IMG/VR virus record: IMGVR_UViG_3300035183_001123
Span: 1 to 35,701 of that record
Strand: one strand, 5' to 3'
Length of the DNA: 35,701 bases
Source of the DNA: a virus
The notes under the pieces are model-generated. The model saw only the letters and a program-made list of their open reading frames with translations, ran no database searches and was not told the DNA's origin. How positions within the stretch are numbered: the stretch's first letter is position 1; every line of letters begins with the position of its first letter. Of this stretch, positions 1 to 35,701 are shown in pieces. A program made the translations under genes and the position numbers.

Positions 1-643
1 GGACGGTGGCCGGGCCCTCGGCTAGATTCTCTTTCGCGGCCTTGACCTTCAACCGCCTGATTTCGGCGTCCAGTTGCCTTCTGGCTTCGGCGGCAATGCC
101 GGCGGCTTCCACGTCCTTCGCTTCCGCCGGCAAAACGTCGGCCAGGCCTTCGGTCAGGTTTTGCTTCGTCGCCTTGACCCTCAGCCGCCTGACCTCGGCG
201 TCCAGCTGTCTTTTGGCCTCATCGACAATGCCGATGGCCTCGGCGAGCCCCATCGGCAGCTTGTGCAAACTGGGCAGGGATCGCAGCCGTTCGATTTCGT
301 TCGCCAGCCGCTTCACCTCGTCGTCGATTTGCGCAATCACGCCGGACGTGATGTGCTGGCGGACCCCTGTCGCCTGCGAGGCCGTGGCATCATTGGGCGC
401 CGGCGGCATGACGTTCGCGGGAGGCACAACCGCCGAGGAAGTCTGTGGCGGCGGCGGGGCGGGCTGGGGCGGCAACGGCAAAGGCAGGGGCGGTGGCCGG
501 ACGGCGCCGGGCGGCGCCGGCGACACTGCCGCCGTCGCGGCCGTCGGCAGGGGCGGGGGGCGGATGGTACTGGGCGGCGCCGGCGGCGCGACCGCAGCCG
601 CCTGTTCCTGGAGGACAATGGTCAGCGTGGCTTCGCTGGTCAT
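1..643 (-). CDS. Partial virion gene, possible tail tape-measure or tail-assembly protein
   Basis: The minus frame is open from an ATG at 643 to the window edge (about 214 residues), so the C-terminus is missing. Residues about 12-85 are Pro/Ala-rich. The rest is charged and helical, with a roughly 42-residue unit present twice, each containing LDAE(V/I)RRL(R/K)VKA. It lies directly downstream of the tail-tube candidate, where siphophages place chaperone and tape-measure genes. That position and the coiled-coil repeats are the only basis for the suggestion. Plus-strand ORFs over the same bases are Arg/Pro-rich and look like shadows. A -10-like hexamer CACAAT (650-655) lies 6 nt before the ATG. 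Confidence 0.6.
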   Translation of the reverse strand, partial: MTSEATLTIVLQEQAAAVAPPAPPSTIRPPPLPTAATAAVSPAPPGAVRPPPLPLPLPPQPAPPPPQTSSAVVPPANVMPPAPNDATASQATGVRQHITSGVIAQIDDEVKRLANEIERLRSLPSLHKLPMGLAEAIGIVDEAKRQLDAEVRRLRVKATKQNLTEGLADVLPAEAKDVEAAGIAAEARRQLDAEIRRLKVKAAKENLAEGPATV

Positions 644-680
644 GACCACATTGTGGCCCCTACCGGGCGGGCGGACGTGA

Positions 681-711
681 GGACGGCCCGGGACTTGTGC
701 CCGGGCCGTCC
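681..711 (-). terminator. 12-bp GC hairpin between tail-tube candidate and next gene
   Basis: A perfect 12-bp stem (681-692 with 700-711) closes a 7-nt loop, ACTTGTG. It sits just after the stop of the 744-1262 gene in the direction of transcription. No T-tract follows on the minus strand, so it is a weak intrinsic terminator at best; attenuation or mRNA protection is equally likely. Confidence 0.45.
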
Positions 712-743
712 CGTCGCGGGAGGAACGTGGCTTGGCCGCCGTG

Positions 744-1262
744 CTAGGTCGCGGTCCAGAGCGTGGCGTTGCCGCTCACGTCGTAAGGCAGGATTTGCAT
801 TTTCCACGGCATCTTGCGGTGCTCGCTCGTGAGCATCCAGCGGAGCTGGTCCGTCGAAATGATCGCGTAGGTGGCCGTCAGGCTGGCGGGCGTCGTCGCC
901 GACGCCGTGCCGGCAACGGCCGTCAGCACCAGGATGCCGGCGACGGCGGAATCCAATCGACCGATGACGCCGGCCGCCAGGGATGTGGCCCCGCTGGGGG
1001 CCAGCGTGTTATACGGCAGGAGCATGTTGAGAATGCCGGCCTTCCACTCCAAGGCCGTCCCCATGATCCAGGAATTGCACCCGCGGTAGATGCCGTCCAG
1101 GATCATTTCGCCGTAGCCGTCCGATTCCTGGATGAGCTGCTTTTTGAACTCAATGCCGATCTCGTAGCCCTTCTCCTGAAGGCCGATGTCGGCCACGGTC
1201 GGGGCCCCCACGGGGTCATAAGTGCCGGCATACCGCCCCGCGACGAACGTCCCCAGCGCCAT
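744..1262 (-). CDS. Putative phage tail-tube-like virion protein
   Basis: 172 residues. A good Shine-Dalgarno site (GGAGG) lies 7 nt before the ATG. The N-terminus MALGTFVAGRYAGTYDPVG and the motif ESDGYGE resemble virion proteins seen in planctomycete prophages, recalled from memory. The size, the beta-rich composition and the place between tail-completion candidates and a possible tape-measure gene suggest the major tail tube subunit, which polymerises into the tail lumen. No diagnostic motif is visible. Gap to the next upstream gene is 1 nt, so it is transcribed with it. Confidence 0.5.
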   Translation of the reverse strand: MALGTFVAGRYAGTYDPVGAPTVADIGLQEKGYEIGIEFKKQLIQESDGYGEMILDGIYRGCNSWIMGTALEWKAGILNMLLPYNTLAPSGATSLAAGVIGRLDSAVAGILVLTAVAGTASATTPASLTATYAIISTDQLRWMLTSEHRKMPWKMQILPYDVSGNATLWTAT

Positions 1263-1263
1263 G

Positions 1264-1533
1264 TCACAACCTCCGAACTCGCCTCACCAGTTCCGCCAGG
1301 GCGGCGGCCAGGTCCAGGCCGAACGCCACTTCCAGGTGCATCAGGTCCATGTACGTCTCGTGGACCGTCCCCGTATGATTCGTGACCCGGACCTCGGCCA
1401 TCCGGTCCGGCCCGCGGACCTGGCGGCACGCCCACCGGAGGAACTCCAGCCGCCGCCGTTCGTCGAGCCGTTGGAGCAGCTGCCAGACTTCCTTGCGGTC
1501 GCCCAAGTCGAGCCGCGCCGCCCTCAGCGTCAT
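1264..1533 (-). CDS. Small phage protein of unknown function
   Basis: 89 residues, charged and mostly helical, ending in an Arg-rich tail. The ATG overlaps the stop of the preceding gene as ATGA (1530-1533), which supports translational coupling and fixes the start. Lies between tail-completion candidates and the tail-tube candidate; may be a tail assembly factor, but only position suggests that. Confidence 0.65.
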   Translation of the reverse strand: MTLRAARLDLGDRKEVWQLLQRLDERRRLEFLRWACRQVRGPDRMAEVRVTNHTGTVHETYMDLMHLEVAFGLDLAAALAELVRRVRRL

Positions 1534-1865
1534 AGGTCCTTGGGGTCCACCTGGGGGTCGGCGGCCCGGTTCGGCTTGGGTTGGTCAACCGCCTGAAACT
1601 CCGCCGTCGCCTTGCACGCGGCACAGCGGACGGCCCAGGGCTCGGTCGTACCCCGGTCGTACGTCCCCAGGACGATGGCCGGGTCACAGGCGGCCCGGTA
1701 GTTCGACCGGCTCCCGATCAGAACGGGCGACCCGGCCGGCGCCGACCGGATGCGGCCGTCCGGGTCCTTCACGAGCAGGTGAATCCGCAGCGTTTTCGCT
1801 GGCCTCGGCCCCGCCGCCTTCGGCCCCGCCGCCGACATTGGCTCCATACTGGCCTCGTCGTTCAT
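1530..1865 (-). CDS. Small phage protein with a CxxC motif
   Basis: 111 residues. It has an Ala/Pro-rich N-terminus, then a beta-rich stretch and a CAAC motif near residue 82. A single CxxC is too little to call a zinc site. The start overlaps the previous stop as ATGA (1862-1865) and its own stop overlaps the next start. Function not recognised; belongs to the connector/tail operon. Confidence 0.65.
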   Translation of the reverse strand: MNDEASMEPMSAAGPKAAGPRPAKTLRIHLLVKDPDGRIRSAPAGSPVLIGSRSNYRAACDPAIVLGTYDRGTTEPWAVRCAACKATAEFQAVDQPKPNRAADPQVDPKDL

Positions 1866-2422
1866 GATGCCTCCTCAACGACCTGAACCCGCTTCGCCCG
1901 GCCGAACGTGAGTGTTTGGGCGATGCCGACCGGCATCGGTCCCTGATCCTCACCGACCACGGCCCCAAACCATTCCGGACCTTTTGCCTGGGGCTGGCCG
2001 CCGCCCAGAAACGCCAGCGTCTCCACGAACCCGTTGTCGGCCACGCCAATGATCTCATTGGCCCGCTGGCGGACCCATTCGGACCGCGGGTCGGCATGAA
2101 GTGACGCCCGAACGGCCTCAAGGGTCCTGTCCAGGGCCTCCCCCTCCGGCCCGACGAGGAGATTGCCGATCCGGTCCCGCGGGGCCCGACCCATCCGCAC
2201 CGTGACCGTGACCTGGACCCCATAGACCTCCTCCAGGCAGTTCCGGTTGCCGCTGCCGACCCACGACCCGGCGTGGACCGCGACAAACCGTTCGCCACAC
2301 ACCGGCGGGGGACTGCCGTCGAACGACAGGTCGCATTCCGTGTCGGAAAGGCCGCAGCCGCCCTCGGTCGTGGGACGACGCAGCCAGTCCCGGACTGCCA
2401 ACAGGAGGGCCCTCTGGCTCAC
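1862..2422 (-). CDS. Putative tail-completion or tail-terminator protein
   Basis: 186 residues from a GTG whose last two bases form the stop of the upstream gene (GTGA, 2419-2422). The frame stays open much further upstream, but there it only shadows the 2419-3168 gene, so the GTG is chosen. N-terminus reads VSQRALLLAVRDWLRR. The middle is beta-rich with four Cys, and the C-terminal half is mixed. Position directly after the Mu G-like morphogenesis gene matches the slot for a tail terminator in tailed phages; assignment is by position only. Confidence 0.6.
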   Translation of the reverse strand: MSQRALLLAVRDWLRRPTTEGGCGLSDTECDLSFDGSPPPVCGERFVAVHAGSWVGSGNRNCLEEVYGVQVTVTVRMGRAPRDRIGNLLVGPEGEALDRTLEAVRASLHADPRSEWVRQRANEIIGVADNGFVETLAFLGGGQPQAKGPEWFGAVVGEDQGPMPVGIAQTLTFGRAKRVQVVEEAS

Positions 2423-3168
2423 GTCACCCTCCCCTGGAGAATGAGGGTCAGGACCCGAACCAGACCGCTCGCCAGGGCGCCGGTCAGGGCCGACCACCAC
2501 GAATCCGGCAGCCGCCCGTCGTCGGGCCAGAGGGGCCGGCGCGGCAGCCGCCCCGGCACGCCCCGGTGGTGCCAAGTCTTCTTGTTCGTGCCGACCACTA
2601 CACGGCCGGGCAGCATCCGCAGAATCTGACCGTCCGGAGGCCGGCCGTCCACGCCGGGGCCCAGGGACGCCAACAATTCCCCGGTGTCTCGGAGGATTTC
2701 CACCTGCCGGCCGCCGTAGACGGCCAGCTTCGTGCGGGCCCCCTGCCGCTTGACCTCGGCCCAGGCCTGCCGGGCGGCCATCGCGGCCGCTTCTTTGTAG
2801 TCCAGGCCGTGCTTGGCCTGAATCCAGGCCAGCCGGACGGCAAAAATCCGCCGCCAGGTCGCGTCCTCCTTGCCGGTCAACAGGCCTCGGGGTCTCTCGC
2901 CCCACCGCTTCCGCGGCGCCGGTCGGCGGGAGGCGACGGTCTCCCGCTTGAGCGGCGTCCAGGCGATGCCGGCCTCGTCCGTGCCGCCGCGGGCCTTGAC
3001 GACGAAGGCCTCCTGGATTCGGCCCAGAAGGGTCAGCCCGAGGCGGAGTTGCAGGCCCTCGGCCACCCGGTCGGCGTCGGCCTCGGTGCCGGCCAGTACG
3101 CGGGGCAGGCGGCGCAACACGCCCAGCACCTCTTCGCGGCTCGCCGTGGTGTAAACGACCTGCGCCAT
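2419..3168 (-). CDS. Phage virion morphogenesis protein, Mu gpG-like
   Basis: 249 residues. The family completes or stabilises the head-tail interface. The N-terminal half is helical with basic residues. Near residues 175-215 the pattern ILRMLPGRVVVGTNKKTWHH followed by PRRPLWP matches the family core, in which a VGTNxxYA segment precedes a basic RPFL-like segment. A GAGG sits about 10 nt before the ATG. A 228-nt gap with a small CCGGGA/TCCCGG hairpin (3319-3334) separates it from the connector gene. Confidence 0.75.
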   Translation of the reverse strand: MAQVVYTTASREEVLGVLRRLPRVLAGTEADADRVAEGLQLRLGLTLLGRIQEAFVVKARGGTDEAGIAWTPLKRETVASRRPAPRKRWGERPRGLLTGKEDATWRRIFAVRLAWIQAKHGLDYKEAAAMAARQAWAEVKRQGARTKLAVYGGRQVEILRDTGELLASLGPGVDGRPPDGQILRMLPGRVVVGTNKKTWHHRGVPGRLPRRPLWPDDGRLPDSWWSALTGALASGLVRVLTLILQGRVT

Positions 3169-3396
3169 GACGACAGCCTCGACCCGTTACGGCTCGCCGC
3201 TGTCGTTCGGCAGGGCCTGGCGAGCGGGGCCCCGAGGAGACCTGTCCGGGCGCGGAACGGGACCGCCACGACAGGATCGCCACGACACGAACAGCCCATC
3301 GGCCCCTGCGGCAGGTGATCCGGGAAACGTCCCGGGCCGGCACGCTTATGGCGCGGGGCCACGCCTTGGCTTTGGCCGCGCCCTGGCCTTGGCGCG

Positions 3397-3885
3397 TCAA
3401 ATCGAGTAGTCGAAGAACTCCCACTTGTCGTCGTGTTGCCGGTAGTTCTTCGCCTTCACCGTGCTCCGCCGCTTCTCCGTGACCACGTGAATGACCGGCT
3501 CCAGCCTCGCCCGCTGGTTCGCCAGCCGCGGGGCGCACGTCCTCCGGAGCGGGAGCCAGGGGATGCGCAGCTTTCCCTCCCGGACCATTTCCAGGCTCTC
3601 CACCGCCCGGTCGTGTCTCCGGGCCACGCCGACCGGGGCCGGATTGCCCCTCCGCTCGCACAACAGTTGGGCCGCCAGGTCCGTCGCCCGCTGTTTGACC
3701 CATTCGCTCTGCGCCAGCTGGGCGGCGTCGTAAAACTGCCAGCAGTACTCCTCGATGAGCGAACTGGCGTCGTCGATCACGTCGCCCAGGTCGTCCGGCG
3801 GGCCGTCGTCCACACGCAGCGCCACCCCCTCCGCCGACAGGCGGTTGTGCAGGTCCTGCTCGGTAAGGTAACGGGTCTGTGCCAC
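3397..3885 (-). CDS. Head-tail connector protein, DUF1320/Mu gp36-like
   Basis: 162 residues from GTG. It opens MAQTRYLTEQDLHNRL, the usual opening of DUF1320 proteins, in which a conserved (Y/F)xTxxDL precedes helices that form a ring at the portal exit. The helical middle contains WVKQRATDLAAQLLCERRG and AVESLEMVREGKLRIP, matching the family signature AVExLxxIxxGKLRLP. The C-terminal 40 residues are an extra basic tail. It follows the 3908-4687 gene by 22 nt and precedes the morphogenesis gene, the normal order for this module. Confidence 0.7.
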   Translation of the reverse strand: MAQTRYLTEQDLHNRLSAEGVALRVDDGPPDDLGDVIDDASSLIEEYCWQFYDAAQLAQSEWVKQRATDLAAQLLCERRGNPAPVGVARRHDRAVESLEMVREGKLRIPWLPLRRTCAPRLANQRARLEPVIHVVTEKRRSTVKAKNYRQHDDKWEFFDYSI

Positions 3886-3907
3886 GGCCGGTCCGCGTTA
3901 CGCCTGC

Positions 3908-4687
3908 CTACGCAATGGCCTCCAGGCTGGCCTGCTCGATGACACGGTAAAAGGTCCGCACCTTGAGCGGACTGTCCCCAGTCGTGACTTCGCCCACCAA
4001 CAGGTGCAGCACCAGGGCCGCGTTGGACGCCAGGGCCAGCACGGCCGGGTCGGTGCCGACGGGCCGGGCGACCCGGAGTTGGTCGCTGGTCTGGTCGAGG
4101 AACCCGGTCGTTTCGACCTGCGTCGAAACCGCCGCCCCGGCCGCGTTCGTGTACTTCACCACCAGGTCCTCGCCGGCGGCGATGCCGTTATACGCCGTCG
4201 TGGCATAGTCCAGGAACAGGTAGGCCCCCAGAAACTCCAGGAACTTGCCCGCCCCGGGCGCGGCCACGAGGGTTTGCGGGGTCGCGTTGAGCGCGAGCAC
4301 CTGCGCGGAGCCGATGAACTTGTCCGTGAAGCGGATGGCGCTTTGCGGCCGGGCGATCATGTCCGTCGTGTAGTTCGTGCCGTCCCAAACGATTTCGACG
4401 GACCCGTAGTTCTCGTTGATGACGTAGGTCGAGGCCCCGTTGATCAGGCCGGACGCCGGCGTGATCGTGATCGGGTTGACCGCCGCGTCACCCTTGGCGT
4501 CCACGAACTTCCACGCCTGGCCGACGTACTGTGCGGCCGGCAGGGTGACGGCCGTGGCGCCGCCGCTCGTTTTGTTGACGACGACGAGGCTGGCGTTGGC
4601 GATGTCGGCGGCGTTGATGGCGCCGGCCGTCGTCTTGACGTAAGTGCTCTTGTAGACCAAGTTGCCGCGGATGTGCCGGCTGCTCAT
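3908..4687 (-). CDS. Phage structural protein, beta-rich
   Basis: 259 residues, low in charge and rich in Gly, Ala, Thr and Val. An N-terminal domain carries VTLPAAQYVGQAWKFVDAKG, a pattern seen in exposed beta-sandwich phage proteins where a sugar or spike is displayed (recalled, not searched). A second domain starts near residue 110. A Shine-Dalgarno AGGAGC lies 7 nt before the ATG. Placed between major capsid and connector genes, so a head fibre or head-associated protein is the best guess. Confidence 0.6.
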   Translation of the reverse strand: MSSRHIRGNLVYKSTYVKTTAGAINAADIANASLVVVNKTSGGATAVTLPAAQYVGQAWKFVDAKGDAAVNPITITPASGLINGASTYVINENYGSVEIVWDGTNYTTDMIARPQSAIRFTDKFIGSAQVLALNATPQTLVAAPGAGKFLEFLGAYLFLDYATTAYNGIAAGEDLVVKYTNAAGAAVSTQVETTGFLDQTSDQLRVARPVGTDPAVLALASNAALVLHLLVGEVTTGDSPLKVRTFYRVIEQASLEAIA

Positions 4688-4764
4688 AAGTTGCTCCTAC
4701 GGTTGCTCGGAGAATGCCCAGGGGCCAAGGGCCGTCCGCCGAAGCGGCACGGCCGCGGTCACGG

Positions 4765-5844
4765 CTACGGCGTCACGTCGGCGGAGAACACGGCGTCGGG
4801 GACCTTCAGGGTCGGGAGGAAGGTGTCGCCACGGTACGTCGTGATGGACGGCGGGTTGTAGCCGACCGTCGCATACCCGAACATGCCGCGCACGTCCTTG
4901 AAGCTCTTGATGGCCGCCTCCGCGTCGGCCTGGACGTTCAACGTCGTCGGCACGGGAAACGTGCCTTCGAGGAACTCCCACCACGTCTCATCGACCTCGG
5001 GCGTGAACACCACGGCGTCGCCGGACCAGAGGTCTTGGTTGGTGCCGGCGTCGTCCTCGTAGAACGCCTCGTAGGCCGGAACCCAGGTGAACCCGAACAG
5101 GCCGTCGGGAATTTCCGCGCTGGCCAGCCAGCGCTGGTTCATGTCCGGGTTGCGGGCGAGGTAGTCCAGAACGTAATCATTTTGGCTGAGGTACGTCGGG
5201 ATGTTCTCGCCGTAGATCGCGTACCGGAGCGGAAGCCCCGTCAGGCGGCGGGCCCGCTTCTTGAGGTTGCGCAGGTGCAGCGGGATGTCGGTCGAAGTCA
5301 GGGCCCAGCTTTGGGCAATGATGCCGTTGAGTTGGTCCTTGTTGTTGGCCGCGAGCTGAAAGTCGTGGGTCTCGACGGCCCCGCTGCTGCTGGGCAGAAG
5401 GTTGCCGTCGGCGTCCCAATAAATCTTGCCGACGCGGAGGACCTGGAGCGTGGCGGCGACGCGCAGGTTGACCTGCTTCATGGCGAACTCGCGGTCCTGC
5501 CGGGCGACCTCCTGTTCGCCCTGATCGAACTCATAGGACACCGGCGAGCGGAGGTACTTCATGGTCGCGGCGTCCATCGGCTGCTCGTCGAAGGAGTGCA
5601 GCAGCCGAACGTCCACCTCGCCCACGTCCCGCAAGTTCGTCCTGCGGGCCGGTGCGCCGTACTTGTTGAGCTTGGCCACGCGCCGCTCGCCCGTGTAACG
5701 GGTGTACCTGGCCTTGTTGCCGATGACGCCGCGCGTCGGCTTGAGGAAGGCCGGGGGCAGCGGCTGCGGGATGCCGCTGGCGGTAGCCTGGATGCGTCCG
5801 CTGATCTCGACGTACCCGAGGACCTGTTGGAGGCTTTTGGCCAC
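4765..5844 (-). CDS. Major capsid protein, gpE family
   Basis: 359 residues, GTG start. Typical length for the lambda gpE-type major capsid family (Phage_cap_E), which forms the icosahedral shell. Family-like features are the helical stretch DQGEQEVARQDREFAMKQVN at residues about 107-126, the product-like domain with WDADGNL, and a C-terminal half rich in W/Y, including LFGFTWVPAYEAFYED. It follows a decoration protein and a protease/scaffold, the usual lambda/Mu order. No clear Shine-Dalgarno is seen before the GTG. Confidence 0.8.
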   Translation of the reverse strand: MAKSLQQVLGYVEISGRIQATASGIPQPLPPAFLKPTRGVIGNKARYTRYTGERRVAKLNKYGAPARRTNLRDVGEVDVRLLHSFDEQPMDAATMKYLRSPVSYEFDQGEQEVARQDREFAMKQVNLRVAATLQVLRVGKIYWDADGNLLPSSSGAVETHDFQLAANNKDQLNGIIAQSWALTSTDIPLHLRNLKKRARRLTGLPLRYAIYGENIPTYLSQNDYVLDYLARNPDMNQRWLASAEIPDGLFGFTWVPAYEAFYEDDAGTNQDLWSGDAVVFTPEVDETWWEFLEGTFPVPTTLNVQADAEAAIKSFKDVRGMFGYATVGYNPPSITTYRGDTFLPTLKVPDAVFSADVTP

Positions 5845-5895
5845 GGTTCATGCTCGCTAGCCGCCCCCCAGGCGGTCCCCTAGGTAAACGTGGCG

Positions 5896-5916
5896 GGCGG
5901 GTGGGGTAGACCCGCC
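5896..5916 (-). promoter_or_regulatory. Nested hairpins upstream of the major capsid gene
   Basis: The 134-nt gap between decoration and capsid genes holds a 7-bp stem GGCGGGT/ACCCGCC (5896-5916). This sits inside a wider AACGTGG/CCACGTT pairing (5887-5893 with 5938-5944), and a third small stem (5862-5876) abuts the capsid start. They could boost, protect or attenuate the capsid mRNA; no promoter could be fixed. Confidence 0.35.
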
Positions 5917-5978
5917 GTTTCGGCTCGTCAGCCTAGCCACGTTGGTTCTCATACAATCCCGGCCGAGGCAGGCAGGGA

Positions 5979-6695
5979 TCAATACCCGTCGTCAAAGACG
6001 AACTGGCCGCCGCCGGCCCCGTTCAACCCCTGCTTGACCCAGGTCTGCAAGGACGAATCGCTCGGCCAGTTAATGAGCTGGCTCGCGTCGATGACCCCGG
6101 CGACAGGCACCTGCGGGAATTCCACGTCCGACAGGCTGGCCCCGTTGTTGTCCGTGACCTTCAGGCCCCAGCCGTCCGGGATGAAGGTGATCGGCGTCTC
6201 TGAACCGTCGGCCGGCGTGATGAACGACCCGGCGACCTTGTTGAGGTTCAGGTCGCCGACGGTGATCGTGCTGGACGCGCCGTTGACCGTGACGGCCGTG
6301 ACGGTGATGGCCGTGGCCGCCACGGTGCCGCCGGCGGTGGGCGGGCCGATGAACTTCAGCGACAGGTTCCCGCCCCCGCCCAGGGTCTTCAGGCGGGAGA
6401 TTTCCGTCGCGGTCGCCTCGCTCACGGCGATGGTCGTGTCGTTGTCCACGTAGGCGGCCGTGGACACGCCGATGACCGACGGCCGGTACTTGCCGCTCGC
6501 GGTGACCTTGCCCATCATGAGGCCGGACCGGAGCACGTCCGTGTCGCCCGAGTTGCCCGGGTCGCGCGACAGGGTGCCGTCAATGACACGCCCGCCGGCA
6601 AGGAACGTCGGCATCCCCTGGCGGGAGACCAGGCGATTACTGGACGTGTTGGGGGACCGGACGCCGGGCAATCCGGGAACATCGAGCAAAGGCAT
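5979..6695 (-). CDS. Phage head decoration protein, lambda gpD-like
   Basis: 238 residues, longer than lambda gpD (110). The N-terminal half holds the usual pattern of the family: an expelled leader, then VLRSGLMMGKVTASGKYRPSVIG (residues about 54-76), where R-G-x-x-[ML]-G and the Tyr-x-P step are typical. It caps the three-fold sites of the mature head. The central part adds a Val/Thr-rich beta domain. Shine-Dalgarno GAGGTG sits 7 nt before the ATG. Lies between a coiled-coil protein and the capsid gene. Confidence 0.75.
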   Translation of the reverse strand: MPLLDVPGLPGVRSPNTSSNRLVSRQGMPTFLAGGRVIDGTLSRDPGNSGDTDVLRSGLMMGKVTASGKYRPSVIGVSTAAYVDNDTTIAVSEATATEISRLKTLGGGGNLSLKFIGPPTAGGTVAATAITVTAVTVNGASSTITVGDLNLNKVAGSFITPADGSETPITFIPDGWGLKVTDNNGASLSDVEFPQVPVAGVIDASQLINWPSDSSLQTWVKQGLNGAGGGQFVFDDGY

Positions 6696-6774
6696 GGTTG
6701 CACCTCGTACTAGTAGTGTCGGTCAGTCCGCAATGGCACGGAATCGCCGCGCCGCACGGCGGCCGGTCTGGTCG

Positions 6775-7260
6775 CTACTTCCCCTTCGCCCTCGGCTCGG
6801 CCCTCGTCTCCGCCGGCGTCGCCTGGTGGCCGGCGGCCGGCTGGCCGGGCGTCGCGGCGTCCGCCGCCTTCGCCCGCAAGGGCAAGAGCTGATCGTTGAG
6901 CGAACGAATTTGGGCCCGCAGGTTCTGGTTCTCGGTCATGAGCGAGCGGTGTCGCCCGGTCGCCTCCTGGAGCTGTCGCTCCAGTTCGGCCACCTGGGCG
7001 CGCAGTTGTCGCGTCTCGTCCGTCGGCACGGCCTCGTCGGCGGCGATGGTCCAGTCGTGCCCGAACACGAACTTGCCGGCCTTGCGGACCGTGCCCAGGG
7101 CGACGTGGGATTCTTGGAGGAATCGCACCACATCTTCCCCGCTCGCGTCGGGCCGCCCGCGGAGAAAGTCCTGGACGAGCCGGCACCGGTCCGGACCGGT
7201 CCCGGTCTCCCTGAGGTGTCGCAACACGTCCTCGCCCGTCACGCTCGCCGCCGTCGTCAT
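6775..7260 (-). CDS. Coiled-coil phage protein
   Basis: 161 residues. An N-terminal helical domain (1-75) precedes a heptad-rich coiled coil from about 80 to 130 (ETRQLRAQVAELERQLQEAT...) and a disordered Ala/Pro tail. A GGGGGTG Shine-Dalgarno sits before the ATG. It lies between the protease/scaffold and the decoration gene, so a scaffold accessory or head-assembly role is plausible but not shown. Confidence 0.65.
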   Translation of the reverse strand: MTTAASVTGEDVLRHLRETGTGPDRCRLVQDFLRGRPDASGEDVVRFLQESHVALGTVRKAGKFVFGHDWTIAADEAVPTDETRQLRAQVAELERQLQEATGRHRSLMTENQNLRAQIRSLNDQLLPLRAKAADAATPGQPAAGHQATPAETRAEPRAKGK

Positions 7261-7334
7261 GTCACACCCCCGTTACGTCGCACTCCTCGTTGTCAGGACC
7301 AGGATGCCACGTCCTATGCCGATGGTCTGCACGT

Positions 7335-8606
7335 TTAGCGCGTTAGCCTGGCGACGATCCCCTCGGCCGTCTTCTCGTCGCACCCAGAAAGCCGGACGAT
7401 CTCCTGCACCGTCGCGCGCGCGTCAGCGACGCTGTCGGGTGGTTCAACTTCCACCTCACGTTCGCCCAGCGACAACTGGGCCGCTTCGGCCGCCCATGAG
7501 GTGTTCGGCTCAAGCGCCTCGTAGGCCTCGACCTTGCTCAGAATGGGGACCGGTGCCAGTTCGCCGCGCTCGTCCAAGGACAGGCGGACGGTCTTGAGTT
7601 CCGCCAGGAGCGACTCACGGAGGCGAGGGCCGATCCGGCCGGAGGCGGCAAGGGCGTGAATGCGGCCCTTCAGGCTCGCCTGTTCCGCCTGGACGGCCCG
7701 GCTTTCGGCCAGTTTGGCCCGCTCCTCCGCGCGGCTCAGTTTGAGCGTCAGCTCTTGCAACTGCTCGCGGCTCATGAGTGCCGCCGCCGGCGGCGACGTC
7801 TCCTGTTCCGGCACCGCCTCGGGCTCGGCCGTGTCGGCCGCGGCCGGCGACCCCGACGCCTTCACGGCGATGATGAGGCCGTCGAGGTCGGTCACCTCGT
7901 CGGGAATCGTCAGGCCCGCCTCGCGCAGGGCCTCGATCAGCGGCCGAAGGCCGGCGTCGCCCTGGCGCTCCTGGTCCTTGTTCTTCTCGCTCGTCTCGGG
8001 CATCGCGGATTCTCCCAGGCGGATGGGGACTAGGTCGGTGAGTGACAGGCGGACCAAATCGGGCGACGCGGCGGCCGGGCCGCGCCGCAACCTGGAAACG
8101 GCCAAGGACAATGCCACGGCCGGAGAGGCTGCCACCGCTGACTGTGTAAACGGGCGCTGCCAATGGCACACCGGCTTGGCCGTGACGGCCACGTGGGTGA
8201 TGGACGGGCCGGGCCAGAGTCGCCCCGTACCGTCGCGGAAGTTCCAACGGATTTCTGGCGAGACGAAGCCGACGCTCGGCAGACGCCGCGCGTCCTCGTC
8301 CAGGGGGACCTCGAATTCCCCGTGAACCACGCCGTCGGGGCCGAGTTCGGCCGCCGTCGCCCGGCCCAGCGTCAGTTTGGCCGCCTCGGCTTTGCGGCGG
8401 GCCTGTTCCTCGGGCGTCTGCGGCTTGGCCTCGTCTTGGTGCTCCCAGGCCAGTGGGATCGACAGGCCGGCGGCCATCATGTCCCGCATCCGCCGACCCA
8501 GGTGGGCGACGAACTGGGGCGTAAAGCGGAGCCGCCGGCGGCCGCCGCGGCCGTCGGGCAGGTCCACCTCGCCAGGCCACATGATGTCCTTCTTGACCCT
8601 TGCCAT
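7335..8606 (-). CDS. Prohead protease-scaffold fusion, Mu gpI/gpZ-like
   Basis: 423 residues. The N-terminal domain (about 1-165) matches the Mu I protease layout: an early strand PGEVDLPDG, WEHQDE near residue 55, GFVSPEIRW near 113 and THVAVTAKPVC near 137, the conserved (V/A)xLTxxP-type step. After a linker the region 205-330 is helical and coiled-coil, as expected for the scaffold moiety, which the protease removes during head maturation. A second ATG near residue 201 (MPETSEKNKD) could start a separate scaffold protein, as in Mu and lambda. First gene of its transcription unit, with a leaderless-type promoter. Confidence 0.8.
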   Translation of the reverse strand: MARVKKDIMWPGEVDLPDGRGGRRRLRFTPQFVAHLGRRMRDMMAAGLSIPLAWEHQDEAKPQTPEEQARRKAEAAKLTLGRATAAELGPDGVVHGEFEVPLDEDARRLPSVGFVSPEIRWNFRDGTGRLWPGPSITHVAVTAKPVCHWQRPFTQSAVAASPAVALSLAVSRLRRGPAAASPDLVRLSLTDLVPIRLGESAMPETSEKNKDQERQGDAGLRPLIEALREAGLTIPDEVTDLDGLIIAVKASGSPAAADTAEPEAVPEQETSPPAAALMSREQLQELTLKLSRAEERAKLAESRAVQAEQASLKGRIHALAASGRIGPRLRESLLAELKTVRLSLDERGELAPVPILSKVEAYEALEPNTSWAAEAAQLSLGEREVEVEPPDSVADARATVQEIVRLSGCDEKTAEGIVARLTR

Positions 8607-8613
8607 GCGTACC

Positions 8614-8644
8614 AGCCTAAGGGCTACCGAAATCCGCGCGTCAA
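8614..8644 (-). promoter_or_regulatory. Leaderless-type promoter for the protease/scaffold operon
   Basis: On the minus strand TTGACG (8639-8644) and TAGGCT (8614-8619) are 19 nt apart, and the ATG lies 7 nt after the -10. The -10 is embedded in CGGTAGCCCTTAGGCTGG, a motif shared with other gene starts here. No Shine-Dalgarno can fit, so the mRNA would start at or next to the ATG. Confidence 0.6.
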
Positions 8645-8661
8645 GTGGTCCGACAGGCGAT

Positions 8662-8687
8662 CCGGCAAGTAGGCCTTACACTGGGGC
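8662..8687 (+). promoter_or_regulatory. Promoter motif for the plus-strand virion gene
   Basis: GTAGGCCTTACACTGGGG carries TACACT at 8677-8682, the same motif found before the minus-strand genes at 8606 and 23733. It lies 48 nt before the ATG at 8731, leaving a short leader with an AGGAA ribosome site. No good -35 is visible. Forms a divergent pair with the promoter at 8614-8644. Confidence 0.5.
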
Positions 8688-8730
8688 CTGTCAGGCAGCC
8701 ATTCCGTCCACGTCCTGCGGGAACAGGAAC

Positions 8731-10404
8731 ATGGCCTTCGACTACACGACGGCGAATTCGGGCGTGTTTTGCCGCCTCGGCAAGATCATCAAGAAGATCA
8801 ACGCGGCCCTGTCCCTGGCCACGACCACCTACCCGGCCGACCTCAAGGAGATCGTGGACCTCTACGAGGCCGCCGACCTGACAGCGATCATCGAAGGACT
8901 GTACGGCACCTATGAGGGCTTCCGCGGCCAGGTCACGGGCGTGCGCCAGGCCCTGGCCGGCTACGCCGACCGGACCCTGCTGGACCGCGACACCGTCCTC
9001 GAACAGCTCCGCGTGCCCCAGGCCAGCATCCAGGCCGTCCTCGCCGCGCTGATCCAGCAGATGGTGGACGACGGCAAGACCGTGCAGAAAAACACCGTCA
9101 CGCTCGGCAGCGCGACGGCGAGCGCGTCCAACACCGGCACCGGCGTGGTCCTGGCCACGAAAGTCCTCGACGGGTGGAACTCGCCCCTCCAAGGCGCGGC
9201 GCCTCACATCCGCTACAACGGTCTGGCGTCCGAACTGGCCGTGCCGAGTGAAACGATGGTCGTGGAGTGCGTCGCCGACAGCATCCGGGACGGGACGGCC
9301 GAAGGGGCCGAACTGTTCGCCTGGCGCGGTGGAATCCCCGACGCGGAACTCGGATACCAGGACGAGGGCTCGGGACAGGGTCCGACGGTCGCCTGCGCCA
9401 ACGGGTCCAGGACCGTCCAGGACGGCGACTTCGAGAACTGGTCCGACAACACGCCGTCCAACTGGACGATTGCCGCCGGCACGGCCGGAACCCACGTCTT
9501 CCGGGAGGCCTCCAACGTCTTCCGTGGCAGTTCCGCGGCCAAGCTCCTGGGAAACGGCGCACAGGCAACGATCAGCTTGGAACAGTCGGTGCCGCCGTCG
9601 CTCCTCAAGAGCCGCCGCCGCTACTGTCTGTCCCTGCGCGTGAAGGCCTCGTCCGTCCCGGCGTCCGGGCAGTTGGGCATACGCTTCGCCGGGACGGGTT
9701 ACGCCACGACGGCCCCGACGAACGAAGTCCAGGACTTGCAAATCTCGGGGTCGCCCACCGGCGGGACGTACACCATCTCCTGGACGGGCCCTTACGGCGG
9801 CACGCAAACGACCGCGCCTTTGGCCTACAACGCCACGAGCGCCCAGGTCCAGGCGGCCCTACGCCTGCTCAAGGGTATGGAGTGTGTCGTCGTCGCGACG
9901 CAAGCGGGGTCGCCGCCGGACGTCACGCACCGAATCACCCTGTACGGCCTGCCCGGGCCGCAAAACCTTGTGGACGCGGACGTTAGTGGTCTGACCGGCG
10001 GGTCCCCGGCCAAGTCCGTCACGCGAGTGACGGCCGGGGTCGAGGGCGATTGCGTCGTCTTGCCCGCGGCGGCGTTCCCCACCGACTGGGCCCTGCCCCA
10101 TTTCTGGATCAACACGCCGACCATTCTGCCGGCCGATTGGAAGCTCGTCGTCGAGGTGACCGGGACGCTCACAAACGCCGTGGCCGTGTACGTCGATTCC
10201 CTGGCGCTGGAGGCCGTGACGTATCACGGTGGCGTCGGGCTGGTCGTCGTGGCGGGACAGACCCGATGGATCTCCGGCGACCGGACGACCTTCACCGTGG
10301 CCAACGACCAGGCCGGCAAGTTCCAGGAGTTTTTCCGCAAGCGTTACAAGGTCCAGTTGCCGTCGAGCGGCAGCCCGAACATTTCCGACGCCCTGGCCGC
10401 GTAA
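8731..10404 (+). CDS. Plus-strand virion protein with carbohydrate-binding-like domain
   Basis: 557 residues from the ATG with AGGAA just upstream; the frame is open further back, but that part shadows the protease gene. A helical N-terminus (1-120) is followed by a beta domain. At 230-330 the pattern DGDFENWSDNTPSNW is typical of CBM-like jelly-roll domains, and at about 343-430 a TYTISW...TAPLAYNATSAQV unit is common in planctomycete surface proteins (from memory). The last segment (QAGKFQEFFRKRYKVQ) may be an attachment module. Opposite in strand to all its neighbours, which suggests separate acquisition or host-range exchange. Likely a tail fibre or head-fibre protein. Confidence 0.65.
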   Translation: MAFDYTTANSGVFCRLGKIIKKINAALSLATTTYPADLKEIVDLYEAADLTAIIEGLYGTYEGFRGQVTGVRQALAGYADRTLLDRDTVLEQLRVPQASIQAVLAALIQQMVDDGKTVQKNTVTLGSATASASNTGTGVVLATKVLDGWNSPLQGAAPHIRYNGLASELAVPSETMVVECVADSIRDGTAEGAELFAWRGGIPDAELGYQDEGSGQGPTVACANGSRTVQDGDFENWSDNTPSNWTIAAGTAGTHVFREASNVFRGSSAAKLLGNGAQATISLEQSVPPSLLKSRRRYCLSLRVKASSVPASGQLGIRFAGTGYATTAPTNEVQDLQISGSPTGGTYTISWTGPYGGTQTTAPLAYNATSAQVQAALRLLKGMECVVVATQAGSPPDVTHRITLYGLPGPQNLVDADVSGLTGGSPAKSVTRVTAGVEGDCVVLPAAAFPTDWALPHFWINTPTILPADWKLVVEVTGTLTNAVAVYVDSLALEAVTYHGGVGLVVVAGQTRWISGDRTTFTVANDQAGKFQEFFRKRYKVQLPSSGSPNISDALAA

Positions 10405-10415
10405 TCCTGGCGGCC

Positions 10416-10661
10416 TCAATCCATGACGATCCTGCCGTTCCCGTTGGGCAAATGGGCTTCCGGCTTCGCGGAGGCGGCCGCGACCGGTCGCTCCAGGAGG
10501 CAAAACATGCCCGGCACCGACCTCGGTGACACGGGCGATTCCTGGACGCCGACCGGTTGCGTCGCGACGACGCGCCAACCCAGGCCGGCCTCTTCGTTCA
10601 GCCTGCGTAACATCTGGTCGCCGATGGGCAGGACCAAAACCTGATACTCAACGGTTTGCAT
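10416..10661 (-). CDS. DUF4177-like small protein
   Basis: 81 residues. It opens MQTVEYQVLVLP, then LRRLNEEAGLGWRVVATQPV and FCLLERP. This is the strand-helix-strand pattern of DUF4177, in which LNxxGxxGW(E/R)(L/V)V is diagnostic. Role unknown in phages. Its start overlaps the end of the large terminase gene by 14 nt and has a GAGGAC ribosome site, so it is the last gene of the terminase operon. It converges with the plus-strand virion gene with an 11-nt gap. Confidence 0.65.
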   Translation of the reverse strand: MQTVEYQVLVLPIGDQMLRRLNEEAGLGWRVVATQPVGVQESPVSPRSVPGMFCLLERPVAAASAKPEAHLPNGNGRIVMD

Positions 10662-12252
10662 GGTGCGTCCTCAGAGGGATGACGGTCGGCGTCGGAATGA
10701 CAATCGGCCCGAGTTCCAGGTGGGCCAGGACGACGGCGTCGGCGCAGTCCGGCGAGCGGCCCAGGCGCTTAGCGATCTCCTCCTTGCTCTCGATCTTGAC
10801 GCCGTCGGGCGTGGGCTGCCAGCGGGCCGCCGTCAGGTCGGCCAGCAGTTCCGAATCGGGCGGCAGGGCCAGGTTGTCGCCGTGTTCCGGGTCCAGGGCC
10901 TCCCGGAACGACCAGTAGGCGTAGGCCCGCAAGTTCTTGAACGTCAGGACCCCGGCACGGTCGCGTTGGCCGACGCGCTCGCGGAAGTCCACGGCCTTGA
11001 CGTATGGCACGTCCTGCCGGTAGTGGCGTCGGCACTCGTCGTAAACCGACGCCCCGACGCCGATCACGTCGATGTTGACGCGCGGGTTCAGGTTGTGGTG
11101 CCGCCGCCGGGCCTCTTGGACCGTCCGGACGATCATTCGTGTTACGGCCGGCCCGTCGGGCGTGTCGCTGCCGGACGCCTTGTGCAAGTGGGCATACCAA
11201 GGGCCGTGGCGTTCGGCCATGACGGTCTTGTCCGCCCCGCCACGCGCGACGTCCACGCCCAGGCACGACAGTCCGGTCGGCGGCCGCCCGTCGGGCCGCC
11301 ACCGTTCCTGCGCGGCCCGGACCCAGGCCGTGGGGATCACCTGCCACGGGTCGTCCTGCATGCCGGCGGTCATGTCGCCGTAGAGCAGTTGCGACCGGAG
11401 CGGTTCCGGCATCGCCTGGAGGCGGGCCAGATAGCCGGTCCGCATGTAAATGGGGTTGTCTTGCAGCCGCGCCGGGTAAAACGTGCGGCTGCGTGGGACG
11501 ATGCGTTCGCCCCGGTGCAGGACGGGGTCCGACGATTCGAGCCAGGTCAGTTTTCCGTCGAGGACCGTGTACCACCGAAGTTCGCCGGGCGCGGCCGGGC
11601 GGTGGAACTGTGCGTCGAGCCAGGGGGCGAAATCCTCGACGACCCAGCGCCCCTCCGGCGTCGTCGGCGGGTTGCCGGTCAACAGGACGCGACACCGCTG
11701 GTTCGGGTCGTCCGTCCGGTTCCAGCCGATGATGAACTGCACCTGGGTCCGGGAGAAGTGCGACGCCTCGTCGAAGACGTAGAGGTCGTAAGCCCGTCCC
11801 TGGTAGTTGTACTTGTCGTTCTCGCGCTCGCAGCCGTTGAACTCGATGACCCGGCCGTCCAGCCGCAGGATGCCGCCGTAGGGGCCGTTGGACCGCCACG
11901 AGCCGCGGCGTCCCACCAGACGGCGGACCTGTTCGACCAGCTCCCCCAGCTGCACGGATTCCCGGCGGAGGATCAGGCTGCGGCGATGGGCCGTGAGGGC
12001 GAGTCCTAGGCCGAGGAAACTTTTTCCGCCGCCGGCCGCGCCCCCGAAAAACACCTCATCCGCCTTGCTGCGGTAGGCCAGGGTCTGCGGGCCGGGCAGT
12101 GGCGTCCAGATCGGGGTCGGCACCGACCGGAGGAATTTGTCCAGTTCCTGGAGGGCCTCCTTCGGCAAGGCGCGGATCGCCTTCTCCACCCGATCCCTGG
12201 ACCAGGATTGCCATGACGCGGGCAACGCGCTCGTCGTGACTGAGGTCACCAT
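10648..12252 (-). CDS. Terminase large subunit
   Basis: 534 residues from an ATG at 12252; a GTG at 12189 preceded by AGGGA is an alternative start. Packages DNA into the prohead. Counting from the ATG, the Walker A is GGAAGGGKS (70-78), Walker B is YVFDE (158-162), motif III is LLTGNPP (190-196), and the nuclease domain opens LGVDVARGGADKT (331-343) with further acidic residues at NIDVIG and PDCADAV near the C-terminus. Both ATPase and nuclease look intact. The long overlap with the small subunit gene (196 or 134 nt) is unusual. Confidence 0.88.
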   Translation of the reverse strand: MVTSVTTSALPASWQSWSRDRVEKAIRALPKEALQELDKFLRSVPTPIWTPLPGPQTLAYRSKADEVFFGGAAGGGKSFLGLGLALTAHRRSLILRRESVQLGELVEQVRRLVGRRGSWRSNGPYGGILRLDGRVIEFNGCERENDKYNYQGRAYDLYVFDEASHFSRTQVQFIIGWNRTDDPNQRCRVLLTGNPPTTPEGRWVVEDFAPWLDAQFHRPAAPGELRWYTVLDGKLTWLESSDPVLHRGERIVPRSRTFYPARLQDNPIYMRTGYLARLQAMPEPLRSQLLYGDMTAGMQDDPWQVIPTAWVRAAQERWRPDGRPPTGLSCLGVDVARGGADKTVMAERHGPWYAHLHKASGSDTPDGPAVTRMIVRTVQEARRRHHNLNPRVNIDVIGVGASVYDECRRHYRQDVPYVKAVDFRERVGQRDRAGVLTFKNLRAYAYWSFREALDPEHGDNLALPPDSELLADLTAARWQPTPDGVKIESKEEIAKRLGRSPDCADAVVLAHLELGPIVIPTPTVIPLRTHHANR

Positions 12253-12592
12253 GATTGAGAATGCTCGTTGCCTGGTCGCGCAGGAGGCGCATCTTTTCAA
12301 CGGCGATGCCGAGCGACACGAACACGGCCTGGAGCGGCGCGCCCTCGATCTTCTCCAGGGTGCTGTCGAGCAGCTGATGGGCGACTTCCTCCAGGCGGTC
12401 GGCGAGGGCCGCGCGTTGGGCCACACGGGCCTGCGGCACTGGCTCGTGAATGCCCCGGCCCCTGGCCCACAGTTTCAAAGTTTGTTTGGGCATGCCGAGC
12501 TGCCTGGCCGTCCGGCGGACGTTGCCGCCGTTGGCGTCCAGGGCCGCCAGGGCGACCGCCTTCTCCGCCTCGGAATAGTGCCTCCGCGCCAT
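12056..12592 (-). CDS. Terminase small subunit, HTH type
   Basis: 178 residues from the ATG at 12592; a GTG two codons earlier is possible. Residues 4-45 form a helix-turn-helix (RTARQLGMPKQTLKLWARG holds the recognition helix) of the kind that binds packaging sites. The helical part 55-120 would drive oligomerisation. After about residue 125 the frame turns Gly/Pro-rich where it overlaps the large subunit, so the tail may be non-functional. It is the first gene of its operon, with a -10 TAGACT exactly 7 nt before the ATG. Confidence 0.75.
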   Translation of the reverse strand: MARRHYSEAEKAVALAALDANGGNVRRTARQLGMPKQTLKLWARGRGIHEPVPQARVAQRAALADRLEEVAHQLLDSTLEKIEGAPLQAVFVSLGIAVEKMRLLRDQATSILNHGDLSHDERVARVMAILVQGSGGEGDPRLAEGGPPGTGQIPPVGADPDLDATARPADPGLPQQGG

Positions 12593-12599
12593 GGTCACC

Positions 12600-12630
12600 A
12601 GTCTAACGGCTACCGGCTAACGGCTACCGG
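12600..12630 (-). promoter_or_regulatory. Leaderless-type promoter with 14-bp tandem duplication
   Basis: The minus-strand -10 is TAGACT (12600-12605), within CCGGTAGCCGTTAGACTGG. A 14-bp unit, CTAACGGCTACCGG on the plus strand, occurs twice back to back (12603-12616 and 12617-12630), so the upstream half of the motif is duplicated. ATG follows 7 nt after the -10. Confidence 0.55.
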
Positions 12631-12702
12631 TCCTGGTCGGGTCTGGGCCAGTTGCGGGCGTGTTTTCCCAAAGTGTTATGGCCGCTTTCACATTCGTGCG
12701 GT

Positions 12703-12708
12703 TACAAT
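12703..12708 (+). promoter_or_regulatory. -10 element of a leaderless-type promoter
   Basis: TACAAT at 12703-12708 is followed after 6 nt by the ATG at 12715. The segment TTACAATCC..AC-ATGGGGA is nearly repeated on the minus strand before the RHH gene at 34035. No convincing -35 at 16-18 nt. Confidence 0.5.
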
Positions 12709-12714
12709 CCAGAC

Positions 12715-13260
12715 ATGGGGACGAACAGCCGGCGCGACTTCAAACCGCTCACGCTCCCCGCCCTGTCGCCAACCCAGCTCGAAGCCCTTCATGTCGGCCA
12801 GGCGGTCCTGGAACTGGCGGCGTCCTGGGGGAGCGTCCTCATTCTTCAGGAGGAGGACGCGGAATCGGAGCGGCCGGTCGGGTGTCGCCTCACCCTCCTG
12901 GGCGAATTCCCTTCCCGCGACCTGATGCCGGCCGTCGTCCGGGCCGCCGCCCCTCGCGTCAAACAAGGGGGCCGCCGCCCCTCACGCCGGCCTGGCCGCC
13001 ATCAGTGCCTGGTGACGGTCGGCGAGCGGACGGCCCGCGTGACCGTCAGCGGGCGGAGGCTGGTGGAGGTCGTCCTCACCGCCGCGGGACGGCCCCCCAA
13101 GAAGCCTTGCAAGAACTGCAAGCGCGCCAAATTCTGGTACGAATTCTCCCTCTCGCAGCAGAGCGACGACGGCGTCAACTCCTACTGCCTCCAGTGCGAG
13201 CGGGAAAAGCAGCGGGCCTACCAGGAGCGGTGCCGCCGCCTCATGCGGGACGCCGCCTGA
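12715..13260 (+). CDS. Plus-strand zinc-finger protein, HNH-associated type
   Basis: 181 residues. The C-terminal part (about 125-170) has CKNCKRAKFWYEF...SYCLQCEREK, a four-Cys zinc module that in other phages precedes HNH or endonuclease VII nuclease domains. Here no HNH residues follow and the protein ends soon after, so a nuclease call is not supported. The N-terminal 110 residues carry an Arg-rich loop and are not recognised. It is divergent from the terminase operon and converges with the 13293 gene after 32 nt. It may be a small DNA-binding factor linked to packaging. Confidence 0.6.
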   Translation: MGTNSRRDFKPLTLPALSPTQLEALHVGQAVLELAASWGSVLILQEEDAESERPVGCRLTLLGEFPSRDLMPAVVRAAAPRVKQGGRRPSRRPGRHQCLVTVGERTARVTVSGRRLVEVVLTAAGRPPKKPCKNCKRAKFWYEFSLSQQSDDGVNSYCLQCEREKQRAYQERCRRLMRDAA

Positions 13261-13292
13261 CGCCCGGGCCGCGTGGCCGCCGGGAACGGTCG

Positions 13293-13919
13293 CTACGCGG
13301 CCCCGTAGGCGAAGCTCGTGAAGCGCAGCGTCCCGGCGTTGCCGGCGTTGTCGCTGTGGACGACCAGCGGCGAGTTGTCCTTGGTGCCGACGCCCAGGCA
13401 GCACTTCTCGTTGCCCACGAACGTGAATTCCGTGCTGGCGACCATGGTAATCTGCTGGTTCGCCCAGTCGCCCGGCGCGCCCATGAAGTACAACGTCGAA
13501 TCGGCCTTGACCTTCTGCGCCAGGGCCGGAACGGTGAAGGTGAGCGCCGAGTAGTTGGAGATGAGGACGGCGTCCCACGACCCGTCCTCGTACTGGATGA
13601 CGATGTAATCGCCGTTGCTCGGCGGGCCGCCACTGGAATCGCTGGGCAGCGACGTCACCTTGATCGAAGTCGCCCCGGAGGCGGCGTCCGTCGCGACGGT
13701 GGTCCGCCCGAGTTCTCCGAGGACCGTCAGGGTGTGGGCCGTCGCCGCCGGCTTGTAACCCAGGCCGGTGAGGCGGGTCCGGTTGCCCCCCGCCGGCGAC
13801 GGCCGCGGCGGGATGCAGCGCACGATGGGTGTGCCGAACGTCTCGGTCTTGGACCCGAAAAATCCGGTCACGGGGTTGCCCGTCTTAAGGTCGCCGCTGT
13901 CTGTCGATACGTAAGGCAT
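13293..13919 (-). CDS. Phage virion protein of unknown function
   Basis: 208 residues from ATG 13919, which has AAGGAG at the right spacing; the TTG two codons upstream is not needed. Rich in Gly, Ser and Thr with beta-strand periodicity, low in charge, one CC pair near residue 180. Composition fits a surface-exposed head or tail accessory protein. It is the last gene of the operon that begins at 18714, directly after the glycosyltransferase. Confidence 0.6.
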   Translation of the reverse strand: MPYVSTDSGDLKTGNPVTGFFGSKTETFGTPIVRCIPPRPSPAGGNRTRLTGLGYKPAATAHTLTVLGELGRTTVATDAASGATSIKVTSLPSDSSGGPPSNGDYIVIQYEDGSWDAVLISNYSALTFTVPALAQKVKADSTLYFMGAPGDWANQQITMVASTEFTFVGNEKCCLGVGTKDNSPLVVHSDNAGNAGTLRFTSFAYGAA

Positions 13920-13921
13920 GG

Positions 13922-15418
13922 TCAATTCTCCTTGGGCCGAATGATCAACGGTTGGTTCGGCCGCCGGATCACGTCGGCCTCTGGTGGTGCTTCGTTGCGG
14001 ACGTAGACCGGCGTCAGCCGGCCCTCACGGGCCCAGCGGGCGACGTTCCGCTGGAAATGAGGGATCAGGGCAGGGTCGTCCTGGACCGCCGTGACGTGCG
14101 CGGCCCCGCGTTCGAGGCAGAGGGCCGCGAAGGCGCCCACGCCGGCGTCCAGGTCCAGGACCGTCAGGCCGTCGAGCCGGTCGGGCAGTCCCGGAACGCC
14201 CCGCAGCCATGCGTCGTCCCACTCGTCGCGGTCGCGACTGCCTCGAACGCGGAAAAATCGCTCGGGGTAAACCAGCCGTTCCGCCTCTCGGTAATAGGCG
14301 TGGGCCTCGTCCTCGCGGCAGTGTTCCTTCAACCGCAGGCCGTAAGGGGCCACGGGGCCTCCGGCATAAGACTGGAACCGGTCCGTTTCGTTGAAGCGGA
14401 ACTTGGAGTGCGTCCGGTGGACGAACAGGACGTCCCCGTCGAAGTCCTTCTGAATGTAGGCGTTGTCCCAGAACGCCGGCCGCGGCCATGGGAACTGCCA
14501 GGGGGTTTGGGTATACGTCCAGGCGATGTCGAAGAGGTCCTTGTCGCCGTAAACGCCGGCGACGGATTCGAGTTTGTAGGTATAGTCCCGGTGTTCGTTG
14601 AGCCACCAGGCCACGTTGAGGGCCTTCCAGCACCGCCGCTTGTCCACAAGGAATTGGCCGCTCTCGATGGCCTCCCGCCCCGTCTGGGGCGGGAGGCCGA
14701 ACCGACGCCAGCCTTCCGCCCGCAGGGGGCCGCACCGGTCGGGCCAGAACAGGTCGCGGTCGCGAAACGCCTTGGACGAAAAGAGGCGGGCGATGCAGTC
14801 GGGCGAGCCGCGCCGCGTCCGCCGGACCGGGTAGCTGTCGGCGTCGAGGGAGAGGACCTGGCGGAAGCCGCTGAACAGTACCGCGAACGGCTTGAGCTCC
14901 CACGGCGGATACCCCTGTCCGCCGCCGAGGAACCGGGGCCGCAACCCGCGCTCCCGGGCGACCGCGTTGGCGTCACGCCAGGTCACGCCCTTCAGGATCA
15001 GACCCATGCGCGGGTCGTATTCGCCGCTGTCCCCCAGATACCACACCTCGACGGGCAGCTCGCAGCCGCACGCACGGATCATGCGGACCGTGACGTAGAG
15101 GCTGGCGAAGAACCGCCAGCCGCCGGCGCAGATCACGATGCCCCGCCCGTCGAACTCGCCTTCCGGGTACGGCGGCAGGCTCGCGGCGTAGCGGCGCATG
15201 GCCTCGCGGTGGGCTTCGATTGTGACCGGCCAGTTGTGCCAGTCCGGCGCGGACCAGTAGCAGGGCGGCGACCTTTGGATCAGGTCGATCATTGCCTCCA
15301 GGGGCATCTCCGGGTGCGCCTGCCAGCACTCGACGCGGCCGGTCATCGGCACGTCGTACTCCCGGGCCGGCCTCGGGGCGGTCCGTCTGGCGAACCAGTC
15401 ACGAATGCGACGAAACAT
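13922..15418 (-). CDS. Glycosyltransferase with methyltransferase-like C-terminal tail
   Basis: 498 residues. Residues 92-330 resemble MNN1/mannosyltransferase-type enzymes: GIVICAGGWRFFASLYVTVR (93-112), the acceptor-side ELPVEVWYLGD (120-130), LKPFAVLFSGFRQVLSLDAD (175-194) whose DAD at 192-194 is the metal/nucleotide-sugar motif, and a WxDNAY segment near 320. Residues 416-498 start like a SAM methyltransferase, with motif I VLDLDAGVGAFA (420-431), but only about 80 residues follow, so the fold is incomplete. The enzyme could decorate virion proteins or host surface sugars. It sits inside the virion operon between a zinc-ribbon protein and a virion protein, overlapping the former by 20 nt. 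Confidence 0.7.
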   Translation of the reverse strand: MFRRIRDWFARRTAPRPAREYDVPMTGRVECWQAHPEMPLEAMIDLIQRSPPCYWSAPDWHNWPVTIEAHREAMRRYAASLPPYPEGEFDGRGIVICAGGWRFFASLYVTVRMIRACGCELPVEVWYLGDSGEYDPRMGLILKGVTWRDANAVARERGLRPRFLGGGQGYPPWELKPFAVLFSGFRQVLSLDADSYPVRRTRRGSPDCIARLFSSKAFRDRDLFWPDRCGPLRAEGWRRFGLPPQTGREAIESGQFLVDKRRCWKALNVAWWLNEHRDYTYKLESVAGVYGDKDLFDIAWTYTQTPWQFPWPRPAFWDNAYIQKDFDGDVLFVHRTHSKFRFNETDRFQSYAGGPVAPYGLRLKEHCREDEAHAYYREAERLVYPERFFRVRGSRDRDEWDDAWLRGVPGLPDRLDGLTVLDLDAGVGAFAALCLERGAAHVTAVQDDPALIPHFQRNVARWAREGRLTPVYVRNEAPPEADVIRRPNQPLIIRPKEN

Positions 15419-15953
15419 GCGGCCCCCAGTAACCGTGCGGGCACCTCTGGCCCGGAATGGCCAGCTTGTCGTAGATTGATCCCGGCCCGGCGGAACAGCC
15501 GCACGCCCGGCAACGCCCGGCGTCCGCGTCGAAGTGGCCGCCCGGGCAGCGGCGGCACGTTTCCAGCCGGCGCTGGTACTCGCCTTGCTCCAGACGCGCG
15601 AACCCGTCCGCGGCGTCTTCGGCCACGGCCCGCGCCAGACGCGGCAACAGCCACGGACGCCGGACGACGTGCCAGAGGTCCGCGACCAGCCGCCGCAGCC
15701 ATCCCTGCCGGCGCAACCGCCACAGCCGAAACGTCAACCGCCGCCAAAGCGACTGCCACCTTCTGGTGCGAGGGTTCGGCACGTCCGCGTAGGGGCAGAC
15801 CCGGCAAAATTCCTCGGGCACCGTTTGGTTGTTGACGAGCCACTTGCTGCCGCACGGCCTCAAGGGCTCGTCCGGGTCAGGCCGCCCGCCGCGGTGCCGA
15901 CACGGCCGCTCCTTGTCGATGTCTGATGTCGGCAGGACCGTCAAGGTTGTCAT
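15399..15953 (-). CDS. Cys-rich double zinc-ribbon protein
   Basis: 184 residues from the ATG at 15953, which overlaps the upstream stop as ATGA. The N-terminal module has CxH...C...CRVC. The middle is a basic amphipathic helix region rich in W and R. The C-terminal module is CRRCPGG...CRACGCS...KLA...CPHGYW, a CxxC/CxxC/CPxGxW zinc ribbon that recurs in phage and prophage proteins near glycosyltransferases (from memory). Probably a structural or accessory partner of the glycosyltransferase encoded next to it. Confidence 0.7.
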   Translation of the reverse strand: MTTLTVLPTSDIDKERPCRHRGGRPDPDEPLRPCGSKWLVNNQTVPEEFCRVCPYADVPNPRTRRWQSLWRRLTFRLWRLRRQGWLRRLVADLWHVVRRPWLLPRLARAVAEDAADGFARLEQGEYQRRLETCRRCPGGHFDADAGRCRACGCSAGPGSIYDKLAIPGQRCPHGYWGPHVSSHS

Positions 15954-16648
15954 GGAATGTAAGGCTCCGTCGTGACGAATGGCGGACAAAGACAGAGGCC
16001 AGGTACGAAGATGCCATTGAAGGTCGCGTCAAAACAATGGACTTTTTCCCATCTCGTTGTTCCATGACAGAGAGTGTCCAATGTCATTGGCCGATATTGG
16101 GCGTAAGCGCTTCCAAAGCGAATGTCTGTCCCAAAATACACAATTTCGTACCCACAGAACAATCTGGCGAGAGAGAGACAAGGCACATTTGGGTCTGGAA
16201 AATAATAAAGAGGAAATACCAATTGCCAAAACAAGTTTGTCATTTCTCCTATAATTCCTATTTCGGGACATATTACGAATCGTTCTTTACTCAAAATCGC
16301 CCATTGGCAAGCATCCCGCCCCACGGGGGCCCCACCATAACAGAACAAAGGCCAATTTATGATGCCCAATGGATCAGTTTGACACAAAATATGTCTTCCA
16401 TTGAAACGACTGCACCCCGGATGGTTGCAATAATTTGGGGTAAACCCCTCGGCGAGAACAACCCAATAGGCAGGCATCGGCCCGCAGTCACAACAAGGCT
16501 GATATATGTCGTAACTGCGTTTGAGATACCCGCCGCCCGTCTGGCCACAGCAGCACATCGAGCCACCTGGCCCGCCGTACCCGGCGGGCTGAAGCGGGAC
16601 GCCGGGACTTGTCGGGGCCGGCGGGTTGGCATTCATGACCGTCGCCAT
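15950..16648 (-). CDS. Cys-rich protein of low GC, unknown function
   Basis: 232 residues from the ATG at 16648, fixed by an ATGA overlap with the upstream gene; its stop also overlaps the next start. About 18 Cys are spread through the chain, beginning MCCCG and CCDCG, with many aromatic residues. Several segments are hydrophobic (MTNLFWQLVFPLYYF), but no clear membrane anchor or signal peptide. The segment 16021-16320 is only about 43% GC by counting, against roughly 65-70% around it, and codons are mixed. This suggests recent acquisition. Not recognised; disulphide-rich surface protein is one possibility. Confidence 0.65.
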   Translation of the reverse strand: MATVMNANPPAPTSPGVPLQPAGYGGPGGSMCCCGQTGGGYLKRSYDIYQPCCDCGPMPAYWVVLAEGFTPNYCNHPGCSRFNGRHILCQTDPLGIINWPLFCYGGAPVGRDACQWAILSKERFVICPEIGIIGEMTNLFWQLVFPLYYFPDPNVPCLSLARLFCGYEIVYFGTDIRFGSAYAQYRPMTLDTLCHGTTRWEKVHCFDATFNGIFVPGLCLCPPFVTTEPYIP

Positions 16649-18714
16649 CACGCTGGCCTCACCGTAACATCGGGTGGAACGTCGAGACAGCCGGGTGCCA
16701 TGACGCTGAGCGTCAACGTGTTCGACCCCAGACAGTCCCACTGTGTGCCGTCCTTGGTCCAGACGTTGCCGAAGCGGTCCGTCACGCGGAAGAGCGGCGC
16801 GGCATAGGAGAGCGTGAAGTCGCTCGGACTTCCGCCGGTGTCCCATTTCTGCCCGTCCTGGCGGTAGCGCATCAGGAACGACCCGTTGAGACTGCCGCAA
16901 CCGTCGCCGGCGTACCCAACGGCATCAATCATGAATTGCGCGGGCATGCAGTCGCACGGGGTAAAGCCTTTCGTGTCCACCTGCCCGGTCGGGCACGAAG
17001 AGCCGGGAGACCCGGGCGGCCCTCCCGGCGGCTTCTTGCACGGCACATCCTCAATCCAAATTGGCACGTTGGCGTGCAGGCTCTTGAAGACCTTCGTGAA
17101 CTGTCCGTTCACGCAATCGCTTTCGACCAAATCGACGCAGAACTGCCCGTAGCCGGCGGGCAGCTCGCCGTCCACGAGGTAGACCGGAAGGCCGTCCGCC
17201 TCCCCGGACAGGCGACCCGTGTAGTTCCGGCCGACGGCCAGGGCGCTGCCGTTGAGGTCGCGGACGAGACACGTCTCGCCCTCGAGAAAGCTGTCCGTCT
17301 CCGGGTTGTACCGCAGCACCGTGCCGCCGTACCGCGTCCGGGTGCCCGGGCCGTAGCCGGTCGGGAGCGAATCGACGCGGACGGTTTGCTTCAATTCCGG
17401 ATACATCGGCAGCGCGGGCGTCAGGTCTGGCGGCGCGGCCCGATTGGAATCCCGGACGTAGGACTGCCAGTCCTCGTCGAAGGTCATCACGCGGAACGGG
17501 TGCCGGACGATCTCGGTCACCAGGCCGCCGAAATGCTCGGTCGCCGCCTGGAGCTGCTTCCACTGCACGGCCTTGATCGTGCTCCCCGGCCGAAACCCGA
17601 CCGCGCCGGCAAAGGCCTGATGCAGGCGGCCGCCGCCCGACGAACGCAGCTGCCGGTAAAAGTCGTCCGCCCTTTCCCTCGCCCGCGTCTCGCACGCCTC
17701 CCGCGAATCGTCCGTGACCTCCCCGTCCGGACCGAAGTAGGCCGGCAGGTCGTCCCAGATTGGGGCGTACACCCCCGGTTCCGCCTTGCCGCTTTCGGGG
17801 CCGACCACCTGCACCGTGTATACCGGGTTCGTGGACCACTGGCGCGACGACCTGGGCGTCGTCGGCTCGCTGCCGGTGTGCCTCTCCACCCGGCGAAAGT
17901 AAACCTCGACGCCGTAGGGAATCTTCCCGCGAACGGCCTCGACGCACTCGGCGTCGAACACGTCCCGACCCTGGCCGATTGCCCGAGCCAAGGTCCGGTC
18001 CGCCTCGTTGTCCGCCTGGCCGACACGCACGATGGTGTACTGGCGTTCGCTCTGCGCCAAATCGACGGCGACGGTGCAGCCGATCCTGCTTAACACCTGA
18101 CAGAGGGCCCGCCAGGCGGAAACCCCCACGAACCGCCAACCCTCCGGCCGGCCGTCCGGCTCCAGGGTCGATTCCGCCGCGTCCACGACCGGCAGGCCGG
18201 GATAATCTCCCAGCCGGGCCGCGTTGAGCGTCCAGAGGTCCTCCACCATCCGGTCCCAGGTCCACGGCTCGCCGTCGTCCAGGGAATCCTCGTAGTAGTC
18301 CGTCGTCGTGTAGCCCGGGGCCCGCACGTTGTACTGCCGGTTGACCGGCAACGCGAACGTCGGGTTGTGGCAGAGCCAACGCCGGTCGGCGAAGTACGCC
18401 AGATAGCAGGCGTTCGGGTCGTTCGGCGCGCCGGGCGAAATCCGGACGGCGTGCAAAAAAACGAGCTTGCGGAGCCACTGCCGGTAGCCGTCGTCGTCGG
18501 CGATCACGGCGTCCACCAGCCGGTCTTCGCTTTTGAGCTGGTCCACCTGGTCGCGGTGGAGGAGGAACCAGCCCCGGGCCGGCGCCTCCCCGGCCGGGCA
18601 GACGAAAGAATTGGCCCGGGTGAAGTCCGGGTGCAGGAAGTCCGCGCAGTCCGCCATGGCCTCGGCCGCGTCGTGCAGCGGAATGACCGGCATGCCGCCT
18701 ACCTCGATCAGCAT
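16648..18714 (-). CDS. Large phage structural protein, possible tail or baseplate component
   Basis: 688 residues from ATG 18714. The GTG three codons upstream is rejected because the -10 TATAGT lies exactly 7 nt before the ATG. Mixed alpha/beta, no low-complexity repeats in the first 550 residues. Near 580 a Gly/Pro-rich linker (KKPPGGPPGSPGSS) leads into a Cys-containing C-terminal domain. It lies between the head morphogenesis gene and the Cys-rich/glycosyltransferase genes. Length and composition suggest a virion protein; family not recognised. Confidence 0.6.
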   Translation of the reverse strand: MLIEVGGMPVIPLHDAAEAMADCADFLHPDFTRANSFVCPAGEAPARGWFLLHRDQVDQLKSEDRLVDAVIADDDGYRQWLRKLVFLHAVRISPGAPNDPNACYLAYFADRRWLCHNPTFALPVNRQYNVRAPGYTTTDYYEDSLDDGEPWTWDRMVEDLWTLNAARLGDYPGLPVVDAAESTLEPDGRPEGWRFVGVSAWRALCQVLSRIGCTVAVDLAQSERQYTIVRVGQADNEADRTLARAIGQGRDVFDAECVEAVRGKIPYGVEVYFRRVERHTGSEPTTPRSSRQWSTNPVYTVQVVGPESGKAEPGVYAPIWDDLPAYFGPDGEVTDDSREACETRARERADDFYRQLRSSGGGRLHQAFAGAVGFRPGSTIKAVQWKQLQAATEHFGGLVTEIVRHPFRVMTFDEDWQSYVRDSNRAAPPDLTPALPMYPELKQTVRVDSLPTGYGPGTRTRYGGTVLRYNPETDSFLEGETCLVRDLNGSALAVGRNYTGRLSGEADGLPVYLVDGELPAGYGQFCVDLVESDCVNGQFTKVFKSLHANVPIWIEDVPCKKPPGGPPGSPGSSCPTGQVDTKGFTPCDCMPAQFMIDAVGYAGDGCGSLNGSFLMRYRQDGQKWDTGGSPSDFTLSYAAPLFRVTDRFGNVWTKDGTQWDCLGSNTLTLSVMAPGCLDVPPDVTVRPA

Positions 18715-18721
18715 GGCCCCC

Positions 18722-18738
18722 ACTATACGGCCTACTGA
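18722..18738 (-). promoter_or_regulatory. Leaderless-type promoter inside the virion operon
   Basis: TATAGT on the minus strand (18722-18727) is within AGTAGGCCGTATAGTGGG, a relative of the motif at 8606, 12592 and 23733. ATG follows after 7 nt and no Shine-Dalgarno is present. Confidence 0.55.
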
Positions 18739-18752
18739 AGCATCTCCGGGCG

Positions 18753-19649
18753 TCAGGCCGGGACCAGGCTGTCGCCGACCGGGGCCCAGCCCTCCGGAAG
18801 CTCAACGCGAGGGTAGGGAACATACTCCGGGGCCGACGGCGGCAGGCCGGTCCGGAGCCACTCACGGGCCTCTTTGATGCCGGACGCGGCGGCATCCTCG
18901 ACGGTCATGGCGACGGCGAGGCAACGGCAGTTCCAGTGTCGCGGAGGCTTGAACCTTCGCCACACCGGGTCGTCCGCCCGGAAAACCCCGGTGCCGTTCA
19001 GGCCGCTTTCCGAAATGATCCGGCAAAGTTCCGTCAGCCGCTCGTCCCGGACGGGCACGGTCCGGCGGTAGGGAAAGAGGTCGGACACGAGCGGGTGGGC
19101 CAGGATTGCTTCCCGGCCCACGGCGTAAGCCGTCAGCACGTTCGTCCGGTACACGGTTTCGACATGGGCCCCGGACAGGGCCGACCGGCCCACGGCGTCA
19201 TCGACCGCGAGGACGAACTCCCGCAGCGTGCCGCCCCGGAGCACGTCCCCGGCGAGGGCGTCGCGGACCTTCTCGATGGCGTCCAGGCCCGCGACCCGGG
19301 AGACGGTGAAGGCGGAAGCCCTGGCGTCCTCGGCCAGCCGGTCAAAGTCCTGGCGGGTCATGACCCGTCGCGCGGCCAAGTCTTGTGCCGCGCGCTCGAT
19401 CAGGGGGAACCGCACCAGCGGGCCATCGCCGCCGTCGCCGCCGGCTTCGGACGCGGGCGACAGGGGCGGTGGCAGGGCCGGCGGAATGACCGGCCTAGGC
19501 AAGGCCGCGGCGTCCGCCAGACGGCCCCAGGCATCTGGCGGCGGCAGCTTGGCCACGACCGGCACCGTGCCGGCGACCCAAGCGGCGATCAGGGTCTCCG
19601 TCAGGGCCCGGGCCAGAAGGGGTTCGCACCGGGCGATGACCAGCCGCAC
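18753..19649 (-). CDS. Head morphogenesis protein, Mu gpF/SPP1 gp7-like (downstream frame)
   Basis: 298 residues from a GTG, but no ribosome site is visible there. The frame is open upstream to the A-tract, giving KHFSAAVLIDEV before the GTG. Family core: ETVYRTNVLTAYAVGRE (residues about 163-179) and, near 225-245, DDPVWRRFKPPRHWNCRC, the HxxCRC signature of the Phage_Mu_F family. These minor capsid proteins act at the portal during head assembly. A -1 shift at 19680-19688 would join it to the 19658-19960 ORF as one protein of about 402 residues, and the join reads smoothly. Ends 38 nt before the next gene. Confidence 0.8.
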   Translation of the reverse strand: MRLVIARCEPLLARALTETLIAAWVAGTVPVVAKLPPPDAWGRLADAAALPRPVIPPALPPPLSPASEAGGDGGDGPLVRFPLIERAAQDLAARRVMTRQDFDRLAEDARASAFTVSRVAGLDAIEKVRDALAGDVLRGGTLREFVLAVDDAVGRSALSGAHVETVYRTNVLTAYAVGREAILAHPLVSDLFPYRRTVPVRDERLTELCRIISESGLNGTGVFRADDPVWRRFKPPRHWNCRCLAVAMTVEDAAASGIKEAREWLRTGLPPSAPEYVPYPRVELPEGWAPVGDSLVPA

Positions 19650-19657
19650 CTCGTCAA

Positions 19658-19960
19658 TCAGGACGGCCGCGGAAAAGTGTTTTTTTTTACGGCCTCGGCA
19701 ACCGCTTGGCGGACCTGGCGGCGCACTTCCTCGGAGACGGCGACGCCGGCGACCGTGCCGCGGGCAATGACGTCGTCCACGAGCCGGCCAGCCCGGACGG
19801 CCTCGTGGTCCTCCCGCAGGGCTTCGGCCCCGCCCAGGCTCAGGGCGGCCGGCGAACGCGGGCCGCCCTGAGGCTCCTCGGGATAGTCGGGGAACAGGTC
19901 CCCGTCGGGATCGAAGTCGCCGTCGGGGTAATCGGGAAACAGTTCGGCCGGCGCGCTCAT
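19658..19960 (-). CDS. Upstream ORF of the frameshifted head morphogenesis protein
   Basis: 100 residues in its own frame. The ATG overlaps the previous stop as ATGA (19957-19960). It has acidic repeats DFDPDGDLFPDYP near the start, then a helical segment DDVIARGTVAGVAVSEEVRR and AVAEAVKK that runs into the A-tract. In frame it ends only 7 codons after the tract, at NTFPRPS. Read with a -1 shift it continues into the Mu F-like domain. On its own it has no recognised role. Confidence 0.65.
   Translation of the reverse strand: MSAPAELFPDYPDGDFDPDGDLFPDYPEEPQGGPRSPAALSLGGAEALREDHEAVRAGRLVDDVIARGTVAGVAVSEEVRRQVRQAVAEAVKKNTFPRPS
19680..19688 (-). other. 9-A tract, candidate -1 slippage site 1
   Basis: The minus strand reads GTA AAA AAA AAC ACT in the upstream frame. 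Re-reading one A gives AAA CAC TTT TCC, which stays open through the whole Mu F-like frame. A AAA AAC fits the X XXY YYZ heptamer pattern. Ribosomal -1 shift, transcript slippage, or an assembly error of one base would all explain it. Confidence 0.6.
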
Positions 19961-20172
19961 GGTTCCAGCGTGGGAACTACCCACCCACCCTCCGCCACTT
20001 CAGGACCGTCGCGGCCTGCATCCTTTATGGCCGGACCGTCGCCCCGCACGTCTTGGCCAGTTGCGGCCGCCGCACCGTCCGGGCCTGGCGTTCCGTCAAC
20101 GGCCTCAAGGTCGGCCAGGACCCCGTCAACGACAATGGGCTTGTCGAAAATCTGATCCAGCAACGGCTTCAT
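19957..20172 (-). CDS. Small phage protein, unknown function
   Basis: 71 residues, opening MKPLLDQIFDKPIVVDGVLA, acidic with a Gly/Ala-rich tail. Overlaps the portal stop as ATGA (20169-20172) and the next start likewise. A ribosome site AAGGAAA lies upstream inside the portal gene. Small coupled gene between portal and head morphogenesis protein; not recognised. Confidence 0.6.
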   Translation of the reverse strand: MKPLLDQIFDKPIVVDGVLADLEAVDGTPGPDGAAAATGQDVRGDGPAIKDAGRDGPEVAEGGWVVPTLEP

Positions 20173-23100
20173 CGTGATTTCCTTTTTTTCGCCAACTTCG
20201 GCTCCTGCGGCGACTCCGGCCACCACCCCTTGGACTTCCACACCGCCGTGCAGCGCGGACAGGAGCGGGCGAGGACGCTCAGGTCCACTTTGCCCCCGTA
20301 AACGGCGCGGGCAAACTCAGCCATGCCCTCGATGACGTTGATGGCGGCATAAGACCCCAGGACTTCCCCACTGGCGATCTCGGCGTTCCAGGCCAGCCGC
20401 CATTCCCGACTGTCGCTGACCTCGTTCCGCGGACCGTCGAGCGCATGCCCCAGCTCGTGGGCGTAAACCTCGCGTGCCGAATATTTGGGCCCACCCCCGT
20501 CGAGGTGCAATTTTCGGCTCGTTATCGAGAAGGCCCCTAAAACCCGCTGGCCGGACCTCACAATTTCCTTGATGCTTGGGTTTATGGCGGCCAGGGCCTG
20601 GCCGAGCCGGTCCGCGTCGGAATAAAAGTGGATGCCGGAGACGCCGGCGTCGATCCGGGCGACGGCCTCGGGCGGCATTGCGGCCAGAACTCCGGTCATG
20701 GCCTCGCGATACGAGGCCCGTTTCTTCGGGTCAAGGTCCTGGTGCCCATCGAGCATTTCGCCGAAGCGGTCGGCCACCTTCTGGGCCAAGGGGTGCAGGG
20801 CGGTCCCTCCCGCCAAAGACTTCGCCTCGGCCTTCCGGGCCGGCCCCCCTGGCGGCGTCGGGGCGTCGGAAACGGGCCCTTTTGTGTCCGCCGCCTCCGG
20901 TTCGGCCTTCTGACGCGCGCCGGCGGCAATCTGATTGACCTTGGCCTGCATGTCCGCTTGGTTGCGCAGAACGTCCCGCAACGCCTTGGCGGCGGCCGCC
21001 AGGCTTCGCGGCCGGCCCGCAATGCCAACACGATTTAACAGTTTGCCAAACTCCTCCTTGAACAGGTTGCGCTTCAAATCACTGACAAAAGCATCGATCT
21101 CGGCCGGCGGCGGAATACGCTCGGAAATCCCGTTCAGAAACCGCCGGACCTGCTCGTAGGCAACATCAACCGCGTTCGCCGACTTCCGATCCGGCGTTGC
21201 CGCCGTAGCCTTTTGCCCAGCCGAATCCTCGGCCGGACCGCCCTGTGGAGTTTCCCGTGGAGCCTCAGCCGGGCGCGATCGCGACGGCCTTGATGCCGGC
21301 GACCGGGACGCCTCCGGTTCGGCCGGTTCGGCCGGTTTGGCCGGTTCGGACCTCCCACCCGGCCCGTCCGCCTCCACGCCATGCCGACCGCCACCCTTGC
21401 CGCCACCTTTTGGCCCGCCGCCTTCCGCACTCGGAGGACGCGGGGCCGCCTTGGCCGGACCGCCGGACGCGGCCTCGTGGGCCTCGTGCCAGTCGAGCAT
21501 GCGCCGGAACGCGGCAAGCCGGCGCCGGTAGAACTCGTGCATGGAACTGCCCGGCTCCTCCGCCTCCAGCGCCTGACGGTCCTGGTCGATCAACTGGGAA
21601 ATCCGGTGGACGGTCAGGTCCCCGTGCAAGGAGCGCAGCGCCCCGTAAGCCCGCCTCGCCGACCGTGTGTTTTCCGCAGTGAGGTCCACGCCCTCATACG
21701 GCCGAAGCGCCTCTCGCAGCCGGCCACGGTCCGGCTCGCCCATCTCCCTGAGCCGCTGACGGTGCCGCTCCTTGTCGGCCTCAATCGCGGCCCGCTCCTC
21801 GGGCGTGGCCTCCTCCATCGCCCGACCGGGAATGAACTGGCCGCCCCTGTAAAACCGGCCGCCGACGGTGATCCCGCCCTTCGGGGCACGCTCGTGCGAC
21901 AGACTGAGCACGCCGCCATCAGGACCGTCCCAGGAAGGATGTTCGTAATGGACCGACCCGGTGTCAGGGTCCCGCCACCCCACGCCGCCGCGCGGGCCTT
22001 CATAGGGCTGGTGCGACGGGGGAAGACCGCCTGGGCTCGGTAGCGCCTTCGTCGGCGGCACCCGGCGGCCCGCCGACGGACGCCCCAGGAGCGTCTCGAC
22101 CAGCGACACGGGCTCAATCGTGTAGGGCACGTTGCCAAAATTGACACGCACTCCGTGAGCCACCACACACCGGTCCAGGGCGCCAATGACGGTCTGGACG
22201 ATCTCGTCCTCGCCCGTCAAAAAACAGACCATCGGGACCGACCGGCCAGCATACCCCGACCCGCTCTTCATGGCGGCCACGACCTCCGGCGGCACGCCCA
22301 TGCCCTCCAGAATCTCCTGGTCCAGGTCGTGGGCGTATTCGCGGACGCCCCGGATGTCACCGTTCACCTTCGCGTCGTCCCAGAGCCACGCATAATCCCC
22401 ACGCTCGTCGCGCACGTTCGGCAACGACAAAGTCCCGCCCGTGGCGAACTTCTCGACGATCTCGTTGGCCAGGTCCTGGCCGTCCACCAGGTTCCCGTCC
22501 TCGTCGGGGATCGGGCCGGCCGGGTAACGAATCAAACCACTACGGAAGGCGTTCTTTGCGAACCACAGGCGGCGGGCGTCCGTCGCCCCGTGCCGACCCC
22601 GCCTCTCAACGAACGGCACATAGGCCCCTTCGTAGCGCGAACGCCCGTAAAAGTGCCCGTATTCCGATTCGTTCGCGACCCACAACGCCCGCGGCGGCCG
22701 CAACGTAACTTCGCCGTGGGACGCGACGTTGTACACGCGCACGCCCGTCAACACCCGCCCCACCGTCAGGGGGCGCACGTCCATCGGGCAAAAGTCCCGA
22801 ATCTCGCGCAGGACAATCCGGCCCTGCCTCTCCTGCCAGGCGGCCTCGCCGCCCATCCAGCCGTACTCCAGGAGCGGCCCGAGGATGCGTGGCAACCAAT
22901 GGAGCCAGACCGACCGAAGGGTCTCGTCCACGTAGGCGGCCACGTCGGAAGACCCACGGATACGCCACTTGGCACAACGAACCGGGCCGGCGATGATGCG
23001 CAGACCGAGGCGGACACGGGGGTCGCGACGCATCCGCGGCACGTCGCGAAACACCCGGAAATGGTCGATCCCGTCGTCGTAGAATAGGGCCAACGAGCCG

Positions 23101-23174
23101 ACTATCGACGGCCGATAGCCGGCCGTCCCGCTCGGCGACAGAAAGGCCTTGACGGCCCCGTTGTTGGCAATCAT
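20169..23174 (-). CDS. Portal protein with HExxH metallopeptidase-like extension
   Basis: 1001 residues; usual portals are 400-550. Residues 1-365 look like a Mu gp29-type portal (RMRRDPRVRLGLRIIAGPVR at 47-66; QEILEGMGVPPEVVAAMKSG at 286-305), the ring through which DNA enters. Residues 390-470 carry a Gly/aromatic domain (GGITVGGRFYRGGQFIPGR). Residues 470-800 are helical and linker-like. The C-terminal domain holds HELGH at 906-910, with a later EGMAEF whose first Glu is residue 949, the layout of gluzincin zinc peptidases; a CPRC follows at 972-975. The start has GGAGAGGAAG and overlaps the previous stop as ATGA. The tail could process virion proteins or enter the host with the DNA. Confidence 0.75.
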   Translation of the reverse strand: MIANNGAVKAFLSPSGTAGYRPSIVGSLALFYDDGIDHFRVFRDVPRMRRDPRVRLGLRIIAGPVRCAKWRIRGSSDVAAYVDETLRSVWLHWLPRILGPLLEYGWMGGEAAWQERQGRIVLREIRDFCPMDVRPLTVGRVLTGVRVYNVASHGEVTLRPPRALWVANESEYGHFYGRSRYEGAYVPFVERRGRHGATDARRLWFAKNAFRSGLIRYPAGPIPDEDGNLVDGQDLANEIVEKFATGGTLSLPNVRDERGDYAWLWDDAKVNGDIRGVREYAHDLDQEILEGMGVPPEVVAAMKSGSGYAGRSVPMVCFLTGEDEIVQTVIGALDRCVVAHGVRVNFGNVPYTIEPVSLVETLLGRPSAGRRVPPTKALPSPGGLPPSHQPYEGPRGGVGWRDPDTGSVHYEHPSWDGPDGGVLSLSHERAPKGGITVGGRFYRGGQFIPGRAMEEATPEERAAIEADKERHRQRLREMGEPDRGRLREALRPYEGVDLTAENTRSARRAYGALRSLHGDLTVHRISQLIDQDRQALEAEEPGSSMHEFYRRRLAAFRRMLDWHEAHEAASGGPAKAAPRPPSAEGGGPKGGGKGGGRHGVEADGPGGRSEPAKPAEPAEPEASRSPASRPSRSRPAEAPRETPQGGPAEDSAGQKATAATPDRKSANAVDVAYEQVRRFLNGISERIPPPAEIDAFVSDLKRNLFKEEFGKLLNRVGIAGRPRSLAAAAKALRDVLRNQADMQAKVNQIAAGARQKAEPEAADTKGPVSDAPTPPGGPARKAEAKSLAGGTALHPLAQKVADRFGEMLDGHQDLDPKKRASYREAMTGVLAAMPPEAVARIDAGVSGIHFYSDADRLGQALAAINPSIKEIVRSGQRVLGAFSITSRKLHLDGGGPKYSAREVYAHELGHALDGPRNEVSDSREWRLAWNAEIASGEVLGSYAAINVIEGMAEFARAVYGGKVDLSVLARSCPRCTAVWKSKGWWPESPQEPKLAKKRKSR

Positions 23175-23470
23175 GGGGCTTCCTCTCCGGCGGGCTGCCG
23201 CCTCAATTCCTCCGCCCGATAGGCCGCCCAGGCGTCATCGGCCCGCGCCGGGTCGCCGGTGTCCGCCAGGACGAGCTGGTAAATCTCGTCGGCCGTCGGC
23301 GGGTGCGGCCGAGAACCGAGGCCCCGCAACTGCCGGCGGGCCGTCAGGTGCGGAATGTTGGCCCAAAGCCCCGCCGCCTGCGTCCTGGTCAGAGCCCAGG
23401 GGTTGAGGCCGTAGAACTCAGCGACTTCAGCTCTTCGTCGCGTTTTTTTTTCAGCAGCAGCCATTCGCAA
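23171..23470 (-). CDS. Small phage protein, downstream frame of slippage site 2
   Basis: 99 residues from ATG 23470, for which no ribosome site is seen. Helical, with FYGLNPWALTRTQAAGLWAN and a C-terminal ADDAWAAYRAEELRR. Its stop overlaps the portal start as ATGA. The frame joins the 23389-23733 ORF by a -1 shift at 23443-23451, giving one protein of about 187 residues. Whether it is made alone, as a fusion, or both cannot be told. Function not recognised. Confidence 0.6.
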   Translation of the reverse strand: MRMAAAEKKTRRRAEVAEFYGLNPWALTRTQAAGLWANIPHLTARRQLRGLGSRPHPPTADEIYQLVLADTGDPARADDAWAAYRAEELRRQPAGEEAP

Positions 23471-23733
23471 TCGACCGTGTGCCGGAGCCAGTCGGCCTGG
23501 CCAACGGTCAGCTCCACCCCAGTCCGGTCCCGCACGTGCGAGATTATGGCCCGCAGCAGCTCCAGATAGGACTTCTCAGCGAACTCCTGGAGCAGCTCCT
23601 GGAAGCGAAAGAACGTCTCGATCAGATCGAGCTTCAGCTCGGGCCCGTCCTGGAGGCGAAATACCGTCATGCCGTTGGGGATCACCGGGATCGGTTCGGT
23701 GGATTCGGACACGAGAGACTCCCACGGGAACAT
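23389..23733 (-). CDS. First gene of the virion operon, upstream frame of slippage site 2
   Basis: 114 residues from ATG 23733; the longer frame upstream is antisense to the primase remnant and is rejected. It opens MFPWESLVSESTEPIPVIPN, then helices (LIETFFRFQELLQEFAEKSY) and CEWLLLKKK at the A-tract. In its own frame it ends 17 residues later. A -1 shift would carry it into the 99-residue frame. It is the first gene after the conserved promoter motif and lies next to the portal gene. Not recognised; a tail-assembly G/GT-like pair is not expected at this position. Confidence 0.6.
   Translation of the reverse strand: MFPWESLVSESTEPIPVIPNGMTVFRLQDGPELKLDLIETFFRFQELLQEFAEKSYLELLRAIISHVRDRTGVELTVGQADWLRHTVDCEWLLLKKKRDEELKSLSSTASTPGL
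23443..23451 (-). other. 9-A tract, candidate -1 slippage site 2
   Basis: Minus strand reads CTG AAA AAA AAA CGC GAC in the upstream frame. Re-reading one A gives ACG CGA CGA, which is the downstream frame. Same tract length and same shift direction as site 1. Confidence 0.55.
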
Positions 23734-23751
23734 GGTTCGTGCTTCGTGCCC

Positions 23752-23769
23752 AGTGTAAGGGCTACCGGG
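23752..23769 (-). promoter_or_regulatory. Conserved promoter motif of the portal operon
   Basis: The minus strand has CGGTAGCCCTTACACTGG, identical over most positions to the motifs before 8606 and 8731. The TACACT hexamer is 18 nt before the ATG at 23733, so this copy leaves a short leader. No clear -35. Confidence 0.5.
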
Positions 23770-23799
23770 CTTTGGCGCGGCCCAGGGGGCCGTTCGGTT

Positions 23800-24174
23800 G
23801 TTGGACGGGACCAGCGCCGGCTGGCGGACAGGATCGGCCGCGAGGGCGGCACGGTGACGCCCCGCGAGGTGCAGCAAGGGTGCCGATGGTTGAAAGAGCC
23901 CGGCACGGCGGAAGCGGCTCTGGAGGGGCTGACCAGAGCCGGGCGCGGCAGATGGGTCACGGAACCGCCCCCGGCTACAGGGGGCCACCCGCGACGTGTT
24001 TTCGTCCTGTCTACGGTGTCTACGTCTACACTCGCTCAAAATCTTCGGGAAATACATGCGAGTGTAGACGTAGACAGTGTAGACGCCCGGGAAGTGCGAC
24101 CGGCGACGGGCCTGGGGCCAGCCGGCCTGTTCGGCGGCCCGGCCCCGGTCGGCCCCTACGCGGAAGGTTTCTGA
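23800..24174 (+). pseudogene. C-terminal remnant of a DUF3987-type primase/helicase
   Basis: The plus frame ending at 24172-24174 reads QRRLADRIGREGGTVTPREV, then WLKEPGTAEAALEGLTRAGR, GRWVTEPPP and RRVFVLSTVST. This is the winged-helix end of DUF3987-type replication proteins common in planctomycetes (from memory). No start codon or upstream domains remain: to the left is the promoter of the portal operon. The matching N-terminal zinc-finger piece lies at 28724, on the far side of the integrase. The last third of the fragment is the translation of a large inverted repeat. Confidence 0.6.
24009..24084. repeat. 27-bp inverted repeat built from GTCTAC units
   Basis: Arms 24009-24035 and 24058-24084 match at 25 of 27 positions around a 22-nt loop. 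Each arm carries three GTCTAC (or GTAGAC) hexamers, six in all. It lies 155 nt before the toxin-antitoxin start and within the primase remnant. Candidate integrase arm sites, initiator iterons, or an operator/terminator. Confidence 0.75.
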
Positions 24175-24197
24175 CTTACTCTCAAGGCGCTGAGCGT

Positions 24198-24203
24198 TAT
24201 AAT
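24198..24203 (+). promoter_or_regulatory. Promoter -10 of the toxin-antitoxin operon
   Basis: Perfect TATAAT. The best -35 at a 17-nt spacing is weak (CTTACT, 24175-24180). A Shine-Dalgarno AGGGAGA follows before the ATG at 24239, so this mRNA has a leader, unlike many other promoters here. Confidence 0.6.
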
Positions 24204-24238
24204 GTACGCCATCGCTCACCCCCCAGGGAGAACCCACC

Positions 24239-24478
24239 ATGCGTGTCGTGGACGTTCGCAACAACCTGGCCGACGCCCTGAACCGCGTCGCTTACGCCGG
24301 CGAACGCATCATCCTGGAACGCCGGGGCAAGGGCGTGGCCGCGCTGGTGTCGATGGACGACCTGGCGCTTTTGGAGCGCATCGAGGACGAGCAAGACCTC
24401 AAGGCGGCCCGCAAGGCGTTGAAGGAGAAGGGCGGCGTCCCTCTCGAAGACATCAAGAAACGGCTGGGGATGAAATGA
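24239..24478 (+). CDS. Phd/YefM-type antitoxin
   Basis: 79 residues. Opens MRVVDVRNNLADALNRVAYA, then GERIILERRGKGVAALVSMDDLALLERI: the Phd/YefM fold, a beta-alpha-beta DNA-binding N-terminus with the signature ALVSxxDxxxLE. The C-terminal part (EDIKKRLGMK) would wrap the toxin. The toxin gene follows after 1 nt. Such antitoxins also repress their own operon, probably at the TATAAT promoter upstream. Confidence 0.85.
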   Translation: MRVVDVRNNLADALNRVAYAGERIILERRGKGVAALVSMDDLALLERIEDEQDLKAARKALKEKGGVPLEDIKKRLGMK

Positions 24479-24479
24479 C

Positions 24480-24740
24480 ATGCCCTATGCCGTCATCTAC
24501 AAACCGTCGGCAGACAAGGCCCTGCGCCAGCTGCCGGAGAAGGTGCAGCGGCGGATTGCGGCCGCGACGGAAGCCCTGGCCGGCGACCCCCGGCCCCCTG
24601 GGGCCGTCAAATTGCACGGCACGGAAGACCTTTGGCGAATTCGCGTCGGACAGTACCGCGTCGTCTACACGGTCCAGGATGAAGCTTTGATCGTGCTGGT
24701 ACTTCGCGTCGCGCATCGCAAAGACGTTTATCGTCCCTGA
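24480..24740 (+). CDS. RelE/ParE-type toxin
   Basis: 86 residues, the usual length. MPYAVIYKPSADKALRQLPE is the RelE/ParE opening. The core GAVKLHGTEDLWRIRVGQYRVVYTV has the basic residues of the RelE fold, and LIVLVLRVAHRKDVYRP is the typical ending with the HRKxVY motif of RelE-like ribosome-dependent mRNA interferases. Intact. With the antitoxin it would stabilise the element in the host. Confidence 0.87.
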   Translation: MPYAVIYKPSADKALRQLPEKVQRRIAAATEALAGDPRPPGAVKLHGTEDLWRIRVGQYRVVYTVQDEALIVLVLRVAHRKDVYRP

Positions 24741-24758
24741 ATCCCTGGAAAAGACATC

Positions 24759-26237
24759 ATGGCAAGCGTTGTGAATGATCCCAACGGCCGCAAGCGCATC
24801 CTGTTCGTGGACGCCGACGAAAGCCGCAAGGCGATCCGCCTGGGCAGGATCGACCGCAAGAGCGCCGACGCCATCGCCCGGCAAGTCGAAGCGCTCTTGT
24901 CGGCGAAGATCGGCGGGCAACCCGTCCCACGGGACACGGCCGCATGGTTGACGAACATCGGGGCGAAACTCCGCGACAAGCTGGCGGCGGTCGGTTTGGT
25001 CGAAGCCCCAAAGCGGGCGGCCCTGGGCGAGTTCCTTCGCTCTTACATCCTCTCTCGCCCTGACGTGAAGCCCGCCACCCTGGAGGTCTGGCAACAGCCT
25101 TGCCGGAACCTGACGGAGTTCTTCGGCGACGACCAGCCGTTGCGCGGCATCACGATCGGCGATTGCGACCAGTTCAAGGCCTGGTTGCTCACGCAAGATT
25201 TGGCCCCGGCCACCGTGGCCAAGCGGCTCTCCTTCGCCCGCACATTCTTCCACGTCGCCCGCAAGCACAAGCTCATCGACGAAAACCCGTTCTCGGAAGT
25301 GAAAATCCCGGCGGCCAACGTCAGCGCCCGGCAACGCTTCATCGACCGCGATGCGGTGCGAAAGCTGCTGGACGTGGCCAACCCGACCTGGCGAATCATC
25401 ATCGCCCTGTGCCGCTACGGCGGCTTGCGCTGCCCGTCGGAGGTGCTGTCCTTGGAATGGCGGCACGTCGATTGGGGGCGAAGCCGCATCACAGTCCCGA
25501 GCCCCAAGACCGACCGCTACGACGGCAAGGGGAGCCGGAGGATTCCTCTGTTCGCCGAGCTGCGGCCCTTCCTCGAGGAGGCTTTCGACCTGGCCGAATC
25601 CGGTCAGACCCACGTCGTCGGCGGGACACACCTGGCAAAGGCCCAGGGCCCCAACGGCTGGCGGAACTGCAACCTGCGGACGGCGTTCCAGAAGCTGGTG
25701 AAGCGGGCGGGCCTGGAGCCGTGGCCCCGGTTGTTCCACAACCTGCGGTCAAGCCGGGAAACCGAGTTGCTCGAATGGTTTCCGGTCCACGTCGTCGCCT
25801 TGTGGATGGGACATGACGCCAAGGTGAGCCTGAAGCACTACGCCCAGACAACCGAGGACCACTTCGACCGGGCGGCAGGCGGCGCAAAAAACGGCGCATC
25901 CGAGGCGCAAAATCAGGCGCAGCAGCCAGACGCGGACAGCAGCAACGAATCGTGCGAATGGGACATAAGCCCCAATGTCATGAGCAGTTCTGCCATTCCT
26001 TGCGAAACGCAACCTGTTGATGCGAAAGGACTTAACGGAGGGAGTGGGATTCGAACCTCGCGACAAATCCCCAGAAAAACCGCAATTCCTGGTCGAGGCG
26101 GCGCAAAAAGCGGCGCACTCGATCCCGAAACGCCCGCCATCAACTCCGAGCTAGTCGCCGTGATGAACGCCTGGCCGAAGCTGCCCGACGCCATTCGCGC
26201 CGGCAGCCTGTCGATGGTCCGGGCGGCGGGCGGATAG
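24759..26237 (+). CDS. Tyrosine integrase with att core in its coding sequence
   Basis: 492 residues. N-terminal arm-binding and core-binding (SAM-like) domains cover 1-185. The catalytic domain has R224 (RYGGLRCPSEV), K250 (SPKTDRYDGKG), H327-x-x-R330 (LFHNLRSS), H352 (WMGHDAK) and the nucleophile Y361 (LKHYAQTT), so all catalytic residues are present. A tail of 131 residues follows. Residues 429-433 (SGIRT) are the translation of a tRNA-like T-arm sequence, so integration would replace the end of the gene. The start is 18 nt after the toxin stop. Confidence 0.88.
   Translation: MASVVNDPNGRKRILFVDADESRKAIRLGRIDRKSADAIARQVEALLSAKIGGQPVPRDTAAWLTNIGAKLRDKLAAVGLVEAPKRAALGEFLRSYILSRPDVKPATLEVWQQPCRNLTEFFGDDQPLRGITIGDCDQFKAWLLTQDLAPATVAKRLSFARTFFHVARKHKLIDENPFSEVKIPAANVSARQRFIDRDAVRKLLDVANPTWRIIIALCRYGGLRCPSEVLSLEWRHVDWGRSRITVPSPKTDRYDGKGSRRIPLFAELRPFLEEAFDLAESGQTHVVGGTHLAKAQGPNGWRNCNLRTAFQKLVKRAGLEPWPRLFHNLRSSRETELLEWFPVHVVALWMGHDAKVSLKHYAQTTEDHFDRAAGGAKNGASEAQNQAQQPDADSSNESCEWDISPNVMSSSAIPCETQPVDAKGLNGGSGIRTSRQIPRKTAIPGRGGAKSGALDPETPAINSELVAVMNAWPKLPDAIRAGSLSMVRAAGG
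26036..26058 (-). other. Candidate att core, matches a tRNA 3' end
   Basis: The minus strand reads AGGTTCGAATCCCACTCCCT then CCG, i.e. T-loop, 3' half of T-stem, acceptor 3' strand (TCCCTCC) and a G discriminator, as in tRNA-Ser. The 5' side of the T-stem no longer pairs, so only the 3' part is tRNA-like, as expected for an attP or hybrid att site. No second copy was seen in the window. Confidence 0.65.
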
Positions 26238-26238
26238 C

Positions 26239-26359
26239 GTCTACTTTCTTTTTTTGTGGCCACAAGTTCGCCAGTACCCGTGCGACCGGCTCTTCGGCCG
26301 GCTGGGCTTCGATGCCGAAGCCGCGGAGCCGTGGAATAGGTGTGCCGCCGGAAGTAGAC
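26239..26359. repeat. Split GTCTACTT/AAGTAGAC inverted repeat after the integrase
   Basis: GTCTACTT (26239-26246) and AAGTAGAC (26352-26359) form an 8-bp inverted pair 105 nt apart, starting just after the integrase stop. They share the GTCTAC hexamer with the large inverted repeat at 24009-24084. Possible integrase arm sites; short enough to be chance. Confidence 0.4.
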
Positions 26360-26374
26360 TGAACCTACCGGGAC

Positions 26375-26402
26375 GGTTCGCCGGGTTGCAAACCGGCGAA
26401 CC
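26375..26402. promoter_or_regulatory. 10-bp perfect hairpin in the leader of the 609-residue gene
   Basis: GGTTCGCCGG and CCGGCGAACC pair around an 8-nt loop. No T-tract follows on either strand, so a regulatory or recombination role is as likely as termination. Confidence 0.5.
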
Positions 26403-26430
26403 AAGCGGCCGGGACCGGCGCGGGAGTTAG

Positions 26431-26471
26431 CCTTTCGCCCGCGCGGCCCGGGCCGACCCGGGACCGAAAGG
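26431..26471 (+). promoter_or_regulatory. Hairpin that sequesters the ribosome site of the 609-residue gene
   Basis: CCTTTCG (26431-26437) can pair with CGAAAGG (26465-26471); the latter contains the AAAGG ribosome site 7 nt before the ATG at 26479. An inner CCCGGG-CCGA-CCCGGG stem extends the structure. Translation may therefore be kept low or conditional. Confidence 0.5.
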
Positions 26472-26478
26472 CAACGCG

Positions 26479-28308
26479 ATGGCGGATACATCCCCGGCCG
26501 TGGGGGCGGGCGGACTGTCCCAGTTCGACCTGCCGAACGTCTTCCGCTGCGCCGCCGAGCTGGCCGAGGCTGCCGCAGCCCTGGACCCGACGGAATGGGC
26601 CCAACTCCCCGTCGACATCGACGGCCCGGCTTCTCCCCACTTCGAGCGCTGGACGGAGCGGCATCGCCTGCTGGAGCGAGTTGAAGAAGAAGCAGCACGG
26701 CTCAAGCGGACCCTGGGGGCCACGGGTCCGCTCGACTTCCCCAGGGGGGAGACCGACGCCAGCCCAAGGTGGGAGAGCTACGACCAGCACTTCAACAGCA
26801 CGACCCATGACAGGGTGGTTCGCCTGGCCCTGACGAAACTGGCCACGGCGGCGATTGACCTTTCCGGCTTCGCGACCTGGCGGGACTGGCAATGGCCCAT
26901 GCGGGAGACGGGGCTTCGCCTGCTCACCTGGGGACTGGCCCAGCTCTGGGAAGGCATGTCCGCAGCCGAGCGGTCGGCAGTGCGGGACCGATTGTCGCAC
27001 ACGCACCAGGCGATCGGCTGGCCCCCGAACCCTGCGACCGACCCCCCGGCCTACGACGGCCCCGAGGAGATTCCCTTGCCGGACCGGCATCGCACGGTCG
27101 TCAACTACATCTCCTGCCGCCCCGGCTACCTGGCCGGCTTACACGAGGCCTTCAAGAGCCACGTCGAGCAGAATCAGGAGGAGTTCCTGCGCCGTGCGAC
27201 GCTGGTTCAGTTTGTCGAGAGGGCTGAACGGGCCGAGCAAGCGCTCCAGGCGATGGCCAAGCGGGGCTTCGATTCGGCGGCGGAATGGGGCGACCTGTAC
27301 ACGAGAGCCTTTTGGCCCCTGGCCTGTTTGCGACGGGCGCACGAGGTCGGGCCCCGTGAAGCCTGGCCCGCGCCGGCCCTGGAACAGCGCAAGGTGTTGG
27401 CTGACGCGGCGGGCATCCTGCTGACGTGGGTCGGCGGCACGCCGGCGGCCAAGGCCGCGATGAACCCGGCGGACGCGGACAAGGCTTGGGAGCTTTTCAC
27501 ACAGGCCATCCAGCGACTTCGGACCATCGCCGATGCCCAAGCCGGGACGCGCCAAAGCGATGGGGCGAATTTTACCTTGGGCAGGTTGCTCGATGCCTTA
27601 CGGGACAGCGAAGCGGCCTTTGCCGCGAACTCCGAAACGGCAGACCGCGTTGAATCCCGAGACGGGGGCATGGCTGTCGCGTGGTGGCGCCTGCAGGCGG
27701 CCGCGTTGAGGTTCCAGCCCGACCCGGTGCAGATGCCGGGCATCGACCGCATCCAACTCCTTTGCGACGAGCTGGACAACGGGGGCGGTCTGACCGCCGC
27801 GAACGTGGCCAGGATTCGGGCCAAGGTGTGCCGCGCCAAGCCTTGCGGTCTGGAAGAGGCCAACGCGCTTGCTTTGCACGAAGCGGCGGACGTGCTGGAA
27901 GCCCACCTGCAGCAACCGGGGAAGCCGAATAAACCCGCGCCGGCTGTCGTCCAAGCTAAGGCGGCGGCCGCGCCGGGCAGCAACGCTTGGCTTGCCCTGA
28001 CGCGTGTATTCACAAACGGACTTTCCGACGACCGAATCGAAAAAGCAGCCCAGTTGCTGGCCGACGACAAGCTGACCGTGAATGAGAAGTTGACGAAGAT
28101 CGACGCCTTGATTCCCCTCCCCGCAACCGCGTCGGCCGAGCAACTGGCCGATATGCTTGGAGTGACGAAGCAAGCCGTACTGAAAACCGCCTGGTGGGTT
28201 CAGAACCGCAAAGGCGAGAGGGAAAGTGAAGTGGGCCGACGGCGAGAATGCCATCACAAGCGGGCCAGGAGCTACGAAGCCCCTGGCCCGGACGAGGAGG
28301 ACGGGTAG
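26479..28308 (+). CDS. Large helical protein of unknown function between integrase and excisionase-like gene
   Basis: 609 residues, mostly alpha-helical, with many W and Q and no signal or membrane segment. Residues about 200-235 read NYISCRPGYLAGLHEAFKSH. A long helical part 235-480 has few motifs, and an Ala/Pro linker near 485-500 follows. Near 560-590 ASAEQLADMLGVTKQAVLKT is a helix-turn-helix-like segment. Gene product not recognised. It sits where mobile elements often carry cargo, with its own structured leader and a terminator-like hairpin after it. It could be a regulator, a replication or defence factor. Confidence 0.7.
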   Translation: MADTSPAVGAGGLSQFDLPNVFRCAAELAEAAAALDPTEWAQLPVDIDGPASPHFERWTERHRLLERVEEEAARLKRTLGATGPLDFPRGETDASPRWESYDQHFNSTTHDRVVRLALTKLATAAIDLSGFATWRDWQWPMRETGLRLLTWGLAQLWEGMSAAERSAVRDRLSHTHQAIGWPPNPATDPPAYDGPEEIPLPDRHRTVVNYISCRPGYLAGLHEAFKSHVEQNQEEFLRRATLVQFVERAERAEQALQAMAKRGFDSAAEWGDLYTRAFWPLACLRRAHEVGPREAWPAPALEQRKVLADAAGILLTWVGGTPAAKAAMNPADADKAWELFTQAIQRLRTIADAQAGTRQSDGANFTLGRLLDALRDSEAAFAANSETADRVESRDGGMAVAWWRLQAAALRFQPDPVQMPGIDRIQLLCDELDNGGGLTAANVARIRAKVCRAKPCGLEEANALALHEAADVLEAHLQQPGKPNKPAPAVVQAKAAAAPGSNAWLALTRVFTNGLSDDRIEKAAQLLADDKLTVNEKLTKIDALIPLPATASAEQLADMLGVTKQAVLKTAWWVQNRKGERESEVGRRRECHHKRARSYEAPGPDEEDG

Positions 28309-28325
28309 CGCAAGTCGGTTGCCGG

Positions 28326-28360
28326 GGCGCGGTAACTGGTTACCGTCAGGTTACCGCGCC
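28326..28360. repeat. GGTTACC repeats with an 11-bp inverted pair
   Basis: GGCGCGGTAAC (28326-28336) pairs perfectly with GTTACCGCGCC (28350-28360). GGTTACC occurs at 28338, 28349 and 28425, with the reverse half-site at 28331. This cluster lies just upstream of the excisionase-like gene and is a natural operator candidate. Confidence 0.6.
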
Positions 28361-28380
28361 AGATTTTTTCAAACTTTTTC

Positions 28381-28409
28381 AAGCCGCTCAAATCTAGGCC
28401 GAGCGGCTT
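28381..28409 (+). terminator. Intrinsic terminator-like hairpin after the 609-residue gene
   Basis: AAGCCGCTC and GAGCGGCTT form a perfect 9-bp stem with an 11-nt loop, followed by GTTTCGTTT. On the other strand the stem is followed by GAAAAAGTTTG. The best intrinsic terminator candidate in the window. Confidence 0.6.
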
Positions 28410-28505
28410 GTTTCGTTTCCGTGAGGTTACCGAAACTGGTTGCCATCGGCGGACTCTGGTCATGCGGCCGCGCTGTGCGGCTCGCGATCCGCTGGAGCGA
28501 CCGAC

Positions 28506-28727
28506 ATGGTTCCGACCGAGCTATCCTCCCCCCTGGCCCTACGGCCCCGTGAGGCGGCGGGGGCCCTGGGCATCTCTCCCCGCCACCTCTGGCAGCTGAC
28601 CCGCGACGGGCATGTCCCGTGCGTCCGCGTCGGCAGCGGCCGGCGCAAAACGGTGCTGTATCCCGTGGCCGAGCTGCAGGCCTGGCTGGCGCGGCAAACG
28701 GCAGCGAAGGAAGGGGGCCGGCAATGA
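28506..28727 (+). CDS. Excisionase-like HTH protein
   Basis: 73 residues from ATG 28506. LRPREAAGALGISPRHLWQLTRDGHVPCVRVG followed by VLYPVAELQAWLARQ is the HTH_17/MerR-like excisionase fold: a recognition helix, a basic wing and the YPVxELxxWL tail. In this place it would bind near att sites or act as a regulator. The stop overlaps the next start as ATGA, so it is coupled to the primase fragment. Confidence 0.75.
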   Translation: MVPTELSSPLALRPREAAGALGISPRHLWQLTRDGHVPCVRVGSGRRKTVLYPVAELQAWLARQTAAKEGGRQ

Positions 28728-29158
28728 CCCCCTTCGAAAACCTGCTGGCCCGGCTGCCCGGCGCGAGGCGGGCCGGCAACGGCTGGTCGGCGCGCTGTCC
28801 GGCCCATGACGACCGGCGGGCATCCCTGAGCATCGCCGAGGGCGGCGACGGCACGGTGTTGTTGAAATGTCACGCCGGCTGTTCGACGGCGGCGGTCCTG
28901 GCGGCCGTGGGCCTGTCGCCGCGCGACCTGTTCCCGGCGACGGCCGGCCCGACGCCGGCACGCAACGGTCACTGCAAGCCGGCGAACGGCGCGCTCATAT
29001 TTTTAATGTGCGCGCTCATAGTTTTGAGCTCCGCTCGTAAAAAGAGCCGCAGCGCGCGCCCCGCCGCACCAGTTGGCCGTTCTGAACCATGCGGTCGAGT
29101 AGGCGGGTTGCCTGGTATGGGCCCAATTGGCACAACTCCGCGGCTTCCCGACGGGTGA
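28724..29158 (+). pseudogene. N-terminal primase zinc-finger fragment
   Basis: 144 residues in frame, of which only the first 90 look genuine: MTPFENLLARLPGARR, then WSARCPAHDDRRASLSI and VLLKCHAGCSTAAVLAAVGL. This is the CHC2-like zinc finger (CPAHDD...CHAGC) found at the start of phage primases that continue into TOPRIM and DUF3987 domains. From about 28985 the frame turns into hydrophobic and Arg-rich sequence without similarity. The catalytic part is missing. Coupled to the excisionase-like gene by ATGA. Confidence 0.7.
28989..29020. repeat. 11-bp direct repeat GCGCGCTCATA, 21-bp period
   Basis: Two exact copies (28989-28999 and 29010-29020), two helical turns apart, in a short AT-rich patch where the primase fragment degenerates and the minus-strand winged-helix ORF ends. 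Confidence 0.6.
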
Positions 29159-29192
29159 TTCGCCCGTGCCTTTCCACGTACTGCAACACCAT
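29016..29192 (-). CDS. Winged-helix domain fragment
   Basis: 58 residues from an internal ATG: MVLQYVERHGRITRREAAEL, then ATRLLDRMVQNGQLVRRGAR and a short tail. This is a winged-helix domain, with helix-turn-helix GRITRREAAELCQLGPYQATRLL and a wing. The frame is open upstream to about 29340 without a usable start, so the gene has probably lost its 5' end or its start is non-standard. The upstream part crosses the 46-bp hairpin at 29247-29292. Convergent with the primase fragment, which it overlaps. Confidence 0.55.
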   Translation of the reverse strand: MVLQYVERHGRITRREAAELCQLGPYQATRLLDRMVQNGQLVRRGARCGSFYERSSKL

Positions 29193-29246
29193 CTGTTGCT
29201 GCTGGAGCGGCTCGAAGCCGCGCTGGCGGACGTAAGCGGCGATCCA

Positions 29247-29292
29247 GGCAGCTACATTTCGCGTAGCGGCGGCTACACGAAATGTAGCTGCC
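29247..29292. repeat. 46-bp near-perfect hairpin
   Basis: A 15-bp perfect outer stem (29247-29261 with 29278-29292), one C/A mismatch, then a 5-bp inner stem GTAGC/GCTAC around GGCG. No T-tract on either side. The longest hairpin in the right third; a candidate operator, terminator, nick site or recombination scar. Confidence 0.7.
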
Positions 29293-29349
29293 GCAGGATT
29301 TTGACACTTTTTTGCGGGCGCATTTGTGGACCAGTCAGAATGCTGCCAG

Positions 29350-29355
29350 TAATAT
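29350..29355 (+). promoter_or_regulatory. -10 of a leaderless-type promoter for the XRE gene
   Basis: TAATAT is 6 nt before the ATG at 29362. TGGACC 17 nt upstream is a weak -35. Confidence 0.45.
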
Positions 29356-29361
29356 TAGGGC

Positions 29362-29646
29362 ATGACAAAACACCTGACCTCGGACGAATTGCGGGCGCTG
29401 ATCCGTGGGCAGATCGCGCGGCACCGAATTAGCCTCCTGGAGGTCGCGCGCCAGGCGGAGATTCCGCCCCCCACTGTGCGATCCTACCTGTACCACCAGA
29501 CAGACACAGGGATCGAGCGGGTTTTGCGGATCGCTGCGGCGGTCGGTTTGCGCGTAACAGCTTGTCCTTACGAGAGTTTCGTCCCGCCTCCACCTCGCCC
29601 GCGCGGCCGGAAAAAATCTAGCAAAATTTTGCCGGATTTTTGTTGA
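29362..29646 (+). CDS. XRE-family HTH regulator
   Basis: 94 residues. LTSDELRALIRGQIARHRIS, LLEVARQAEIPPPTVRSYL and IERVLRIAAAVGLRV form the five-helix XRE fold, with the recognition helix at PPPTVRSYLY. The basic C-terminus (RPRGRKKSSK) is extra. The coding end overlaps a strong promoter (TTGACA at 29643), which may be controlled by this protein: a GACAG-N8-CTGTC dyad covers the -35. Likely the local repressor of the small-gene operon. Confidence 0.75.
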   Translation: MTKHLTSDELRALIRGQIARHRISLLEVARQAEIPPPTVRSYLYHQTDTGIERVLRIAAAVGLRVTACPYESFVPPPPRPRGRKKSSKILPDFC

Positions 29647-29670
29647 CAGACAAAATCCTGTCGATATACT
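29643..29670 (+). promoter_or_regulatory. Strong promoter of the small-gene operon
   Basis: TTGACA (29643-29648), a 16-nt spacer and TATACT (29665-29670). An inverted pair GACAG/CTGTC at 29645-29662 overlaps the -35, a natural operator. The 30 bp at 29621-29650 recur at 34142-34171 with 25 matches. Confidence 0.75.
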
Positions 29671-29703
29671 ACTGACGTCGGGCGAGTGATTGCCCGGCCG
29701 GTA

Positions 29704-29729
29704 GCCGCGCCCCGATTGAGCGCGGCAGG
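29704..29729 (+). promoter_or_regulatory. Leader stem-loop element, copy 1
   Basis: Stem GCCGCGC/GCGCGGC, loop CCCGATTGA, followed by AGG. A second hairpin GCCCCC-GAGACT-GGGGGC (29733-29750) follows, then the ribosome site GGGAGGA before the ATG at 29768. Confidence 0.7.
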
Positions 29730-29767
29730 TTGGCCCCCGAGACTGGGGGCTGAGGGAGGACCGAACC

Positions 29768-30067
29768 ATGCAAACTCTGACCGTCAGACTGTTGGACCGC
29801 AGCCCGATCCCGCACGCGCGGTGGTGCGAGCCGGTCGGCTGGGAGCCGGCCAACAAGATCGCGGGAGCGGAATACGGGTACGGGGCGTGGTGGGGCGCTG
29901 GGGGCCAGGTGGTGGCGGGCCTGGTCTGGTTCGGGCACGCGGAGGATCATGAGGAGCTGCGGCAGATCGAAGCCCATCCGGTTGAGCTGGCCGTTGTCTC
30001 CTGTGGCGACGGCTGCGATGAGAACTATCGCGTGATTGAATGGGTGGCACCGCCCGCCGCCGACTAA
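29768..30067 (+). CDS. Small protein of unknown function
   Basis: 99 residues. MQTLTVRLLDRSPIPHARWC at the start, then VVAGLVWFGHAEDHEELRQI and VVSCGDGCDENYRVIEWVAP. Neutral, with many W and aromatic residues and a small C-terminal Cys pair. Good ribosome site 7 nt before the ATG. First gene after the strong promoter at 29643. Not recognised. Confidence 0.65.
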   Translation: MQTLTVRLLDRSPIPHARWCEPVGWEPANKIAGAEYGYGAWWGAGGQVVAGLVWFGHAEDHEELRQIEAHPVELAVVSCGDGCDENYRVIEWVAPPAAD

Positions 30068-30078
30068 CCCACTGACGA

Positions 30079-30118
30079 GCCGCCCGGCGGGGCGGCGAAA
30101 CCCGGCGGTAACGCCGGG
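30079..30118 (+). promoter_or_regulatory. Two tandem hairpins after the 29768 gene
   Basis: GCCGCCC-GGCG-GGGCGGC (30079-30096) and CCCGGCG-GTAA-CGCCGGG (30101-30118), both perfect, the second with a GNRA-type loop. No T-tract. They precede copy 2 of the leader element, so the intergenic RNA is three stems in a row. Confidence 0.6.
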
Positions 30119-30139
30119 TCTGGGACGCACCCACGGGCA

Positions 30140-30165
30140 GCCGTGCCCCGATTGAGCACGGCAGG
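30140..30165 (+). promoter_or_regulatory. Leader stem-loop element, copy 2, with compensatory change
   Basis: Stem GCCGTGC/GCACGGC with the same CCCGATTGA loop as copy 1. The C-G pair at stem position 5 of copy 1 is T-A here, so both sides changed and pairing is kept. AGG follows. The next gene starts at 30202 with ribosome site GAGAGGA. Confidence 0.7.
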
Positions 30166-30201
30166 CGGTCCTCTGACATTTCGAGGAATTGAGAGGATGA
30201 C

Positions 30202-30393
30202 ATGACCGCGAAGAAGAAAGACCTTGGGTTCGTCGCAGACATCGTGGCGAGTGACACCGAAGAGGCGACGCGGCTCCTTCAGCTGATTGGGGCCGTCGAG
30301 TACAGCGAAGTGTGCGAGCATGACTGGCACTGCTACGGCACGGTCAACGGTGCGACACGCTACGGATGTCAGAAATGCGGAGCCACACGGTAG
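30202..30393 (+). CDS. Small zinc-ribbon-like protein
   Basis: 63 residues. Helical N-terminus MTAKKKDLGFVADIVASDTE, then CEHDWHCYGTVNG and YGCQKCGATR. The order C-x-H-x-x-C ... C-x-x-C suggests a small zinc site. Function unknown. It lies in the structured-leader operon, with a tRNA-like sequence after it. Confidence 0.65.
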   Translation: MTAKKKDLGFVADIVASDTEEATRLLQLIGAVEYSEVCEHDWHCYGTVNGATRYGCQKCGATR

Positions 30394-30445
30394 ACGAACC
30401 AAACCCGCCGACCTCCCGCCCCGCGCCGTGCCGGCCTAGTCACCC

Positions 30446-30534
30446 GGCGGCCCAGACCGGCGCGGGGCACCTGGCGGCGTGCCGAGGGCCATGCGGCCCT
30501 GGGGTACCAGCGGGTTCGAGCCCCGCAGCCGCCC
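30446..30534 (+). other. tRNA-like sequence with perfect T-arm
   Basis: A perfect T-arm, stem GCGGG/CCCGC with loop TTCGAGC (30510-30526), is followed by AGCCGCC, which pairs at 6 of 7 positions with GGCGGCC (30446-30452). Between them are GGCAC-8-GTGCC and AGGGCC-ATGC-GGCCCT hairpins, but no proper D-arm and no 7-nt anticodon loop. CCA is not adjacent (CTCGCCA). Not a canonical tRNA; a decayed tRNA, tRNA mimic or att scar. Confidence 0.4.
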
Positions 30535-30550
30535 TCGCCAGACAGGGGCA

Positions 30551-30580
30551 GCCGCGCGCCCGCGCTAGCGCGGCAGGAGG
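30551..30580 (+). promoter_or_regulatory. Leader stem-loop element, copy 3
   Basis: Stem GCCGCGC/GCGCGGC with loop GCCCGCGCTA, directly followed by the ribosome site AGGAGG. The loop lacks GATTGA. ATG is at 30587. Confidence 0.65.
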
Positions 30581-30586
30581 TTAACT

Positions 30587-31003
30587 ATGCCGACACAGAC
30601 AGCCATCCGGCCACCGATTGCGTGGCGGCAGCGACCGCCATACCCAGAGCCACCCGCCGGGTATGAGCTGGTCATCTACCGGAGCCGCGCGGCCGCCCAG
30701 GCCTCTCGCGTCTGGGGGGTCCGCCCGGTCCATATCGGCTTGTGCACCTACGCTTTGTGGGTTCCGCTCGGCGCTCCACCGCCAGATACGCCCCTGCGTC
30801 GCGATGTCGCGGACTGGTTGGCCGCTGGGGGGAAGGCTGCGAACCTCGTATGCCAGCGCGAATACCCCTATGGTCTCGCTCGCATCTGCGCGTATGCCGA
30901 GGGGATGGGCTGTCCCATCCCCGCCCAGTACACGGGGCGGGCCGCCGATCTGTACGATTTTCTCGCGGCGGCTCGCGAATACTGCGGGAGGCAACAGTCA
31001 TGA
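30587..31003 (+). CDS. Protein of unknown function
   Basis: 138 residues. A Pro-rich N-terminus (PPYPEPPAGYELVIYRSRAA) precedes a mixed domain with PVHIGLCTYALWVPLG and a C-terminal helix DLYDFLAAAREYC. AGGAGG is 6 nt before the ATG. Its stop overlaps the next start as ATGA. Not recognised. Confidence 0.65.
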   Translation: MPTQTAIRPPIAWRQRPPYPEPPAGYELVIYRSRAAAQASRVWGVRPVHIGLCTYALWVPLGAPPPDTPLRRDVADWLAAGGKAANLVCQREYPYGLARICAYAEGMGCPIPAQYTGRAADLYDFLAAAREYCGRQQS

Positions 31004-31218
31004 CCACGTGCGGCCATTGCGGCGGGCGGGGCTGGGTGCTCCGTGCGAGCTATGACATGGAAGGACGGGCCAGGCCCGAGGGCGAGCGGCGGGTGGCGTG
31101 CGAGTACTGCGCCGGGGCCGGGGCGTGCAGCCAAGGGCATATGCTGTTGCCGGCCAGCGAGACGGCCCCGGCGGACCCGGACGACGTGGCGCGGGCCGGC
31201 TTGCCGGCGTGGGCATAG
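31000..31218 (+). CDS. Small zinc-ribbon protein, DnaJ-like Cys pairs
   Basis: 72 residues. MTTCGHCGGRGWVLRASYD and CEYCAGAGACSQGH show two CxxCxGxG motifs, the pattern of DnaJ-type zinc ribbons. Only two pairs, so a single zinc site at most. Coupled to the previous gene by ATGA. A stand-alone module like this may bind nucleic acid or a partner protein. Confidence 0.7.
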   Translation: MTTCGHCGGRGWVLRASYDMEGRARPEGERRVACEYCAGAGACSQGHMLLPASETAPADPDDVARAGLPAWA

Positions 31219-31222
31219 GGTA

Positions 31223-31253
31223 GCCGCGCGCCCTGATTGAGCGCGGCAGGAGG
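31223..31253 (+). promoter_or_regulatory. Leader stem-loop element, copy 4
   Basis: Stem GCCGCGC/GCGCGGC, loop GCCCTGATTGA, directly followed by AGGAGG. The next ATG is at 31263. Same architecture as copies 1 and 2. Confidence 0.7.
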
Positions 31254-31262
31254 CTAACGACC

Positions 31263-31388
31263 ATGAATCTCCGAATCACCCACGTTCAGATTGTCAGGCG
31301 GCGGCACGCGCCGCGCTCGCCGGTCAAGCGGCGGCAGGTCCGCCGAGCCCGCCACGCCAGGCCCTCGCCCGTGAGGACGGCCCGATGA
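31263..31388 (+). CDS. 41-residue Arg-rich peptide
   Basis: MNLRITHVQIVRRRHAPRSP, then more Arg/Lys-rich sequence to a stop that overlaps the next start (ATGA, 31385-31388). Strongly basic, likely nucleic-acid binding or a leader peptide. Support for translation comes from AGGAGG, the leader element and the coupling, not from similarity. Confidence 0.55.
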   Translation: MNLRITHVQIVRRRHAPRSPVKRRQVRRARHARPSPVRTAR

Positions 31389-31627
31389 TTGCCGCCACCA
31401 TCATCCCCGAGCCGCACGCGGTCGCCCCGGACGGCCGCGTGCTTGCCACGAGGGCGTGGACCGTCGGCGGGGACGGCATGCTGATCTCGCCCCACTGGCT
31501 GACCCCGTGGCCAACACACACGATGTCGGCTGAGATGTCCGAATCGGACGCCGTCCTGGGCGAGGCCGGCCTTCATGCGGTCACGTACGCGCCGCGGGCC
31601 GGCCCTGCCAAGCCAAGCGGTCGGTGA
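31385..31627 (+). CDS. Small protein of unknown function
   Basis: 80 residues. MIAATIIPEPHAVAPDGRVL and MLISPHWLTPWPTHTMS. No motif recognised. Coupled by ATGA to the basic peptide upstream, and the repeat protein starts 1 nt after its stop. Confidence 0.55.
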   Translation: MIAATIIPEPHAVAPDGRVLATRAWTVGGDGMLISPHWLTPWPTHTMSAEMSESDAVLGEAGLHAVTYAPRAGPAKPSGR

Positions 31628-31628
31628 C

Positions 31629-32291
31629 GTGCTGTGCGACGGCCGCGTGGCATTCTCGTCGAGGGGGCTGCGCGCCGAGCGTATGGAGATCGTCACGCTG
31701 CGCGTGCTGTGCCCCAATCTGGCGGCCCGCCTGCGCGCCAGGTACCCGGGCGTCCGGGTGTCCGTGGTCCGACACCGGAAGGCCGGGTGCCGCCACATAC
31801 TCACCAGAGCAGGAACGCTGGTCATTGCGCGTTTTCGGGACAACCTGCTACACGGCCGGCGCGAGATACGGTCGGCGGACGGTGGCACGGCCGTCGAACA
31901 TTTCCGTGCCGGCCTGCTACAGGGCCGGCGCGAGGAACGCCTGGCGGACGGAACGCTGGTCGTTGAACATTTCCGCGGCAACCAACTACATGGCCGGCGA
32001 GAGTGGCGCCGGCCAGACGGCCACACGGTCGTTGAACATTTCCGGAACGACCGGCAACATGGCCGGAAAGAGGAACGCCGGCCGGACGGAACGCTAATCG
32101 TCGATCGCTACCGTGACGGCCAGCTACACGGCCGGTGCGAGTGGCGCTGGGCGGACGGCTCGATCTCCATCGCGCACTACCGTGATGGTCGTCTACACGG
32201 CCGGTGCGAGGAACGCCGGCCGGACGGCAGCGTGTTCATCGAGCGGTGGCGCGACGGTCTGCGATGTGACCAGACCAGCCCAACCTGTTGA
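31629..32291 (+). CDS. MORN_2-like repeat protein
   Basis: 220 residues from GTG 31629, one nt after the previous stop; an ATG at 31683 is the alternative. The repeats begin near residue 58 and run to the end as about seven 22-residue units of the form TLVVEHFR(G/D)xxLHGRxExRxxDG. This matches MORN_2 repeats (G-x-x-x-G or HG with alternating acid/aromatic residues) seen in YwqK-like antitoxin-type proteins. Each unit makes a beta hairpin, so the protein is a flat repeat sheet for binding partners. Units are also alike at the DNA level, suggesting recent expansion. Confidence 0.7.
   Translation: MLCDGRVAFSSRGLRAERMEIVTLRVLCPNLAARLRARYPGVRVSVVRHRKAGCRHILTRAGTLVIARFRDNLLHGRREIRSADGGTAVEHFRAGLLQGRREERLADGTLVVEHFRGNQLHGRREWRRPDGHTVVEHFRNDRQHGRKEERRPDGTLIVDRYRDGQLHGRCEWRWADGSISIAHYRDGRLHGRCEERRPDGSVFIERWRDGLRCDQTSPTC
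31850..32250 (+). repeat. 66-bp coding tandem repeats of the MORN_2-like gene
   Basis: Six to seven 66-bp units with recurring blocks GAACATTTCCG, CATGGCCGG and GAGGAACGCC. DNA identity is visible between neighbours, so copy number may vary between isolates. Confidence 0.65.
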
Positions 32292-32338
32292 TGGGCCGCC
32301 CGGCGGGGCTGAGGGGACCGGGCCATTCGCCGGGACGG

Positions 32339-32698
32339 TCACGCATCATCCACCACATCCGGAGCCAACAGGCTGTGTATCGCCCTGGCGGCCCGGTACA
32401 AATACCGCGATTCCCGAGGCCTGGGATTGGGGTTCTCGACCCAGTGCTCGGCGTTGGCCGGCTCGGCGCGGAACGCGGCCAGGCGGCGGGTCAGCGTCGC
32501 CCGGCCCAGGCCCGTGCGCCTGGCCAACACCTGCGCGGCCACCCACTCGTCCTCATCGGGCACCGCCGGCCCGGTGGCCGGCTCCTCGACCAGAATCTGA
32601 CTGACGACCACGTCCGCAACAATCTGCAACCGGGCAACGGCAGCGCTGGCGTTCTCCAGTATTCGCAGCGCGGCCGCAAGTCTGTCCTGGCGGTCCAC
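32339..32698 (-). CDS. Minus-strand HTH protein
   Basis: 119 residues from a GTG with a G-run ribosome site upstream; the longer frame adds an Arg/Trp-rich stretch judged unlikely. Helix SAAVARLQIVADVVVSQILV, then EDEWVAAQVLARRTGLGRAT and LTRRLAAFR, a helix-turn-helix, then HWVENPNPRPRESRYLYRAA, a wing-like end. Probable DNA-binding regulator. Convergent with the repeat-protein gene. Confidence 0.6.
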   Translation of the reverse strand: MDRQDRLAAALRILENASAAVARLQIVADVVVSQILVEEPATGPAVPDEDEWVAAQVLARRTGLGRATLTRRLAAFRAEPANAEHWVENPNPRPRESRYLYRAARAIHSLLAPDVVDDA

Positions 32699-33175
32699 GA
32701 CGCCCCCCCCTGGCCACCACGCGTGAGCGGCAAGCCGACGGCGCAGGCGGGACGCCCAACACGAGCGCGACGCCAATCGGCCGTCCCAACTGTAATACCC
32801 TTCGCACCCCCCTGCAAGCCGCCGCCCAGCTGCACACCACGGCGGCCCAAGCCACGCGGCAATTTACCTAAACGCGCGTTCACTACGCAAGGCCGGTCAC
32901 AAAAAAAATAAGCGGACAGGCTGAAACGGCCGGAGGCCACGGTCGTGAGCGCCTTGCGGCAATTCTCGTGGCTCATTTCGTGGCTCATTCGTGGCTCACG
33001 TGAGCCACGAACGCACTTTTTGCGATTTTTCAAAAATCTTAAACCCTTGGCCCGGTGGCACTTGCGAAAATCGCCCCCGTGGCTCACGTGAGCCTCGACA
33101 ACACGGAATTCCGGCGTCCGGGTAGCCTCGGTCCATGCGCCGGCCGCTGGGGCCGGCGGCGTGGAGGGCGTGGCA
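32699..33175. other. Gene-free region with iterons
   Basis: No convincing CDS. The long minus frame across it (32491-33765) is Arg/Pro/Gly-rich and spans the csrA gene antisense, so it is treated as a shadow. 32780-32960 shows nothing clear apart from an 8-A run (32901-32908). The palindromes at 32968-33096 are listed separately. A GC hairpin (33138-33160) precedes csrA. Confidence 0.5.
32968..33096. repeat. GTGGCTCA iterons, two palindromes and an AT-rich hairpin
   Basis: GTGGCTCA at 32968, 32980 and 32991; the third extends to the perfect 18-bp palindrome GTGGCTCACGTGAGCCAC (32991-33008). A second, near-perfect copy GTGGCTCACGTGAGCC lies at 33079-33094. Between them is AT-rich DNA with the perfect hairpin GATTTTT-C-AAAAATC (33024-33038). 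Half-site spacing is 11-12 bp. The layout resembles a replication origin, a partition site or a strong operator. Confidence 0.7.
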
Positions 33176-33403
33176 ATGCTCGTACTGTCGCGGCGCATCG
33201 GTGAGCGGATCGAGCTGCACACCGGTGACGGCCTGATTACCCTCGCCGTCGTGCGCGTGAGGGGCGCCGGCGAGCGGGCGTCGGTCGGCCTGGGGATTGA
33301 GGCGCCGGACGCGGTGGCGATTCGGCGGTCGGAAGTGCCGCTGCGGCTTGTTTCGCCGGCGTCGTCGGCGGCCGACCCGGACGACGGCCCGAGGGCGGCC
33401 TGA
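33176..33403 (+). CDS. csrA: Carbon storage regulator homologue CsrA
   Basis: 75 residues from ATG 33176, which has GGAGGG upstream. MLVLSRRIGERIELHTGDGL is the CsrA opening, with L4 and R6 in place. The core IEAPDAVAIRRSEV has the second RNA-binding Arg region. CsrA dimers bind GGA-containing RNA, often in hairpin loops at ribosome sites, to block or stabilise translation. In a phage or prophage it could rewire host or own mRNAs; hairpins with AGGAGG lie upstream at 30551 and 31223. Next gene starts 2 nt after its stop. Confidence 0.87.
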   Translation: MLVLSRRIGERIELHTGDGLITLAVVRVRGAGERASVGLGIEAPDAVAIRRSEVPLRLVSPASSAADPDDGPRAA

Positions 33404-33405
33404 TC

Positions 33406-33663
33406 GTGGGCGACCTGTTTGGTTGGCTGGGGTGTCTGGCCGCAATCTCCATCCCCTGGACGATGGCGTCCGACCGTCGGCCGGTCCACCGGCCGACCGC
33501 GGCGGCGTGCGTCCTGACCCACCTCCTGTACGGGTCGGCGGCGGCGTGCCAGGGCCGCTGGTGGCTCCTGGCCAGCAGCGTCAACGGCCTGGTCGCCCTG
33601 GCCTATCTGGCCTGGAGGGACCGACGGCGGCGCGACCCGCCCGGAAGGGACGCCTCGGCTTAA
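33406..33663 (+). CDS. Small membrane protein
   Basis: 85 residues from GTG 33406. Two hydrophobic segments: FGWLGCLAAISIPWTMA near 5-21 and WWLLASSVNGLVALAYLAW near 51-69. The basic RRRRDPPGR tail predicts a cytoplasmic C-terminus. The stop overlaps the stop of the opposite gene as TTAA. Directly follows csrA, so perhaps co-expressed. Function unknown; a holin is possible but nothing else supports it. Confidence 0.6.
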   Translation: MGDLFGWLGCLAAISIPWTMASDRRPVHRPTAAACVLTHLLYGSAAACQGRWWLLASSVNGLVALAYLAWRDRRRRDPPGRDASA

Positions 33664-33839
33664 CGCGCCTCGGCCCACTCCGGCCTTTCCGGCTCGCCGA
33701 GTTCCGCCTCGATGGCGGAGACGAGCTGAAACAGGGCCTGGGCGAGCGCGGCGCAGTCGGGGCAACTGGCCAGGACCTGGAGGCGGTCCGTCTGGGCGCG
33801 AACGTTCTGGAGAACGTCTGGCAGCGATGGGCGAGGCAT
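33660..33839 (-). CDS. Small helical protein with CxxC
   Basis: 59 residues from ATG 33839 with AAGGAG 8 nt upstream. MPRPSLPDVLQNVRAQTDRL, then SCPDCAALAQALFQLVSAIE. Helical, one CxxC. It follows the RHH gene with a 4-nt gap, so the two form an operon. Longer frame rejected because the ribosome site fits only this ATG. Confidence 0.6.
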   Translation of the reverse strand: MPRPSLPDVLQNVRAQTDRLQVLASCPDCAALAQALFQLVSAIEAELGEPERPEWAEAR

Positions 33840-33843
33840 GACA

Positions 33844-34035
33844 TCACTCCTTGCGTGGCGGCGGCCAGAGCTGGTTACGCTCCAGATACTCCCTGACCGC
33901 CCGGACAACCTCCTGCGTGAGGTTGGTCACGTTGCGCGCGGCCAGGACCTCCAGCAGGCCGGCCAGCCGTTCGGGCACCCGCACCATCCGGCCGGGCTTG
34001 TGACGATCTTCGGCACTCGTCCGCTTTCTCCCCAT
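33844..34035 (-). CDS. RHH-type DNA-binding protein
   Basis: 63 residues from ATG 34035, chosen because TACAAT lies 7 nt before it. After a basic lead (GRKRTSAEDRHKPGRM) come RVPERLAGLLEVLAARNVTN and LTQEVVRAVREYLERNQLWP: the strand-helix-helix pattern of ribbon-helix-helix repressors or antitoxins. Typical of small autoregulators. The downstream partner with the CxxC could be a toxin or cofactor, but has no known toxin motif. Confidence 0.65.
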   Translation of the reverse strand: MGRKRTSAEDRHKPGRMVRVPERLAGLLEVLAARNVTNLTQEVVRAVREYLERNQLWPPPRKE

Positions 34036-34042
34036 GTTCCGG

Positions 34043-34048
34043 ATTGTA
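34043..34048 (-). promoter_or_regulatory. -10 of a leaderless-type promoter for the RHH gene
   Basis: Minus strand TACAAT, 7 nt before ATG 34035; TTGTGT 16 nt upstream is a possible -35. The segment from TTACAATCC to the ATGGGGA codons matches that before the plus-strand gene at 12715. Confidence 0.55.
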
Positions 34049-34163
34049 ATCATGGTCCATTCCAACACAATGCGGTTTATGAACTTGCGGATGCCACCAT
34101 ATCATTGTTCGCGTCTGCCGTAACCGAGTTGATATATTTGTGCAAAAAATTGGCGAATTTTTG

Positions 34164-34192
34164 TTGACACAATGATTCCACATGAATAGGCT
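34164..34192 (+). promoter_or_regulatory. Promoter of the HTH_17 gene at 34201
   Basis: TTGACA (34164-34169), a 17-nt spacer and TAGGCT (34187-34192), with the ATG 8 nt later. The upstream 30 bp match the promoter at 29643 at 25 positions. Confidence 0.7.
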
Positions 34193-34200
34193 GTCGCGCC

Positions 34201-34524
34201 ATGACGATTCCCGTTGCCGTCGCCCCCGTGGTGCCCGACGACCTCCTGCCGGTGGCGGAGGCGGCGGCCCTGGTCCGCAGCCCCAGGCCGGGGAGGGACG
34301 GTCGGCACCGGACCAGCTTGGGGACGCTGTACCGCTGGATCGCCGAGGGGCGGCTGCGCGGCTACCGGCGGCTGGGCCGATGGCTGATGGTCAGCCGGGG
34401 CGAGCTACTGTCGCTTGTGGCGGCCGTGCCCGTCCGGCCCCGGGCCCTGGCCCGGCCGACGCCTGGGCAAATCGCCCAGGGACGGCGGCGGTCGGCGGCG
34501 GTCCTCGACGCGGAGGGAGTATGA
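34201..34524 (+). CDS. HTH_17/excisionase-like protein
   Basis: 107 residues. LLPVAEAAALVRSPRPGRDG, then TLYRWIAEGRLRGYRRLGRW and LMVSRGELLSLV: a MerR-like helix-turn-helix with the RWIxEGxLxGxRxG wing and the xVSRxEL end typical of excisionase-family DNA binders. The Pro/Arg C-terminus is extra. The start is probably leaderless. The stop overlaps the next start as ATGA. A second excisionase-like gene besides 28506. Confidence 0.7.
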   Translation: MTIPVAVAPVVPDDLLPVAEAAALVRSPRPGRDGRHRTSLGTLYRWIAEGRLRGYRRLGRWLMVSRGELLSLVAAVPVRPRALARPTPGQIAQGRRRSAAVLDAEGV

Positions 34525-34715
34525 GGATGCCGAAAAACCACACATGGGCCGAAGGGCTCTTCGGACACGGTTGGCGGATGGCCCGGGTGCGTCTGGTCCG
34601 CAACCTGTTTGTGCTGCGCGGGGGGCGGCGGCTGTGGCTCATCCGCTCGGCCTACGCCCCCAGGCTCGGCGACCCGCCGCTGCGCCGACTGAACCGGTTC
34701 GCCTGGACCAACTGA
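34521..34715 (+). CDS. Small basic protein
   Basis: 64 residues, opening MRMPKNHTWAEGLFGHGWRM, then many Arg/Leu (LVRNLFVLRGGRRLWLIRSA). Basic and possibly membrane- or nucleic-acid-associated. Coupled to the HTH gene by ATGA with GGAGGGA upstream. Not recognised. Confidence 0.6.
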   Translation: MRMPKNHTWAEGLFGHGWRMARVRLVRNLFVLRGGRRLWLIRSAYAPRLGDPPLRRLNRFAWTN

Positions 34716-34741
34716 CCCCCGCCCGAGGAGGAAGGCGACCC

Positions 34742-35104
34742 ATGACCGCCAGCGACCTCGACCGCCTCACCCGTGCCGTGTACCGGCGCAACGGCGATGC
34801 GTTCAGCGACCTCATGGCAGCGTTTTTCATCCCCGCTAAGGCCGAGGCCTGGGCGGCCGAGCAGAACGCCAAGTTCCGCCTGGGCCTGTTCCAGGTGAGG
34901 CCGTTCTGCTGGTGGGAGCGAGAGCCGGAACTGTGCCGGCTCCGCGCGGCCGTCTGGCTCCCGGTGGAGCCGGAGGTCCGATACCTGACGGCGGCGTTTT
35001 TCAGCGTGAAACAGGCCCAGGACTGGGCCGTTCGCACGAGCGACGCGTTCCTGGCCGAGGAACTGCCGGCGGACTGGTGGGCGACGATCACGGGCCGGGG
35101 CTAG
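34742..35104 (+). CDS. Protein of unknown function
   Basis: 120 residues from ATG 34742 with GAGGAGG upstream; the longer frame is a shadow of the neighbouring gene. Helical N-terminus (TASDLDRLTRAVYRRNGDAF), then many W. Two related halves, AAFFIPAKAEAWAAEQNAKF and AAFFSVKQAQDWAVRTSDAF, look like an internal duplication. The stop overlaps the opposite gene's stop as CTAG. Function unknown. Confidence 0.6.
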   Translation: MTASDLDRLTRAVYRRNGDAFSDLMAAFFIPAKAEAWAAEQNAKFRLGLFQVRPFCWWEREPELCRLRAAVWLPVEPEVRYLTAAFFSVKQAQDWAVRTSDAFLAEELPADWWATITGRG

Positions 35105-35316
35105 CCCCGGTCGCCGCCGACGTCCCACGGAAGGGGCGGGTGCGGCTCGCCGGCGGCCTGGGCCTGCTCCGCCAGGAGCGAGTACAGGTACCAGAGGATC
35201 GGCTGGCGGCTCCTCGCCGCTAACCGTTTGGCGAGGTCGTACCAGGGGACGGGCATCTGGACGGGACGCCTGGGTGCCGCGTGGCTGTCGCCATCAGGGC
35301 GTTTACGTTTGGACAT
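35101..35316 (-). CDS. Small protein, paralogue of the 35356 gene
   Basis: 71 residues from ATG 35316 with a GAGGGG ribosome site upstream. Basic lead (MSKRKRPDGDS), then RRPVQMPVPWYDLAKRLAAR and QPILWYLYSLLAEQAQA, ending PHPPLPW. The core aligns with the next gene (RRPLMIPLPW..., QPMLWYVLDLVAEQAAQ, HPPMPW). Function unknown; small helical DNA- or protein-binding factor is a guess. Confidence 0.65.
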   Translation of the reverse strand: MSKRKRPDGDSHAAPRRPVQMPVPWYDLAKRLAARSRQPILWYLYSLLAEQAQAAGEPHPPLPWDVGGDRG

Positions 35317-35355
35317 GGATATGGGCACTTCCCCTCAGTCGCTTTGTCGCCAGTC

Positions 35356-35544
35356 CTACTCCCACGGCATGGGCGGGTGGGACATGCCCTTTTGTGCGGC
35401 CTGCTCGGCCACGAGGTCGAGGACGTACCACAGCATGGGCTGCTTACGCTCCCTCGCCAAAACCTTGATCAACTCAAGCCACGGCAACGGGATCATCAAG
35501 GGGCGGCGAGGGGTTGTACGACGATCACCCTTTTTCTTGGTCAT
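35356..35544 (-). CDS. Small protein, paralogue of the 35101 gene
   Basis: 62 residues from ATG 35544, chosen because TATGAT lies exactly 7 nt before it. MTKKKGDRRTTPRRPLMIPL then RERKQPMLWYVLDLVAEQAA, ending SHPPMPWE. Same length and layout as the gene at 35101, with which it forms a tandem pair (gap 39 nt), hence a duplication. Confidence 0.65.
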   Translation of the reverse strand: MTKKKGDRRTTPRRPLMIPLPWLELIKVLARERKQPMLWYVLDLVAEQAAQKGMSHPPMPWE

Positions 35545-35551
35545 GCCGACA

Positions 35552-35557
35552 ATCATA
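35552..35557 (-). promoter_or_regulatory. -10 of a leaderless-type promoter for the paralogue pair
   Basis: Minus strand TATGAT followed after 7 nt by ATG 35544. No Shine-Dalgarno. Confidence 0.5.
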
Positions 35558-35666
35558 ACCGCCCAACGCGCTCCAAGGCTATCATCTTCAACCATTATTC
35601 GGCAATTCGTGACCACATATTGCCAAAAACATAAAATAAGACCCGCAGAATGTCACGGTTTTTCTC

Positions 35667-35696
35667 TTGAAACTGCGGTATGCCATGCTGTATACT
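35667..35696 (+). promoter_or_regulatory. Promoter pointing out of the right edge
   Basis: TTGAAA (35667-35672), an 18-nt spacer and TATACT (35691-35696), in a locally AT-rich stretch. A plus-strand gene should start just beyond the window. Confidence 0.65.
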
Positions 35697-35701
35697 CCGG
35701 A

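Follow-up and report, generated by a model that had tools for sequence, protein, structure and literature searches.

What does a short hairpin do when a phage repeats it in front of several different small genes of one operon? The question is raised by IMG/VR virus record IMGVR_UViG_3300035183_001123, of which the whole stretch of 35,701 nucleotides was analysed and is here called the window. An initial annotation had described four copies of a leader stem-loop, at 29704, 30140, 30551 and 31223, and all four are present on the + strand. Another contig, L067/L068 (IMGVR_UViG_3300036768_001444), is identical to window positions 1-26322 and extends ~9.4 kb further on its left, indicating a phage genome of at least ~45 kb. 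The phage integrase shares 50% identity with the best planctomycete copies, is matched at E < 1e-40 in 46 of 392 planctomycete genomes and is less than 30% identical to the best matches among phage records; judged by sequence, a planctomycete is the likely host. The short stretches of planctomycete DNA around related integrases contained no hammerhead and no repeated leader hairpin. It should also be mentioned that the integrase gene is preceded, at 24011-24082, by a near-perfect inverted repeat of 25 bp around a 22-nt spacer, which gives weak microRNA-precursor-like matches on both strands, and that a mannosyltransferase-like gene (13922-15418, - strand; PF11051, 9.4e-20) lies on the same strand as the phage structural genes.

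The repetition of the hairpin is well beyond chance. The pattern AGCCGYGC-N(5-20)-GCRCGGCAGG has four matches in the window, each on the + strand, where 100 dinucleotide shuffles give 0.00, and the bare stem pattern likewise has four against 0.59 expected from shuffles. As annotated, every copy possesses a 7-bp stem, with seven of seven pairs being Watson-Crick, and the arms are separated by 9, 9, 10 and 11 nt in copies 1 to 4. The corresponding loops are CCCGATTGA, CCCGATTGA, GCCCGCGCTA and GCCCTGATTGA; those of copies 1 and 2 are identical and GATTGA ends the loop in copies 1, 2 and 4, both points having been made before, with the loop of copy 4 being close to the first two and that of copy 3 diverged. 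Each stem is followed by CAGG (AGG in the register of the initial annotation). Of the earlier statement that AGG or AGGAGG lies right after the stem, the AGG holds for all four copies, and AGGAGG is directly adjacent in copies 3 and 4 only. Copy 2 has a U-A pair replacing the C-G pair of the others, this being the one pair of seven that varies. The double change is real but does not amount to the proof of selection it had been taken for, as 131 of 500 shuffles reach the same covariation. Outside the stem the copies differ, and all seven pairs are kept throughout.

Equilibrium folding gave hairpins 1-3 a pair probability of 0.97-1.00 when the folded stretch contained the whole hairpin; the hairpin of copy 4 was out-competed in a longer context (0.00-0.14). 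An Rfam search of the hairpin region returned no credible known leader or riboswitch, in agreement with the annotation, which had recognised none. The hairpins were also considered as intrinsic terminators, a reading that was rejected: the stem is followed by AGG with no U-tract, and a terminator scan found no copy. A search of the window for a kissing partner of the GATTGA loop gave chance-level matches only, the copies themselves aside. The features of the locus are listed in Table 1.

Table 1. Features of the small-gene operon and its leaders, in window coordinates.
Feature	Position	Strand	Remarks
Promoter-like site TTGACA-16-TATACT	29643-29670	+	11/12 matches; putative function
Hairpin at predicted transcript start, 5' of copy 1	29677-29698	+	Fold
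Leader hairpin copy 1	29704-29726	+	GCCGCGC CCCGATTGA GCGCGGC, then AGG; pattern match, fold
Second hairpin of leader 1	29730-29753	+	Beside Shine-Dalgarno GAGGGAGG; fold
Gene 1, 99 aa	29768-30067	+	No assigned function; 54% identical homologue in contig L064
Type I hammerhead ribozyme (predicted)	30068-30124	+	Between genes 1 and 2; stem I CCCA/UGGG
Hammerhead core CUGACGA	30072-30078	+	Sequence
Hammerhead stem II	30079-30096	+	Sequence, fold
Hammerhead GAAA	30097-30100	+	Sequence
Hammerhead stem III, GUAA loop	30100-30119	+	Sequence, fold
Hammerhead U30119 and C17 (= C30120)	30119-30120	+	Predicted cleavage 30120/30121
Possible new 5'-terminal hairpin after cleavage	30121-30133	+	UGGG-ACGCA-CCCA; CCCA repeats the stem I 5' strand
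Leader hairpin copy 2	30140-30162	+	GCCGTGC CCCGATTGA GCACGGC, then AGG; holds the double change
Hairpin UCCUCU...AGAGGA	30169-30197	+	Pairs the gene 2 Shine-Dalgarno; fold
Gene 2, 63 aa	30202-30393	+	No assigned function
tRNA-like two-arm fold	30473-30533	+	Gene 2-3 spacer; perfect T-arm GCGGG-TTCGAGC-CCCGC
Leader hairpin copy 3	30551-30574	+	Diverged loop; AGGAGG immediately 3'
Gene 3, 138 aa	30587-31003	+	No assigned function
Gene 4, 72 aa	31000-31218	+	Start overlaps gene 3 stop; no hairpin copy
Leader hairpin copy 4	31223-31247	+	4 nt past gene 4 stop; AGGAGG immediately 3'
Gene 5, 41 aa	31263-31388	+	No assigned function
Gene 6	from 31385	+	Overlaps gene 5 stop; no hairpin copy

The placement of the copies relative to the genes is regular. 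They stand 12-41 nt upstream of the starts of genes 1, 2, 3 and 5, as had been anticipated for a leader, and within genes 1-6 a hairpin precedes every gene lacking start/stop coupling to its upstream neighbour. Since genes 4 and 6 start within the preceding stop and have no copy, the module marks independent translation starts within this gene set. In copies 3 and 4, where AGGAGG adjoins the stem, the start codon comes 12-15 nt after the hairpin. Copies 1 and 2 have a further hairpin separating the stem from the start codon; here the likely Shine-Dalgarno is situated ~30 nt beyond the stem and the stem-adjacent AGG is not the main one. The promoter-like site upstream of copy 1 is the only one found on the + strand in 28900-33500. 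With a single predicted promoter, and with a spacer whose varying length is more readily understood for the loop of an RNA than for an operator in DNA, the earlier view of an intercistronic, cis-acting leader at the mRNA level before different small genes is supported. In the spacer between genes 2 and 3, ARAGORN did not call a full tRNA at the two-arm fold, which may possibly be the remnant of a tRNA or a site of processing.

What had escaped the initial annotation is a hammerhead ribozyme beside copy 2, and this changes the best reading of the element. The stretch following directly on the gene 1 stop codon has the layout CCCA-CUGACGA-[stem II]-GAA-[A...U stem III]-C/UGGG, with the order CUGANGA ... 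GAAA ... UH of the hammerhead core and three stems of 4, 7 and 8 pairs around it, stem I being open. By sequence it is a type I hammerhead, with self-cleavage predicted 19 nt upstream of leader hairpin copy 2; the other three copies have no ribozyme beside them. A descriptor covering the three hammerhead permutations, run on the window and on 30 shuffles of it, finds the ribozyme, and the shuffles give 0.0 hits on average. Over 13 hammerhead copies the stems covary, several pair types occurring in stem II (positions 2 and 4-6) and in stem III (positions 4-6). As a possible tertiary contact between stems I and II, the window copy offers only a 3-nt complementarity. Among phage copies, 24 of 51 have 4 nt or more in loop II that are complementary to the sequence directly past stem I, against 9.7 when shuffled, an enrichment in line with pseudoknots described by Perreault et al. 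(PMC3088659). The Rfam hammerhead models list no family for the window; as they also score other scanned phage copies below the gathering cut-off, the miss is read as limited model sensitivity. A second, apparently decayed hammerhead lies after a MORN-repeat gene (32288-32338, + strand); it has GCCGCCCGGCGGGGC in common with the intact one and its core is broken.

No occurrence of the leader hairpin beyond chance was found in IMG/VR, in GTDB, in the 392 planctomycete genomes or in the nearest related phages. Pattern scans of IMG/VR and GTDB gave scattered chance matches, nearly all unpaired, and in the planctomycete genomes the matches did not exceed those of a reversed control. The initial annotation had named a lack of further covarying copies in related genomes as a refutation; a covariance model retrieves only the four copies themselves (46-54 bits, the next match scoring 20). 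The hairpin is thus peculiar to this phage and, by that test, the case for a selected structure depends on a single genome. Few relatives of the operon were found. The one relative of gene 1 in the virus collection is the homologue in L064, searches with genes 1, 3 and the portal returned only L064 and contig L067/G001, and the latter is identical to the window where they overlap and is devoid of the small-gene region. INPHARED gave no match to the operon.

The arrangement recurs where the hairpin does not. In the related phage L064, three spacers of the operon resemble hammerheads, the one after the gene 1 homologue among them, with two of the three having an imperfect stem III and none being called by the strict descriptor. 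The window hairpin was not found in the L064 operon, also not with the covariance model; there, six starts have another leader, ACGAAAGGGAAA, in front of them, one copy having a mismatch. In G003/L065, a phage unrelated to these, 12 hammerheads (nine type I, three type II) lie between small genes, and a leader of the CTGCAATG type, reading CTGCAATGGAG or nearly so, occurs at 20 sites, almost always immediately ahead of a start. When more viral contigs were scanned, 34 stretches were obtained, including a group with five to seven hammerheads and the same CTGCAATGGAG leader. Taken together, L064, G003/L065 and the scanned contigs indicate that the combination of hammerheads between cistrons and a repeated start leader peculiar to the phage has arisen in phages more than once. 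As side observations, contig L122 (IMGVR_UViG_3300039303_000016) has hammerheads of types III, III, I, I and II in one run of genes (9547-12720), and the start leader CTGCAATGGAG behind hammerheads is common to two phage groups, namely L096, L102, L107, L114, L120, L121, L126 and L069/L070, with hammerhead stems that are otherwise different.

A further regularity concerns the strand released by cleavage. In G003 the freed strand is GCGG and CCGC follows a few nucleotides on, and the new 5' end can fold into a hairpin from nucleotide +1. Of 51 type I hammerheads in a non-redundant set, 31 have a freed stem I strand that can re-pair exactly with a sequence downstream, compared with 5.2 ± 2.1 when shuffled, 9 with an unreversed-complement control and 4-12 of 51 in equal-sized control windows further downstream; counted by family, the figures are 13 of 23 against 2 to 4 in control windows. 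The search pattern fixed GTCGCGG and two more bases and nothing further downstream, so the downstream stem copy was not selected for. The hairpin in the window follows the rule and is not significant alone, and most such hairpins are not significant case by case, the significance lying only in the larger set. It is equally possible that the downstream stem copy instead competes with ribozyme folding before cutting.

The reading that best accounts for a repeated hairpin placed in this way and confined to this phage, for the sequence and structure of the ribozyme and its occurrence in L064, and for the arrays and the re-pairing enrichment is that the four hairpins form a phage-specific, start-associated mRNA leader module on transcripts partly processed by ribozyme, to which we give a probability of about 0.5. 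One long transcript would start from the promoter at 29643 and would cut itself between genes 1 and 2 at the hammerhead. The gene 2 message would then begin at 30121 with a small 5'-terminal hairpin, followed by leader copy 2 and a structured Shine-Dalgarno region. The module would provide each cistron with a standard folded front end, which may shield processed messages from decay initiated at the 5' end, and the leader may set ribosome entry just downstream. A simple insulation of the ribosome-binding site is not favoured, as folding gives no sign that the hairpin exposes it: with the hairpin forbidden in constraint folding, which is a thermodynamic model only, opening of the site is little changed for genes 1 and 2, and for gene 3 it is lower with the hairpin.

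The main rival, which we hold to be doubtful, is that the hairpins are bound by an RNA-binding protein, either the phage's own or one of the host, and act as a repeated operator by which translation of the whole gene set would be switched together and in which the GATTGA loop would be recognised. The loop is indeed conserved beyond the needs of a plain stem, being identical in copies 1 and 2 and ending alike in three of four, and a position beside the Shine-Dalgarno suits such an operator; against this, copy 3 has lost the loop sequence. The phage does encode a CsrA-like protein (33161-33403, + strand; PF02599, 1e-10), a circumstance in favour of regulation of this type. However, GGA, the CsrA target sought, occurs in none of the four loops, so this protein is no natural partner for them.

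That the leader was recently duplicated and has no role beyond supplying a ribosome-binding site seems unlikely. There are just four copies in one genome, their covariation is not significant and the hairpin is absent from the related L064 operon, all of which speak for a young duplication, yet the sequence outside the stem varies while seven pairs are kept, one double change included, and a ribosome-binding site alone does not account for the conserved hairpin because in copies 1 and 2 the main Shine-Dalgarno is not the stem-adjacent AGG. Rather improbable, too, is an action of the repeats as DNA, either as operators or as short homology for the swapping of small gene cassettes. Unrelated small genes do sit between near-identical 35-nt repeats, and other phages carry their own distinct repeats at equivalent places, but a half-site spacer of 9, 9, 10 and 11 nt poorly fits a fixed DNA-binding dimer, orientation and distance track the start codons, and there is only a single promoter. 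For the start-associated leader module, protection of the 5' region and the setting of ribosome entry are the preferred roles.

The role of small ribozymes in phage genomes has been open since the cluster report of 2011, and the SAS repeats of other phages are likewise without a function. The presence of both kinds of element in one operon, together with downstream stem copies in most of the sampled phage type I hammerheads, leads to a testable proposal, namely that after ribozyme processing the 5' end of every message is folded. The findings suggest that the virus divides its long messages into messages of one gene each, all beginning with a folded structure of a standard kind. A wider version is put forward tentatively, as somewhat less probable than not: a general phage leader which is cut and re-capped, where the hammerhead cuts, the freed stem I 3' strand refolds and a repeated start leader follows, would give separate, protected and uniformly translated mRNAs and would be a natural counterpart of RiboJ. 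It is also worth mentioning that Rfam models rank many phage hammerheads below cut-off. Clustered prophage hammerheads and SAS repeats are already known; for the combination of hammerhead and start repeat, and for the re-capping strand, no description was found in the open-licence literature searched, so their novelty is unproven.

In 2011, hammerheads clustered around single genes in prophages were proposed to process long phage transcripts to shorter mRNAs (Perreault et al., PMC3088659). That report shares with the present data hammerheads between phage genes and types I, II and III, and it describes pseudoknots between stem regions, with which the enriched loop II complementarity is in line. 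It differs in that the window has a single clear ribozyme, unreported by Rfam, and in that other contigs have longer arrays (12 in G003) with a repeated leader after each ribozyme and often a re-capping strand.

The SAS/ESAS repeats occur in Cluster K mycobacteriophages and Cluster EF Microbacterium phages, with no function given (PMC3203893, PMC7302621). Like the leader described here, they are phage-specific repeats at the ribosome-binding sites of many genes and are rare or absent in host genomes. Some have inverted repeats with a variable 4-13 nt spacer just upstream, and the leader is similarly an inverted repeat of 7-bp arms with a variable spacer of 9-11 nt, repeated at several phage ribosome-binding sites, although it abuts the Shine-Dalgarno only in copies 3 and 4. 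Its sequence is unrelated, its arms are of 7 bp rather than the 17 bp of SAS/ESAS, there are 4 copies rather than 11-19 and one of them lies behind a hammerhead ribozyme. As the 13-bp SAS consensus (GGGATAGGAGCCC or GGGAAAGGACCCC; PMC3203893, PMC7302621) is not matched, the leader may work like SAS and is not a member.

Among structured RNAs of mobile elements, int-alpA RNA (RF02996) is comparable, but it has three stems where the leader is a simple hairpin. A copy of it (46.8 bits) lies on the - strand at 5877-5943, in a late-gene spacer shortly before the next start; it contains CUGACGAGCCGAAAC and has a three-stem layout reminiscent of a hammerhead. The closest likeness in layout is to the synthetic insulator RiboJ (PMC6206723), whose order of hammerhead, hairpin and ribosome-binding site is that found before gene 2, at copy 2 only. 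An improved exposure of the ribosome-binding site by the hairpin, as in RiboJ, is not supported by the constraint folding, and the phage element is a natural one, unrelated to RiboJ in sequence.
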